Made by a program: the position numbers and the translations under genes. A stretch of 56,485 nucleotides of DNA from Piscirickettsiaceae bacterium (GTDB lineage Bacteria; Pseudomonadota; Gammaproteobacteria; Nitrosococcales; Methylophagaceae). The notes below the pieces were generated by a model. The model saw only the letters and a program-made list of their open reading frames with translations. It had not been told where the DNA came from and ran no database searches. Below are positions 1-56,485 of the stretch, piece by piece (the first letter of the stretch is position 1; each line of letters starts with the position of its first letter). The stretch is taken from NCBI GenBank assembly GCA_024685995.1, contig JAIBDY010000010.1, positions 1-56,485 on the forward strand, given 5' to 3'.

Positions 1-3
1 ACT

Positions 4-32
4 AAAAAGCCGCAGTGAAACCGCGGCTTTTT
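4..32 (-). terminator. Rho-independent terminator downstream of tRNA-Gly
   Basis: A perfect 10-bp inverted repeat (positions 4-13 pairing with 23-32) surrounds a 9-nt loop. Read on the minus strand, the stem ends in a run of T. It lies just after the tRNA-Gly gene and so probably ends the uvrC-pgsA-tRNA transcript. Confidence 0.8.
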
Positions 33-39
33 AATTGTC

Positions 40-115
40 TGGAGCGGAAAACGAGGTTCGAACTCGCGACCTCAACCTTGGCAAGGTTGCGCTCTACCAG
101 CTGAGCTATTCCCGC
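40..115 (-). tRNA. tRNA-Gly (anticodon GCC)
   Basis: On the minus strand this 76-nt stretch folds as a cloverleaf. It has a GCGGGAA acceptor arm, a D-arm, an anticodon loop reading TTGCCAA (anticodon GCC), a GTTCGAACC T-loop region and an encoded CCA end. A tRNA-Gly gene downstream of uvrC-pgsA is the arrangement known from enterobacteria, which supports the call. A terminator hairpin follows directly. Confidence 0.96.
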
Positions 116-166
116 TTTGAAGGTGTGCATTATAGGCACTTAAAAAGATATGTCAAGCCTCGATAG

Positions 167-718
167 TCATGAAACTAACATCGGCCAAGCCGCCTTTAAG
201 TAACTCAGCATCGAGCTGATTGTTAACGCAGTTGCAACATACAATAACGTCACGCCGATTTCGAAAATAGGTAAATCAAATGCTGGTGAATAATAAATCA
301 GACAAGCAATTGAAAGCATTTGGAAAGCTGTCTTCATTTTGCCGATGTAAGACACTTTAACCGCGTTTCTTTGGCCTAGTTCTGCCATCCATTCTCGCAG
401 TGCCGATACCGTAATTTCACGGCCAATAATCACCACTACTGGTAGTAAAATATACCAAGTGGGCGTCTTATATAAAATTAAGATGAGGGCAACCGCGACA
501 ATTAACTTATCCGCTACCGGATCAATAAAAGCACCAAAAGGCGAAGTCTGCTCCCATTTTCTGGCTAAATAGCCATCTAGCCAATCTGTCAAAGCCGCCA
601 CGACAAAAATGGCTGTTGCCCATGCTGGGGCTGATTTATAAGGTAAAAAGAACAGCACAATTAATACAGGGATTAATGCAATTCTCAGCAAACTCAAGAT
701 ATTAGGAATATTAGGCAT
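167..718 (-). CDS. pgsA: CDP-diacylglycerol--glycerol-3-phosphate 3-phosphatidyltransferase
   Basis: PgsA makes phosphatidylglycerol phosphate from CDP-diacylglycerol and glycerol-3-phosphate, the committed step of phosphatidylglycerol and cardiolipin synthesis in the inner membrane. The CDP-alcohol phosphatidyltransferase signature D-x2-DG-x2-AR-x8-G-x3-D-x3-D is complete at about residues 45-70, and several hydrophobic helices follow. I chose the ATG at 718 (protein begins MPNIPN, 183 aa) over an upstream start at 745 because PgsA proteins normally begin there; the upstream SD is weak (GAAGATG). It follows uvrC by 50 bp, the usual gammaproteobacterial order. Confidence 0.95.
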   Translation of the reverse strand: MPNIPNILSLLRIALIPVLIVLFFLPYKSAPAWATAIFVVAALTDWLDGYLARKWEQTSPFGAFIDPVADKLIVAVALILILYKTPTWYILLPVVVIIGREITVSALREWMAELGQRNAVKVSYIGKMKTAFQMLSIACLIYYSPAFDLPIFEIGVTLLYVATALTISSMLSYLKAAWPMLVS

Positions 719-768
719 AACACATCTTCGGCTAAATATAATCAAACAATGGTAGCACCATAAGCGGC

Positions 769-2604
769 TTATTTCTCGTCGTGGAATACATCATAGATCT
801 TTTGTGCCAAAGCTTGACTAATTCCTTCCACAGCCGCGATATCCTCGACCCCCGCTCGCTGTATCGCTTGTATCCCACCAAATTGTTGCAACAACTTCTG
901 TCTTCGCTTTGGCCCCATCCCATCAATACCTTCTAACGGGGACGTTTTCCTCGCTTTCGCGCGGCGTTGGCGATGTCCTGTAATCGCAAAGCGATGCGCC
1001 TCATCTCGCACTTGTTGTAATAAGTGTAATGCCGGAGAGTCGGCACTTAAATCGACTTCTCCTGCCCGACCGACTAAAAACAACGTTTCCTCACCTGGTT
1101 TACGGGCGGGGCCTTTAGCGATACCTAGGATATCAATATCTAATTGTAGTTCTGCCATCACTGATTTGGCTTCTGTGAGTTGCCCCTTACCACCGTCTAT
1201 TAATAGGAGGTCGGGACGTTTTCCTTCACCTTTTTGCAAGCGAGTATAACGGCGCGTCAACGCTTGATTCATCGCCGCATAATCATCGCCGGGCGTAATG
1301 CCTTCAATATTAAACTTACGATAATCACTTTTGATCGCACCTTCCAAGCCAAAAACAACACAGGAAGCGACTGTTTTTTCACCGCGCGTATGACTAATAT
1401 CAAAACATTCAATGCGCTTAGGGATATCTTCCAAGTCGAGCGCTTCTTGCAGAGCCTCAAAACGCTGTAATAGGTTCGAACGACTACTCAACCGTTGGAC
1501 CAAACTAATTTCGGCATTAGTCATGGCCATTTTCATCCAACGCACACTAGGACCGCGCTGTGGACAACGTAATAAAACACGATGTTTAGATTCAGACCTC
1601 AGCACAGACTCTAATAACGCCATATCCTCAAAAGTATGACTCACCAACACTTCAGATGGCACATTTTTACCCAAATAGTATTGAGGAATAAAGGCTGACA
1701 ATAACTCCTCAGCTGAACTCCCGCCCGAGCCTTTAGGAAAATAACTCTTACTCCCTAAACTACGACCACCCCGAATAAAGCTGACTTCAACCACCGCCAT
1801 GCCATCACGTACAATCGCTGCCAGTACATCCAAGTCACCCTGCTCGGCACTGACATATTGTCGTTCTTGTACGCGACGTAGACTGATAATTTTATCTCGA
1901 ATCAACGCCGCACTTTCAAAATCAAGATTCGTCGAGGCCGTTGACATCTGTGCCGATAGATCATCAATAACCTGTTGATTTTTCCCTTCTAGAAACAAAA
2001 TAGTATGTTGAATATCTTTTTGATAGTCCGCTTCAGAAATCAAGCCAACACAAGGTGCCGTACAGCGCTTAATTTGATATTGCAGGCACGGCCGTGATCG
2101 ATTTTGATAATAAGTATCGTCGCATTGTCGAACCGGAAATATTTTTTGCAGCAAATGGAGACTCTCTCTCACCGCGCCCGCACTCGGGTAAGGCCCAAAA
2201 TACTGTCCCTTTTTACGTTTGGTACCACGGTGTAAGCCTATTCGCGGAAACGGATCCCCCGAAATAAACAAATAAGGGTAGGTTTTATCATCTCGTAATA
2301 GGATGTTGTAACGTGGCATCAGCTCCTTGATTAAATTATTTTCAAGGATCAGTGCTTCATTTTCAGTATGGGTTACCGTCGTTTCAATATGGCTAATTTG
2401 CGCCACCATCACCCGGTTCTTTGAACTCAAGCCACTGGAACGAAAATAACTACTGACCCTTTTTTTTAGGTTTTTAGCTTTGCCGACATAAATCACAACA
2501 TCCGCATTGTCCATCATACGATAGACGCCCGGACGGCTAGTCAAAGTCTTCAAAAAAGCCGCAGAATCAAAGGGCACTGATGGTTGATCCACTTTTTCTG
2601 TCAT
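769..2604 (-). CDS. uvrC: UvrABC excinuclease subunit C
   Basis: UvrC makes both incisions around a DNA lesion after UvrA/UvrB damage recognition. The 611-aa length is normal. The N-terminal GIY-YIG nuclease shows GVYRM at about residues 26-30 and YVGKAKNLKKR at 39-49. A UVR motif follows near 200-240, then the RNase H-like C-terminal nuclease with DGGKGQ at about 465-470 and its conserved downstream His, and a terminal helix-hairpin-helix pair. It is co-directional with pgsA and tRNA-Gly. The response regulator gene uvrY/gacA, often found just upstream of uvrC, is absent; the neighbour is divergent mfd. Confidence 0.97.
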   Translation of the reverse strand: MTEKVDQPSVPFDSAAFLKTLTSRPGVYRMMDNADVVIYVGKAKNLKKRVSSYFRSSGLSSKNRVMVAQISHIETTVTHTENEALILENNLIKELMPRYNILLRDDKTYPYLFISGDPFPRIGLHRGTKRKKGQYFGPYPSAGAVRESLHLLQKIFPVRQCDDTYYQNRSRPCLQYQIKRCTAPCVGLISEADYQKDIQHTILFLEGKNQQVIDDLSAQMSTASTNLDFESAALIRDKIISLRRVQERQYVSAEQGDLDVLAAIVRDGMAVVEVSFIRGGRSLGSKSYFPKGSGGSSAEELLSAFIPQYYLGKNVPSEVLVSHTFEDMALLESVLRSESKHRVLLRCPQRGPSVRWMKMAMTNAEISLVQRLSSRSNLLQRFEALQEALDLEDIPKRIECFDISHTRGEKTVASCVVFGLEGAIKSDYRKFNIEGITPGDDYAAMNQALTRRYTRLQKGEGKRPDLLLIDGGKGQLTEAKSVMAELQLDIDILGIAKGPARKPGEETLFLVGRAGEVDLSADSPALHLLQQVRDEAHRFAITGHRQRRAKARKTSPLEGIDGMGPKRRQKLLQQFGGIQAIQRAGVEDIAAVEGISQALAQKIYDVFHDEK

Positions 2605-2788
2605 ATCACTCTACAATATTCCCAACGCAATTTAAGACGCATTGCTCGTCGTCGCATTATCCCATATCCAGAATATGCAATAAATCATTGCTACCGGTAC
2701 TAGCCCAACCTATCCAACGCAAATCGCTGGTTTTATAGTGGCAATCTATGTGAGAATAAGCCGTTTTTAAGTCAACAAATTAACTGTA

Positions 2789-5700
2789 ATGTCTTCTTCT
2801 GCCTTACTCAGCCCTTTAGCTCCGAAGCTACCCAGCGCCGCCAGCACCGTCTTTCGAGCCGGTCAACTCTATGGCAGTGCCCAAGGACTGTTACTCGCAA
2901 AAGCAGCGCAACAATACGACGGCCCGATCTTAGTCCTCACGGATGATACCGCCAGCGCGCATAAACTCGAAGTCGAAGCCCAATTTTACATGGGCGAAGC
3001 GAAGTTACCTATTCTACATTTCCCCGACTGGGAAACCCTACCTTATGACACGTTCTCACCGCATCAAGACATTGTTTCTGAACGCTTAGAGACCCTGCAT
3101 CAACTACCCAATTTCAAACGTGGCATTTTATTGGTCCCTATCGCGACCATTATGCACCGGCTTGCCCCGCGGGAGTTTTTAGAAAGCAATACCTTATTCC
3201 TCAAAACAGGGGATATTTTCGATCTCGAACAATGGCGAACTAAGCTGGAAAAAGCTGGTTATCGTTATGTTTCACAAGTGATGGAACACGGTGAGTTTGC
3301 CGTGCGAGGTGCCATCATCGATCTTTATCCTATGGGTAGTAAACATCCCTATCGAATCGATTTATTTGATGACGAAATAGACACTTTAAGGATCTTCGAC
3401 CCTGAGACACAACGTTCCATTGATACTATCGACTCCTTGGAATTGCTCCCGGCCAGAGAGTTTCCTGTTAACGAGGACAGTATTCAGCGCTTTCGCCAAC
3501 AATTTCGCCAACAATTTGAAGGCGACCCGCAGAAAAGCCTGATATACCGTGAAGTCAGCGAAGGTAATATGCCCGGCGGTATCGAATATTACCTGCCGTT
3601 ATTTCTCGAGCACACCAATAGCCTTATTGATTATCTGCCGAACAATACCTTATTACTCAATATTAACGACCCACACCAAGCTGCGGCCGATTTCTGGCAA
3701 GAAATTGAGCAACGTTATCAACAACACTACGTTGACAAAGAAAGACCCTTATTACCGCCGCAACAGATTTTCTTCCCCGTCGAAGAACTATTTGGCAAGT
3801 TCAAACACTACCCTAGAATCCATAGTCAAACCTTTGAGTTAGAGTCAGGTAGTGGCAAGCAAAACTACTTCACCAGCATTCCACCACAACTGACGCTGAC
3901 CGCCCAACAAGATAATCCCTGTGAAGCGCTCGCTAAATTTATCGCTAATTTTGAAGGTCGTATTTTATTTGCAGCGGAAACCGCAGGACGGCGAGAAACC
4001 TTACTGAGTATCCTTCGGGATAATGGCATTGTCCCACAAGTCTACCCGAACTGGGATAAATTCTTAGCCGGCGACGCGCCGCTCGGTATTGCCGTCGCCC
4101 CCTTAGAACAAGGGCTGATCTTAAGTCAGAATAATCTAGCAGTTATCGCCGAACCGCAACTGTTTGGCCAACAAGTGATGCAACGGCGCCGGCGTAGTCG
4201 TAAGAAACGCGACTCAGATGCGGTCATTCGTAATTTGGCAGAACTCACTATTGGCGATGCCGTCGTCCATGAAGACCATGGTGTCGGTCGCTATCTCGGC
4301 CTGCAAACCTTAGATGTCGGTGATGTCACAACCGAATATGTCACTCTGGAATATGCCAAAAATGACAAACTCTATGTCCCCGTTGCAGCACTCGACCTTA
4401 TTAGCCGTTACTCTGGTGCGGCACCTGAGCTAGCCCCACTGCATAAGTTGGGATCCGGCCAATGGGAAAAAGCCAAACGCCGCGCCGCTGAGAAAGTCCG
4501 GGATGTGGCCGCTGAATTATTGGATATCTATGCCCAACGTGCAGCACACAAAAAAGCGCCTTTAGAATCACCCGATGAGCAATATGCCGCCTTTGCTAGC
4601 GCCTTTCCATTTGAAACAACACCCGATCAACACGATGCCATTGAAGATGTCGTGAAGGACATGACCTCTGACTCCCCGATGGATCGTTTGGTCTGTGGTG
4701 ATGTCGGTTTTGGTAAGACCGAGGTTGCCATGCGCGCGGCCTTTTTGGCCACCCAATCTGGCAAACAAGTATTAGTCCTCGTCCCCACGACCCTGTTAGC
4801 ACAACAGCATTACGAAAACTTTAAAGATCGCTTTGCCGACTGGCCAGTCCATATTGAAGTCATGTCACGTTTTCGCTCTAAAAAACAATTAGATGCGGTC
4901 AAGCAGGCGATGACAGACGGCACAGCTGACATCATCATCGGCACACATAAACTATTGCAACAGGATATTGCCCCCAAACGCTTAGGCCTCTTCATTCTGG
5001 ATGAAGAACACCGGTTCGGTGTCACACAAAAAGAACAACTCAAAAAATACCGTGCTGAAATCGACGTCCTGACCTTAACAGCAACGCCGATACCTCGCAC
5101 CTTGAATATGTCGATTTCGGGCATTCGCGATCTGTCGATTATAGCGACGCCTCCAGCGCGCCGTTTAGCGATCAAAACTTTCGTTCAAGAATGGAAACAC
5201 GACACTATCCGTGAAGGGATGCTGCGGGAAATTAAGCGAGGTGGCCAAGTTTACTTCTTGCACAATAAAGTTGAAGATATTGACCGTGTTGCCCGTGACA
5301 TCGAACACATCATGCCTGAAGCCAAGGTTGCCATCGCCCATGGTCAAATGCGTGAACGTGAACTTGAACAGGTGATGCTCGATTTCTACCACCAGCGCTT
5401 TAATGTCCTTGTGTGTACAACGATCATCGAGACCGGAATCGATATCCCATCCGCCAATACCATTTTTATCGACCGCGCAGACAAATTGGGCTTAGCCCAA
5501 CTGTATCAAATTCGTGGTCGTGTTGGACGATCACATCACCGAGCCTATGCCTATTTAATTGTCCCGCCACAAAAATCAATGACCAAAGATGCCATTAAAC
5601 GTCTAGAAGCTATCGAATCTATCGAAGACTTAGGCGCGGGCTTCACACTAGCCACCCACGATATGGAGATCCGAGGTGCCGGTGAATTATTGGGCGACGA

Positions 5701-6256
5701 TCAAAGTGGTCAAATGCAAGAAATCGGCTTTGGCCTCTACAATGAATTACTTGAACGCGCTGTGAGAGCACTCAAATCGGGTCAAGAGCCCAGCATGTCT
5801 TTATCAGACAGACAGTTTATCGAGATCGATTTACACGTTCCCGCTCTCATCCCCGACGACTATTTACCCGATGTTCATACTCGACTGGTGTTGTATAAAC
5901 GAATTTCAGCGGCCAAAGACAATGAGGCGTTAAAAGAGTTACAAGTTGAAATGATTGATCGCTTTGGTTTATTACCCGAACAAGTTCAAACCTTATTTGC
6001 CATCCATGAACTACGCTTTAAAGCCAAGGCCATTGGTATTCGCAAAATCGATGTTTATGATCTCGGCGGGCGCATCATCTTTGAACAAGCCCCTAATATT
6101 GACCCGATGACTATCATTCAACTGATTCAAAGCAAGCCCGCTAAGTACAAACTAGATGGCCAAGATAAACTACGCTTTACTGACAACATGCCCGACGCGA
6201 ATGATCGTTTATTGGTTCTCAATCAGTTATTAAATGACTTACAAAAAGCCAGCTAA
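2789..6256 (+). CDS. mfd: Transcription-repair coupling factor Mfd
   Basis: Mfd removes RNA polymerase stalled at lesions and recruits UvrA. The 1155-aa protein has the UvrB-like N-terminal module, the RNA polymerase-interaction domain (about 490-560, beginning IGDAVVHEDHGVGRY) and a RecG-like translocase. The translocase has Walker A GDVGFGKT at 637-644, a DEEH box at 738-741 and a TRG segment with QIRGRVGRS. The C-terminal regulatory TRCF domain is present. Divergent from uvrC, it puts two nucleotide-excision-repair genes back to back across a 184-bp intergenic region. Its last codons overlap the next gene. Confidence 0.98.
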   Translation: MSSSALLSPLAPKLPSAASTVFRAGQLYGSAQGLLLAKAAQQYDGPILVLTDDTASAHKLEVEAQFYMGEAKLPILHFPDWETLPYDTFSPHQDIVSERLETLHQLPNFKRGILLVPIATIMHRLAPREFLESNTLFLKTGDIFDLEQWRTKLEKAGYRYVSQVMEHGEFAVRGAIIDLYPMGSKHPYRIDLFDDEIDTLRIFDPETQRSIDTIDSLELLPAREFPVNEDSIQRFRQQFRQQFEGDPQKSLIYREVSEGNMPGGIEYYLPLFLEHTNSLIDYLPNNTLLLNINDPHQAAADFWQEIEQRYQQHYVDKERPLLPPQQIFFPVEELFGKFKHYPRIHSQTFELESGSGKQNYFTSIPPQLTLTAQQDNPCEALAKFIANFEGRILFAAETAGRRETLLSILRDNGIVPQVYPNWDKFLAGDAPLGIAVAPLEQGLILSQNNLAVIAEPQLFGQQVMQRRRRSRKKRDSDAVIRNLAELTIGDAVVHEDHGVGRYLGLQTLDVGDVTTEYVTLEYAKNDKLYVPVAALDLISRYSGAAPELAPLHKLGSGQWEKAKRRAAEKVRDVAAELLDIYAQRAAHKKAPLESPDEQYAAFASAFPFETTPDQHDAIEDVVKDMTSDSPMDRLVCGDVGFGKTEVAMRAAFLATQSGKQVLVLVPTTLLAQQHYENFKDRFADWPVHIEVMSRFRSKKQLDAVKQAMTDGTADIIIGTHKLLQQDIAPKRLGLFILDEEHRFGVTQKEQLKKYRAEIDVLTLTATPIPRTLNMSISGIRDLSIIATPPARRLAIKTFVQEWKHDTIREGMLREIKRGGQVYFLHNKVEDIDRVARDIEHIMPEAKVAIAHGQMRERELEQVMLDFYHQRFNVLVCTTIIETGIDIPSANTIFIDRADKLGLAQLYQIRGRVGRSHHRAYAYLIVPPQKSMTKDAIKRLEAIESIEDLGAGFTLATHDMEIRGAGELLGDDQSGQMQEIGFGLYNELLERAVRALKSGQEPSMSLSDRQFIEIDLHVPALIPDDYLPDVHTRLVLYKRISAAKDNEALKELQVEMIDRFGLLPEQVQTLFAIHELRFKAKAIGIRKIDVYDLGGRIIFEQAPNIDPMTIIQLIQSKPAKYKLDGQDKLRFTDNMPDANDRLLVLNQLLNDLQKAS

Positions 6257-7313
6257 CCCACAGCAGCCCAAAGGTCGTGGCGCCGTCAGCACACCCGACA
6301 GTCGCTATAATGAACGACAACGAGAATCCTTTGATGATGGGTGGTTCGAAGACAGCGAACAACTTGAACGCCAACATCGCACCCAAGTCACCTTTGAATA
6401 CCCGAAGACCGTCATTTCGCACAATCAATCACCCGATGTGCCATTCGATCAGTCAGTGAATGCCTATCGCGGGTGTGAACATGGTTGTATTTATTGTTTT
6501 GCTCGGCCCTCGCACGCTTATATGGACCTCTCGCCTGGTCTTGATTTTGAAACCCAACTTATCGCCAAAAACAATGCTGCAGACGTATTAAAAAAACAAC
6601 TCTTAGCCAAAAATTACCGCTGCCAACCCATTGCTTTAGGTACGAATACCGATCCCTACCAACCTATTGAACGGCAATATCACATTACCCGTGATATTTT
6701 ATTGGTCTTGCAAGCACTTAACCACCCTTGCACTATCACCACTAAATCCGCCCTTATTGAGCGTGACCTCGACATCATCACGGCCATGGCGGCTAAAAAC
6801 CTTATCCAGGTCAATATATCGATAACGACATTGGACCCCGTACTCTGCAGAAAATTAGAACCAAGAGCCAGTTCACCCAAACGCAGATTGCAAACCATCT
6901 CGACCTTACGCCAAGCCAATATACCGACCTACTTATTACTGGCACCGCTGATCCCTGTCTTAACCGATCCCGAAATGGAATCAATATTACAAGCGGCTTC
7001 ACAGGCCGGTGCTCAATCTGCAGACTATATTCTGCTCAGACTACCCCAAGAAGTCGCAGACTTATTTATCGAATGGCTCAACCATCATTATCCAGACAAA
7101 GCGCAACACGTTATGAATCAAGTTCGTGATACCAGACAGGGTAAAAACAACGACAGTCGTTTTGAGCATCGTAATGCTGGCCAAGGTGTGATGGCCGATA
7201 TGATTGGTCAACGCTTTAAACTAGCCACTCAAAAATATCAGCTCAACGCCACAAGAGATCAATTGGACACTGAACTATTCCACCCCCACCCGACACAAAG
7301 AGATTTATTTTAA
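6234..7313 (+). CDS. PA0069/SplB-like radical SAM protein
   Basis: This is a 359-aa radical SAM protein. The [4Fe-4S] cluster cysteines are C81, C85 and C88 (C-x3-C-x2-C, within RGCEHGCIYCFARP). The N-terminal motif KGRGAVSTP is typical of the PA0069 subgroup related to spore photoproduct lyase (COG1533). The substrate is unknown. The start at 6234 lies inside the last codons of mfd, giving a 23-bp overlap in another frame. I kept it because it restores the family-typical N-terminus. Overlap with mfd suggests translational coupling and possibly a DNA-related role, but the role is inference. Confidence 0.85.
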   Translation: MTYKKPANPQQPKGRGAVSTPDSRYNERQRESFDDGWFEDSEQLERQHRTQVTFEYPKTVISHNQSPDVPFDQSVNAYRGCEHGCIYCFARPSHAYMDLSPGLDFETQLIAKNNAADVLKKQLLAKNYRCQPIALGTNTDPYQPIERQYHITRDILLVLQALNHPCTITTKSALIERDLDIITAMAAKNLIQVNISITTLDPVLCRKLEPRASSPKRRLQTISTLRQANIPTYLLLAPLIPVLTDPEMESILQAASQAGAQSADYILLRLPQEVADLFIEWLNHHYPDKAQHVMNQVRDTRQGKNNDSRFEHRNAGQGVMADMIGQRFKLATQKYQLNATRDQLDTELFHPHPTQRDLF

Positions 7314-7453
7314 CGCTCACAAAATTCTTGATACTGGCGACAACCTAGATAGCTGAACACAACCAGCCCTGCGTCATATCGCAGCCAAACAACTTTAATT
7401 ATATGAAATTAAAGATTTTTGTTTTCTAGGCGATAACAAGGAGGTAAAACAAA

Positions 7454-7691
7454 ATGGTTCAGAATAATGATCGAATTGCCAAGATATTTCTTCACGTCGG
7501 TGACAACGCCGGTCAGCACAACGGATAAAACTGCTCGTTTCCAAGCGATTGCCAAAGATGAGCAAGCACCGATTCTTGCCGTGGAACGTCGCCGCACACC
7601 ATCACGTCGTAAACCTGGGCACAATAAGCCTCAAATAGAGCGTCGGGTTTCGTCCGATAGACGACGGACACGTTTTAGCAGCAAGGCTTAA
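7454..7691 (+). pseudogene. Small basic protein gene, apparently frameshifted
   Basis: A near-ideal Shine-Dalgarno (AAGGAGGT, 7437-7444) precedes an ATG at 7454 with 9-nt spacing, but that frame closes after 25 codons. The downstream coding pattern is one frame over, open from an ATG at 7467 to 7691. It is rich in Arg (ERRRTPSRRKPGHNKP, ERRVSSDRRR). Removing one T from the run near 7490 (AAGATATTTCTTC) fuses the two into one protein of about 78 aa beginning MVQNNDRIAKIF and continuing FTSVTTPV. I read this as a one-base insertion, a sequencing error or +1 frameshifting. The family is not recognised. The alternative is that translation starts at 7467, but the SD would then be 22 nt away. Confidence 0.45.
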
Positions 7692-7703
7692 AACGCCGGC
7701 GGT

Positions 7704-8717
7704 CTAGGCTATTGCCTCAACTCGGCCGCTGTTTACTGACTTCAGCGCCGCTACAATCGCCTGACAATTTGCCCTCGCATCGGCAATCGATAATGCCGGT
7801 AAACGGTCATGTAGAACACAATCGCTAAAATGTTCAATTTCTTTGACAAAATGATTGGCAACTTCCAATGTCACTTGATGCTGCTCCCCGGCATCTGTCC
7901 ACCAATGGATCACTGGTGCATCTTCAGAGTTTTGCCAAACCGTGTCACATTTAATACCGCCTAGAGTGCCAATAATTTCATATTCGCTACGGCGGGCACG
8001 CTCAAAGCTCATATCAAATTGGGCATAGCGACCATCCTCATAAGCCAAGATGCCACTCAAACTACTATCGGCACCACTATCCAATAATTTCGCCATCGCC
8101 ATAACTGAAGTAGGCTCACTGTCAAACCACTTCCTCGCGGTATGTATCGCATAAGGGCCAATATCCCACATTGCCCCGCCACCATTGGCGATATCGCGCT
8201 CTAAGCGATATAAACGAGCAGGTTTCATCGGAAATGAGAAACAGGTTCTGACCGTTCTCACTTCACCTATAGCACCCGATTTGATCAATTGCTCAACCGT
8301 GTCATGTTGGGGATGAAAACAATACATAAAGCCCTCCATCACCATCACATTGTATTGTTTTGCTGCCGCTGCAATGGCGTCAATATCGTCAACCGATAAA
8401 GCCATCGGTTTTTCGATCAGCACGTGCTTGCCATGCTGAATTGCTTGAATCGCCCATTCGGTATGCTCTTCATTGGCCATTGGTAAATAAATAGCATCAA
8501 TATCAGGGTGATTTAATAACAATTTAGGATCATCAAATGCCAATACGTCTGTCTCATTAGGCGCATATTTTGCTAACGTTGCCGCTGCTGCGCCGACGCG
8601 CCGGCTTGCAATCGCAATAAGATTGGCATTATCTGCTTCAATAATGGCAGGCATCAGGCGCTCATTCACCCGCGCAGCCCCTAAAATACCCCAACGTAAC
8701 ACCGCCTGCTCACCCAT
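7704..8717 (-). CDS. Gfo/Idh/MocA family oxidoreductase
   Basis: This 337-aa protein is an NAD(P)-dependent sugar-type dehydrogenase by family. The N-terminal Rossmann segment (RWGILGAARV, residues about 8-17) is followed by the family motif EKPMALSVDD near residue 105. The C-terminal alpha/beta domain contains GGGAMWDIGPYAIHTARKW, whose Asp and His are the usual catalytic region. The substrate cannot be told from sequence. A good SD (AAGGATTG) precedes the ATG at 8717. It is convergent with the frameshifted small gene and divergent from the peroxiredoxin gene, so it is probably monocistronic. Confidence 0.88.
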   Translation of the reverse strand: MGEQAVLRWGILGAARVNERLMPAIIEADNANLIAIASRRVGAAAATLAKYAPNETDVLAFDDPKLLLNHPDIDAIYLPMANEEHTEWAIQAIQHGKHVLIEKPMALSVDDIDAIAAAAKQYNVMVMEGFMYCFHPQHDTVEQLIKSGAIGEVRTVRTCFSFPMKPARLYRLERDIANGGGAMWDIGPYAIHTARKWFDSEPTSVMAMAKLLDSGADSSLSGILAYEDGRYAQFDMSFERARRSEYEIIGTLGGIKCDTVWQNSEDAPVIHWWTDAGEQHQVTLEVANHFVKEIEHFSDCVLHDRLPALSIADARANCQAIVAALKSVNSGRVEAIA

Positions 8718-8871
8718 GATTCAATCCTTATTATTAATCAGCCGCTATCATAACCATTTAAAGCCCAACCTTTCAATTGAATCGCCACAACTTTAAGCGT
8801 ATTTCCAAGCTATTTATTTTCAAGCTATGCTAAGCTTTCAATTAACAAATTAATCAATCAAGGAGCCCGTT

Positions 8872-9378
8872 ATGACAATCGAAGTAGGCCAACAATTACC
8901 CGCAGGTGAACTCACAGAATGTCATGAGTTTGACCCGCATAATGGCTGTCCAATCAATCCTCAAGCCCAAGATGTCCTGGCGATGAGCAAAGGTAAAAAG
9001 ATCGTTATTTTCGGCGTGCCGGGAGCCTTTACCCCTTTATGTTCTGCACAACACCTTCCCGGCTTTGTTGAACATGCTGACCAAATTAAAGCAAAAGGCG
9101 TCGATGAGATTTGGTGTCTGTCTGTCAATGATGCTTTTGTCATGGCCGCATGGGGCCGCAATAACAATGCTGGCGGCTTGGTCAGAATGATGGCTGATGG
9201 CAGCGCCACCTACACCAAAGCCCTCGGCTTAGACCGTGACTTAACTGGCGGTGGTATGGGTATTCGCTGTTTCCGTTTTGCAATGATCGTCGACAACGGC
9301 GTTGTCAGCTATCTCGGTGTCGAAGGTTCTGGTGAGTTTGGCGTCTCAAAAGCAGAAACTATCCTCGAACAACTATAA
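8872..9378 (+). CDS. Prx5-type atypical peroxiredoxin
   Basis: This thiol peroxidase reduces H2O2 and organic hydroperoxides in the cytoplasm. The 168-aa protein carries the peroxidatic motif PGAFTPLCSAQHLPGF with C57 as the peroxidatic Cys, plus the typical W-x-LSVNDAFVM segment and C-terminal EGSGEFGVS. No glutaredoxin domain is fused, so the reductant is separate. Extra cysteines at 17 and 26 are candidate partners, which is inference. An AAGGAG SD lies just before the ATG. A shared terminator separates it from convergent rpiA. Confidence 0.92.
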   Translation: MTIEVGQQLPAGELTECHEFDPHNGCPINPQAQDVLAMSKGKKIVIFGVPGAFTPLCSAQHLPGFVEHADQIKAKGVDEIWCLSVNDAFVMAAWGRNNNAGGLVRMMADGSATYTKALGLDRDLTGGGMGIRCFRFAMIVDNGVVSYLGVEGSGEFGVSKAETILEQL

Positions 9379-9390
9379 CCATCTCGACTC

Positions 9391-9418
9391 AAGCCGGTTG
9401 TCTAATAGCAACCGGCTT
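9391..9418. terminator. Bidirectional terminator between peroxiredoxin gene and rpiA
   Basis: A perfect 10-bp inverted repeat (AAGCCGGTTG at 9391-9400, CAACCGGCTT at 9409-9418) has an 8-nt loop. It sits between two convergent genes and overlaps the rpiA stop codon. There is only a short T tract on either strand, so terminator strength is uncertain. Confidence 0.6.
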
Positions 9419-10106
9419 AACGCCACCGCTCAATCACCTCGGCACCATCACTAGCCACAAAGACAGCGCTGGCTAAATCTACAAAAATGCCGTGTTCAAC
9501 GACGCCGGGGATATCGTTTAATACCGTATTTAACGTACTCGCGTCGGGGTAACTTTCAAAAGTCATATCGAGTACCAAGCTACCATGCGAGGTGACTGCC
9601 AAGCCATCCCCCGCCGCATTGGGCCTTAACTGCCCTGTGCCGCCCAAGGCCTGTAAGTTTTGCTGGACGAGTTGCCATGCAAAAGGCATCACTTCAACCG
9701 GAATTGCATAATTTTGACCAATCTTAGCGACCATTTTACTGTCATCGACTAAAACGTAAAACGTCTGACTCGCCCTTGCCAATAGCTTTTCGCGTACTAA
9801 ATCTGAACCTCGCCCTTTCAACAAAGTCATGTCTGGTGACACTTCATCCGCCCCGTCCACATACACATCAATGCCGTTTAATTGTTCAATACTGATTTGT
9901 GGTAAACCTAAACTTTGCGCTTTCATTGTGCTCACCACCGAACTTGCCACCGTCACACAATCTAAGCCTTGTTGTTGTCGTGCAGCCAAAGCCTCAATAA
10001 AATAATTCGCCGTCGATCCGGTTCCTAACCCGACAATCATGCCATCTTCAATCAAATTAGCGGCATGATTCGCCACCCGTTGTTTTGCATTTAGCTCGGT
10101 TGTCAT
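9417..10106 (-). CDS. rpiA: Ribose-5-phosphate isomerase A
   Basis: RpiA interconverts ribose-5-phosphate and ribulose-5-phosphate in the pentose phosphate pathway. The protein is 229 aa, close to the usual 219. It has the phosphate-binding motif GLGTGSTANYF, the DGADEV motif carrying catalytic Asp residues, and GRGSDLVREK. I chose the ATG at 10106 (MTTELNAKQ) because AAGGAG lies 7 nt upstream; the frame stays open to 10145. A decayed copy of its promoter, start and first 20 or so codons lies at 14707-14804. Confidence 0.97.
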   Translation of the reverse strand: MTTELNAKQRVANHAANLIEDGMIVGLGTGSTANYFIEALAARQQQGLDCVTVASSVVSTMKAQSLGLPQISIEQLNGIDVYVDGADEVSPDMTLLKGRGSDLVREKLLARASQTFYVLVDDSKMVAKIGQNYAIPVEVMPFAWQLVQQNLQALGGTGQLRPNAAGDGLAVTSHGSLVLDMTFESYPDASTLNTVLNDIPGVVEHGIFVDLASAVFVASDGAEVIERWR

Positions 10107-10233
10107 GATGCACTCCTTAAGATTCAAACAGTTAAATTCAGACATATAAAGAAAATAGTCTCCTTAATTTGCCTCTTATACCACTTACCGTTACTATTCG
10201 ACACTAATAAGATTTAGAGCAAGGAGGCGATAG

Positions 10234-13107
10234 ATGAAGACGCCTATATCGAAGAAGCATGAGCAGGCGCGCATTGCAGCGTTAAACAACTTAAAGAGCC
10301 TTGACACACCGAATACCGATGAACGTTTTGATCGCATTACCCGTCTTGCGGTTCAAATATTTAACGTTTCTAGTGCTGCGATTGGTTTAATTGATACTGA
10401 CCGTGTCTGGTTAAAGTCAAAACAAGGGCTCACTGAACTTTGCGAGTTACCACGGGAGGAATCCTTTTGTGGACAGACCATTCTGCAATCCGATATTTTA
10501 GAAATATCCAACACCCTTGAAGACCCTGATTTTGCAGACCACCCACTTGTTACAGGGCCGCCCCATCTCCGTTTCTACGCTGGTGTCCCTTTAGTTTCCC
10601 CTGATGGCTACCACGTCGGCACGCTCTGTCTTTTTAATTCCACACCTAAAACATTAACCCCGAATGAACGTCTAAGCTTACGCGACCTTGCGAATTGGAT
10701 ACAGGATGAATTTGTAAAAGATAGCATTCAACATACTGAAGGTCGATTAAGCACCATTTTAGACACCGTTGTTGATGCCATTATCACCATTGACGAGCAA
10801 GGTCGCATAGACAGTTTTAATCACGCCGCCACCCAACTCTTTGGTTATCAAGCGAATGAGGCCGTTGGCAATAAAGTTAACATACTGCTGCCAGAACCCT
10901 TTCACCACCAGGATTATCTAAAACGCTTGCTAGTACTTGACCAAAAAGGGCGAGAAGTCATTGGGCGACGAAAAGACGGCACGACATTCCCATTGGAACT
11001 GACGGTGAGTGAAACGGTAGTGGCTGGCCAGCGTTATTTCACAGGTATTGCCCGTGACATAACAGAACAAATCGAAGACAAGCAAGCCCTAGCACTCTCT
11101 CACCAGCGCCTGAAACTAGCGACGGATGCAGGCGGCTTCGGCGTTTGGGATTATGACCTCGTTGAAGACACGCTCATTTGGGATGACCAGATGTTCAAAA
11201 TTTTTGGACAAGCTGTTGGGACTACCCCATTAAGTTATGAGGATTGGTTAAAAGCTTTACACCCTGAAGACAGAGAGCAAGCTGATAAAGAAATACAGGC
11301 CGTGTTGAATAGCGCACAAGACTTCACTAATGAATATCGCATCATTTGGCCCGATGGATCGATACATTATATCTATGCCGCAGCTGTAGTCATACGGAAT
11401 AATGCCGGCAAACCACAGCGGATGATTGGTCTCAATTCAGATATTACTGAACAAAAAGAAGCACACATCAAATTAAACCATGCTCACCAGTTATATCAAT
11501 CCATTATTGATACGATGGATGACTTGGTCTACGTCAAAGATCGGGATTTTAAATTTATCGCCTGCAATGATGCCTTTGCTAGCGTGCACGCACTGCCTAA
11601 GGAAGAGATCATCGGACATACTGATGAACGCTCTATCTCACTGCATAAAAACATCACACACCTTAGATATTGGGATCAAAAGGTCTTTGAAACCGGCAAA
11701 ATGCAAATGTTTGATACTTCGATAAACTTCCCCAAGGGCAGCCAAACTCTTCTCCATATCAGAAAATATCCACTATATCAGGACAATATCCTAATTGGCG
11801 TTGTCGGTATTGGCCACGATATCACCAAAAGAGAAAAGCAAGCCAAAGAGCTCAAACAGGCTAAAAAGGCAGCCGAACAGGCCAATAACATGAAGTCTGA
11901 GTTTCTAGCCAATATGAGTCACGAACTGCGCACCCCTTTGAATGCCATTATTGGCTTTTCTGAATTACTCAAAGATGGGGTCATCGGCGAGTTGACAGCA
12001 GATCAAACACAATATTGCACTGAAATCTTTGATAGTGGCTCTCATTTACTTGATTTAATCAATGACATTCTTGATTTATCTAAAGTCGAAGCTGGGAAGT
12101 TAGAGCTAAACCTTGAAGCCGTATCCATTCAAGATTTATTACAAAGCAGCCTGTATATTATTCGCGAAAAAGCAATACATCAACACATCAGCCTGTCACT
12201 CAAGTGCGATGACAACATAGAGCCATGCCTTGTTGATTCGCGAAAAATAAAACAAATACTCTATAACTTATTATCCAATGCGGTTAAGTTTACCAATGAG
12301 GGTGGCCAGATAAGTTTAACGGCAAAACTATTGGGGCAGCAGCAAGTAATTACCTTATTTGACAGCCACAAAATACCCACTCATAAAGAAAGTTATATTG
12401 AGCTGTCAGTGACGGATAGTGGTATCGGGATCCTTGATACCGATTTCGACAAAATATTTCGGCCCTTTGAACAAGTTGAAAGTTCATTATCTAGGCGCTA
12501 TCAAGGTACTGGGCTGGGATTAAGCTTGGTTCGAGCGCTAGCTGAACTGCATCACGGCACTGTCAGTGTCACTTCCAGACTCGGTCAAGGCTCGACCTTC
12601 AGCGTTTATTTGCCTTACCGCCCAGTCAAAACTGAAACTGAAACTGAAACTGAAACTGAAACTGAAACTGAAACTGAAACTGAAACTGAAACTGAAACTG
12701 AAACCAGTCAGGTATCCCTCTTTGCACTCATTATCGAAGATGATACCCCTGCTGCAAAGATAACCGAAACACAATTACAGTCTCATGGCTTTTTTACCAC
12801 TGCCGTGACAACGGGCGAACACGCGCTGGAATGGCTGCAAACACATCAAAAACCTGATCTCATTGTTTTAGATATTATTTTGCCGACCATGGGAGGCTGG
12901 GAATTATTACAGCGAATACACTCTCAATTTCCCCACTATGACGATATCCCCATCATTATCCTTTCCATCATAGGCGATGATAATCAACAACGTGCTGATG
13001 CCATGGGTGTGACGGCCACTTTGCAAAAACCTGTAGAACAACAAGCGCTAAACCAAATATTGCTTAAGCTCGGTTTAAGCACTCGCTGTCAAAACGAGGA
13101 GCGCTAA
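10234..13107 (+). CDS. Hybrid sensor histidine kinase, GAF-PAS3-HisKA-HATPase-REC
   Basis: This 957-aa hybrid kinase has no obvious transmembrane helices, so it is probably cytoplasmic. Domains in order are GAF (about 10-160), PAS (170-285), PAS (290-405), PAS (420-535), HisKA with phosphoacceptor H563 in NMSHELRTPLNAIIGF, and HATPase_c with N682 in LLSNAVKF and a DSGIGI G-box near 727. A Thr-Glu repeat linker (800-823) leads to a C-terminal receiver with phosphoacceptor D880. An SD (AAGGAGG) precedes the ATG. It is followed without a gap by a single-domain regulator and an HD-GYP regulator, implying a phosphorelay controlling c-di-GMP breakdown. The input signal is unknown. Confidence 0.93.
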   Translation: MKTPISKKHEQARIAALNNLKSLDTPNTDERFDRITRLAVQIFNVSSAAIGLIDTDRVWLKSKQGLTELCELPREESFCGQTILQSDILEISNTLEDPDFADHPLVTGPPHLRFYAGVPLVSPDGYHVGTLCLFNSTPKTLTPNERLSLRDLANWIQDEFVKDSIQHTEGRLSTILDTVVDAIITIDEQGRIDSFNHAATQLFGYQANEAVGNKVNILLPEPFHHQDYLKRLLVLDQKGREVIGRRKDGTTFPLELTVSETVVAGQRYFTGIARDITEQIEDKQALALSHQRLKLATDAGGFGVWDYDLVEDTLIWDDQMFKIFGQAVGTTPLSYEDWLKALHPEDREQADKEIQAVLNSAQDFTNEYRIIWPDGSIHYIYAAAVVIRNNAGKPQRMIGLNSDITEQKEAHIKLNHAHQLYQSIIDTMDDLVYVKDRDFKFIACNDAFASVHALPKEEIIGHTDERSISLHKNITHLRYWDQKVFETGKMQMFDTSINFPKGSQTLLHIRKYPLYQDNILIGVVGIGHDITKREKQAKELKQAKKAAEQANNMKSEFLANMSHELRTPLNAIIGFSELLKDGVIGELTADQTQYCTEIFDSGSHLLDLINDILDLSKVEAGKLELNLEAVSIQDLLQSSLYIIREKAIHQHISLSLKCDDNIEPCLVDSRKIKQILYNLLSNAVKFTNEGGQISLTAKLLGQQQVITLFDSHKIPTHKESYIELSVTDSGIGILDTDFDKIFRPFEQVESSLSRRYQGTGLGLSLVRALAELHHGTVSVTSRLGQGSTFSVYLPYRPVKTETETETETETETETETETETETETSQVSLFALIIEDDTPAAKITETQLQSHGFFTTAVTTGEHALEWLQTHQKPDLIVLDIILPTMGGWELLQRIHSQFPHYDDIPIIILSIIGDDNQQRADAMGVTATLQKPVEQQALNQILLKLGLSTRCQNEER
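12631..12702 (+). repeat. Hexanucleotide tandem repeat (ACTGAA)x12 inside the kinase gene
   Basis: Twelve perfect copies of ACTGAA encode twelve Thr-Glu dipeptides (residues 800-823) between the HATPase and receiver domains. The 6-bp unit keeps frame, so slippage would change linker length rather than switch the gene off. Confidence 0.97.
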
Positions 13108-13473
13108 ATGACGAAAATTCTGATTATTGAAGACACCCCCGCCAATATGCGTTTAGTCGTTGGCATCTTGGAACGTGAAGGTTATATCGTCACGCCAGCT
13201 GAGACTGCAGAGCAAGGTATTGAGCTCGCCCAACAAATACGGTTTGACTTGATATTAATGGATATCCAATTACCCACAATGGATGGCTTAACCGCGATAC
13301 GTATTTTAAGAGAAATCGACCGCGTTAAAACTACCCCGATCATCGCATTGACCGCCCATGCCATGAAAGAGGAAGAGGCACAGATATTAGCTTCTGGTTG
13401 TGATGGTTATATTGCCAAACCGATTCGCTACAAAGCCCTTCTTAATACGGTTCAACAGTATTTGAACAATTAG
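13108..13473 (+). CDS. Single-domain response regulator (DivK/CheY-like)
   Basis: This is a 121-aa stand-alone receiver domain with no output domain. The acidic pocket is in IIEDTPANMR, the phosphoacceptor is D52 in LILMDIQLP, the conserved Thr is in PIIALTAHAM and the Lys is in YIAKPIR. The AMKEEE segment after the Thr is typical of DivK-like regulators. The ATG directly follows the kinase stop codon, and its own stop abuts the next gene, so the three are cotranscribed. It probably relays phosphate from, or tunes, the hybrid kinase. Confidence 0.92.
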   Translation: MTKILIIEDTPANMRLVVGILEREGYIVTPAETAEQGIELAQQIRFDLILMDIQLPTMDGLTAIRILREIDRVKTTPIIALTAHAMKEEEAQILASGCDGYIAKPIRYKALLNTVQQYLNN

Positions 13474-13493
13474 TGACCAAAGGACAGCCAAAC

Positions 13494-14555
13494 ATGATCG
13501 ACACCACCGGCGCCAAAATACTCATTATCGATGATGAGCGAAAGAACAGGATGCTGTTAACCTTGCATATGACCGAAGAAGGTTACCAACATCAAGAAGC
13601 CAGCAGCGGTGCAGAGGGCATTATGCTGGCAAGATCCTCACAACCCGACTTAATTTTACTCGATGCGATGATGCCAGAAATGGATGGTTTTCAAGTCGCC
13701 ATGAAACTCAAAAACGATCCCAAAACACAAGGCATCCCCATTATCATGGTGACAGCCCTGTCAGATCAAAGCTCACTTGAGCGTGGTCTTGCTTGCGGCA
13801 TTGAAGAATTTATCAGTAAACCCGTCAAAGCCAACGAAGTGCAAATACGAGTACGTAATTTATTAAGGCTCAAGCTAGCAAACGATGCCCTGTCTAATCA
13901 TAATGGCTTGCTCGATGCCGAGGTACAAAAACGGACACAAGAACTCGAAACGACCACCGAAGAAAGCATACATATGTTGATGCGAGCGGCCGAATATCGG
14001 GATGATGAAACAGGCTCACACGTTAAAAGGATCAGTTATTATTGTAAATACTTAGCAAAGGCACTGGGGATGAGTGATGACTATTGCCACACAATCTTTT
14101 TCGCCAGTCCTATGCACGATGTTGGGAAAATAGGGATCCCAGACGCGATACTGCTAAAAGCAGGTGGTTTTGAACCCCATGAATGGGAAATAATGAAAAG
14201 CCATACGACCATCGGCGCCAATATCCTCAGCGGCCAGCATAGTTCACCCTATATTACAATGGGTAAAGAGATAGCCCTCTCACATCATGAGTGCTGGGAT
14301 GGTAGTGGTTATCCGCATGGCTTAAAGGGCGAAGAAATTCCATTATCTGCACGTATAATGAGTATTTGTGATGTCTATGATGCCTTACGTAGCGAAAGGC
14401 CTTATAAAAAGCCTTTTGACCATCAAACGGCAATGAAAAAAATCGAACACGGTGATGATCGCTTAAGAGCGGAACATTTCGACCCCACGATTAAAGCCAA
14501 GTTTATCGCCTTTCACTCTGCTTTTGAAAAGATATTTGATAGTTTAAATCAGTAA
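13494..14555 (+). CDS. REC-HD-GYP response regulator (c-di-GMP phosphodiesterase)
   Basis: A receiver domain (phosphoacceptor D57 in LILLDAMMPEMDGF) is joined through a helical linker to an HD-GYP domain with H208-D209 in MHDVGKIGIPD and G272-Y273-P274. HD-GYP proteins with intact HD and GYP motifs usually hydrolyse c-di-GMP. I took the ATG at 13494 (353 aa), which has AAGGA about 10 nt upstream. A GTG at 13473 overlapping the previous stop would add 7 residues. This is the output end of the three-gene cassette; phosphorylation probably controls the phosphodiesterase. Confidence 0.92.
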   Translation: MIDTTGAKILIIDDERKNRMLLTLHMTEEGYQHQEASSGAEGIMLARSSQPDLILLDAMMPEMDGFQVAMKLKNDPKTQGIPIIMVTALSDQSSLERGLACGIEEFISKPVKANEVQIRVRNLLRLKLANDALSNHNGLLDAEVQKRTQELETTTEESIHMLMRAAEYRDDETGSHVKRISYYCKYLAKALGMSDDYCHTIFFASPMHDVGKIGIPDAILLKAGGFEPHEWEIMKSHTTIGANILSGQHSSPYITMGKEIALSHHECWDGSGYPHGLKGEEIPLSARIMSICDVYDALRSERPYKKPFDHQTAMKKIEHGDDRLRAEHFDPTIKAKFIAFHSAFEKIFDSLNQ

Positions 14556-14706
14556 CTATTTTTTTGCTAAAAAAGCAAAATTCCGACACTGACTGACCTA
14601 AACACAACCTAGACCATGATTGATTTTTTCGACCATCAGTGCCAAACAAAACTCAGTTGCTATCTTATTTTTTAGCTCCAAAACCGCAACTGAACTGATT
14701 CAAAGA

Positions 14707-14804
14707 AATAGCTTTAAATCCAATAGCGGCATGATTCTCCCTGTCCCTTATTTTGCATTTAGGTCGGCGGCTATGATGCCTTCTCTATGACGTAAACTGT
14801 TAAA
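14707..14804 (-). pseudogene. rpiA': Decayed partial duplicate of the rpiA 5' end
   Basis: Read on the minus strand, this segment aligns with the leader and first 20 or so codons of rpiA (10042-10137). Exact blocks include 14 nt at 14724-14737 (TAGCGGCATGATTC on the plus strand) and 11 nt TTTTGCATTTA, followed after one mismatch by TCGG. The start codon has become ATA and the SD is disturbed, so it is not expressed as RpiA. The rest of the 313-bp gap (14556-14868) shows only a weak AT-rich hairpin after the HD-GYP gene. Both copies lie in the same orientation on either side of the signalling cassette. Confidence 0.8.
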
Positions 14805-14868
14805 ATAATGCGCTACACCATATTCCTAACATCATTTTAAGCTAAATTGTTACAGTCAGGATGCTACG

Positions 14869-15750
14869 ATGATTAACTTTGATTCAATTGTGCAACATAT
14901 TCAACAAACAACAGGCCGCACTTTTTCCGACTACAGCCAAACGTCAATTGGCGGTGGCGGCATTAATGCGGCCTTTCAACTTAAAACGCCTGAGCAATCC
15001 TATTTCATCAAGCTCAACACCCCACAACGTGAGTCGATGTTTGAAGCAGAGGCACAAGGGCTCCTGAATATAGCTGCCACAAACTGTATTCGCGTGCCCG
15101 ACGTCATTTGTTTCGGTAAAACGGCCACCCACAGTTATCTCGTTTTAGAATATATTGCTTGCCAGCGCTTTGATCAGACTTCAAGCACCTTACTCGGCGA
15201 GCAACTCGCACAACTACATCACATAGCTCAACCTTATTTTGGCTGGCATTGTGACAACACCATTGGCAGTACGCCGCAATATAACCCTCGTGAGCACGAC
15301 TGGCTAACTTTTTGGCAACAGCATCGCCTTCAACAACAGCTCACTTTCGCGAAACAAAATGGTTACGCTCAACAATTACAAGACAAAGGCGACCGCCTTA
15401 CAGACAAGTTAGGTGTGTTTTTTGAAGCTTATTCACCACAACCAGCCTTATTACACGGTGATTTATGGAGCGGTAATGCCGCGACCGATTCTCAAGGTAG
15501 ACCAATTATTTATGATCCTGCTTGTTATTACGGCGACAGAGAAGCTGACATCGCGATGACAGAGTTATTCGGCGGCTTTAGCCAATCGTTTTATGACGCT
15601 TACCGAGCTAATTTACCCTTAGATGCCGCTTATCAAACACGAAAAAGCCTTTATAATCTATACCATATATTAAATCACGTTAACTTATTCGGCGGCAGCT
15701 ATCTCAGCCAAGCCAGCCAGATGATAGACCAACTCCTCGCCGACACTTAA
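14869..15750 (+). CDS. Fructosamine kinase family protein
   Basis: This 293-aa protein belongs to the fructosamine/ketosamine kinase family (YniA-like, COG3001), whose members phosphorylate sugars on glycated amines so that the adduct is released. Visible motifs are an N-terminal GGGGINAAF-like loop, LLHGDLWSGNAA (catalytic Asp region, about residues 197-208) and a downstream metal-binding DPACYYGDREAD. It is followed after 17 bp by a low-molecular-weight tyrosine phosphatase, a frequent neighbour of this family. The two may cooperate in protein deglycation, which is inference. Confidence 0.88.
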   Translation: MINFDSIVQHIQQTTGRTFSDYSQTSIGGGGINAAFQLKTPEQSYFIKLNTPQRESMFEAEAQGLLNIAATNCIRVPDVICFGKTATHSYLVLEYIACQRFDQTSSTLLGEQLAQLHHIAQPYFGWHCDNTIGSTPQYNPREHDWLTFWQQHRLQQQLTFAKQNGYAQQLQDKGDRLTDKLGVFFEAYSPQPALLHGDLWSGNAATDSQGRPIIYDPACYYGDREADIAMTELFGGFSQSFYDAYRANLPLDAAYQTRKSLYNLYHILNHVNLFGGSYLSQASQMIDQLLADT

Positions 15751-15767
15751 AGGAATACACCAACACC

Positions 15768-16238
15768 ATGAGTCAAATAAAAGTACTTTTCGTTTGCATG
15801 GGCAATATATGCCGCTCTCCTACCGCTGAGGGCGTGTTTAATAAATTACTAAATGACCAACAGCTCAGCCAACGGTTTTTAGTCGATTCTGCTGGTACCC
15901 ACGCTTATCATGTCGGCAATAGTGCAGATGGTAGAGCCCAACAAACCGCTAAACAACGTGGTGTCGATTTATCACAAATTCGTGCTCGCCAAGTAGCCAC
16001 TACCGATTTTGAATACTTCGATTATATCCTAGCGATGGATAGTGAAAATCACCGCCTCCTGATCGAGGCTAGCCCGAGTGAACATCATCATAAAATCAAA
16101 CGATTCTTAGAGTATGCCACCGACTATGCAGAGAAGGATGTACCCGATCCCTACTACGGCGGTCAAAATGGTTTCGACCATGTTTTTGACCTTGTCGAAG
16201 CAGCATCTCATGGCTTTTTAAAGACTATTCTCGAATAA
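15768..16238 (+). CDS. Low-molecular-weight protein-tyrosine phosphatase
   Basis: This is a 156-aa cytoplasmic phosphatase. The P-loop C-x5-R is C10 to R16 (VCMGNICRSPTAEG), and the general-acid Asp is in DVPDPYYGG near residue 125. Length and motif spacing are normal. No Wzc-like kinase or capsule gene is nearby. The linked fructosamine kinase gene suggests small-molecule phosphate or protein-repair substrates rather than exopolysaccharide control, but this is not settled. The SD is AAAGGAA before the ATG. Confidence 0.93.
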   Translation: MSQIKVLFVCMGNICRSPTAEGVFNKLLNDQQLSQRFLVDSAGTHAYHVGNSADGRAQQTAKQRGVDLSQIRARQVATTDFEYFDYILAMDSENHRLLIEASPSEHHHKIKRFLEYATDYAEKDVPDPYYGGQNGFDHVFDLVEAASHGFLKTILE

Positions 16239-16319
16239 AACCCGTTGATCGCTCCCACATAAATATCAGCCAGCGTATCATCGCAAACCCAAAATTTATT
16301 CGCAGCCAAAGGACTTTAC

Positions 16320-17792
16320 ATGTTGAAACCTTTACCGATTAAAACAACACTAACTTTATTGTCCTTTAGCTTACTGTTCTTTTTATTTCCACAACTGTCC
16401 TTCGCTTCTAATGAGGTGCACTTAATCGACTTAACAACACATTGGTTCGGTTATGCATCTCTCATCCTGTTCGCTGTTTCTTATTTTTTTGTGATTGCTG
16501 AAGAAGAAATTCATATGCGAAAATCGAAGCCAGTGATGTTGGCGGCAGGTATTATTTGGGCCTTGATTGCCGTTATCTACGCACAACAACCCGTAGAATA
16601 TCATCACACCGCTGAAGTCATGATCCGACACAACCTGCTCGAATATGCTGAGTTATTTTTATTCTTATTAGCGGCAATGACCTATATCAATACCATGGGC
16701 GAACGCGGTGTCTTCGATGCTTTGCGTAGCTGGTTAGTCAACCAAGGCTTTTCGCTCAGAACCATTTTCTGGTTAACCGGTTTGCTAGCCTTCTTTATCT
16801 CACCTATTGCCGATAACCTGACAACCGCTTTGTTAATGGCGACTGTTGCCATGGCTGTGGGCGGTAATAACACTAAATTTGTAGCCATTGCCTGTATTAA
16901 CATTGTCGTTGCTGCCAATGCCGGTGGTGCTTTTAGCCCCTTTGGTGACATCACAACTTTAATGGTCTGGCAAAAAGGCTTGGTCGCTTTTGAACAATTC
17001 TTCTTACTGTTCATTCCTTCGGTCGTGAACTGGCTCGTCCCTGCCGTCATCCTGTCGATGGCTGTTGGCAAAGGTAACCCTGAAATCACCACAGAAAAAG
17101 CCGCATTAAAATCAGGTGCCGTGACCGTTATTATCTTGTTTTTATTGACTATCACCATGGCTGTCTGCGCCCATAACTTTTTACACATCCCACCCGTTAT
17201 CGGCATGATGACCGGTTTAGGCATACTCAAAGTTTACGGTTACTTTATTAAGGTTCGCGACAAGCGCGAGCTTCAGATGATGGGTAATACTCATACTGCC
17301 ATGTCGGTCGAGGGCGTCAGTCAACAACAACCCTTTAATATCTTCCAGCAGTTGGAACGTGCTGAGTGGGATACTTTAATGTTCTTTTACGGCATCATCT
17401 TATCCGTCGGTGGACTAGGCACGATTGGTTACCTAACCCTCGGCTCTGAACTTATGTACGGTGACCTAGGCGCGACCAATGCCAATGTCTTAGTCGGTGT
17501 CCTTTCCGCCATTATCGATAATATTCCCGTGATGTTTGCTGTTTTGTCTATGATGCCCGCCATGGATCATGGTCAATGGTTACTGGTGACATTAACCGCC
17601 GGTGTTGGTGGCTCGATGCTTTCTATTGGTTCTGCCGCTGGTGTAGCGGTGATGGGACAAGCCCGTGGTGTTTATACTTTCTTTGCCCACCTCAAATGGA
17701 TATGGGCGATCGCATTAGGTTATGGTGCCAGTATCTGGATTCACCTTTGGTTAAATTCAGCTTTATTCGACAATGTCCCTGTTATACCTTAA
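16320..17792 (+). CDS. nhaD: NhaD-type Na+/H+ antiporter
   Basis: This inner-membrane antiporter of 490 aa exports Na+ in exchange for protons. The N-terminus looks like a cleavable or first membrane segment (LLSFSLLFFLFPQLSFA) and is followed by about eleven hydrophobic helices. Family features include the polar membrane stretches SPIADNLTTALLMA, NAGGAFSPFGDITTLM and IIDNIPVMFAVLSM. NhaD is typical of marine, halophilic or alkaliphilic bacteria. Its stop codon overlaps that of the convergent MaoC-like gene in a shared TTAA at 17789-17792, leaving no space for a terminator. Confidence 0.93.
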   Translation: MLKPLPIKTTLTLLSFSLLFFLFPQLSFASNEVHLIDLTTHWFGYASLILFAVSYFFVIAEEEIHMRKSKPVMLAAGIIWALIAVIYAQQPVEYHHTAEVMIRHNLLEYAELFLFLLAAMTYINTMGERGVFDALRSWLVNQGFSLRTIFWLTGLLAFFISPIADNLTTALLMATVAMAVGGNNTKFVAIACINIVVAANAGGAFSPFGDITTLMVWQKGLVAFEQFFLLFIPSVVNWLVPAVILSMAVGKGNPEITTEKAALKSGAVTVIILFLLTITMAVCAHNFLHIPPVIGMMTGLGILKVYGYFIKVRDKRELQMMGNTHTAMSVEGVSQQQPFNIFQQLERAEWDTLMFFYGIILSVGGLGTIGYLTLGSELMYGDLGATNANVLVGVLSAIIDNIPVMFAVLSMMPAMDHGQWLLVTLTAGVGGSMLSIGSAAGVAVMGQARGVYTFFAHLKWIWAIALGYGASIWIHLWLNSALFDNVPVIP

Positions 17793-18466
17793 AAATACAA
17801 TCTGACAACAGGCTCGGCTACACAGGCTAGTCGGGTGCTGTTTTCAATTTCAACCGTCACCTCTCTCACGATTTCTAAGCCGCGCTTTAGTGGTGTTAAC
17901 TTCACCACACGCGTTCTCGCCCGTATTCTTTTACCCTCTTTGACTGGGAAAGGGAAATGTACTTTATTGAGACCGTAGTTCACAACCATTCTAGCCTCAG
18001 GATAGACCGAAGCTTCAGGATCAACACTGTTCGTCAACATCGGAATCAAAGCCAACGTAAAAAAGCCTTGAGAAATCGTCGCTCTAAAAGGCGATTCTTT
18101 TTTAGCCCGTATCGGATCGGTATGAATCCACTGCTGATCACCGGTAATGGCAGCAAAGCGGTCGATATAATCTTGACTGACTTCAAACCAATCACCGACA
18201 AAGGTCTCTTCACCTAAGGATTCATGTAATTGCAAATAGGTTTTTTGCAATGGCAAACATTCACGAAGAAAGGCTTGTTGCTGACGTAATTCCGAATCGA
18301 AAAAATGTAAATAATGCGCAAGATAAGGTGGTGCACCAAAAGAATTAACGACCTTTTCATTAATCGATGTTGGCAGGTGGCGAATCTTTGACTCTAAGCG
18401 ATTCATCAAGCTGGTTGTTGCCTCACGACTATCACCCTTATTGGGCACGTTCCTGTTCAAGGACAT
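17789..18466 (-). CDS. MaoC-like (R)-specific enoyl-CoA hydratase family protein
   Basis: This is a 225-aa hotdog-fold protein. The hydratase-2 motif lies in the C-terminal half (FAAITGDQQWIHTDPIRA, then ATISQGFFTLALIP), with catalytic Asp and His in D-x4-H order. The N-terminal 70 residues are helical and not part of the hotdog fold. I chose the ATG at 18466 because AAGGAG lies 8 nt upstream; the frame extends to 18490. It might supply (R)-3-hydroxyacyl-CoA or act in fatty-acid metabolism. No PHA or fatty-acid genes are adjacent. Confidence 0.82.
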   Translation of the reverse strand: MSLNRNVPNKGDSREATTSLMNRLESKIRHLPTSINEKVVNSFGAPPYLAHYLHFFDSELRQQQAFLRECLPLQKTYLQLHESLGEETFVGDWFEVSQDYIDRFAAITGDQQWIHTDPIRAKKESPFRATISQGFFTLALIPMLTNSVDPEASVYPEARMVVNYGLNKVHFPFPVKEGKRIRARTRVVKLTPLKRGLEIVREVTVEIENSTRLACVAEPVVRLYF

Positions 18467-18676
18467 GGATAAACTCCTTTTCATAAGCACTGCTGCTTTA
18501 GCTAATAAATAATATCTATAATATAGTCTCTTTTCATTGCTCTATAGCAAGCATTTTACGTACCAGAAACAACATTATTTTATTATCACCTTCTTAGGCA
18601 ATAGTCGAGAACATAGATCAAACCTCTCTCAACAGGTAGAATAGCCCTCTTAGATCACCCTTGAGTATTTCGTTCC

Positions 18677-19741
18677 ATGCTATATAACACCGATAATTTG
18701 CGTATCGCTGGCACGCAAGAAGTCTTGCCACCGGCAAAACTACACCGACAATTGCCGATCAGTGACGCCGCTTCAGAAACGGTGTTTAACGCACGCACGC
18801 AAACTCAAGCCATTTTACAAGGCAAAGATGATCGCTTGGTCATTATTGTGGGCCCTTGCTCAATCCATGACCCCGATGCCGCGCGTGAATACGCAGACAA
18901 ACTGAAACCGTTAATCACAGAGTTGCAAGATGAGTTGCATATTATTATGCGAGTCTACTTTGAAAAGCCCCGTTCGGTCGTCGGCTGGAAAGGGCTGATC
19001 AACGACCCCTATCTAGACGGTAGCTTTAAAATTAACGATGGCTTGCACTTTGCCCGCAAACTTTTATTACACCTTGCAGAGATAGGCGTGCCTGCGGCAA
19101 CTGAATATTTAGACTTAATCAGCCCGCAATATATCGCTGATCTTGTTTCCTGGGGAGCTATTGGTGCTCGTACAACTGAAAGCCAAGCCCACCGAGAACT
19201 TGCATCGGGCTTATCCTGCCCTGTCGGCTTCAAAAATGCCACCGATGGTGGATTACAAATTGCTATTGATGCCTGTCTGTCTGCTGCCAATCCTCACCAC
19301 TTTATGTCTTTGACCCGTGAGGGGCACTCCGCCATTTTCTCCACCACCGGCAACCCCGATTGCCATGTCATTTTACGAGGCGGAAAAACGCCTAATTATG
19401 ATGCCCAGAGTATCGATGATGCCGCGAATCAAATTGGTCGTTCGGGACTCTCCGCGCGCTTCATGGTGGACTGTAGCCATGCAAATAGTGGCAAAAATCA
19501 CCTTCAGCAAGAAGCAGTCTGTCACGATGTCGCACAACAAATTGCAAACGGCGAACAGCGTATTATGGGGTTGATGTTGGAAAGTAACCTCGTCGCTGGC
19601 CGTCAGAATAAGCAACCCGGTAAAGAGCTCGTCTATGGACAGAGCATTACCGATGCCTGCATGGCATGGGATAACACAGAGCCGCTTTTGCGTGAATTAG
19701 CCGCGGCCATTCGCACACGCCGGCAACACGCTACTCAATAA
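18677..19741 (+). CDS. aroG: 3-deoxy-7-phosphoheptulonate (DAHP) synthase, class I
   Basis: DAHP synthase condenses phosphoenolpyruvate and erythrose-4-phosphate, the first step of the shikimate pathway. The 354-aa protein matches the AroF/G/H family throughout: GPCSIHDPDAAREYA, MRVYFEKPRSVVGWKG, GARTTESQAHRELASGLS, CHVILRGGKTPNY and DCSHANSGKNH. Which aromatic amino acid inhibits it cannot be said with confidence, so the symbol is approximate. I saw no trp/tyr leader peptide upstream. A 10-bp hairpin follows the gene. Confidence 0.93.
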   Translation: MLYNTDNLRIAGTQEVLPPAKLHRQLPISDAASETVFNARTQTQAILQGKDDRLVIIVGPCSIHDPDAAREYADKLKPLITELQDELHIIMRVYFEKPRSVVGWKGLINDPYLDGSFKINDGLHFARKLLLHLAEIGVPAATEYLDLISPQYIADLVSWGAIGARTTESQAHRELASGLSCPVGFKNATDGGLQIAIDACLSAANPHHFMSLTREGHSAIFSTTGNPDCHVILRGGKTPNYDAQSIDDAANQIGRSGLSARFMVDCSHANSGKNHLQQEAVCHDVAQQIANGEQRIMGLMLESNLVAGRQNKQPGKELVYGQSITDACMAWDNTEPLLRELAAAIRTRRQHATQ

Positions 19742-19775
19742 TTTTCTAACCAGTCCAAAAGCGCTGCCACTATCA

Positions 19776-19800
19776 TTTAGCATTTCGATCAAATGCTAAA
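19776..19800. terminator. Perfect hairpin between DAHP synthase gene and rsxA
   Basis: A perfect 10-bp inverted repeat (TTTAGCATTT, then AAATGCTAAA) has a 5-nt loop, CGATC. There is no U tract after it on the plus strand, so it is a weak terminator at best; it could equally be an operator in front of rsxABCDGE. A TATAAT (about 19807-19812) lies just downstream and may be the rsx promoter -10. Confidence 0.45.
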
Positions 19801-19887
19801 TTCAGCTATAATCATATAGTTTAGATAAGCGAAAACTGCCGTAAAACTAATGGCATCCTCTTTCCGATTCATTTTGTAGGTTATTGC

Positions 19888-20469
19888 ATGGCAGATTATG
19901 CCCTCATTTTAGTGAGTACCATTCTGGTCAATAACATCGTCCTCGTAAAATTCTTGGGCTTATGTCCCTTCATGGGTGTCTCACGTAAATTGGAAACCGC
20001 CATGGGCATGGGCCTTGCCACAACATTTGTGCTAACCCTGTCATCGATCACCAGTTACCTCGTCAATGAATACTTATTGGCCCCGCTTGATATCGAATTC
20101 TTACGGACCATTAGTTTTATTTTTGTCATCGCGGTTGTCGTCCAATTTACCGAATTGGTCGTGCATAAAACCAGTCCGATGCTATATCAAGTCTTGGGCA
20201 TTTTCCTGCCGCTCATCACCACTAACTGTGCGGTGCTGGGTGTAGCATTACTTAATGTCCAACAAGAAAATGGCTTTATCGAATCCGCCTTATATGGCTT
20301 TGGTGCTGCCATCGGTTTTTCCATCGTACTCGTTGTTTTTGCTGCTATGCGTGAGAGACTGGCCGTCGCCGATGTCCCAACCCCATTCCAAGGTGCTGCC
20401 ATTGGCTTAATCACTGCAGGGCTTATGTCGATGGCTTTTATGGGCTTTTCCGGCCTCGTTAAGGTTTAA
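19888..20469 (+). CDS. rsxA: Electron transport complex subunit RsxA
   Basis: RsxA/RnfA is an integral membrane subunit of the ion-translocating ferredoxin:NAD+ oxidoreductase, which in enteric bacteria also reduces SoxR. At 193 aa with six predicted helices it is the standard length. The N-terminal [19 protein letters not shown] and central [12 protein letters not shown] each carry one of the conserved membrane Cys residues that hold an Fe-S cluster. It is the first gene of the rsxABCDGE-nth series and is followed after 2 bp by rsxB. Confidence 0.97.
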
Positions 20470-20471
20470 TC

Positions 20472-21032
20472 GTGTTTACTGCGATCATCGCCATCACCCT
20501 ATTGGCGCTCATCTTCGGCTTATTATTAGGCTTTGCCGCCATCCGCTTTAAAGTCGAAGGCGATCCCATTGTCGAACAAATCGATAAATTGTTACCGCAA
20601 ACCCAATGTGGTCAATGTAGCTTCGCAGGCTGTCGGCCCTATGCAGAAGCCATCGCCGCAGGAGAAGTTGATATCAACCGTTGCCCACCCGGCGGCGAAA
20701 CAACGATCCATGCCTTAGCAGATTTATTGGAAGTCGAAGTCAAGCCACTCGATGATGAATGTGGCATCGAAAAACCAAAAACCCTCGCTGTCATCGATGA
20801 AGATCGTTGTATTGGTTGTACGCTTTGTATTCAGGCCTGTCCTGTTGACGCTATTCTAGGCGCTGCCAAACAAATGCACACTGTGATTGCTGACGAATGT
20901 ACCGGCTGTGAATTATGCCTACCGCCCTGCCCCGTCGACTGCATTGATATGATCGAAACACCAGTAAACCCGAATACATGGCGCTGGCCCGATCCAGACC
21001 ATATCGACTTAAAACGGACCAAGCAATCATGA
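20472..21032 (+). CDS. rsxB: Electron transport complex subunit RsxB (ferredoxin)
   Basis: RsxB is the Fe-S subunit of the Rsx/Rnf complex. A single N-terminal membrane anchor is followed by a four-Cys cluster ([18 protein letters not shown], with another Cys in INRCPPGG). Two C-terminal ferredoxin motifs follow: [15 protein letters not shown] and [15 protein letters not shown]. The 186-aa length is normal. The start is TTG or GTG; GTG at 20472 is used. Its TGA stop overlaps the rsxC ATG (ATGA), indicating translational coupling. Confidence 0.96.
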
Positions 21033-22513
21033 GACAGATTGGTTCATTCCCCGGCGGCTTGGTTTTAGATGGTCAAAAAACGCGTTCGACCCAATTATCG
21101 ATACGGCAAGCGCCGCTAAGTAAGATACTGACATTACCCTTACAACAGCATATTGGTGATGCCGCTATCCCGATTGTCGACGTCGGAGAATATGTACTCA
21201 AAGGGCAAATGATTGCCCGTGCCGATGGCCATATTTCTGTTGGCTTGCATTCGCCAAGTTCGGGACATATCAAGGCTATTGATGACCAAGCGATTCCACA
21301 TCCATCGGGCTTATCAGCGCCCTGCATTACCATTGAAACCGATGGCTTAGAGCAATGGACCCCTCTTAAACCCATTACTGATTATCGAACACTTTCAGCC
21401 CATGATATACGCCAACATATTCGTTATGCCGGTATTGTTGGCTTAGGTGGCGCAGGCTTCCCAAGCTTTATCAAATTAAATCCTGGCGTCCACCACTTTG
21501 TCGACACCTTGATTATCAATGGCGTTGAATGCGAACCTTATATCAGTTGCGACGATATGCTGATGCGCGAACGAGCTACAGCAATTCTCGATGGTATTGC
21601 CATCATGCACTATGCTATTAAAGCAAAAAGCTGCATTATCGCTATCGAAGATAATAAACCTGAGGCTATTACGGCCATGGAAATGGCTTTGGCACAACAC
21701 GAAGCACACCCCCAAACAGAGTTAGTGGTGATCCCAACACGCTATCCTGCTGGCAGTGAAAAACAATTAATCCAAGTCATCACTCACCAGCAAGTGCCGC
21801 ATAATAAGCTACCGATTGATATTGGTATTGTGATGCACAATATCGGTACCGCTTATGCTGTTGGTCGAGCGATCAATCAAGGTGAACCCTTAATTTCCCG
21901 TATCGTCACTATCACTGGCTCCGATGTGCAAAAAGCGGGCAACCTAGAAGTTTTATTGGGTAGCCCTATCAGTGATTTACTCACGTTTTGTGACTCTACG
22001 TGGCAAGCAACCACGCCCTTGATTATGGGTGGGCCGATGATGGGCTATCACCTCTCTAGCAGCGACTTACCTATCACCAAAACAGCAAACTGTATTCTCG
22101 CCGGTGTTGACAATGCTGCGCCTGAGGCCTCGCCCTTACCCTGTATTCGTTGTGGTGACTGTGCCACGGCCTGCCCCGTCAGCTTGTTACCGCAACAACT
22201 ATATTGGCATGCCCGCGCCAAAGACCTCGAAAAAACACGCGAATATAACCTGTTTGATTGCATCGAATGTGGCTGTTGTAATTATGTTTGTCCTAGCGAA
22301 ATTCCGCTAGTCCAATACTTCCGTTTTGCTAAAACCGAAACCATGAACCAAGAACAAGAAAGACAAAAATCTGATGCTGCCCGCATTCGATTTGAAAATA
22401 GACAAGCGAGACAAGAAGAAGAAAAACGCGAGAAAGAACGTCGTCAACAACAACGTAAAGCCGCTTTAGCCCAGAGCCAAGCAGCAAAACAAGATCCAAA
22501 GGATGCACCATAA
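21029..22513 (+). CDS. rsxC: Electron transport complex subunit RsxC
   Basis: RsxC is the peripheral NADH/FMN-binding subunit of the Rsx/Rnf complex. I start it at the ATG overlapping the rsxB stop ([15 protein letters not shown], 494 aa), although the frame is open upstream. The glycine-rich [12 protein letters not shown] marks the Complex-I 51-kDa-like NADH domain. Two 4Fe-4S motifs follow: [14 protein letters not shown] and [14 protein letters not shown]. The C-terminus ends in a short charged Arg/Glu/Gln-rich tail, much shorter than the Ala-rich repeats of E. coli RsxC. Confidence 0.96.
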
Positions 22514-23544
22514 TGGCTTTGTTGAAGCTGACACCGCCGTTCTTATCTGGCACCAATCGCGTCACCGACCATATGGTGCAACTATTACTCGCCTTAATTC
22601 CCGCCATTATGGCGTTAGTGTATTACTTTGGGCCGGGGGTCCTTATTAATATCGTCTTAGCTGTGACGGTCGCTTTAGCCGCTGAAGCACTCATGTTAAA
22701 ACTGCGTCACCGGCCAGTAAAACCGTTTTTGTCCGATGGTAGCGCTATTGTTACCGCATTATTACTCGCCATTGCTTTACCACCCTTATCACCATGGTGG
22801 TTAACCACAGTCGGTATCTTATTTGCCATTATTTTTGCCAAACACCTATATGGCGGTTTGGGTTATAACCCCTTTAATCCGGCGATGGTAGCCTACGTGT
22901 TATTGCTCATTTCATTCCCAGTCGAAATGACAACATGGGCACCTTTAGTGAGCCTGAGCGAGTCGCCCATCACGTTCACCCATGCCCTTCAAGTTATCTT
23001 AACGGAACAATGGCCGCAACATATCGCGATTGATGCCATCTCGGCCGCCACGCCTTTAGACAGTATGAAAACCCAAATAGGCATGCAATTGACACCTAGC
23101 CAGATCATGGAACAACCGATTTTCAGTGGTTTTGCCGGAATAGGCTGGCAATGGATCAATATCTGGTTTGCTATTGGGGGTATTTTTTTAATTTACCGTA
23201 AAGTCATCAGTTGGCATATTCCCGTTGCTGTCATTAGTTCACTCGCTGTTGTCAGCTTACTGACGTGGTTGCTTGCACCAGAAACCACCGCCTCCCCGCT
23301 ATTTCATCTATTGAGTGGCGGCACCATGATAGGTGCTTTTTTTATTGCAACCGACCCCGTGACGGCAGCCACAACCCTAAAAGGCAGGCTCATCTTTGGC
23401 GTGGGCATTGGCCTTTTAACCTATATTATTCGTGTCTGGGGTGGCTATCCTGACGGTATCGCCTTTGCCGTATTATTAATGAATATGCTGGTGCCGTTGA
23501 TTGACTACTACACCCAACCCCGTGTTTATGGTGCCGGCAAATAA
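22513..23544 (+). CDS. rsxD: Electron transport complex subunit RsxD
   Basis: RsxD is a membrane subunit that binds FMN covalently. The 343-aa protein has about nine to ten hydrophobic helices. The FMN-attachment segment AISAATPLDSMK (Thr in AATPLD) is present near residue 180. The family signature GGLGYNPFNPAMVAY lies near residue 115. Start and stop codons overlap those of rsxC and rsxG by one base each, consistent with one tightly coupled operon. Confidence 0.96.
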   Translation: MALLKLTPPFLSGTNRVTDHMVQLLLALIPAIMALVYYFGPGVLINIVLAVTVALAAEALMLKLRHRPVKPFLSDGSAIVTALLLAIALPPLSPWWLTTVGILFAIIFAKHLYGGLGYNPFNPAMVAYVLLLISFPVEMTTWAPLVSLSESPITFTHALQVILTEQWPQHIAIDAISAATPLDSMKTQIGMQLTPSQIMEQPIFSGFAGIGWQWINIWFAIGGIFLIYRKVISWHIPVAVISSLAVVSLLTWLLAPETTASPLFHLLSGGTMIGAFFIATDPVTAATTLKGRLIFGVGIGLLTYIIRVWGGYPDGIAFAVLLMNMLVPLIDYYTQPRVYGAGK

Positions 23545-24182
23545 TGAATGCACTGCAACGCCATATTCTAAAGATTGGTTTATTACTGGCTGCTTTTGCA
23601 ATCGCTACCAGTAGCATCGTCGTTATCACCGAAAAAGCAACCCGCCAAAAAATTCTCGATAATGAACGTCAAACCTTATTAAATGCGATCAACCTTATTG
23701 TCCCAACTAGCCAATACAACAACGATATTCTGACAGACACCATCGCCATCCCAGCCAGTCCGGCCTTAGCAACCAGTAAGTCCACAACCGTTTACCGCGC
23801 ACGAACCGATGATAAGGCCACCGCCGCTATCTTCACCAGCATCGCGCCAGATGGTTATAATGGACAAATACAATTATTAGTCGGCGTCTATTACAATGGT
23901 GATTTGGCTGGTGTACGCGTGATCAGCCATAAAGAAACACCCGGCCTAGGTGATAAAATCGAGGCTCGAAAATCGGATTGGATCCGCCAGTTTTCAGGTC
24001 TGTCATTGAATAAGCCCGAATTGACGCGTTGGCAAGTCAACAAAGACGGTGGTGATTTCGACCAATTCACGGGTGCAACAATCACGCCTCGCGCCGTCGT
24101 CAAAGCCATAAAAAATGCTTTACTGTATTATGAACAACACCATGATGACTTATTTCGACGTCACGATGAGCAAACACCATGA
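23544..24182 (+). CDS. rsxG: Electron transport complex subunit RsxG
   Basis: RsxG has one N-terminal membrane helix and a periplasmic FMN-binding domain carrying covalent FMN. The flavinylation motif is [15 protein letters not shown] (second Thr of TGATIT, around residue 177). The segment [18 protein letters not shown] is also family-typical. At 212 aa it has the usual length. It overlaps rsxD by one base and rsxE by four (ATGA). Confidence 0.95.
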
Positions 24183-24892
24183 CCGTATTATATAAACCTC
24201 TGATCCAAGAAGGCTTGTGGAAAAATAACCCAGCTTTAGTGCAGTTGCTCGGTTTATGCCCGCTACTGGCTGTCAGTAATACCGTCATTAATGGCCTCGG
24301 TTTGGGTCTAGCAACCATTCTGACTCTAGTTGCATCAAACGGCTTGGTTTCACTCTGCCGTCACCATATCCCTGACGAAGCACGACTACCCGTTTTTGTC
24401 TTGATCATCGCCTCCATTGTGACCGCGATTGAACTGTCCATGAGTGCTTGGTTTCATGAACTGTATTTAATTCTGGGTATCTTTATTCCTTTAATCGTTA
24501 CTAACTGTGCTATCACAGGGCGTGCCGAAGCCTTTGCCGCACGTAACCCAATAGGCCCAGCGCTCGTGGATGGTTTAATGATGGGGATAGGATTTACAAT
24601 AGTATTAGTCTTGCTCGGTGCAATGCGAGAAATCATCGGTCAAGGTACCTTGTTCAGCGAAGCCCATTTAATGTTCGGCGAAACAGCTAGGCACTTTACC
24701 GTCATCATCATTGAAGATTACCGTGGTTTCCTAATGGCTTTATTGCCGCCAGGCGCCTTTATTGGTTTGGGCTTAATCGTCGCCCTTAAAAATCTCATCG
24801 ACGCCAAACAAGCGGCCAAAACACTATCGGAAAGTGCCTTAGTATCAAGCTCAAACAGCGCTGAAAACACGCACTCAATTAATCAGGCATAG
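24179..24892 (+). CDS. rsxE: Electron transport complex subunit RsxE
   Basis: RsxE is a membrane subunit paralogous to RsxA. It has 237 aa and about six helices, with conserved Cys-containing membrane stretches [12 protein letters not shown] and [13 protein letters not shown] mirroring those in RsxA. A Ser/Asn-rich hydrophilic tail of about 25 residues ends the protein. The ATGA overlap with rsxG and the 9-bp gap to nth put nth in the same transcription unit, as in E. coli. Confidence 0.95.
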
Positions 24893-24901
24893 ACCCTTAA
24901 A

Positions 24902-25552
24902 ATGAACCAATCTCAACGTCATGATTTTTTTGCGGCCCTACAAGCGCACAACCCATCGCCCACCACCGAACTCAACTTTAGTACGCCTTTTGAGCTGCTG
25001 ATCGCAGTGATTTTATCGGCACAAGCCACCGATGTCGGCGTCAATAAAGCCACCGATAAGTTATACCCTGTCGCCAATACACCCGAAGCCATTTATGCGC
25101 TCGGCGTTGATGGCCTAAAACACTATATTAAAACTATCGGCTTATTTAACAGCAAAGCCGAAAATGTGATCAAGACTTGTAAATTATTGATAGACAAGCA
25201 CGACAGTGAAGTCCCTGAAGATAGAGAAGCCTTAGAAGCCCTACCTGGCGTTGGGCGTAAAACGGCTAATGTGGTGCTTAACACCGTCTTTAATCACCCC
25301 GTCATTGCCGTAGACACTCACCTGTTTCGACTCTCCAATCGCACTGGTTTGGCCAAAGGTAAAACTGTGCGTGCAGTCGAAGATAAACTAATGAAAGTCG
25401 TCCCGAAAGAGTTTATGCAAGATGCCCATCACTGGTTAATTTTACACGGCCGTTATGTCTGCATTGCCAGAAAACCACTCTGTGACCAGTGTGTCGTTTC
25501 ACATCTCTGTGATGACTTTCGGCGCCGACAAAAAAAGGAACAACGTACCTAA
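24902..25552 (+). CDS. nth: Endonuclease III
   Basis: Nth is a bifunctional DNA glycosylase/AP lyase that removes oxidised pyrimidines. The 216-aa protein has the helix-hairpin-helix LPGVGRKTANVVLN with the catalytic Lys (about 120). The catalytic Asp is in VIAVDTHLFRLSNR (about 139). The 4Fe-4S cluster motif C-x6-C-x2-C-x5-C is CIARKPLCDQCVVSHLC. The extended C-terminus is normal. The last gene shared with the E. coli rsx operon, it overlaps the DUF1841 gene by one base (TAATG). Confidence 0.97.
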   Translation: MNQSQRHDFFAALQAHNPSPTTELNFSTPFELLIAVILSAQATDVGVNKATDKLYPVANTPEAIYALGVDGLKHYIKTIGLFNSKAENVIKTCKLLIDKHDSEVPEDREALEALPGVGRKTANVVLNTVFNHPVIAVDTHLFRLSNRTGLAKGKTVRAVEDKLMKVVPKEFMQDAHHWLILHGRYVCIARKPLCDQCVVSHLCDDFRRRQKKEQRT

Positions 25553-25977
25553 TGTTTGGCCAAAATAGACAACAACTTCGTCAGTATTACCACGATATCT
25601 GGCAAAAAAAACAAGCTAACCAGCCCTTGTCAGCATTAGAAACCATTATTGCTCAAGTCATTGACCAACATCCTGAGTATCATGTTATTTTTACCAACGA
25701 TAGTCACCTAGAGCAAGAATATTTTGTCGAAAATGGCCAAAGTAACCCCTATTTACACATGGGCTTACATATCTCATTACACGAGCAAATATCAACAGAC
25801 AGACCCAGAGGTATTCGCGCGCTCTACCCACAACTACAAGCCAAATTTGGCACTGCTCATGACACCGAACATGAAATGATGGAGTGTTTGACGGAATCAC
25901 TCTGGCTAGCACAACGCCACAATCAAGCCCCTTCCGAAGCAGACTATCTCCAAGCCTTGCAGCGCTTATTAGGCTAA
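25552..25977 (+). CDS. DUF1841 family protein
   Basis: This 141-aa cytoplasmic protein is a conserved proteobacterial family of unknown function, recognisable by FGQNRQQLRQYYHDIWQKK at the N-terminus and the central NPYLHMGLHISLHEQ. A His- and Glu-rich helix (TEHEMMECLTESLWLAQR) near the C-terminus could bind a metal, which is speculation. It overlaps nth by one base and is 2 bp from the next gene, so it is cotranscribed with rsx-nth. Confidence 0.88.
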   Translation: MFGQNRQQLRQYYHDIWQKKQANQPLSALETIIAQVIDQHPEYHVIFTNDSHLEQEYFVENGQSNPYLHMGLHISLHEQISTDRPRGIRALYPQLQAKFGTAHDTEHEMMECLTESLWLAQRHNQAPSEADYLQALQRLLG

Positions 25978-25979
25978 TC

Positions 25980-26405
25980 ATGGTCGCGAACACCATCATC
26001 ATCACCGCCGAATTTTCGTTTAAGGGTGAGACTTACAAACCCACCCTCACTTTAGACCTTGATACGCTCATGCAGCAACATAATGCCATTCCAGCTTTAT
26101 ACCCTTTATTGGCCGAACAAAACAATATCGACAATTACAGTTATGAATATGAAGTCCTCGAATCTACAGAGATTGCGTTTAGCGAACCCACCGGCTTAGC
26201 TAAATCCTGCTTTGTTAATAATACTTTCGACATGGAAGCTTATGGTCAGCTGTGGCAACAGCAACAAATCTTAGTTCAACTCAAACCACTATTAAAATCG
26301 CAACTTAATATTGATGATATCGAGCAGCACCCCGCGTTGAGGTCTGTTTTATTAGCCGCCTGCCAACTGACAAAAAAACAACATATAATCAATAGTTTCG
26401 AATAA
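25980..26405 (+). CDS. Hypothetical acidic protein at the end of the rsx-nth operon
   Basis: I do not recognise this 141-aa protein. It begins MVANTIIITAEFSFKG at an ATG 2 bp after the DUF1841 stop. The frame is open upstream, but those codons lie inside the previous gene. It is acidic, has no signal peptide or membrane segment, and contains one Cys (KSCFVNNTFDME). The N-terminal part looks like beta-strands followed by helices. Position suggests cotranscription with nth and DUF1841; function is unknown. No clear terminator follows. Confidence 0.7.
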   Translation: MVANTIIITAEFSFKGETYKPTLTLDLDTLMQQHNAIPALYPLLAEQNNIDNYSYEYEVLESTEIAFSEPTGLAKSCFVNNTFDMEAYGQLWQQQQILVQLKPLLKSQLNIDDIEQHPALRSVLLAACQLTKKQHIINSFE

Positions 26406-26523
26406 TGAATATAACAAATTTATCTGATTGTAATCGCTTGTTACCTGTATGATAAACAACACTGAAACAACAAGTGCCACAAAACGCTCCAGTTAATAAT
26501 TAAAAATAAATATTGAACCGCCC

Positions 26524-27537
26524 ATGACAGATAAAATGAAAGCTATCGGCTATCAATTTAGTGATGCAAGCCCGACCTATTTTGAACAAGATATCCCTGA
26601 AGCTAAAGGGCATGATCTACTGATTAAAATTAGCGCCATTGCGGTCAACCCAATCGATACCAAAGTGAAGGCTAGTATCACAACCCGCTTGGAGACCCCC
26701 CGGATATTAGGGTGGGATGCAGTAGGAACGGTTATTTCTGCGGGTGAAAACACAACGCTACTCAATGTCGGTGATAACGTGTTTTACGCAGGCGATATTT
26801 CACGACCTGGCTGTTATGCACAATATCAACTTGTTGATGAACGCATCGCTGCAAAGGCGCCACTCGTTCTCAAACCCGAACAATCGGCTGCCATGCCTTT
26901 GGCCAGTATTACCGCATGGGAGGCTCTTTTTTCACGACTAAAAATCTTTCCGCGTTACGATGCTGACAAAACGATTCTAATCATCGGCGGTGCAGGCGGT
27001 GTTGGCTCCATCGCAATTCAATTAGCAAAAGTGGTTGCAAATCTAAATGTGATCGCAACGGCGTCACGTCCTGAAACGGAACAATGGTGCCGGCGGCTCG
27101 GCGCTGATCATATCATTGATCATAACGCAGATTTAATCGGGCAATATCGCATGCTCAATATCGAAAAGCCCGATTATATTCTCTGCTTAGCCAATACCGA
27201 TCAGTACTTCGATGCCATGGCCGCACTCATCGCGCCCGAAGGCATGATCTGTAGCTTAGTGAATAGTGAAACCAAATACGATATGAATGTCCTAAAAACC
27301 AAAAGTGCCGGCTTTATTTGGGAGTTTATGTTTACTCGGCCCATGTTCAAAACCAAGAATATGACTGCGCAACACAATATTTTAACCAATATCGCCACCA
27401 TGCTTGATGAAGGCAAAATCATTAGCACACTGCAACAAACTATGGGTCCAATCACACCCGACAATATCACCAAAGCACATCAACAGTTACAGACAGGACA
27501 AACCATCGGAAAGATAGCCTTAACCGCAATGGAATAA
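26524..27537 (+). CDS. Zinc-type alcohol dehydrogenase-like (MDR) oxidoreductase
   Basis: This is a 337-aa medium-chain dehydrogenase/reductase of the quinone-oxidoreductase branch. The N-terminal GroES-like domain contains NPIDTKVKA and WDAVGTV, and the Rossmann loop is IIGGAGGVGSIAIQLAK (about residues 153-169). The zinc ligands of classical alcohol dehydrogenases are missing, so it is probably a zinc-independent NADPH reductase of quinones or enones. The physiological substrate is unknown. It is flanked by about 100-bp intergenic gaps, so it may be monocistronic. Confidence 0.85.
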   Translation: MTDKMKAIGYQFSDASPTYFEQDIPEAKGHDLLIKISAIAVNPIDTKVKASITTRLETPRILGWDAVGTVISAGENTTLLNVGDNVFYAGDISRPGCYAQYQLVDERIAAKAPLVLKPEQSAAMPLASITAWEALFSRLKIFPRYDADKTILIIGGAGGVGSIAIQLAKVVANLNVIATASRPETEQWCRRLGADHIIDHNADLIGQYRMLNIEKPDYILCLANTDQYFDAMAALIAPEGMICSLVNSETKYDMNVLKTKSAGFIWEFMFTRPMFKTKNMTAQHNILTNIATMLDEGKIISTLQQTMGPITPDNITKAHQQLQTGQTIGKIALTAME

Positions 27538-27631
27538 AGTTCACAAAAAAATACCCTACAAAAATAGCAGTAATAGAAATATCGGCGTATAATTATCGAA
27601 ATATCATTAGCTTGTAATAGGTAAGACGTGC

Positions 27632-28039
27632 ATGAGCACAAAACAATCAGGTCGTTTTTTCGTCGATAACTTCGTCGCTTTTCTCGTACTCGGTTCACTC
27701 ATCTTAACCAGCTCATTGGCTTCGGGCAAAGCCCTATTGCCTAAGTACAATATGACACCGACCGCCATTATGAAGCGCATCAAACCGATTGGCGAAGTGT
27801 ATATTAGCGATGCGCCCAAAGTGACACAAATGCATCACAAAACAGACAGTATCAGCCGCGGCGAAGAAGTCGTCATCGATTTTTGTAATCGCTGCCATGT
27901 GGCGGGCTTAATGCATTCACCCAAATTAGGAAAATCTAAAGATTGGGCACCCCGGCTCAAAAAAGGCATACCCACCCTACATGACCATGCAATCCACGGT
28001 CTCAATAAAATGCCAGCGCGGGGCGGTAAAAAAGCCTGA
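27632..28039 (+). CDS. Cytochrome c5 family protein, truncated by an in-frame TGA
   Basis: This is a membrane-anchored or secreted monohaem c-type cytochrome. A hydrophobic N-terminal segment (FVAFLVLGSLILTSSLASG) precedes haem motif C85-N-R-C88-H89, and the likely axial Met is M128 in LNKMPARGG. Translation stops at TGA 28037-28039. The same frame continues with a perfectly family-like C-terminus (SDGDIEAADDYMISLVK) to TAA at 28091-28093. In relatives, a Cys followed by SD occupies the stop position. All haem ligands precede the stop, so a shortened protein could still bind haem. Alternatives are a nonsense mutation, sequencing error or read-through. Confidence 0.8.
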   Translation: MSTKQSGRFFVDNFVAFLVLGSLILTSSLASGKALLPKYNMTPTAIMKRIKPIGEVYISDAPKVTQMHHKTDSISRGEEVVIDFCNRCHVAGLMHSPKLGKSKDWAPRLKKGIPTLHDHAIHGLNKMPARGGKKA

Positions 28040-28217
28040 AGTGATGGCGATATCGAGGCCGCTGACGATTACATGATTTCACTCGTAAAATAATCTGCTT
28101 ACTAGCACAATAGTCAGCACGGGCCGGTTGCCAATTTAGTCCCCATAAGCACCCTTAAATCGGGTACACTAATAATTGTCAATAAACGCGTTTGACAGAC
28201 TTTATGAAGTGAAAATT

Positions 28218-28691
28218 ATGAATAAATTTCTCATCACTCTGGGGCTAGTTCTAAGCATCTTCACTACCTCCACCACAACGCAAGCGGATCATGGTCCTTA
28301 TGACCCTAGCCGTGATGCTTTTAAAGACTTTGAGGCCGCACAACAGCAAGCCGAACAGGAAAACAAGCTGATTCTGATTCAGATTGGTGGCAACTGGTGC
28401 AGCTGGTGTCATAAATTGGAGCGCTTTTTCAATAGTAACGCGACAATAAAAACACTGCGTGACGACACCTTTGTCGCTATCAAAGTCAATGTCAGTCCCG
28501 AAAACGAAAACGAAGCCTTTCTCAGAGAAATGCCCGAATTCGAAGGCTATCCCTTTCTCGTCATTACCGATGCCGATGGCCAAATCCTTAACTCCCGGAC
28601 ATCAGGTGCCTTAGAAGAGGGGCTTGGTTATTCAGAGAGCAAATTCAAAGACTATTTTGAATACTGGAAGAATGCCGACCAACATGACTAA
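28218..28691 (+). CDS. Periplasmic thioredoxin-like protein
   Basis: This 157-aa protein has a signal peptide (MNKFLITLGLVLSIF..., cleaved after about residue 22-24) and a thioredoxin fold with active-site C61-S-W-C64 followed by His (NWCSWCHKLERF). The fold continues to a cis-Pro region at EGYPFLVITDADG. The ATG at 28218 was chosen because it gives a clean signal peptide; the frame extends 14 codons upstream. It resembles the thioredoxin_7/DUF255-like group. Lying behind the cytochrome c gene, it may help reduce apocytochrome thiols, which is inference. Confidence 0.83.
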   Translation: MNKFLITLGLVLSIFTTSTTTQADHGPYDPSRDAFKDFEAAQQQAEQENKLILIQIGGNWCSWCHKLERFFNSNATIKTLRDDTFVAIKVNVSPENENEAFLREMPEFEGYPFLVITDADGQILNSRTSGALEEGLGYSESKFKDYFEYWKNADQHD

Positions 28692-28726
28692 GTACCCTCA
28701 CACTCAAAACACTAAAGGATTAAATC

Positions 28727-30001
28727 ATGAAACTTGAAACGCTGGCACTACACCATGGCTATGAATCAGAGGCCACGACAAAAGCCGCTGCTGTCCCTAT
28801 CTATCAAACAACGTCTTACACCTTTGATAATACTCAGCACGGTGCAGATTTATTCGATCTGAAAGTAGCTGGTAATATCTATACGCGTATCATGAACCCG
28901 ACAACAGATGTGTTAGAGCAGCGCGTTGCCGCCATGGAAGGGGGCATTGCTGCATTAGCATTAGCTTCAGGCATGGCTGCGATCACCTACGCCATTCAAT
29001 GCATTTGTAGCGTCGGCGACAATATTATTAGTACTAGCCAACTATATGGTGGCACCTATAATCTTTTTGCTCATGCTTTACCGCGTCAAGGCATCGAAGT
29101 CCGGATGTTGTCACACGATGATTACAAAGGGTTTGAAGCTGCTATTGATGACAATACAAAAGCCATTTTCTGTGAGTCTATCGGCAACCCCGCAGGCAAT
29201 GTAGTCGATATCGCCAAACTGGCCAAAATCGCCCAAAAACACGGTATACCGTTAATGGTCGATAATACTGTTGCCACGCCTTTTTTATGTCGTCCTATCG
29301 ACTTTGGTGCTGACATTGTTATTCATTCCTTAACCAAATATATCGGTGGTCACGGCACTTCAGTCGGCGGCATTATCGTCGACTCAGGCAAATTTGATTG
29401 GGTAGCTAATAAAGCGCGGTTTCCTGTATTAAATGAACCTGACCCGTCTTACCACGGTGTCGTCTATACCGAAGCATTAGGTCCCGCTGCTTTCATCGGC
29501 CGATGCCGTGTTGCGCCACTGAGGAATACCGGTGCGGCAATTTCACCGATGAATTCATTCCAGATCATGCAAGGATTAGAAACGCTGGGCCTCAGAATGG
29601 AAAGACACTGTGAAAATGCCCTTAAACTGGCTAATTACCTCACTGATCATCCTAAAGTATCTTGGGTCAACTATGCCGCCTTAAAAGACAGTCCTCATTA
29701 CAAGACGTGTAAAAAGATTACCGGTGGTCAAGCATCCGGTATTTTAAGTTTTGGCATCAAAGGGGGAGCCAAAGCCGGCGGTCAATTTATTGATGCCCTT
29801 GAAATGATATTGCGTCTCGTCAATATCGGCGATGCCAAATCACTCGCCTGTCATCCGGCTTCCACCACCCATCGCCAACTGAATGAACAAGAACTAGCAA
29901 CGGCAGGTGTCAGTGCTGACTTGGTCCGAATCTCTGTCGGTATTGAAAATATCGATGATATTATTGCCGATGTCAGTCAAGCATTAGAGCAAGTAAAATA
30001 A
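28727..30001 (+). CDS. metY: O-acetylhomoserine aminocarboxypropyltransferase (sulfhydrylase)
   Basis: This PLP enzyme joins O-acetylhomoserine and sulfide (or methanethiol) to homocysteine (or methionine). The 424-aa length fits MetY rather than the shorter cystathionine enzymes. Motifs are YQTTSYTFDNTQHGADLF, SGMAAITYA, the PLP-lysine segment IHSLTKYIGGHGTSVGG and the C-terminal SCHPASTTH-like LACHPASTTHRQL. An SD (AAAGGA) lies upstream of the ATG. A strong terminator ends the gene. I saw no S-box or SAM riboswitch in the 35-bp leader. Confidence 0.93.
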   Translation: MKLETLALHHGYESEATTKAAAVPIYQTTSYTFDNTQHGADLFDLKVAGNIYTRIMNPTTDVLEQRVAAMEGGIAALALASGMAAITYAIQCICSVGDNIISTSQLYGGTYNLFAHALPRQGIEVRMLSHDDYKGFEAAIDDNTKAIFCESIGNPAGNVVDIAKLAKIAQKHGIPLMVDNTVATPFLCRPIDFGADIVIHSLTKYIGGHGTSVGGIIVDSGKFDWVANKARFPVLNEPDPSYHGVVYTEALGPAAFIGRCRVAPLRNTGAAISPMNSFQIMQGLETLGLRMERHCENALKLANYLTDHPKVSWVNYAALKDSPHYKTCKKITGGQASGILSFGIKGGAKAGGQFIDALEMILRLVNIGDAKSLACHPASTTHRQLNEQELATAGVSADLVRISVGIENIDDIIADVSQALEQVK

Positions 30002-30019
30002 ATTCGTTTTAGGGCAACT

Positions 30020-30045
30020 AGAAAAGGGGCGAAAGCCCCTTTTCT
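30020..30045 (+). terminator. Rho-independent terminator of metY
   Basis: A perfect 11-bp GC-rich stem (AGAAAAGGGGC at 30020-30030, GCCCCTTTTCT at 30035-30045) has a GAAA tetraloop and a short T-rich flank. It is the cleanest terminator in the window. Confidence 0.9.
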
Positions 30046-30247
30046 ATTCAAACAACTTATCGTTTTCGCCCTTGTTTCATGTGTCGATCTTACCTCTTCC
30101 CGAACTCTGTTGATTACCATCATCTCAGGTAAATCTGAACTCTGAAATCTGCTCCTTTGCTTGGCCAAGCGACATTGGTTTTTACTTTCATTGCTTAACG
30201 CAGCAGTACCACGAATTAATAGCAATGAGTATTTATGCGTTTTTACC

Positions 30248-30425
30248 TCAACATTTTTTATACTTTCGGCCGTTACCACAAATACAAGGATCGTTACGTC
30301 CGACCTTAGGCATTGCTCTTACAACAGGTGTTTTAGGTGGGCAACAGCTTGTATCCGTACAACTTGAACTTGATTCTGCAAACCTCAATAGCTTTATCGG
30401 ATAAACGGTTATTGTTTTCACTCAT
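30248..30425 (-). pseudogene. SEC-C zinc-motif protein gene, frameshifted
   Basis: The minus strand starts at an ATG (30425) and reads [20 protein letters not shown] before stopping at a TAA at 30335-30333. The next frame then carries [18 protein letters not shown] and a complete SEC-C zinc motif (C-x-C-G-N-G-x-K-Y-K-K-C) ending at TGA 30250-30248. Restoring one C in the run near 30341 (GCCCACC to GCCCCACC) joins the frames into a protein of about 58 residues. SEC-C tails occur in SecA and many small proteins, so the parent function is open. Confidence 0.6.
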
Positions 30426-30459
30426 TTTGATTATTCATTCTTGTTTAAAAATTTGGACA

Positions 30460-30660
30460 TTACACGAACTTATAAATAAAACGCTTTCCAAAGGCTAAAA
30501 TATTGACTAGCATTGCGACGATTAATCGTTGTAGAAATTCCTGGATGTGCTGCTGTGCGTATACTTGTTTATTAGACATGATGGTCAGTAGAACCTCCAT
30601 CCCTTTTTCTGGCTTTCCTGGCAGATAAGGCGCATTGTAATATTCGCCATCTTCAGACTA
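30460..30660 (-). pseudogene. Gene remnant of unknown family
   Basis: On the minus strand, an open stretch after a TAG (30660-30658) encodes a protein-like sequence starting SEDGEYYNAPYLPGKPEKG and continuing MEVLLTIMSNKQVYAQQHI to a TAA at 30462-30460. An apparent frame continuation upstream (MTFSL) suggests another frameshift. I do not recognise the family. With the SEC-C fragment it fills most of the 700-bp gap 30046-30754, which otherwise shows no intact gene, RNA or repeat. Confidence 0.4.
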
Positions 30661-30754
30661 AACGTCATCGTTCTATTGAAAGCAAGCACCTGCAAATATT
30701 TGGCTCAATTTCGCGCTAAGCCACTCAACACTATCGCAACTGTTTTACTCAAAA

Positions 30755-31435
30755 TTAAACTTGACCCCACTGACGTATTAAGTTGTGGTATACCCCAGTA
30801 AGTTGGGTTAAGGCTTTCTGATCGCTACCGCATTTCATTAATGTTTGAATACTCTGATCTAAGTCATAAAGCAAGTCGCGTTTCTCTGTGCTGTTGATCA
30901 TACTTTGAATCCAGAAAAAAGCACTTGTTCTCACGCCAGAAATGACAGGCGTGACATGATGCAAGCTACTGGAAGGATACATAATCATATCGCCTGAAGC
31001 CAATTTAACTTGTTGCTGACCAAACTCCGTTTCTATCGTTAATTCCCCCCCCTCATATTCATCGGGTTCGGTTAAAAATAAAGTAACAGAAAGATCACTT
31101 CGTAAGCTCTGTTGACTATTCGGTATCATCATAATCGAGCCATCGATATGAGGTCCGTAAGATTCGCCTTGAGCATAGCGGTTAAATTTTGGTGGATAAA
31201 TTTTATCAGGCAAGGCTGCTGAAATAAACGCTGCGTGATGACCCAGCTTTTTTAAAATATGATTACCTAGTGATATAGCGACTTCCGATTCAGGATCAAT
31301 TTGCTGATTGTTTTTAACGCTACTTGATAAACTACCCGCTGTTATTTGCCCATCTTGCCAGTGCGCCTTATCTAGATGTTCTCTAAATTGTTTGACTTCC
31401 AATGGCGATAATAATGCCTTTATCGTAATTAGCAT
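30755..31435 (-). CDS. piuC: PKHD-type Fe(II)/2-oxoglutarate dioxygenase (PiuC/YbiX-like)
   Basis: This 226-aa protein matches the PiuC/YbiX family, which sits beside catecholate-type siderophore receptors. The iron-binding triad is H-x-D in YGPHIDGSIM and a distal His in SSSLHHVTPVISGVRTSAF; the Arg binding 2-oxoglutarate is in that last segment. The ATG at 31435 overlaps the stop of the upstream oxidase gene (TGATG). It is the last gene of the Fur-box operon. The exact hydroxylation target in this family is not established. Confidence 0.9.
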   Translation of the reverse strand: MLITIKALLSPLEVKQFREHLDKAHWQDGQITAGSLSSSVKNNQQIDPESEVAISLGNHILKKLGHHAAFISAALPDKIYPPKFNRYAQGESYGPHIDGSIMMIPNSQQSLRSDLSVTLFLTEPDEYEGGELTIETEFGQQQVKLASGDMIMYPSSSLHHVTPVISGVRTSAFFWIQSMINSTEKRDLLYDLDQSIQTLMKCGSDQKALTQLTGVYHNLIRQWGQV

Positions 31436-32550
31436 CACGTTCTCTCTTCTGTAAATAAGGTTCCGCGATCAATATCGTTCAACGTCGAACAGCCTGTTAA
31501 GGCCATGCAAAGTTCTAATTCATCACGTAACATTTTCAATAAGTGCGCGACGCCTTTTGCACCGCCGACAGCCAAGGCATATATTTGTAAACGTCCAACG
31601 CAGACCGCATCAGCACCGAGTGCAATTGCTTTAAAAGCATCATAGCCGCTTCGAATACCGCCATCGAGCAAAAGTAAAAAGTCCTCACCAACTTGACGTC
31701 GTATAGTTGGCAGCAACGTTAAACTCGCAGGCGTGCCATCTAATGCTCGACCTCCGTGATTAGAAACAATAATGCCATCTATGTTTAAATTTAGTAATTG
31801 TTCAATATCTTTGGAATGCATAACGCCTTTAACAATAATAGGAAGGCGTGTCTGTGCTTGCAACCAAGCAATGTCCTCTATCAATGGCGCTTCGGTCATC
31901 ATCCCTTGAAATATTACGCTTTGCGTTGGCGTCAATATCGTCGGTTGAGTCGATATTTTTTTCGCTAAATTAATGGGCTGCGCATGTTGAGGCAGAGTAA
32001 ATCCTAATTTTTGTGCTCGTGGGCTCAATGTTTGAATCGCAGTATCGAGTGTGACCACTATCGCTTGATAGCCCGCTTGTTCTGCACGTTGCACTAGGTT
32101 CAACGTCGCATGTTTATCTGGCTGGAAATACAGTTGAAACCACTTTGTCGCTTCGGTGTGTTCCGCAACGGTTTCTAATAATGTTGATGATAAGGTACTT
32201 AAAATCATACCTGCTTCCATTGCGTTAGCAGCTTGAGCTGTAGCAACTTCACCTTCTGGGTGAACGAGCTTTTGCGCAGCAACAGGTGCTAATAAAACAG
32301 GATGTCTAAGTTGTTGTTTGAGTATATCTGTTTGCGTCGTTCCTTTCGTACAGTCGATTAAGGCACGATGTAATAAGCTGATTTTTTCAAACGCTTGTCG
32401 ATTACGCTTTAAACTAATTTCACTACCACTACCACCAGAGATATAAGCCATCACCTCAGGCGAGATAAAACGTTCTGCCCATATTTCGTAATCACCCGGT
32501 TGGCAGAGCTCGATCGGAATCTTAGATAATATTTTTTCTATTGTCATCAT
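31435..32550 (-). CDS. FMN-dependent alpha-hydroxy-acid oxidase/dehydrogenase
   Basis: This is a 371-aa member of the lactate/glycolate oxidase family, which oxidises L-2-hydroxy acids to 2-oxo acids. The FMN barrel motifs are clear: LLAPVAAQKLVHPEGE, WFQLYFQPDK, IIVKGVMHSKDIEQLL, the catalytic His and Arg in IIVSNHGGRALDGTPAS, and LLLDGGIRSGYDAFKA. It is translationally coupled to the PiuC-like gene. Placement inside a TonB iron-uptake operon is unusual; it may process an alpha-hydroxycarboxylate siderophore, which is inference. A hairpin precedes its start, and the SD is poor. Confidence 0.87.
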   Translation of the reverse strand: MMTIEKILSKIPIELCQPGDYEIWAERFISPEVMAYISGGSGSEISLKRNRQAFEKISLLHRALIDCTKGTTQTDILKQQLRHPVLLAPVAAQKLVHPEGEVATAQAANAMEAGMILSTLSSTLLETVAEHTEATKWFQLYFQPDKHATLNLVQRAEQAGYQAIVVTLDTAIQTLSPRAQKLGFTLPQHAQPINLAKKISTQPTILTPTQSVIFQGMMTEAPLIEDIAWLQAQTRLPIIVKGVMHSKDIEQLLNLNIDGIIVSNHGGRALDGTPASLTLLPTIRRQVGEDFLLLLDGGIRSGYDAFKAIALGADAVCVGRLQIYALAVGGAKGVAHLLKMLRDELELCMALTGCSTLNDIDRGTLFTEERT

Positions 32551-32566
32551 AATATCGAAATTAAAA

Positions 32567-32591
32567 AAGGAGGCTATTTCATAGCCTCCTT
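32567..32591 (-). terminator. Intra-operon terminator/attenuator after the siderophore receptor
   Basis: A perfect 10-bp stem (AAGGAGGCTA, TAGCCTCCTT) has a 5-nt loop. On the minus strand it is followed by six T's, a complete intrinsic terminator in the 67-bp gap between the receptor stop and the oxidase start. It should lower expression of the oxidase and PiuC-like genes relative to the receptor. Confidence 0.8.
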
Positions 32592-32617
32592 ACGATTAAG
32601 CTTATAACGGTGTCACC

Positions 32618-34900
32618 TTAGAACTTATATGACAAAGTCACATTAGCATTACGTCGATCACCAATGTATGAAAAGGCACCGCTACGATACAACGCTGTAT
32701 AATATTCTTTGTCGAAGGCGTTGTTAATATTCAACTTCGCTTTTAGCTTAGACGTGAAATCATAGCTCGCAAACAAGTCATAATAAGTATATGACGGTAG
32801 TTTATAATTAGCACTTGCTGCGCTGTCAGGTTGTCCGGCAGAGACTTCACTTTTATACGTTGCGACGGAGCCAAACGCAAACTTAGGTGTTAATTGATAT
32901 CTCAATTGTGCACGCCCGGTATTGTTCGCAAAGTTACCTAGACGATTGCCTTCATCGGCTTCAGTTGTTGATTTTAACACCTCAGAATCCAACACCGCTA
33001 AACCCAACTGCATCGATAGCTTCTCAGTTAAATTGCCCACAAGACCTAACTCAACGCCTTGTACCCGATTTTTTCCCGTATTAATGCTACCTAAATCAGA
33101 ATAACCCGTTCCGCGTGGTGCCCCTTCAAACACATCATCTTTCGTAATTTGAAACACCGAAGCAGTAAACAGCAATTTATCCTCAAAGAGATTCCATTTA
33201 GTACCTAATTCAACATTAAGCGTACGCTCTGGCTCACTTGAACTCAAATCATCTTGCGTTGCAATATCAGCACACAAACCACCATAACCACAACTACCGC
33301 CCACATCAGATTCGCCACCATTAATATTGGCCGCAGAGCCCACGTTAGCATACACATTCAAATCTTCCGTTATTTTATAAACTGCGCCAATATGACCATT
33401 GAATAAAATATCATCATACGAGTAATTAGTGGTCACGCCACCGCTCGTCACTTTATTACTATAATCAAAGCGATCCACACGCACACCACCCGACAAGATA
33501 AAGCGATCCGTCAGATCAATCGTATCCATGGCATAAAGCGATAAAGTCTTAATACTGTAATCAGCATCCGCATTGCCTTTACTAATCGTACGACCTAATA
33601 AGTTATCTAGGTTACCCACTTCATTGCCATTCTCATCGGTTGCACAATACGCAGGGTTACCGCCCGAAAGACAGTTTGCGGTTCCCGTATTGTTAATGTC
33701 ATAAACACCATTTTCAACACTCAAGTCAGAATATTCAGCCCCAAAAATCATTTGATGTCTCAAGCCACTAAAATCGGCATCAACAAAGAGATTAGATTGG
33801 TTTACATAATATTCAACTTCTTGCCAACCTTGATGCGTACTTAATGTCGGTGAAAAAGCAGCTGCACCACCAAAAGTAACATCATTGCCTCGTGCGCCAG
33901 TCACAACATAACCGTTATCTGTTGTACCGTAACGAAAGGCATTTTCTATGCGAACTGAATCATTAAAGGCATGCGATAAATGTAATGTGCCTGACATCAC
34001 TTCTGACTCAAGGAAATCATTATCTTGTAGATAAACCGGTATATCACTTACAGGACGACCATCTCTTATAGTATAAGTACCCGCATCTGGCGAGTCTTCA
34101 GCGTCAAGATAGTATAAATCTGCTGTTAATGAGGTCGCTTCCGAAAATGCTTTCGTTAGAGATAAGGCCAAACCCTCACGTTGACGATCCGCAGGATCGC
34201 GATCGGGCACGTCTGCATCTGAAAATAAGCCATTGATCCGTATCGCTAAATCATCAGCCAATACAATATTGCTATCAATGGTATAACGTTGATCATTATC
34301 AGTCCCCAGTCTCATACTGGCGTTATTGAAATCATATTCCGTGCTAGCTTGCTTTGTCACGCTATTGACTGCGCCACCAGTCGAGCCCCGACCTGCAAAT
34401 GTCGAACTCGGCCCCTTGGTCACTTCCACTTGATCAACAGCAAAACTTTCACGTGTTGTCATGCCTGGATCGCGTAAGCCATCGACATAAACATCACTTC
34501 GTGCTTCATGGCCACGAATAATATAACGGTCACCAAAGGCATTACCATTTTCCCCTGTACCTAAGGTAATACCAGGTTGATCCGTTAGAATCTGTTTGAT
34601 ATCTGTATTACCTGAATCAAGAATTTCTTCTTGAGTAATCACTGTAATGGTTTGCGGCGTATCAACCAACTCTTTGACTCGACGGCTATCGCCAGAGATA
34701 CGTGCTTTATAGGGTGCGCCATCTTCGGTATAGGGATTAACATCATTGGCACGCTCTTCAATTTGTAACGTGTCTAACTCAATTTCTTCCGCCTGTATTG
34801 GTGCCATCGCAATTATTGCACTGGAAATACTTAAGGCTAAGACACTTTTACGTATCTTATCGTGACTTAAGTGAGATGTTTTGGACTTCCTGGGGGTCAT
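32618..34900 (-). CDS. TonB-dependent siderophore receptor (Fiu/PiuA-like)
   Basis: This is a 760-aa outer-membrane receptor. The signal peptide ends near residue 38 (AIIAMAPIQAEE). The plug domain follows (about 65-180), with PQTITVITQEEILDSG, the ITLGTGENGNAFGDRYIIRG stretch and VEVTKGPSSTFAGRGSTGGAVN. A 22-strand barrel ends in the aromatic motif NANVTLSYKF. The neighbouring PiuC-like dioxygenase gene points to the Fiu/PiuA catecholate receptor group. The ATG has AAGGAAAG upstream. The receptor is cotranscribed with tonB/exbBD on its 5' side. Confidence 0.9.
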   Translation of the reverse strand: MTPRKSKTSHLSHDKIRKSVLALSISSAIIAMAPIQAEEIELDTLQIEERANDVNPYTEDGAPYKARISGDSRRVKELVDTPQTITVITQEEILDSGNTDIKQILTDQPGITLGTGENGNAFGDRYIIRGHEARSDVYVDGLRDPGMTTRESFAVDQVEVTKGPSSTFAGRGSTGGAVNSVTKQASTEYDFNNASMRLGTDNDQRYTIDSNIVLADDLAIRINGLFSDADVPDRDPADRQREGLALSLTKAFSEATSLTADLYYLDAEDSPDAGTYTIRDGRPVSDIPVYLQDNDFLESEVMSGTLHLSHAFNDSVRIENAFRYGTTDNGYVVTGARGNDVTFGGAAAFSPTLSTHQGWQEVEYYVNQSNLFVDADFSGLRHQMIFGAEYSDLSVENGVYDINNTGTANCLSGGNPAYCATDENGNEVGNLDNLLGRTISKGNADADYSIKTLSLYAMDTIDLTDRFILSGGVRVDRFDYSNKVTSGGVTTNYSYDDILFNGHIGAVYKITEDLNVYANVGSAANINGGESDVGGSCGYGGLCADIATQDDLSSSEPERTLNVELGTKWNLFEDKLLFTASVFQITKDDVFEGAPRGTGYSDLGSINTGKNRVQGVELGLVGNLTEKLSMQLGLAVLDSEVLKSTTEADEGNRLGNFANNTGRAQLRYQLTPKFAFGSVATYKSEVSAGQPDSAASANYKLPSYTYYDLFASYDFTSKLKAKLNINNAFDKEYYTALYRSGAFSYIGDRRNANVTLSYKF

Positions 34901-34923
34901 ATTCTTTCCTTAAATTAATTAAA

Positions 34924-35799
34924 CTATTGATTAATAAGCGAATAGGCGATGGGTAAAGCTAATGTTAAAGTAGTTCGGTTCATAGATTTTGGCAGTGGTG
35001 GAACCGGGTTAGCATGAGCAAAGACCTCCAGTGCAGCCTGATCTAATGCACTATTTCCAGATCCTTTTTTGACTTCGGCTAATATCACTTGGCCCCGTTG
35101 ATTGATACTAAAGCGAATGACAGGCTTGCCTTCGATACCATTCTTTTTGAGGCTAGCAGGATAGACTTTGTAACCATTAAGGTGTCGCATCAACTTGGCA
35201 AGATAACGTTGCGTTGTTTTATCCATTTTCAAAGGCGCTTGGCTAGCACCATTTGCATCAGATTGCGCCTGGCTTCCCTGTTTTTGCATTGTCGCTGTAG
35301 CAGCCAAAGCGCCGCTTGCCATCGTCGCGCTAGTAGGCTGTTGCTCATGGTTTTCTTGTGCCATGGCCTTGCTGACTGGTTTGACTGGCTTCGCTTCCAC
35401 TGGCACCTTTTTCACAGTAGGCTTTGGTTTAACCGCTTCCTTTGGTTTTTTAACCTGTTTAGGTTTAATTTTAACCTCAGTAATGACAGTGTCTTCTACC
35501 GCAACTTTAACCACAGAATCCGATTTTTCAGGTGTTTCCTTATCGATAACGTCAACAGCCTTCGATTGTTCGATGGGCGTTGCTTTTTCAATGGGCTTGA
35601 TGGGCTCTTCGATAATGTCTTGTGTTTTGTTAGCCATCGGTGGCGTCACCTCACCCAGTAGGCCTAAGCTGATTTCAACACCCATTTCAGGCATGGCATT
35701 CTGTTGCAAAGGTTCAGATCTCAACATTAAGGCAAACGCACTGAAATGAAGTACAACAGCAATGAAAATGCCATATAGCCAATGTCGTTTTGTGATCAT
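34924..35799 (-). CDS. tonB: Energy transducer TonB
   Basis: TonB couples the ExbB/ExbD proton motor to outer-membrane receptors. The 291-aa protein has one N-terminal helix (LYGIFIAVVLHFSAFALML), a long Lys/Pro/Glu-rich periplasmic spacer (about 55-150) and a C-terminal TonB domain beginning near YLAKLMRHLNGYKVYP with the conserved GKPVIRFSI. The start overlaps the stop of the upstream exbD by 4 bp. It is a dedicated copy for this iron operon. Confidence 0.93.
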   Translation of the reverse strand: MITKRHWLYGIFIAVVLHFSAFALMLRSEPLQQNAMPEMGVEISLGLLGEVTPPMANKTQDIIEEPIKPIEKATPIEQSKAVDVIDKETPEKSDSVVKVAVEDTVITEVKIKPKQVKKPKEAVKPKPTVKKVPVEAKPVKPVSKAMAQENHEQQPTSATMASGALAATATMQKQGSQAQSDANGASQAPLKMDKTTQRYLAKLMRHLNGYKVYPASLKKNGIEGKPVIRFSINQRGQVILAEVKKGSGNSALDQAALEVFAHANPVPPLPKSMNRTTLTLALPIAYSLINQ

Positions 35800-36224
35800 T
35801 CGGCACCCTTATCAGGGCTGGTCATCAAAGCTAATCGACTCATGCCAGCCGCTTTGATCGTCTTCAATATGCTTTGTAGGTGTTCAACATCAAGTTGACC
35901 ATCAGCTTTCACGACGATAGCAGGCAATGCCTTTTGTTCTGTCTCTCCTCTCAAGTGCATGAGAAAACGGGTCAACTGTGCTTGTAATACCACTTCCCCA
36001 TCGACATAAATATCGCCTTGCTTAGACACTAAGACCGTTAAGCTATCAGGAACAACTTTTTTGTCATTTGTCGAATGCGGAGTCTCGACCTTAACGCTAT
36101 CAGACTGACTAACCTGGCCAGCGACCATGAAAAAAATCAACATCAAAAACACAATGTTAATCAGGGGAATCAAGCTGTCATCTTGATTCAAACGGCGCCT
36201 GCGTATTGCTAACGTCAACATCAA
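35796..36224 (-). CDS. exbD: ExbD-type biopolymer transport protein (second copy)
   Basis: This 142-aa ExbD family protein has a single N-terminal membrane helix preceded by SLIPLINIVFLMLIFFMVAG. The conserved membrane acidic residue of ExbD (Asp in the PLIDV motif) is Asn here (PLINI), so this copy may not carry the proton-coupling Asp. A periplasmic domain follows. It overlaps the first exbD gene by 4 bp and tonB by 4 bp. The two ExbD proteins probably work together as a heterodimer. Confidence 0.9.
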   Translation of the reverse strand: MMLTLAIRRRRLNQDDSLIPLINIVFLMLIFFMVAGQVSQSDSVKVETPHSTNDKKVVPDSLTVLVSKQGDIYVDGEVVLQAQLTRFLMHLRGETEQKALPAIVVKADGQLDVEHLQSILKTIKAAGMSRLALMTSPDKGAE

Positions 36225-36622
36225 GGTAAAACCTCTGATAATGAGACATGTTTAGCACCGAGTGCTTTCAGATTATCTAATAAAGTCACCATTGCTTGTA
36301 CGTTTACGCCAGCATTCACTGTCAAAACATAAGTGGCTTCTAATTGTCCTTCAATCAATTTTTCTAATTGCTGTTTATCATGCATATTAAGAGATTGGCC
36401 TTCAAAACGAATAACGCCTTTATTCGATTCAAGATTGAGTACTCTAACGATCGGCTCTTTATTTAAGGTCTCTGCTGTTGATGGTGAAATTAAATCCAGC
36501 TGACGCCATGTCATAAAACTAGATGACAACATGAAAAAGAGTAATAAAATAAAGACCACATCAATCAGTGGGGTTAAGCTAATCACTTGTCTTTTGGCTT
36601 GGTGATTCAAATCAAGCAGCAT
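36221..36622 (-). CDS. exbD: ExbD-type biopolymer transport protein (first copy)
   Basis: This is a 133-aa ExbD with the standard membrane motif SLTPLIDVVFILLLFFMLSS, including the proton-coupling Asp, and a periplasmic domain. It starts 11 bp inside the end of exbB. Since the partner ExbD downstream has PLINI, this copy most likely supplies the functional proton pathway, although that is inference. Confidence 0.92.
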   Translation of the reverse strand: MLLDLNHQAKRQVISLTPLIDVVFILLLFFMLSSSFMTWRQLDLISPSTAETLNKEPIVRVLNLESNKGVIRFEGQSLNMHDKQQLEKLIEGQLEATYVLTVNAGVNVQAMVTLLDNLKALGAKHVSLSEVLP

Positions 36623-37520
36623 GATTCATTCGCTCATTCACACTGCTCACGCTCGGTGTGTTTTTCTGGGGTTTACTTGTAAACACTTGCGTCACAACAT
36701 CGTTCATTGTCGAAGCTACGCGTTCTATTTTTCTTTCAAAACCATTTAGAACAGCGACAACAGGAATTGCAACAGCTAGGCCTACGGCCGTTGTTAAGAG
36801 CGCTTGCCAAATACCGCCTGATAAAACTGAGGAATCGACTTGATTTCCGGCTAATTCCATTTGTTGAAATGCACCGATCATGCCTAACACTGTTCCTAAT
36901 AGACCTAATAATGGGCTTAATGTCGCAATGACCTCTAAAGGCCTCAAATAAGCACGCAGCTGTTCAAGCTTTTTAACAGCAATACGATTCAATTCGTCCT
37001 TGAGTAAACCAACATTTACCTTATCTTCACACAGGCCAACCATGGCAATATAAGCCACACTAGAAATTGTGCCTTGTCTATCGAGACCTTTTTTGGCCAA
37101 CGTTAACTCGCCATCACGCCAATACGTCAAGCAGTCTGCAATACCTGTTTGGCGTTCTGGTCTCAAGGTCGAAAACTGCCATAGTTTAATCAGTATGATA
37201 GTTAATGCCACAACTGACATTGCCATCAATATCCACACAACAGGGCCACCGACCATAAGAAAATCATAGATTTTCTCCTGCATAGTCGTGACTGGATCAA
37301 GTATCGTATTTGGATCTGTGGCTACCGATGAAGCTGTGCCTGGTTCCCCTATTGTTGTCACTGACGTTACATCGCTATTACTCAGCGAATTCACACTCGT
37401 CATAGGGACATCCGTACGTGTATTTACCCCATTCAAGCTTGATGAATCAGCCATAATATTGGCTTGCAACTTATCATTGCTCATTGTGGAGCCAAATTCA
37501 TTTAAATTTTTATCCGTCAT
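36612..37520 (-). CDS. exbB: ExbB/TolQ-type proton channel protein with long N-terminal extension
   Basis: ExbB forms the pentameric stator channel of the TonB system. The 302-aa protein has a Ser/Thr-rich N-terminus of about 80 residues (SSLNGVNTRTDVPMTSVNSL), then three membrane segments. Family motifs include GGPVVWILMAMSVVALTIIL, TLSPLLGLLGTVLGMIGAF and ALLTTAVGLAVAIPVVAVLN. I start at the ATG at 37520; a GTG two codons upstream is less likely. First gene of the operon; a Fur box lies 31 bp upstream of the ATG. The low-complexity N-terminus has no signal peptide. Confidence 0.92.
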   Translation of the reverse strand: MTDKNLNEFGSTMSNDKLQANIMADSSSLNGVNTRTDVPMTSVNSLSNSDVTSVTTIGEPGTASSVATDPNTILDPVTTMQEKIYDFLMVGGPVVWILMAMSVVALTIILIKLWQFSTLRPERQTGIADCLTYWRDGELTLAKKGLDRQGTISSVAYIAMVGLCEDKVNVGLLKDELNRIAVKKLEQLRAYLRPLEVIATLSPLLGLLGTVLGMIGAFQQMELAGNQVDSSVLSGGIWQALLTTAVGLAVAIPVVAVLNGFERKIERVASTMNDVVTQVFTSKPQKNTPSVSSVNERMNHAA

Positions 37521-37550
37521 AATCACACTTTAGTTAAAACTAAATGCAAA

Positions 37551-37565
37551 TAATAATGATTATCA
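37551..37565. promoter_or_regulatory. Fur box upstream of the exbB operon
   Basis: TAATAATGATTATCA matches the 7-1-7 Fur consensus TGATAATnATTATCA at 13 of the 14 defined positions. It sits about 31 bp upstream of the exbB ATG, where binding would block transcription, so the operon should be derepressed in low iron. Confidence 0.85.
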
Positions 37566-37566
37566 T

Positions 37567-38041
37567 AAGCAATAGCAAGTGATAATAGATTAACATTTAA
37601 TTTCACAATGTTTCAGCGACATTACTTCGTTCTAAAACTCACTTTTCTCCTTCAAAAATCGTTGCATTTTCAAATTCTGGTCGCTCATCGTTCATTCAAT
37701 TATCGTTTTGTACACTTTTACTATTTATAAAAACGTTCGGCGTTGTAATGTCTATACCCAAAAATTAACGGCAGAGTTTATCGGTATTTTTGAGTTAGTT
37801 TTAAGGGGAGGGATCGGTCGGTAATGCAGCGCTGACAGCAGCATTTGCTAAAATAAAAAGTTAGCGTTTCATTGTATTTGCACATGATTGAAAGGATGGC
37901 GCAATGATTGCCTGGATCTGCAGTCTCCTTTTTAATAACTTATCTCGTCGAACCAAGATCTCAAGATTAATTTGGCATAAATTCTACGTCGTTAATAACA
38001 GTCATTTTGGCTGGGAGGTATAAATGCAGGTTGATAATATT
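37567..38041. other. Non-coding gap between Fur operon and chromate-transporter remnant
   Basis: This 475-bp AT-rich stretch contains no recognisable gene or RNA. The only candidate is a 39-codon frame at 37904-38023 preceded by AAAGGA, which has no detectable family features; I did not annotate it as a gene. Together with the chrA remnant, the region looks degraded. Confidence 0.5.
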
Positions 38042-38260
38042 TCATATGCAACGGTGACAACAGAAGCACACAAGATGGGCAACAACATGCCCACCACCAA
38101 AAACTAAAGCACCTGCTCGATAAAAAGCGTCGACTACAGACAGAATATCCGGCTCAGCGTTGGTAAATATTGGCAAACTAATGAGCAGAGTGCCAAATAA
38201 TAAAATGAAGACAGCGCTTTGCCAATTCCTGATGTTGAAGCTGTAACTAAAGCGACTCAA
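38042..38260 (-). pseudogene. chrA': Chromate transporter (ChrA) fragment
   Basis: The minus strand encodes a hydrophobic stretch (FILLFGTLLISLPIF) followed by AFYRAGALVFGGGHVV, the signature of the second half of ChrA transporters. After HVV the frame changes: another frame gives MLLPILCASVVTVAYE, close to the expected LPLL continuation. Only about 70 residues of a normally about 400-residue protein remain, with no proper start codon. It is a frameshifted remnant. Confidence 0.65.
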
Positions 38261-38296
38261 TTTTTGATCGTTGCTATATTCTTACCGTATTGAAAA

Positions 38297-38566
38297 TCAT
38301 TTCAGCTTATTTCTATATTTTGTACAGTGATAGTCAGAAAATTGTGCTTTATAGTCGTTCCGTTTTCTATGCCAAAAAGCCATTTGACTTGCTGAGCCGC
38401 CAGCTCTTTTAAGGTCGGTGTAATACTTGATTTTATCTCGCACATACTGACATTGCTGCAAGCTAGCTTGCGCGTCTGCCCGTGACATTGTTGATGACAA
38501 AACAATCAACATCACCACAGTATAAAAAAAAAGATTTTTGAAATCATAACAATCCTTGTTAACCAT
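38297..38566 (-). CDS. Small secreted Cys-containing protein of unknown function
   Basis: This 89-aa protein has a signal peptide (FFYTVVMLIVLSSTMSRADA, cleavage near residue 33) and a mature part of about 55 residues. The mature part is basic and helical, with two cysteines (QQCQYV and YHCTK) that could form a disulfide. The block YTDLKRAGGSASQMAFWHRKR resembles a small periplasmic family seen in other gammaproteobacteria, as far as I recall. Function is unknown. The SD is weak. It lies alone between the chrA remnant and the divergent TetR-like gene. Confidence 0.6.
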   Translation of the reverse strand: MVNKDCYDFKNLFFYTVVMLIVLSSTMSRADAQASLQQCQYVRDKIKYYTDLKRAGGSASQMAFWHRKRNDYKAQFSDYHCTKYRNKLK

Positions 38567-38747
38567 GAATCTAATCCGTAGAAAAATATCTTTTTTTGCG
38601 CCTTATGCTAAGGCATTGGCCGTAATGTCTTTCAAATTTTGATTCAGTTCATTAAAAAGCACTATCCTTTTTTGCTTCAAAAAAACTAAGACCATTATAC
38701 CACCTTATCAACTATACTTATAGGGTGCTCCCTTCGGAGAAGCGACT

Positions 38748-39383
38748 ATGACGGAAAACCCATTAACCGCTGATATAGTCCTTGAAAAAGCTATCGCCCT
38801 TGCCCAAAAAAGTACGTGGCAATCGTTCAGTTTACTCGAGTTAGCCTTGCTTCTCGATTGCTCCTTAACTGATATAAAACGGTTCTACCGCTCTAAAGAC
38901 GATATGGCCGAAGTACTTTTTACCCGCGCCGACGATACTATGTTGAATTTAACCTCAACAGAAAAGTATCAGAACCTAAAAGACGATGATAAATTATTAG
39001 AATGTATTATGGTCTGGTTTGAATCTTTGGCACCCTACAAACCACTTATTCGCCAAATCCTTGCATACAAACTCGAACTGGGACACTTTCACCTACAGGC
39101 CCACGGAGTGACAAGAATAAGCCGAACCGTGCAGTGGTTTATTGAAGCATCTGATAGAAAAAGTACCGGATACCAAAGCATTATTGACGAAGTTGCCGTG
39201 ACATCGGTATATCTTGCCAGTTTTAGTACTTTTTTGTTTGATAACAGCGAACAACATGCCAATACGCGAACCTTACTAAAAAGCCTGCTCAAAAAAATAA
39301 ATTGTGGTCACCAATTATTTTTTAATTCGGCTGTAATCAAACCCGTCACAACTCGTCGATACGATTCTACAGAGACTGAATAA
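38748..39383 (+). CDS. TetR-like transcriptional regulator
   Basis: This 211-aa protein has an N-terminal helix-turn-helix of TetR type. FSLLELALLLDCSLTDIKR holds the helix-turn-helix, followed by the YxxFxxKxxL-like segment FYRSKDDMAEVLF at about 43-55. The C-terminal helical domain is of the kind that binds a ligand. It is followed after 3 bp by a membrane hydrolase gene, so the two are cotranscribed and may be functionally linked. The ligand and target are unknown. A COQ9-like relation is also conceivable, since both share this architecture. Confidence 0.75.
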   Translation: MTENPLTADIVLEKAIALAQKSTWQSFSLLELALLLDCSLTDIKRFYRSKDDMAEVLFTRADDTMLNLTSTEKYQNLKDDDKLLECIMVWFESLAPYKPLIRQILAYKLELGHFHLQAHGVTRISRTVQWFIEASDRKSTGYQSIIDEVAVTSVYLASFSTFLFDNSEQHANTRTLLKSLLKKINCGHQLFFNSAVIKPVTTRRYDSTETE

Positions 39384-39386
39384 GCA

Positions 39387-40439
39387 ATGGATGTTGTCAC
39401 TCATGTGCTTGTCGGCGCTTGTGTTGCTCAAATACCTCGTCAATCAGACGGAAATAACACCAAGCTAGATCTTAACTTTCACCAGCGAGCAATGATCGGT
39501 GGTATAGCTGCCATTTTTCCTGATATTGACTACCTACTCTTTTTTTGGAATCCTCTGGAATTTCTGGCCTATTGGCACCGTGCCGAGACCCATTCCCTTT
39601 TACTGGCACCGCTGTGGGCCTGGCTATTGACTAAAGTTTGGATGCGATCACGCCGCTTAAAGCCATTTCGGCACCTTATCTTTTGGGTTTCCCTATTCGG
39701 CTTGTTGTCACACTCAATGATTGACAGCTTAACGACATACGGTACGCAGTGGTTTGCACCATTAAGTGATTATCGTATAAGTTGGAATCTATTGTTTGTG
39801 TTGGATGGCTACTTTACAATTTGTGTAGCCATCACGCTGTGGTGCTTATACTTTAAGCATAAGACCAAGTTCGCCTTTTTAATCTTTGTCTTGCCGTTAA
39901 GCTACTTACTCTTTGTGGCTCAAATAAAACTGGCTGCATACCAGCAGATCTCGCTACAACTGGTTGAACAGCCATCAACCCTTTCTATACTGCCACAGCC
40001 CTTTTCGCCTTTTTATTGGCAAATTATCAAACAAAATAAAAACAACATCGGTCAGGCTTATATACATGTCACTGATGACCCAATTGCACTGTTAATCAGT
40101 AAGCTACTGGGCAAGCAAGGTTATCAAGATAGTTTCCAGTCCATAGAACAACTACATTGGAAAGACTATTCGCTCACGCCACAAAACGCGCATTTACAGG
40201 CCGAAGCTAGCATGGTCTGGCATCACCAGTCTTTTAAAGCATTTCGAGATTTTGCTGTTTATCCAATCTATTACCAACATACAAAAACAGGGTCAGCTCC
40301 TTGTGTCTGGTTTAGCGATTTACGCTATCACTGGCCAGGTTTCTTGCCTTCATTTCGCTATGGAATGTGTAGTGAGAAAGGCAATACTTGGACAGTGCAT
40401 AGAATGAAGTATTTAACGCGTGAGCCGACCCAGTTATAA
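39387..40439 (+). CDS. Metal-dependent membrane hydrolase (YdjM/LexA-binding-type family)
   Basis: This 350-aa inner-membrane protein belongs to the PF04307-like family of putative membrane-bound metal-dependent hydrolases. The N-terminus MDVVTHVLVGACVAQ carries the first conserved His. AAIFPDIDYLLFF has the D-x-D pair. HRAETHSLLLAPLWAWL has the paired His motif, and SLFGLLSHSMIDSLTTYG has the last His/Asp. Four to five membrane helices are followed by a soluble C-terminal domain. Substrate unknown. It is paired with a TetR-like gene (3-bp gap). Confidence 0.83.
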   Translation: MDVVTHVLVGACVAQIPRQSDGNNTKLDLNFHQRAMIGGIAAIFPDIDYLLFFWNPLEFLAYWHRAETHSLLLAPLWAWLLTKVWMRSRRLKPFRHLIFWVSLFGLLSHSMIDSLTTYGTQWFAPLSDYRISWNLLFVLDGYFTICVAITLWCLYFKHKTKFAFLIFVLPLSYLLFVAQIKLAAYQQISLQLVEQPSTLSILPQPFSPFYWQIIKQNKNNIGQAYIHVTDDPIALLISKLLGKQGYQDSFQSIEQLHWKDYSLTPQNAHLQAEASMVWHHQSFKAFRDFAVYPIYYQHTKTGSAPCVWFSDLRYHWPGFLPSFRYGMCSEKGNTWTVHRMKYLTREPTQL

Positions 40440-40527
40440 AAAAGGGCGATTCGTATTCGAGGCTAATTTAGGAGTTGAATTGTTCTTTGTTCGGCACAAC
40501 GAATTGTTCTAATACTATGTCTAAACC

Positions 40528-40842
40528 TTATATGAAAGCATAAAGAAGAAACCCGCCGAAAGTGACTGCCAAGGCCCCACCAATACGGCCATAGGGCTTA
40601 AAACGGGATAGCGACCATGACATGAGATAGTGGAAGTTTTGACGGCCCATAACAGCTAAAGCTGCAACAATAGAAAGTCAACCAAGAAGTTCAATTATTA
40701 GTGGAAACATAGACCGGTTGGCTTGGCTTATTAATAGCGCGCCCATAACTAGCCTTACCACAACCGCCAGAATATAGATTGCCAACTTGTTAATATGACT
40801 TTTTAACAAACCATAATACGTAGCCTCATTCATCGTCATCAT
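40528..40842 (-). pseudogene. Small membrane protein gene interrupted by TGA
   Basis: On the minus strand an ATG at 40842 opens a frame that reads as a membrane protein of about 104 residues ending at TAA 40530-40528. It begins MMTMNEATYYGLLKSHINKL, then shows VVVRLVMGALLISQAN, FPLIIELLG and AALAVMGRQNFHYLM. A single in-frame TGA (40680-40678) interrupts it exactly where a Trp would be expected (ELLG-stop-LSIVAAL). The rest of the 520-bp gap 40440-40959 shows nothing else. Most likely this is a one-base nonsense mutation (TGG to TGA). Confidence 0.65.
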
Positions 40843-40959
40843 TCACTTTGTATAGAGTCTGCCTACCAAAGATAAAAAGTGATTAAACTGTCAGCCACCT
40901 TCATCTAAATCGCTTACAATCTAAACCAAAACATTATCCTAACGAACTTAAGGACTATC

Positions 40960-41850
40960 ATGCCCAGCGGTATTTTTGTAATCCTTGATGATATTGCCAT
41001 ATTGCTCGACGACACGGCTGTGCTCACGAAAATAGCGGCCAAAAAAACAGCCGGTCTATTGGGCGATGATTTAGCCGTCAATGGTGAAAAAGCCACAGGA
41101 TTTAGTGCCTCACGTGAACTACATGTGCTGTGGGCGATTACTAAAGGGTCAGTTTTAAACAAAATTATCATCTTGCCTTTGGCCTTTTTGCTCAGTGCCT
41201 TTCTGCCGCAATTAATTGTTCCCATTTTGTTATTAGGTGGGGCTTATTTGAGCTATGAAGGCGCGGAAAAAGTCATTGAATGGGGCTTCCCTCATGCTGA
41301 GCCCATCACTAGCAGCCTCGAAGAGAATATCCCAAAGCCAATGCCTCAACAAGAATCACTGAAGATTAAAGCTGCGGTTCGAACTGACTTCATTTTATCG
41401 ATTGAAATCATTATCCTCACCCTATCGACGGTCATCGAGGAAAGCCTCTTGATGCAAATTATCGTCGTCAGCTGTATCGCATTGTTGGCTACCGTTGGGG
41501 TATATGGCTTAGTCGCTTTATTGGTGAGAATGGATGATGCGGGTTTGCATTTGCTGAATAAAGCAAAATCGATGCAAGGGACTGTTGCCACGCTAACACG
41601 GTTCACTGGACACAAATTAATTACCACTTTGCCTTATATTATTCGCGTTCTTAGCGTCATTGGCACCATCGCGATGTTATTAGTCGGGGGTGGTATGTTT
41701 GTCCATAATATCGCGTGGATTCATCAGCTATTTCACAGTTTACCTGCCATATTGGCTGAGTTATGCGTAGGCTTAATTGTCGGTACGCTCTTGGTTTTGG
41801 TATTACATCGCTTGAAGTCAACGTCTCCCAAAGTAGCTAATGATGATTGA
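40960..41850 (+). CDS. yedI: DUF808 family membrane protein (YedI-like)
   Basis: This is a 296-aa integral membrane protein of unknown function. The family signature lies at the N-terminus: GIFVILDDIAILLDDTAVL, KTAGLLGDDLAVN and the ELHVLWAITKGS segment. About seven hydrophobic helices follow, including LGGAYLSYEGAEKVIEW. No neighbour suggests a function. The gene is monocistronic, flanked by the membrane-protein pseudogene and convergent ahpF. Confidence 0.9.
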   Translation: MPSGIFVILDDIAILLDDTAVLTKIAAKKTAGLLGDDLAVNGEKATGFSASRELHVLWAITKGSVLNKIIILPLAFLLSAFLPQLIVPILLLGGAYLSYEGAEKVIEWGFPHAEPITSSLEENIPKPMPQQESLKIKAAVRTDFILSIEIIILTLSTVIEESLLMQIIVVSCIALLATVGVYGLVALLVRMDDAGLHLLNKAKSMQGTVATLTRFTGHKLITTLPYIIRVLSVIGTIAMLLVGGGMFVHNIAWIHQLFHSLPAILAELCVGLIVGTLLVLVLHRLKSTSPKVANDD

Positions 41851-41969
41851 CTAGCATCGTGGGTCTCACGATTATGACGCTAGCTAGGCTGTCGTGACAA
41901 AAAACGTTTTATCGTCAACCGCTCCGCCAGCACCCCAAATACCGAGCCGTATCAAGCTAAACTTAGCGA

Positions 41970-43523
41970 CTAATTACCGTGTCTTATCAAATAATCAAAC
42001 GCACTCAATGCCGCTTTAGCGCCATCACCCATTGCGATGATAATTTGCTTATAAGGCGTGGTCGTGACATCACCCGCGGCAAAGACACCTTCCATCGAAG
42101 TACGACCATGATCATCGACTTCTACTTCGCTATATGCGCTTAAATCCACAATGCCTTTTAACCAGTCAGTATTTGGCAATAAGCCGATTTGAACAAAAAT
42201 GCCTGCCAAATCAATACGCTTTTCAGCACCGCTCACGCGATCAATATAAACCAGCCCTGTCACTTTATTATCATCACCCAATACTTCTGTGCTCAATGCA
42301 TTGGTAATCACTTTAACATTAGACAAGCTGTACAATTTCTTTTGTAAAATCGCATCGGCGCGTAATTCTTCTGCAAATTCCAGCAAGGTCACATGGTCAA
42401 CAATACCGGCTAAATCAATCGCCGCTTCGACACCCGAGTTACCGCCACCGACAACAGCCACATCTTTCCCTTTATACAAGGGACCATCGCAATGTGGACA
42501 GTAGGCCACACCATGGCCACGATATTGTTCTTCACCTGGAATACCCAACTCTCGCCAGTTAGCACCTGTGGAGATAATCACCGATTTACTTTGTAATGAC
42601 GCACCATTTTCTAATTCAATCGTGATTTGGCCGTTTTGAGAATGCATGGTCTTAGCGCGTTGCGATTCCATCACATCCACATCATAACTTTTGACTTGCT
42701 GTTCAATGGCCGAGGCTAATTCAGGGCCATCAGTGGCCTGTACCGAGATAAAGTTCTCAATCGCTAAAGTGTCGTTTAATTGACCACCAAAACGCTCTGA
42801 TACGATCCCCGTTCTAATGCCTTTACGTGACGCATAAATAGCCGCCGCAGATGCTGCTGGGCCACCGCCAATCACTAACACATCGAAAGGATCTTTTTGA
42901 TTGATTTTCTCTGCCGCTTTGGCATCCGCCCCGCTATCGATCTTGGATACGATCTCCGGCAAGGTCATTCGACCTTGACCAAACACTTCGCCATTGAGAT
43001 AGACGGTTGGCACCGACATAATTTGACGCTGTTCAATTTCATCCGGATACAAACCACCATCAATCATCACATGACTGATATTCGGGTTCAGTACTGCCAT
43101 CATATTCAAAGCTTGCACAACGTCGGGGCAGTTTTGGCAAGACAGGGAAATATAGGTCTCGAACTGAAATTGACCTTCTACCGCTTTCACTTGTGCAATC
43201 GTGTCTTCATCCAACTTCATCGGATGACCGCCAATATGCAATAGCGCTAAGACTAAAGAGGTAAACTCATGTCCCATCGGGATACCAGCAAAACGCACTG
43301 TTGCAGGCTGACCCAGTTGCACAATCGAAAATGAGGGTGCACGTTCGCTTACATCTTGCGATTCGCTTAAAGTGATCAAGTCTGACATCGTCGCAATTTC
43401 ATCCAACAACTCACGCATTTCTGCGGACTTGGCGCTGTCATCATAAGAGGCAACGATCTCAATTGAATGTTTTAAGTTGCCTAAATAACTTTTCAATTGG
43501 GTGGCGATATTCGCTTCTAACAT
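41970..43523 (-). CDS. ahpF: Alkyl hydroperoxide reductase subunit F
   Basis: AhpF is the NAD(P)H-dependent flavoprotein that reduces AhpC. The 517-aa protein has the tandem thioredoxin-fold N-terminal domain with C-x-x-C (SCQNCPD, about 129-132), the FAD loop [15 protein letters not shown] near 215, the disulfide centre CPHC ([12 protein letters not shown]) and NAD loop [15 protein letters not shown]. The C-terminal [16 protein letters not shown] closes the FAD site. It lies 77 bp downstream of ahpC in the normal ahpCF order. Confidence 0.96.
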
Positions 43524-43600
43524 ACTTGGTCTACTTTTTTATAATATTCGGTCAATCATGCCTGGGCACAAGGCCCAGACAGACTTAAACTGAGTCTTAT

Positions 43601-44167
43601 TTAGATTTTGCCAACAAGACTTAAAGAAGGTGTTAATGTTTCTTCACCTGGCTGCCATGATGCAGGGCAAACTTCACCAGCATGTGTGGCAATATATTGT
43701 GCAGCTTGGACTTTACGTACTAAGTCTTTAGCGCTACGGCCAATACCTAGATCGTGTACTTCAGCTACTTTAATCATGCCTTCAGGATCAACCACAAACG
43801 TACCACGTAGCGCTAAACCTTCTTCTTCGATCATGACGTCAAAGTTTCTGCTGATTGTGCCAGTTGGATCGCCAATCATTGGGAACTTGATTTTAGCGAT
43901 AGTTTCAGACGCATCATGCCATGCTTTGTGTGTGAAGTGTGTATCTGTAGAAACAGAATAAACTTCAACACCCATGTCTTGTAACTGTGCGTAATGATCA
44001 GCAAGATCACCTAATTCAGTAGGACAAACGAATGTGAAATCTGCTGGGTAGAAGAAAAAGACAGACCATTTACCTTTAAGATCTGCATCACTAACTTGCA
44101 TTGAATCACCATTGTGATAAGCCGTAGCGTTAAAAGGTTTAACTTGAGAGTTAATAAGAGATGACAT
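43601..44167 (-). CDS. ahpC: Alkyl hydroperoxide reductase subunit C (peroxiredoxin)
   Basis: AhpC is a typical 2-Cys peroxiredoxin of 188 aa. The peroxidatic Cys is in FYPADFTFVCPTELGDL (about residue 48) and the resolving Cys in HAGEVCPASW near the C-terminus. FFYPADFTFVCP and GLALRGTFVVDPEG match the bacterial AhpC family. AhpF is directly downstream. The 245-bp region upstream (44168-44413) holds its promoter; I could not identify an OxyR site with confidence. Confidence 0.97.
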   Translation of the reverse strand: MSSLINSQVKPFNATAYHNGDSMQVSDADLKGKWSVFFFYPADFTFVCPTELGDLADHYAQLQDMGVEVYSVSTDTHFTHKAWHDASETIAKIKFPMIGDPTGTISRNFDVMIEEEGLALRGTFVVDPEGMIKVAEVHDLGIGRSAKDLVRKVQAAQYIATHAGEVCPASWQPGEETLTPSLSLVGKI

Positions 44168-44413
44168 ACTTTAACTATGCTCCTAGTTGTGGTTAAAAAA
44201 ATTGAACGGGCTGTATTCTAAAGGGCTAATAAGAATTTAGCCAATAACTTGTTCCGATAGATTTAATCGATGCAGGCGATTGGCAATTTGCCTAAGCTGA
44301 CACCGCATAAAGTCACAACTTCAAAAGCTTGATTTTGCATTGGTTTCAATGGCAATTCAGTACGAGCGTTGCTGCTTAAAGCCCCAGCAACATCGAGAAT
44401 CAACGCCTCGCGT

Positions 44414-46426
44414 TTATTTCAACAAACCACGAATATTGGATAAATGCGCTTTGCCGCGCTCTTTACGCTCTTCGGGATCCACCTGTGTCTTTTCGGTGGT
44501 CCAAATCAAATCATCGGGCGGTAGCTCACGTAAAAATCGACTTTCTTCACATTCCACTTTTTCGCCGTAACGCTTACGGGTATTGGCCATAGTGAAGACC
44601 AAAGTACGTTGTGCCCGTGTAATGCCAACATAAGCCAAGCGGCGTTCTTCTTCGATACTGTCTTCTTCAATACTGGTACGGTGTGGCAGGATTTCTTCTT
44701 CCATCCCGACAATATAGACATGGGGAAACTCTAGACCTTTTGCAGCGTGCAAGGTCATCAAATGCACCGCATCCGCTTGGTTCTCATCTTCTTGACGTTC
44801 TAAGATGTCCATTAAAGTCAGTCGCGCCGCAATATCCCCGATACTTTTTTCTTCGGTATCTTGTTCAATTAAACGGTTTATCCACGTCAGTAATTCTTCG
44901 ACATTTTCCATTCGGCGTGTCGCCTGATCAGGGTCACCGGTCACCTCTTCTAACCAAGCACGGTAGTCAATTTCTTCGATCATATCGCGAATCGCTTCCA
45001 TTAAATTACCGCGCTTTGCCCTATCTGATATGTCCACTATCCAGCGACTGAAATGTTCAATATGCATCATGGCTTTTGCCGACAGTTTCTCGGCTAAGCC
45101 CATTTCAAAACAGGCTCCAAACAAGCTGGTTTTACGCTCAGCAGCATAATTTCCTAAGGTCTGTAGCGTCGTTGCCCCAATGCTTCTCCGTGGCGTATTG
45201 ACCACCCGAAGGAATGCATTATCATCATCTTGATTTGCCAATAATCGAAGATACGCCATCATATCTTTGACTTCAACACGCGAGAAAAAAGATGTACCAC
45301 CAGTCAGAAAATACGGCACATTATGTTCGCGTAATATCCGCTCTATCGGCCTTGACTGATGATTACTCCGATATAAAATTGCATAATCTTTAAAACTCGC
45401 TTGGTGTTTGAGCTTGTGATACAACAGCTCAGAGACCACTTTTTCGGACTCGTGATCATCATCGCGACAACCAATCACGCGAATCGCGTCGCCCTCTCCC
45501 ATCGCACTCCACAGTTTTTTCTCAAACAGGTGCGGATTATGACTAATCAATCCATTGGCTACCCGCAGGATTCGTCCCATTGAACGATAGTTTTGTTCCA
45601 ACTTAATCATTTTAAGACGTGGAAAGTCGACTTCCAGTTGGGCTAAATTTTCTGGTCTCGCACCGCGCCAAGAATAGACCGATTGGTCATCGTCCCCGAC
45701 CACGGTCAGGGCTTCCCGTATGCCGACCAATTGCTTGACCAACTCATATTGGCAACCATTGGTATCTTGATATTCATCGACCAGTAAATAATGAATCTTA
45801 GCTTGCCAGCGTTTGAGCACTTCCGGATGGTCGCGAAATAATAAGACTGGTTTTAAAATCAAGTCATCAAAGTCGACACCATTGTAGGCTTTCAACGCTT
45901 CTACATAGCGATAATATACCTTCGCCGCTGCGACTTGTTGGCCATCTTCGGCTATTTTTATCGCTTGTTCGGGTAAAATAAGTTGATTTTTCCACTCAGA
46001 TATTTGCCATTGACACTGTTCTGCATGCTCACTGTCTGCAGCAAAATCACGGCCCATTAAATCACGTAATACTGCCAAACTATCTTGTGCATCAAAAATA
46101 GAAAAACCCGCTCGGTAACCAATATGTGCAAACTCACGCCGTAGAATCGTCAAGCCCAAATTATGAAAAGTCGACACCATCAAACCACGGCTTGATACAT
46201 TACGCGAGGCCATCAATTCAGCGACCCGACTCTTCATCTCACGAGCCGCTTTATTGGTAAAGGTCACGGCGGCAATATGACGTGCTTGAATGCCACATTG
46301 CTCGATCAAATAGGCAATCTTGCGAGTAATGACCCGTGTTTTACCACTGCCTGCGCCGGCTAATACCAGCAAAGGGCCGTCAATATGACGTGCAGCTTCG
46401 CGCTGCTGTGGGTTAAGATCTTGCAC
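44414..46426 (-). CDS. rep: ATP-dependent DNA helicase Rep
   Basis: Rep is a UvrD-family 3'-5' helicase that helps forks through protein blocks. At 670 aa it matches Rep (about 673) rather than UvrD (about 720). Walker A is AGAGSGKT at residues 23-30; motif Ia is AVTFTNKAAREMK; motif II is LLVDEYQDTN; motif III is VGDDDQSVYSWRGA; motif IV is LEQNYRS; and motifs V-VI are VHLMTLHAAKGLEFPHV and LAYVGITRAQRTL. It is flanked by ahpC and comM/yifB, all in the same direction with modest gaps. Confidence 0.96.
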   Translation of the reverse strand: MQDLNPQQREAARHIDGPLLVLAGAGSGKTRVITRKIAYLIEQCGIQARHIAAVTFTNKAAREMKSRVAELMASRNVSSRGLMVSTFHNLGLTILRREFAHIGYRAGFSIFDAQDSLAVLRDLMGRDFAADSEHAEQCQWQISEWKNQLILPEQAIKIAEDGQQVAAAKVYYRYVEALKAYNGVDFDDLILKPVLLFRDHPEVLKRWQAKIHYLLVDEYQDTNGCQYELVKQLVGIREALTVVGDDDQSVYSWRGARPENLAQLEVDFPRLKMIKLEQNYRSMGRILRVANGLISHNPHLFEKKLWSAMGEGDAIRVIGCRDDDHESEKVVSELLYHKLKHQASFKDYAILYRSNHQSRPIERILREHNVPYFLTGGTSFFSRVEVKDMMAYLRLLANQDDDNAFLRVVNTPRRSIGATTLQTLGNYAAERKTSLFGACFEMGLAEKLSAKAMMHIEHFSRWIVDISDRAKRGNLMEAIRDMIEEIDYRAWLEEVTGDPDQATRRMENVEELLTWINRLIEQDTEEKSIGDIAARLTLMDILERQEDENQADAVHLMTLHAAKGLEFPHVYIVGMEEEILPHRTSIEEDSIEEERRLAYVGITRAQRTLVFTMANTRKRYGEKVECEESRFLRELPPDDLIWTTEKTQVDPEERKERGKAHLSNIRGLLK

Positions 46427-46559
46427 TCGATTGACACCTCTGACAGATAGCGTTAAGACCGAACAAGGATAACGCCGACATCCTGAAAATAGCCCGCCAT
46501 CATATAATGATTTACTAGATTTGCAATTGACAAATTGACTGCCAAAAACTACTCAAGCG

Positions 46560-48062
46560 CTAAACTTGTTTGTCCAAGCGGCGATAGCCAATCGCTTCTG
46601 TTAAATACTTGGTCGCAATTTTGTCAGAATCAGCCAAATCAGCAATCGTCCGCGCGACTTTTAAAATACGGTGATAAGCCCGTGCAGACAAACCGAAACG
46701 ACTGATTGCCTGCTCTAATAACTGGTAATCACTATCTGTCAGCGCACAGTACGCTGCTAACTCATCGTGCGCTAGCAGCGTGTTTGCTTTACCTGCGCGA
46801 GATAATTGTCGTTCTCTCGCTATCGCAACGCGCGCTCGTACCGTTGTACTGTCCTCCTCCTGCGCCACTAACGCATCATGTCGCAATAGCCCTTTTGCGA
46901 CAGGAGGGACTTGAATCAGCATATCAATTCTATCCATCAAAGGTCCCGATACTTTGCCCCGATAACGTCGCACTTGCTCTTCGGTACAGTGGCAACGTGA
47001 TTCTCCTAAATAGCCACATGGACAAGGATTCATAGCGGCAATGAATTGAAATCGTGCTGGGAATTCGGCTTGTAACGCCGCCCGAGAAATCGTGATTTTT
47101 CCCGATTCTATTGGTTCCCTCAATACCTCTAGCACACGCCTGTCAAACTCTGGCAACTCATCTAAAAACAACACACCTCGATGGGCTAAGGAGATCTCAC
47201 CAGGGCGTGGCTGCCCACCGCCCCCCACCATCGCAACAGCGGATGCGGTGTGATGGGGTGTTCTAAATGGCCTTGTCCGCCAGTCTTGCACATTGAAACC
47301 TTGCGCAGAGATTGAGTGTACCGTGGCGCTCTCCACAGCTTCTTGTTGTGTCATTTCCGGCAAAATACTGGGCAACCGACTCGCAAGCATCGTTTTTCCC
47401 GTCCCCGGTGGGCCCGACAATAACAAACTATGATTACCCGCAGCAGCCACCTCTAACGCCCGTCGTGCGTGTGCTTGCCCTCTAACATCGGCTAAATCAG
47501 GGTAAGAATGCTGGCATTGTTGTTGTTTGGGCGCAGCGAAAGGTAACACCCGTTGACCATGCAAATGCGCGCACACCGCCAATAAATGTGAAGCAGCAAT
47601 ATGTTGGCCTTCATTGACAAAACTGGCCTCATCGACATTCATCGCAGGTAACACTAACTGACGATGAACCCGACTCACCGCCAGTGCTGTAGGTAATACA
47701 CCTCGAACCGCGCGTAGCTCGCCAGTTAAACCCAACTCACCGATAAACTCTGTATTGGCTAATGCCGCCATCGGAATTTGTTCTGACGCCGCTAAAATGC
47801 CTAATGCGATTGGCAAATCAAACCGACCACCCTCTTTCGGCAAATCAGCCGGCGCTAAATTAATCGTAATACGTTGTTGTGGGAAACTAAACTGACTATT
47901 TAATAATGCACTACGAACACGATCTTTACTTTCTTTAACCGCGGTTTCAGCCATTCCCACAATGGATAAGCTGGGTAAGCCATTCGACAAATGTACTTCT
48001 ACCGTCACGACTTGTGCATCCATGCCGACAATAGCTCGACTCAATACCGTTGCCACACTCAT
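46560..48062 (-). CDS. comM: YifB/ComM family AAA+ ATPase (Mg-chelatase-like)
   Basis: This 500-aa AAA+ protein is of the YifB/ComM family. In naturally competent bacteria ComM is a hexameric helicase that drives branch migration during transformation. The N-terminal domain (MSVATVLSRAIVGMDAQVV to about 170) is Lon-protease-like in fold. Walker A is SGPPGTGKTMLASRLP (about 214-229), the sensor region is HRGVLFLDELPEF, and the C-terminal YRGKVSGPLMDRIDM is family-typical. No other competence genes are in this window. Confidence 0.93.
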   Translation of the reverse strand: MSVATVLSRAIVGMDAQVVTVEVHLSNGLPSLSIVGMAETAVKESKDRVRSALLNSQFSFPQQRITINLAPADLPKEGGRFDLPIALGILAASEQIPMAALANTEFIGELGLTGELRAVRGVLPTALAVSRVHRQLVLPAMNVDEASFVNEGQHIAASHLLAVCAHLHGQRVLPFAAPKQQQCQHSYPDLADVRGQAHARRALEVAAAGNHSLLLSGPPGTGKTMLASRLPSILPEMTQQEAVESATVHSISAQGFNVQDWRTRPFRTPHHTASAVAMVGGGGQPRPGEISLAHRGVLFLDELPEFDRRVLEVLREPIESGKITISRAALQAEFPARFQFIAAMNPCPCGYLGESRCHCTEEQVRRYRGKVSGPLMDRIDMLIQVPPVAKGLLRHDALVAQEEDSTTVRARVAIARERQLSRAGKANTLLAHDELAAYCALTDSDYQLLEQAISRFGLSARAYHRILKVARTIADLADSDKIATKYLTEAIGYRRLDKQV

Positions 48063-48340
48063 AAGATATCCTTATCTGTATATAGTAATTGCTAGCGATA
48101 ATCTACCAGTCCTTATCAGATAAAACAAAAGTCCATAGACAAAAGACCCGAATAAATCCACATCCCTATAATGTGTTGTTCATCTTTGTCTTCCTTATCC
48201 TATTTAGCCGTTTACGAGTAAGGGTTTCCAGTTTGAATTCATGAGTCACGGTAAGTTAACGATATCGTCAAGGCTAGTTTGTCCAACGGTATAATTAAAG
48301 ATAGACCAGCATGATGTTTGTCAAACAAAGGAGTCACTCA

Positions 48341-48751
48341 ATGAAAACGATTCACTTAATATTGTATTCCGTCCTCAGCCTATCTTTACTCTCACTTCAG
48401 GCTTGCGTAAACCAGCCTAACAATGCAGATATCATGAGAGGGCACGCCGCGGTGCTTCAAGATCAACTCGACCTCAGAAACCAGTTAGCCGATGACCATG
48501 AAAAAGGGGCCAAACTCGTTGCTACCGGAGAAAAAAGACTTAAAAAAGGCGAACAGATCATACAAAAGTCGGAACGCGATTTGAAAAAAGGCGAGCAGCT
48601 AATAGATAAATCACAACGCGATTTAAAAACAGGACAAGACTATATTAAAAAAGCGAATCAAGAAATCCGTGAAGGTAATGCATTAATTCTTGAAAGTGAA
48701 CGTCGTTATCGCGAAAACTTCCCAAGCGATAATTTTCCGGTAGAAAAATAA
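48341..48751 (+). CDS. Lipoprotein built from five 14-residue coiled-coil repeats
   Basis: This 136-aa protein has a lipoprotein signal peptide with lipobox LQAC, so C22 is lipidated. Residues 55-124 are five consecutive 14-residue units: KGAKLVATGEKRLK, KGEQIIQKSERDLK, KGEQLIDKSQRDLK, TGQDYIKKANQEIR and EGNALILESERRYR. Two heptads per unit should give a continuous coiled coil or helical stalk. The C-terminus is short and polar. AAAGGAG supports the ATG at 48341. Function unknown; by size and build it is reminiscent of envelope spacers such as Lpp, but without the C-terminal Lys. Confidence 0.85.
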   Translation: MKTIHLILYSVLSLSLLSLQACVNQPNNADIMRGHAAVLQDQLDLRNQLADDHEKGAKLVATGEKRLKKGEQIIQKSERDLKKGEQLIDKSQRDLKTGQDYIKKANQEIREGNALILESERRYRENFPSDNFPVEK

Positions 48752-48860
48752 CAGGCCAATAAAGTATTGGGCCCCCCAACCTGACAAGACTAGGGCTTAG
48801 ACTCAATACCCAAAGAAAATAGCGACCAATCTATTGAGACGAAACATTACCGTTCAAATA

Positions 48861-48889
48861 AAAAAAGACCGCTTGTTAGCGGTCTTTTT
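48861..48889. terminator. Bidirectional terminator between lipoprotein gene and ppnP
   Basis: A 12-bp stem (AAAAAGACCGCT pairing with AGCGGTCTTTTT) has a TGTT loop. It has a T-run on both strands and lies between convergent genes. Confidence 0.9.
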
Positions 48890-48909
48890 GAATGCATACC
48901 GTCTAGATC

Positions 48910-49224
48910 TCAATCAAGATAAGCACAACAGTAATCGACTAAGCTGGTTACTTTCAAATCAAATGACGACTCGCCTGGGACATTAAAAGCGTCGCCAGCT
49001 TTAATGCTTAACCAATCAGTGGTGTCAGCCAAACGATACGTTAACTCTCCCGCTAGAATTTCCATCAACTCGGGCTTGGCTGTACCAAAAGTATATTCAC
49101 CCGGCATCATGATGCCTAAGGTTTTTATCGTGCCATCTGCAAACGTCACCGCCCTGCTTGTCACATTACCATCAAAATAAACATTCGCTTCACGGGTCAC
49201 CGTGACATTTTTAAACTCTGACAT
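48910..49224 (-). CDS. ppnP: Pyrimidine/purine nucleoside phosphorylase PpnP
   Basis: PpnP (formerly YaiE, DUF1255) splits nucleosides with phosphate to free base and ribose-1-phosphate. The 104-aa cupin-type protein matches the family closely: FKNVTVTREANVYFDG, TLGIMMPGEYTFGTAKPELM, and GDAFNVPGESSFDLKV. It is separated by 8 bp from ubiK upstream, so the two probably share a transcript. Confidence 0.94.
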   Translation of the reverse strand: MSEFKNVTVTREANVYFDGNVTSRAVTFADGTIKTLGIMMPGEYTFGTAKPELMEILAGELTYRLADTTDWLSIKAGDAFNVPGESSFDLKVTSLVDYCCAYLD

Positions 49225-49232
49225 AGTCTCTC

Positions 49233-49484
49233 TTATTCTTGGGTTGATGATTGTTCTAATGTAGCGACTTTTTGTTCAAGCGCTTCAAGTTTCTCACGTG
49301 TACGCTGTAAAACCTGTGTTTGGACATCAAACTCTTCTCGGCTCACTAAATCTAATTTAGCAAACATCCCGCTGAGTGCACTTCGAATATTCTTTTCGAC
49401 GTCGGCCTGCATCGCCGTCAAGCCGGGTGGTAATGCACTCGCTAGGCCCTGTACGACTTCTTCTATTTTTTTGGGATCAAGCAT
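49233..49484 (-). CDS. ubiK: Ubiquinone biosynthesis accessory factor UbiK
   Basis: UbiK (YqiC, BMFP domain) assists aerobic ubiquinone synthesis by binding UbiJ and lipids. This 83-aa protein starts MLDPKKIEEVVQGLASALP with an amphipathic helix, then LPPGLTAMQADVEKNIRSAL, and ends with a coiled coil (REKLEALEQKVATLEQ). The comM/yifB and rep genes further along are typical companions in this part of gammaproteobacterial genomes. Confidence 0.93.
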   Translation of the reverse strand: MLDPKKIEEVVQGLASALPPGLTAMQADVEKNIRSALSGMFAKLDLVSREEFDVQTQVLQRTREKLEALEQKVATLEQSSTQE

Positions 49485-49566
49485 GTCTATTTTCCTATTA
49501 GCTGCAAGTCCTATATTCTACGTGAATCTAAGCTCGCAATCACGATAAAGCAAAATCAATCAGCCA

Positions 49567-50043
49567 TCACAAAGATAAACCAGCCAACCAAGCTGACATA
49601 TCCGCTTGTTTTAGCATGCCACTATGGCGAATAAGTTGTTGACCGTCCGACAGATAGGTCAATGGCAACTCACCACGCCAGCGCTTTTCAACATCAAAAT
49701 ACAAGGTTTCAGGATAGTCCTCCGCAAAAACCCAGTTTTGAGCTTGCTGTAAGCCAAAATCTGACATCTTTTTCTCGACCCAGTTTGCATCCAGAAAAGG
49801 ATCGGTCGCGACCGTGACAATGGTCACACTAGGATAGGCATCTAATAATTCACCCAACATCGCCAACTCTTTCATACAATAAGCACAATCCTGTCCCCAA
49901 AATAAGATAAGGTATGGTCTACCGTCGAGCTGCTGTTGTATCTCAGTGAAGGAGCCTTTCACAAACGGCTTAACCATCGTATCTGATGTAAATCCCATCA
50001 ATAACATCAAGCTCGCGATAACAAACAACCTCAAGCTCATCAT
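49567..50043 (-). CDS. TlpA-like periplasmic thioredoxin
   Basis: This 158-aa protein has an N-terminal membrane/signal segment (SLRLFVIASLMLLMGFTS) and a thioredoxin fold with active site C-A-Y-C (LILFWGQDCAYCMKELAML). ELPLTYLSDGQQ has the cis-Pro. It is expected to face the periplasm and to reduce disulfides there. The ATG at 50043 directly follows the stop of the beta-propeller gene (1-bp gap); a TTG at 50055 would overlap it. It is the last gene of the receptor/propeller/thioredoxin operon. Confidence 0.85.
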   Translation of the reverse strand: MMSLRLFVIASLMLLMGFTSDTMVKPFVKGSFTEIQQQLDGRPYLILFWGQDCAYCMKELAMLGELLDAYPSVTIVTVATDPFLDANWVEKKMSDFGLQQAQNWVFAEDYPETLYFDVEKRWRGELPLTYLSDGQQLIRHSGMLKQADMSAWLAGLSL

Positions 50044-50044
50044 C

Positions 50045-51259
50045 TTACTCGCCAAAAGGAATCGTTATCATTCGTAAGTTATTGCTTTGTTTTTCTTTAC
50101 CTTCGGTCCAAAGCAATAAAAAACGATCGACCATCGCGATCACTCGCGGATGCGTCGCCCGCACATCACTACTTGACACTGAGTCAGGACTCGACCAACT
50201 CTGTCCTTGATCCTGCGACCTTGCATAATCAATACGAAAGCCCGTTTCGGTAATATGATCCCAAGCCGCAATCACCTCACCATTATGCCCTGAGGCCAAG
50301 TCACTATGCACCGATGTTTCCGTCCCTAAGCGATGTGGCTGGCTCCATGTTTTACCCTGATCTACTGAGTTTAAATAATAAGTGCCACTATGCGCACTGT
50401 GCCCAGTACCGACCGTGCTATGGATCAATGCATGTTTATCATCAAAAGCAATACTACCGCCGATATGTGGGCAGCCTTGGAAATCCCAATTAAAGTCGCC
50501 CACGGTGCTCAATGGTGTCCATTCTTGTTCTGGATTCACGACACCTAAGGTCATATCTGACGGATCTTTATCTCGATATAACACATAAAATTGGCCATGA
50601 TGATATTGCGCCGTGTTCCAGCAACATGCACAGCTACGTTCATCTAAAGTAATATTGGTCGACCAAGTTCGTCCACCATCGACGCTGGTTGAGTAACGCA
50701 GTCCTTGCGTCGCGCCGTCGCCTTGTTTCGTTCGACTATCTAACCATGCCAGACTGATTGCAGTGTCATCCGCATCCATCGCAAAAAAGCCATGCGGTCC
50801 TTGCCAATCGGCAATCGAGGTTATCGAATCCCAGGTTTTGCCCGCATCATGAGAAGCCATCGCAACCATGGGCCCCGCATTATGAGGTGCACCTTCGACA
50901 TAACTCATCCAGACAGCCACAATCTGGTCGCCTTGTACTGCTAGGCGGGCATCATTACCGCGTGACATCCGCGCTTGAATAGTCTGGCCTTGTGTAATAT
51001 CGATCGCTTTCGACCATGTTTCGCCTTGGTCATCTGAAGATAGATACCATAGACTCGAAGCACGCTCGTTTTGCTTACCCAATAAGAGGTGCACTGTATT
51101 ATTAACGTATTTGATATCCACACTCGTCACGTTATCGAATGCAGCCAGCTCCGCTTGTGGGATCATGGCTTGTGCTGTCGCATGCTGATCAGCCCAGCCA
51201 GTATTTACATTGAGGCTCAACCCCAAACACAACAGTATGCTTACACGTGATTTATTCAC
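50045..51259 (-). CDS. Secreted Asp-box (BNR) beta-propeller, sialidase-like, with CxCC motif
   Basis: This 404-aa protein has a signal peptide (cleaved near GWADQ, residue 24) and five Asp-box motifs of the S-x-D-x-G-x-T-W type: SDDQGETWSK, SHDAGKTWDS, SVDGGRTWST, SVDQGKTWSQ and SQDQGQSWSS. That predicts a six-bladed propeller like sialidases. I could not see the Arg triad of true sialidases, so activity is doubtful. C210, C212 and C213 (DERSCACCWNTAQ) form a C-x-C-C cluster that could bind metal or be kept reduced by the next gene. The start is GTG with AAGGTG 8 nt upstream. Confidence 0.8.
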   Translation of the reverse strand: MNKSRVSILLCLGLSLNVNTGWADQHATAQAMIPQAELAAFDNVTSVDIKYVNNTVHLLLGKQNERASSLWYLSSDDQGETWSKAIDITQGQTIQARMSRGNDARLAVQGDQIVAVWMSYVEGAPHNAGPMVAMASHDAGKTWDSITSIADWQGPHGFFAMDADDTAISLAWLDSRTKQGDGATQGLRYSTSVDGGRTWSTNITLDERSCACCWNTAQYHHGQFYVLYRDKDPSDMTLGVVNPEQEWTPLSTVGDFNWDFQGCPHIGGSIAFDDKHALIHSTVGTGHSAHSGTYYLNSVDQGKTWSQPHRLGTETSVHSDLASGHNGEVIAAWDHITETGFRIDYARSQDQGQSWSSPDSVSSSDVRATHPRVIAMVDRFLLLWTEGKEKQSNNLRMITIPFGE

Positions 51260-51322
51260 TACAATTTCACCTTGTAAAATCAGGACAGGGTCACTAACTC
51301 ATATAATGACCCTAATTTATAC

Positions 51323-53383
51323 CTAAAGTTTATATTCGAAACCAATAAAGGCCTGTCTTGGCGCTGCTGGGGTATAACGTTCACTACCAAAACTAATGCT
51401 CGCTGTCTCAGCATATAAGCGATCGGTAATATTATTCACTCTAGCAAACACATTGATATGGTTAGTTAATTCATATCGCATTTTAATATTAGCGACGTCA
51501 TGACCAGCATATCGCGTTGTATTTGCATCATCAAGCCAGTAAGAACCCACATGTTCCCATTCTAGTAATGTCGTCAAACCTTGCATGGCGATGGGGGTAT
51601 AAATCAAACGCACATTAGCCACATTTTCAGGCGCTTCTTGTTGATCGTTATTACCGAACAATTCGTCATCATCAAATTCATGTTGAGAATGACTATAAGC
51701 GACTTTCGTAGCCCACTCATCAGTCCATTGTGAGGACAAAGATAACTCAATACCACGATGATAAGTCTTGCCACCATTGACATAAAAGCGTTCGCTCGCC
51801 GCATTATCCCTGCTCACGATCGTATCATCAATCACCAACGCATAAAGGGCTGTGGAGAACGCATGCGTTTCGCCCTTATATTTATAGCCAACCTCAACGG
51901 TATCGGTAATTTCTTCATCGAGACTAAAGTCAATATTATTGGTTCTTAAGCTATACAAACGCGTCGCTTGTGGGATCCGAAAACCATTGGCATAACGGGC
52001 ATATACTGTTTGTTGCTTAGACATCAGATAAGTTAAATCAAGCTTAGGACTCAAATGATTGAAGGTTGGGTCATTATCTGAGCTAGCCCTTGCATAACTT
52101 GAAGCAGCATATTGGCCATCGGCCAGTTTATTCGTATACTCGAAACTATTAACATCGTAGCGTAAGCCCATGCCTAACTTGAGTTTTTCCGTCAATTGAA
52201 TCTCGAGTCGGCTGTAGGGTGCGAAGGCGGTATAATCTACTTCATAATCATATATTTTACCCGCAGCAACGGCACTACCGAAACCCGTCGGGACAAAATC
52301 AAACTCTTGCACATATTCTCGTTTCGCTTGAGTGTATTCCATATCCAAACCAGAGATCAGATGGAAACGCCCCATCTCTTTATCGGCTTTTAACAATAAG
52401 CCAACACTATTTTCTTTACTATCATTACTGGCCGCATTCGGCTCCCAAGTCGCGTTATAGCGGTTACGGTTTGAACGCACATAAGCAATCGTATTGAATG
52501 CTAGGCTATCAGAGACAATATGGTTTAATTCCATATTCAATCTTGCATAATCGAATTGCCTAATCGGCTTAACACCCGCGGCCAATGTCCGTTCTACATT
52601 GTCACCTTGGTAGGTCGGCTCGTCTCTATAACGATCAAAGCTGTTAATCGTACTGGTCATCTCAGATTCTGAGCTATTCAAATTAAACCCGATTTTTAAG
52701 CGGTTATCATCATCGATATCATTGATATAGTTAACAGACAGCTCATCACGTTCAAACTCTGAATGATCACGCCAACCATCGCCTTCCGCATGAGAGATTT
52801 TCGCTGAAATCGCAGAATCATTATCAATCTCAATCCCCCCGCTTGCTTCAAAACGGCGGAAATCATCCCTGCTCGTTTCGGCTGAAAAGCGGGTCCCTAG
52901 ATTATCCATCGGGTCAGCCGACCTGACATTGATAATACCGCCCACGGCGTCCGATCCATATAGCGCCGTGCCAGCACCTTTAAATACTTCAACGGACCCT
53001 GCTGAACTAAAATTAGTAAAGGCGAGACCATTATGATTAAAGAAGCCCGATGATTGTACTGGCACGCTATCTTGCAAAAATAAATAATAAGGGTTAGTGC
53101 TATTAGGTAGCCGAATGCTGGTCATGTGACCAATGGTAGAACCCGTCTGAGAGATCCGTACGCCAGCAATAGAATTTAATAATTCCCGTTGCGTCACTGC
53201 TTTATCTAGCACCGCTTCACTACCAGACTTAGTACTAATACTGGCCGGTATATCTAAGGCAGAACGCTCTGAACGCGTTGCTGTAACAGTCATCTCATCA
53301 AACGTAAGCTCTTCTGCATAGCTAGAATGAGCTAAAGTCAGCATCACAATGCTCGACAAGACGGGGGTAAACCGAGATTCCAT
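51323..53383 (-). CDS. TonB-dependent outer-membrane receptor
   Basis: This 686-aa receptor starts at ATG 53383 (GGAG 8 nt upstream), with signal peptide MESRFTPVLSSIVMLTLAHS and cleavage near AYAEE. The TonB box is probably FDEMTVTATRSE. The plug domain has SISTKSGSEAVLDKAVTQ and GSVEVFKGAGTALYGSDAVG followed by IINVRS, and the barrel ends in QAFIGFEYKL. The ligand is unknown. The downstream propeller with CxCC and TlpA-like thioredoxin suggest a metal or thiol-related substrate such as copper or a metallophore, but this is inference. No Fur box or cobalamin riboswitch was seen upstream. Confidence 0.88.
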   Translation of the reverse strand: MESRFTPVLSSIVMLTLAHSSYAEELTFDEMTVTATRSERSALDIPASISTKSGSEAVLDKAVTQRELLNSIAGVRISQTGSTIGHMTSIRLPNSTNPYYLFLQDSVPVQSSGFFNHNGLAFTNFSSAGSVEVFKGAGTALYGSDAVGGIINVRSADPMDNLGTRFSAETSRDDFRRFEASGGIEIDNDSAISAKISHAEGDGWRDHSEFERDELSVNYINDIDDDNRLKIGFNLNSSESEMTSTINSFDRYRDEPTYQGDNVERTLAAGVKPIRQFDYARLNMELNHIVSDSLAFNTIAYVRSNRNRYNATWEPNAASNDSKENSVGLLLKADKEMGRFHLISGLDMEYTQAKREYVQEFDFVPTGFGSAVAAGKIYDYEVDYTAFAPYSRLEIQLTEKLKLGMGLRYDVNSFEYTNKLADGQYAASSYARASSDNDPTFNHLSPKLDLTYLMSKQQTVYARYANGFRIPQATRLYSLRTNNIDFSLDEEITDTVEVGYKYKGETHAFSTALYALVIDDTIVSRDNAASERFYVNGGKTYHRGIELSLSSQWTDEWATKVAYSHSQHEFDDDELFGNNDQQEAPENVANVRLIYTPIAMQGLTTLLEWEHVGSYWLDDANTTRYAGHDVANIKMRYELTNHINVFARVNNITDRLYAETASISFGSERYTPAAPRQAFIGFEYKL

Positions 53384-53737
53384 TATATAGTCTCCATCAT
53401 TTTTAGGTGTCATTAACAAAAGATGGCAATATACAGACTATCAAGTATAAATAAAGCGGCATTGTCGCCAAGCCACCCGTTTTGAGCCGTTTGGCCTAGT
53501 CGTTGATATACTTTGTGTTATATCACCCAATTTCTACACCATCAGAACTAGATTGAATGCAAAATGAAAAACAATGCATATAACGTTGCGCAATTTTATT
53601 GACAACAGCATTAAGCGCTATATCTATAATCAGAAAAATGAGCCTATAATGAGATAGAATGATCTTTCAAGGATAAAAGGCGTAAAACTCATCCCTATCT
53701 CGCTGACAGTTCTTTCTATTTGGTTCATAAAATTACA
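53384..53737. promoter_or_regulatory. 354-bp divergent promoter region
   Basis: The gap separates the divergent TonB receptor and diguanylate cyclase genes. It is AT-rich and contains a perfect TTGACA at 53599-53604 with TATAAT at 53625-53630. The 20-bp spacing is too long for a strong sigma-70 promoter, so this assignment to the plus-strand gene is tentative. No riboswitch or Fur box was recognised. Confidence 0.3.
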
Positions 53738-54721
53738 ATGAAAAATATGATCAAAAAGCATATCCCCTCTCAATTTGATGCGTTGTTAATCAGCGAGTCG
53801 GAACACAGCTTCAAATGCCTCGCCACCATTTTAAATGCATTGGATGCATTCATTTATGTCTCAGACATAGACACTTATGAACTGATATTCTTCAATAAAT
53901 ACAATAAAGAGCTCGCGCCTGACCCGCATCACAAAAAATGCTTCCATATCGTGCATCATATGGAGGCCTCACCGTGTGAGTTTTGCACCAATTCACTGTT
54001 AATTAATGACCAAGGCCAACCAACGGGGACACACCTTTGGGAATATATGGATCCCGACACACGACGTTGGTATCAATGTCAAGATCAAGCAATTCAATGG
54101 TTTGATGGCCGCTTAGTTCGTTTAGAGATTGCCATTGACATCACCGAACATAAATTACTCGAACAACGACTCAGGTACGCACATCAACAGGCCAGTTCAC
54201 ATGCCAATATGGACCCCTTATTGAACTGCTTAAATCGGCGGGCTTTTTTCGAACGTTTCGATGCCATTTTGTCCCAATGCCAACGACATAACTATCCGTT
54301 GGCATTAGTGATGATGGATATTGATAGGTTCAAGCAGTTTAATGACAATCATGGCCACAGCTTTGGTGACCAAGTATTACTCAAAACAACCTCAGTTTTC
54401 GCTAAAACCATGCGTGAGTCAGACCTCTTCGCGCGTTATGGTGGTGATGAATTTATTCTCGCCCTCCCCAACACCACACAAGACAATGCTATTGAGTTGC
54501 TCACTCGGGTACAACATGAACTATTAAAACTAGAGTTGAGTCCTGAGTCTGACTTTTCTATTACGATTAGTTTCGGTCTCACCGGCTTACTCAAAAACGA
54601 CACACTCGACAAATTACTCAACCGCGCAGATATTGCACTCTATCAAGCCAAAAATTCAGGGCGTAACCGCATCGAGGTCTATCGTTCACCACACGGAGAG
54701 GCGCCTTCTAAGTCCTCTTAA
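53738..54721 (+). CDS. PAS-GGDEF diguanylate cyclase
   Basis: This 327-aa cytoplasmic protein has an N-terminal PAS domain (about 30-145) containing a Cys cluster (KKCFHIVHHMEASPCEFCTN). Its C-terminal GGDEF domain carries the intact active motif G235-G-D-E-F239 (RYGGDEFILALP). The inhibitory-site RxxD motif was not obvious. It is expected to make c-di-GMP. I prefer the ATG at 53738; a TTG at 53720 is upstream. Convergent with the FGE-like gene and near the adhesin, it may feed c-di-GMP control of adhesion. Confidence 0.9.
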   Translation: MKNMIKKHIPSQFDALLISESEHSFKCLATILNALDAFIYVSDIDTYELIFFNKYNKELAPDPHHKKCFHIVHHMEASPCEFCTNSLLINDQGQPTGTHLWEYMDPDTRRWYQCQDQAIQWFDGRLVRLEIAIDITEHKLLEQRLRYAHQQASSHANMDPLLNCLNRRAFFERFDAILSQCQRHNYPLALVMMDIDRFKQFNDNHGHSFGDQVLLKTTSVFAKTMRESDLFARYGGDEFILALPNTTQDNAIELLTRVQHELLKLELSPESDFSITISFGLTGLLKNDTLDKLLNRADIALYQAKNSGRNRIEVYRSPHGEAPSKSS

Positions 54722-54734
54722 AACAAGGTTTTGC

Positions 54735-55592
54735 TTATGGTAAAGAACGCGCTAGACGAAAACCAAGTCCACCCGTCCGTATTTCCCGTGGGTACCTGAA
54801 ACGATAGGCAGAGCGCATATAACTGACTGTACCATGCCAAGTCCCCCCTCTCATGGTATGGCGCTCACATTCTCCAACCGTACCAGGCCAAACCCGACCA
54901 TCTGAGGGTGCACCATCATAATTTTGGTGCCAACAATCTTCAACCCACTCCCAAACATTGCCATGCATATCATAGAGTCCAAAAGCATTCGCTGGGAAAC
55001 TCGCCACCGGAAGTACTTTTTTACGATTTTCGCCTGCGTGTTCACAACCAGCAGCCTTAAAAGCATTGCCTTCAAAATTCGCTTGCTGATCAGTAATACA
55101 GTTCCCCGTATTAAAAGGTGTTGTTGTGCCAGCACGAGCGGCATACTCCCATTCAGCCTCGCTCGGCAAGCGATAATGACTGTTTGTTTCCGCATTCAAC
55201 CAAGCAATAAAGACTTGAACATCATCCCAAGAAACATATCTGACTGGCATGTTGGGGTCGATCCAGCCATTATCTTCCGGCGCATAGTCGCAGCCTTTTG
55301 CTGCCACGCAGGCCGCCCAAAGCGTGGCAGTTACTTCTGTGCTTGACAATTGAAAACCAGAAATTGTCACGGTATGAACAGGCTGTTCCCTAGCATTACA
55401 GTCAATACCGCTGACACATCCCATCTCAAATTGACCCGCAGGGATTGTGATCATGTCTGGTAACAGCGACTTTAAGGCGGGTTCAGCTTGCGCATTCTGG
55501 CTCAATGGCATGCCCACTAATATAGAAACTAGTACTAATTTCCCAATCGTCGTGGTAAACAAGCCACGCTTTGCAAACAGGTCGATTTTCAT
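54735..55592 (-). CDS. FGE-sulfatase-fold protein without catalytic cysteines
   Basis: This 285-aa secreted protein has a signal peptide (LVLVSILVGMPLSQNAQA, cleaved near residue 37) and a formylglycine-generating-enzyme-type domain. Family motifs are MITIPAGQFEMGC, PVHTVTISGFQLSSTEVT, WDDVQVFIAWLNA, YRLPSEAEWEYAARAG, YDMHGNVWEWVEDCW and MRGGTWHGTVSYMRSAYR. True FGE has two Cys in that last region; both are replaced here, so it is not expected to oxidise sulfatase Cys. It is a binding or accessory FGE-fold protein. The partner is unknown. Confidence 0.87.
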   Translation of the reverse strand: MKIDLFAKRGLFTTTIGKLVLVSILVGMPLSQNAQAEPALKSLLPDMITIPAGQFEMGCVSGIDCNAREQPVHTVTISGFQLSSTEVTATLWAACVAAKGCDYAPEDNGWIDPNMPVRYVSWDDVQVFIAWLNAETNSHYRLPSEAEWEYAARAGTTTPFNTGNCITDQQANFEGNAFKAAGCEHAGENRKKVLPVASFPANAFGLYDMHGNVWEWVEDCWHQNYDGAPSDGRVWPGTVGECERHTMRGGTWHGTVSYMRSAYRFRYPREIRTGGLGFRLARSLP

Positions 55593-55705
55593 TGCTTTCC
55601 TAAGTTAAAGTTATGTCGTCAATGACCGCTGATACTATATCCGATGCAATACTAGGTCAACACCATGCCAGAGTGTAAAATAGCTATAACTTCACACCAA
55701 ACAAT

Positions 55706-55721
55706 TGTGAACCAATTCACA
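55706..55721. promoter_or_regulatory. CRP/Vfr-type consensus site upstream of the adhesin gene
   Basis: TGTGA-ACCAAT-TCACA is a perfect match to the CRP half-sites (TGTGA-N6-TCACA) and is itself a near-palindrome (TTGTGAA CCAA TTCACAA). It lies about 120 bp upstream of the LapA-like gene start, in a 248-bp AT-rich gap shared with the divergent FGE-fold gene, so it could act on either. No CRP gene is in the window. Confidence 0.55.
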
Positions 55722-55840
55722 AAAACTACCTAATTAGTACCGATGTACAATATTACTCAAACCATTTGAGATTTATCATTGCCTACAACAGTACGAACAA
55801 CATAATAAAAATAAATACGTCAAAAGTGGAGTAAACAATA

Positions 55841-56485
55841 ATGGCAATAGAAATTGGTACTATCAAAGCCTTAATTGGCAGCGCAATAGCCAAATCAGCC
55901 AACAGTGCAGATCGCATCCTACAGATTGGTGATGTCGTTTATCAAAACGACATTATCGTCACTGGCGAATTTGGTGCCGTAGAAATTGAGCTAACCGACG
56001 GTTCATTAATCGATTTAGGGCGAAACTCTGAGGCCACACTAAACCCAGAAGCACTCCGCCTTCAAGACACGCCTGAGAATGATGTAACCGCATTACAACA
56101 AGCTATACTTGATGGCGTAGATCCGACACAAGATGCCGAGCCCACTGCCGCAGGCCCAGAAACAATCGCTGGCAACGAAGGCACTAATATTGTGCAGGTT
56201 AAGCACCTAGCGCCAGAGACAACACCATCATCAGGTTTTGACACCCAAGGGATCGACTTTGCTTTCCCGGAAGGAATCGAGCAATTTGATAGCCTAATCG
56301 AAGGTAATGACAACACTGACAGCTTAGTTGCTGACAATGTGACTGCTACCGCCAATGAGGCAGGTCTGGCAACGGGAAGTGATGCTGCCAGCAATTCTGA
56401 AACTGTGGCAGGTCAATTAACTGTCGCTGGAGATAGCGTCACGTATGGCTTTACACCCGGTAATACCGGTGTAGGGAATAACGGC
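55841..56485 (+). CDS. LapA-like RTX adhesin, N-terminal retention module (partial, runs off window)
   Basis: Only the first 215 codons are inside the window. They match the retention module of LapA/BapA-type giant adhesins: MAIEIGTIKALIGSAIAKS, ILQIGDVVYQNDIIVTGEFG, IELTDGSLIDLGRNSEATL, and DVTALQQAILDGVDPTQDAE. The TAAG at residues 102-105 (PTAAGPE) is the LapG protease di-alanine site (AA at 103-104), followed by the family-type FDTQGIDFAFPE. SD GGAG precedes the ATG. The start of Asp/Asn/Thr-rich repeat sequence is visible. Type I secretion and c-di-GMP control via LapD/LapG are expected by family. Confidence 0.88.
   Translation, partial: MAIEIGTIKALIGSAIAKSANSADRILQIGDVVYQNDIIVTGEFGAVEIELTDGSLIDLGRNSEATLNPEALRLQDTPENDVTALQQAILDGVDPTQDAEPTAAGPETIAGNEGTNIVQVKHLAPETTPSSGFDTQGIDFAFPEGIEQFDSLIEGNDNTDSLVADNVTATANEAGLATGSDAASNSETVAGQLTVAGDSVTYGFTPGNTGVGNNG

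Follow-up and report, generated by a model that had tools for sequence, protein, structure and literature searches.

The window, i.e. the whole 56,485-nucleotide stretch of DNA that was analysed, contains an intact rpiA gene encoding ribose-5-phosphate isomerase A (9417..10106, minus strand), recognised above cut-off by the Pfam model PF06026 and the NCBIfam RpiA equivalog model. Further along lies FN3K (14869..15750, plus strand), a member of the fructosamine/ketosamine kinase family (Pfam PF03881) and, according to the junction in relatives, the ancestral divergent neighbour of rpiA. Three signalling genes, all on the plus strand, are located between them. The first (10234..13107) encodes a hybrid histidine kinase of 957 amino acids with a GAF, three PAS, HisKA, HATPase and REC domains in Pfam. 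The second (13108..13473) encodes a single-domain response regulator of 121 amino acids, also identified by Pfam, which is DivK-like, its best solved relative being DivK (1m5t). The third (13494..14555, with a possible alternative GTG start at 13473) encodes a REC-HD-GYP protein matching Pfam HD_5 and Response_reg, probably a cyclic di-GMP phosphodiesterase. Its best solved relative is 4mcw, with which the HD and HHExxDGxGYP stretches align, and both the REC and the HD-GYP domains are present. rpiA and the hybrid kinase are now divergent, with 127 bp separating their starts.

Judged by these domains, the sensor kinase is predicted to pass phosphate to the DivK-like receiver and to the REC-HD-GYP protein, which probably hydrolyses cyclic di-GMP. 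The cassette is probably a soluble sensor-kinase relay controlling cyclic di-GMP breakdown. Within the kinase gene an in-frame AAACTG hexamer is repeated in 12.7 perfect copies (window positions 12629-12704); it codes for a (Thr-Glu)n linker joining the kinase and the REC domain, and the length of this linker could differ among strains.

A protein search of the whole assembly found this rpiA and one paralogue on another contig, 37% identical to the window RpiA, and nothing else. When the wider contigs were searched for rpiA with a six-sequence alignment, none of the best 80 of 309 relatives was above 74%. At 56-67% identity, the window RpiA is far closer to the RpiA proteins of Methylobacter, Methylomonas, Methylophilus and their kin (L142-L212, among the same best 80 of 309) than to the 37% paralogue, which suggests that it is of methylotroph type.

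An Rfam scan over 9900-15000 gave no match at E 1, and promoter-like sites were no commoner than in shuffled sequences. The terminator scan gave two terminator-like sequences within rpiA, both on the minus strand, where 0.3 were expected.

The repeated rpiA start

The initial annotation described the rpiA leader and first codons as recurring, decayed and in the same orientation, downstream of the signalling genes. This is borne out by the best local alignment, in which positions 10047-10136 pair with 14714-14804 in the same orientation with a score of 65. In 2,000 first-order Markov shuffles the mean score is 15.1 and the maximum 28, far below that of the real pair, and the highest score at 1,396 other positions in the window is 25. 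The borders given earlier (10042-10137 and 14707-14804) were right to within 7 bases, and the three signalling genes do sit between the two copies.

According to the alignments, copy A (10047..10136, minus strand) consists of the first ~20 codons of rpiA with ~30 bp of leader and is functional, and copy B (14714..14804, minus strand) is a dead rpiA start with its leader. The ATG start codon of copy A, at 10106-10104 on the minus strand, corresponds to ATA at 14774-14772, the mutation that had been noted before; in addition, TAA replaces CAA at codon 9 of copy B and there are frameshifting indels. The copies are identical at 71 of 87 ungapped columns, with 7 gap positions, in the pairwise alignment, at 74% by BLAST and at 64 of 89 sites in a multiple alignment with relatives, i.e. 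they differ at 18-28% of the aligned sites over the three alignments. The exact core common to both is 14 bases. The differences are spread evenly over the codon positions (4/18, 3/20 and 3/21) and show no third-position excess. In its own assembly (1,841,434 bases in 56 contigs, 81.64% complete) the only significant matches to the repeat are copies A and B themselves, and five additional matches are short with E 0.6 or worse.

The two copies bound a segment of ~4.58 kb (10137..14713, no strand assigned), identified as inserted by the geometry of the repeat and by its absence from the junction in relatives. The GC content of the insert is 0.435-0.442 compared with 0.444 for the window; where base composition gives no sign, the edge of an operon that was acquired can still be marked by a short dead repeat. 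The insert has no integrase or transposase among its three genes, no inverted repeats pairing both insert ends were found, and a search of the own assembly with the insert edges (10137-10233 and 14556-14713) gave short matches, with a best E of 0.08, and no convincing second copy. A transposon insertion was rejected on the missing transposase and end-pairing inverted repeats, and on the length of the duplication, ~90 bp, which is too long for the short target duplication of a transposon.

The rpiA-FN3K junction in relatives

Of 56 family relatives considered, 52 contributed one rpiA locus each (L031-L063, L243-L261); left out were three genomes with no FN3K match (G028, G066, G069) and one with weak, broken FN3K matches (G029). 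In 45 of the 52 loci rpiA and FN3K lie next to each other in divergent orientation, separated by 59-239 bp. Four loci have 1.5-2.1 kb between the two genes (G014, G019, G032, G033), and of the remaining three one is rearranged (G026), one has no FN3K in the locus (G031) and one ends with its contig (G024). The cassette of the window is found at the junction in none of the 52 loci. The ancestral junction is visible in relatives, and the possibility that all relatives carry the cassette, with no second rpiA, does not apply. In G020 a different kinase and HD-GYP lie on the far side of FN3K.

In the window, 94 bp separate the dead start of copy B from FN3K, which is about the commonest spacing among the relatives. 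In 12 of the 52 loci the gap extrapolates to 91-93, or to about 94-96 when an extra query codon is allowed for, as the query began one codon ahead of the rpiA start and the true gaps are ~3 bp longer. The outer flanking genes keep the ancestral order on both sides of the locus. When the 64 bp joining the repeat to FN3K are compared with the intergenic sequences of relatives, 15 of 18 comparisons fall within shuffles and three reach 0.005-0.04; since these letters are little like those of the relatives, the nativeness of the FN3K side rests on spacing and gene order. Immediately beyond the repeat, copy A has TTCAG in common with five relatives and copy B does not, so the exact right-hand border of the repeat is uncertain.

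Each of the 52 loci was scanned for another rpiA start in the DNA upstream of rpiA, over 6 kb at most (part of this length, 512 bases in the shortest case, in nine of the loci L031-L063, and ~1 kb in L243-L261), and no convincing case was found. In 51 of the 52 loci the score was no higher than in 40 shuffles each. The exception, L034, scored 26 against a shuffle maximum of 25, but 24 against 34 when 200 shuffles were used, and was rejected as chance. The short junctions in 45 of 52 loci and the lack of a second start in the 52 support the proposal of the initial annotation that insertion of the cassette left a decayed rpiA scar.

To compare the two copies, sites in the repeat region were counted against 11 of the 18 relatives cut out at the junction. 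Copies A and B agree against the relative at 17-28 sites, only B departs at 13-20 sites and only A at 1-8 sites; with G010 the excess of changes on copy B is not significant (p 0.38). As three-taxon counts alone cannot order the branches, quartets and a tree were added. Of the 55 quartets with two relatives, 43 join A with B and the other 12 do not. FastTree recovers this pairing as well, with ~0.40 changes per site on B and almost none on A, and it is kept in a modest 129 of 200 bootstraps. Most probably, copy B arose by duplication in this lineage and was released from selection; conceivably, a start was instead acquired from a close relative.

A survey of the junctions in 33 loci, where not every gene pair occurs in each and the rpiA-FN3K distance was measured in 31, shows histidine kinases in all four insertions that exceed the median at rpiA-FN3K by more than 600 bp. 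A fifth insertion there, split across two contigs in G024, is also a kinase. At the FN3K-LMWP junction one of five such insertions is a kinase, and at the remaining junctions none of five, with the rearranged G026 set aside. In G026 the kinase sits between FN3K and mfd, and in G020 and G027 kinases adjoin FN3K at its far side, in loci that do not include LMWP. With 44-59% identity and a clear score gap to the next matches listed, the 460-amino-acid kinases of G019, G026, G032 and G033 group together; the kinase-REC proteins of G014 and G024 (47%) form a separate group, and the two types look unrelated. There are three separate arrangements, the 460-amino-acid kinase (in the junction in G019, G032 and G033, by FN3K in G026), the kinase-REC and the trio of the window. 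No rpiA scar was found at the other long junction insertions (4 loci, 200 shuffles).

These counts are small and were noticed after the fact, and we regard it as doubtful that histidine kinases preferentially land or are retained around FN3K, and especially between rpiA and FN3K. If they did, the site might be unusually open to insertion, or kinases might be favoured there, e.g. for sensing pentose-phosphate or glycation stress beside a methylotroph-type rpiA and a deglycation kinase.

The junction kinases of L034 (G032), L041 (G019), L052 (G014), L058 (G033) and L062/L262 (G024) read toward rpiA. In G026 (L056/L263) the rearranged rpiA lies between LMWP and FN3K, and a second, broken rpiA lies beside prx and oxred on another contig. 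At FN3K-LMWP the insertion is an RND metal-efflux-like operon in L046 (G011), a HipA-like gene in L032 (G017) and a two-component pair in L055 (G006).

Origin of the inserted segment

In the ancestral state, as seen in relatives, rpiA and FN3K are divergent with ~95 bp separating their start codons. The geometry of the locus indicates that ~4.58 kb with the hybrid-kinase, DivK-like and REC-HD-GYP operon entered this junction, and that ~90 bp of the rpiA 5' end were left on either side of the insert. Where the changes fall suggests that one copy remained on rpiA and kept working, and that the other remained beside FN3K, without a gene body, and decayed. The event would most likely have been the integration, by one crossover, of a circle with the operon and a short stretch from the 5' end of rpiA; a long staggered break that took up the operon and was then filled in would produce the same footprint. 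We consider this history of insertion, duplication of the rpiA 5' end and decay of one copy, most likely through a single crossover with a circle, to be quite probable. A single-crossover-type event is, we infer, the best fit, and against it stands that the circle must already have held rpiA sequence.

Neither a donor nor an empty site in the same species was found. Among the family relatives the best match of the kinase is 49%, over the kinase core, and among 274 genomes of the class (the own one included) the nearest HD-GYP proteins are 51% identical, in G053 and G244, which belong to other families. A kinase search of the wider contig collection gave 11 stretches that match the pattern, none of them a relative. 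At least 5,000 plasmid records match the HD-GYP protein, and all matches listed are below 60% identity.

Could rpiA have been duplicated before the cassette arrived? A tandem duplication of the whole gene, followed by replacement of most of the second copy by the cassette with its start left over, would give an identical order of parts, and the second, broken rpiA of G026 shows that duplication or relocation of the gene does occur in the group. However, this route requires an extra duplication and a deletion, and the protein search of the assembly shows no additional rpiA sequence separating the cassette from copy B; we find it improbable. For recombination between two pre-existing rpiA copies, one of the mechanisms first suggested, there is no support, as only ~90 bp of rpiA are repeated and the protein search of the assembly gave this rpiA and the 37% paralogue alone. 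The looser wording offered beside it, insertion next to a duplicated segment, holds in so far as it covers an insertion event that duplicated its own target, which is a simpler reading than two earlier rpiA copies. An island that integrated site-specifically into the 5' end of rpiA, carrying in a replacement start and displacing the old one, and that later lost its integrase, is improbable to the same degree. Displacement of gene ends to the far border is a known outcome of integrating islands, and the copies do have an exact core of 14 bases. Against this, the three genes of the insert include no integrase, which may have been lost later, the repeat is ~90 bp long, other insertions at the junction lack rpiA repeats, and the copies tend, if modestly, to group together and not A with another lineage.

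The least probable explanation is an assembly artefact that falsely joined two places. With 56 contigs the assembly is fragmented, and its completeness is 81.64%, but the copies differ at 18-28% of aligned sites, their exact core is merely 14 bases, and the outer gene order is ancestral on both sides. Homology-facilitated illegitimate recombination, in which one end of a linear donor pairs with rpiA and the other is joined at random, is known in naturally competent bacteria (PMC3240628). However, as described in the same source, this process predicts a deletion at the target (PMC3240628), and here there is a duplication and the FN3K spacing is kept, so we hold it to be very unlikely.

In the favoured reading, in which the insertion duplicated the 5' end of rpiA, the junction before the event, the junction after it and the duplicate in decay can all be observed, and they indicate how a probable cyclic di-GMP signalling operon entered a compact genome.

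Comparison with known systems

The same order and strand of kinase, DivK-like and REC-HD-GYP genes is found elsewhere at four of 14 loci, L131 (G028), L132 (G009), L121 (G148) and L119 (G053), the last with the kinase end only. The 14 loci were picked for their HD-GYP or kinase matches, and the rate of 4/14 is meaningless as a frequency. These four operons are at other genomic places and are 35-53% (divK) and 43-51% (HD-GYP) identical to that of the window, and their kinases match in the core or REC part only. The REC-HD-GYP protein has its REC and HD-GYP domains in common with the RpfG-like and NosR-family phosphodiesterases. The NosR family is its best NCBIfam match, at 155.7 bits, far below the 400-bit cut-off, and the protein is not a member.

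Among the papers searched, none united rpiA, a genomic island, an integration site and a direct repeat. The closest comparison is with insertion-duplication in the E. coli lacZ experiments of PMC3240628, where 56 of 60 clones gave the duplication product of a single crossover with a circle, and where the target duplications in 14 sequenced clones were 109-950 bp. As in that system, foreign DNA lies here between short direct copies of the target. Nothing was lost at the target there, and perhaps nothing here, where the dead start keeps the FN3K spacing of relatives but the intergenic letters are not clearly conserved. The repeat of ~90 bp is slightly below the E. coli range (PMC3240628). In contrast to E. 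coli, the event here is old, one copy has decayed and the circle is hypothetical. The footprint of gene gain is clear but fairly ordinary, and belongs to a class of event that is already known.
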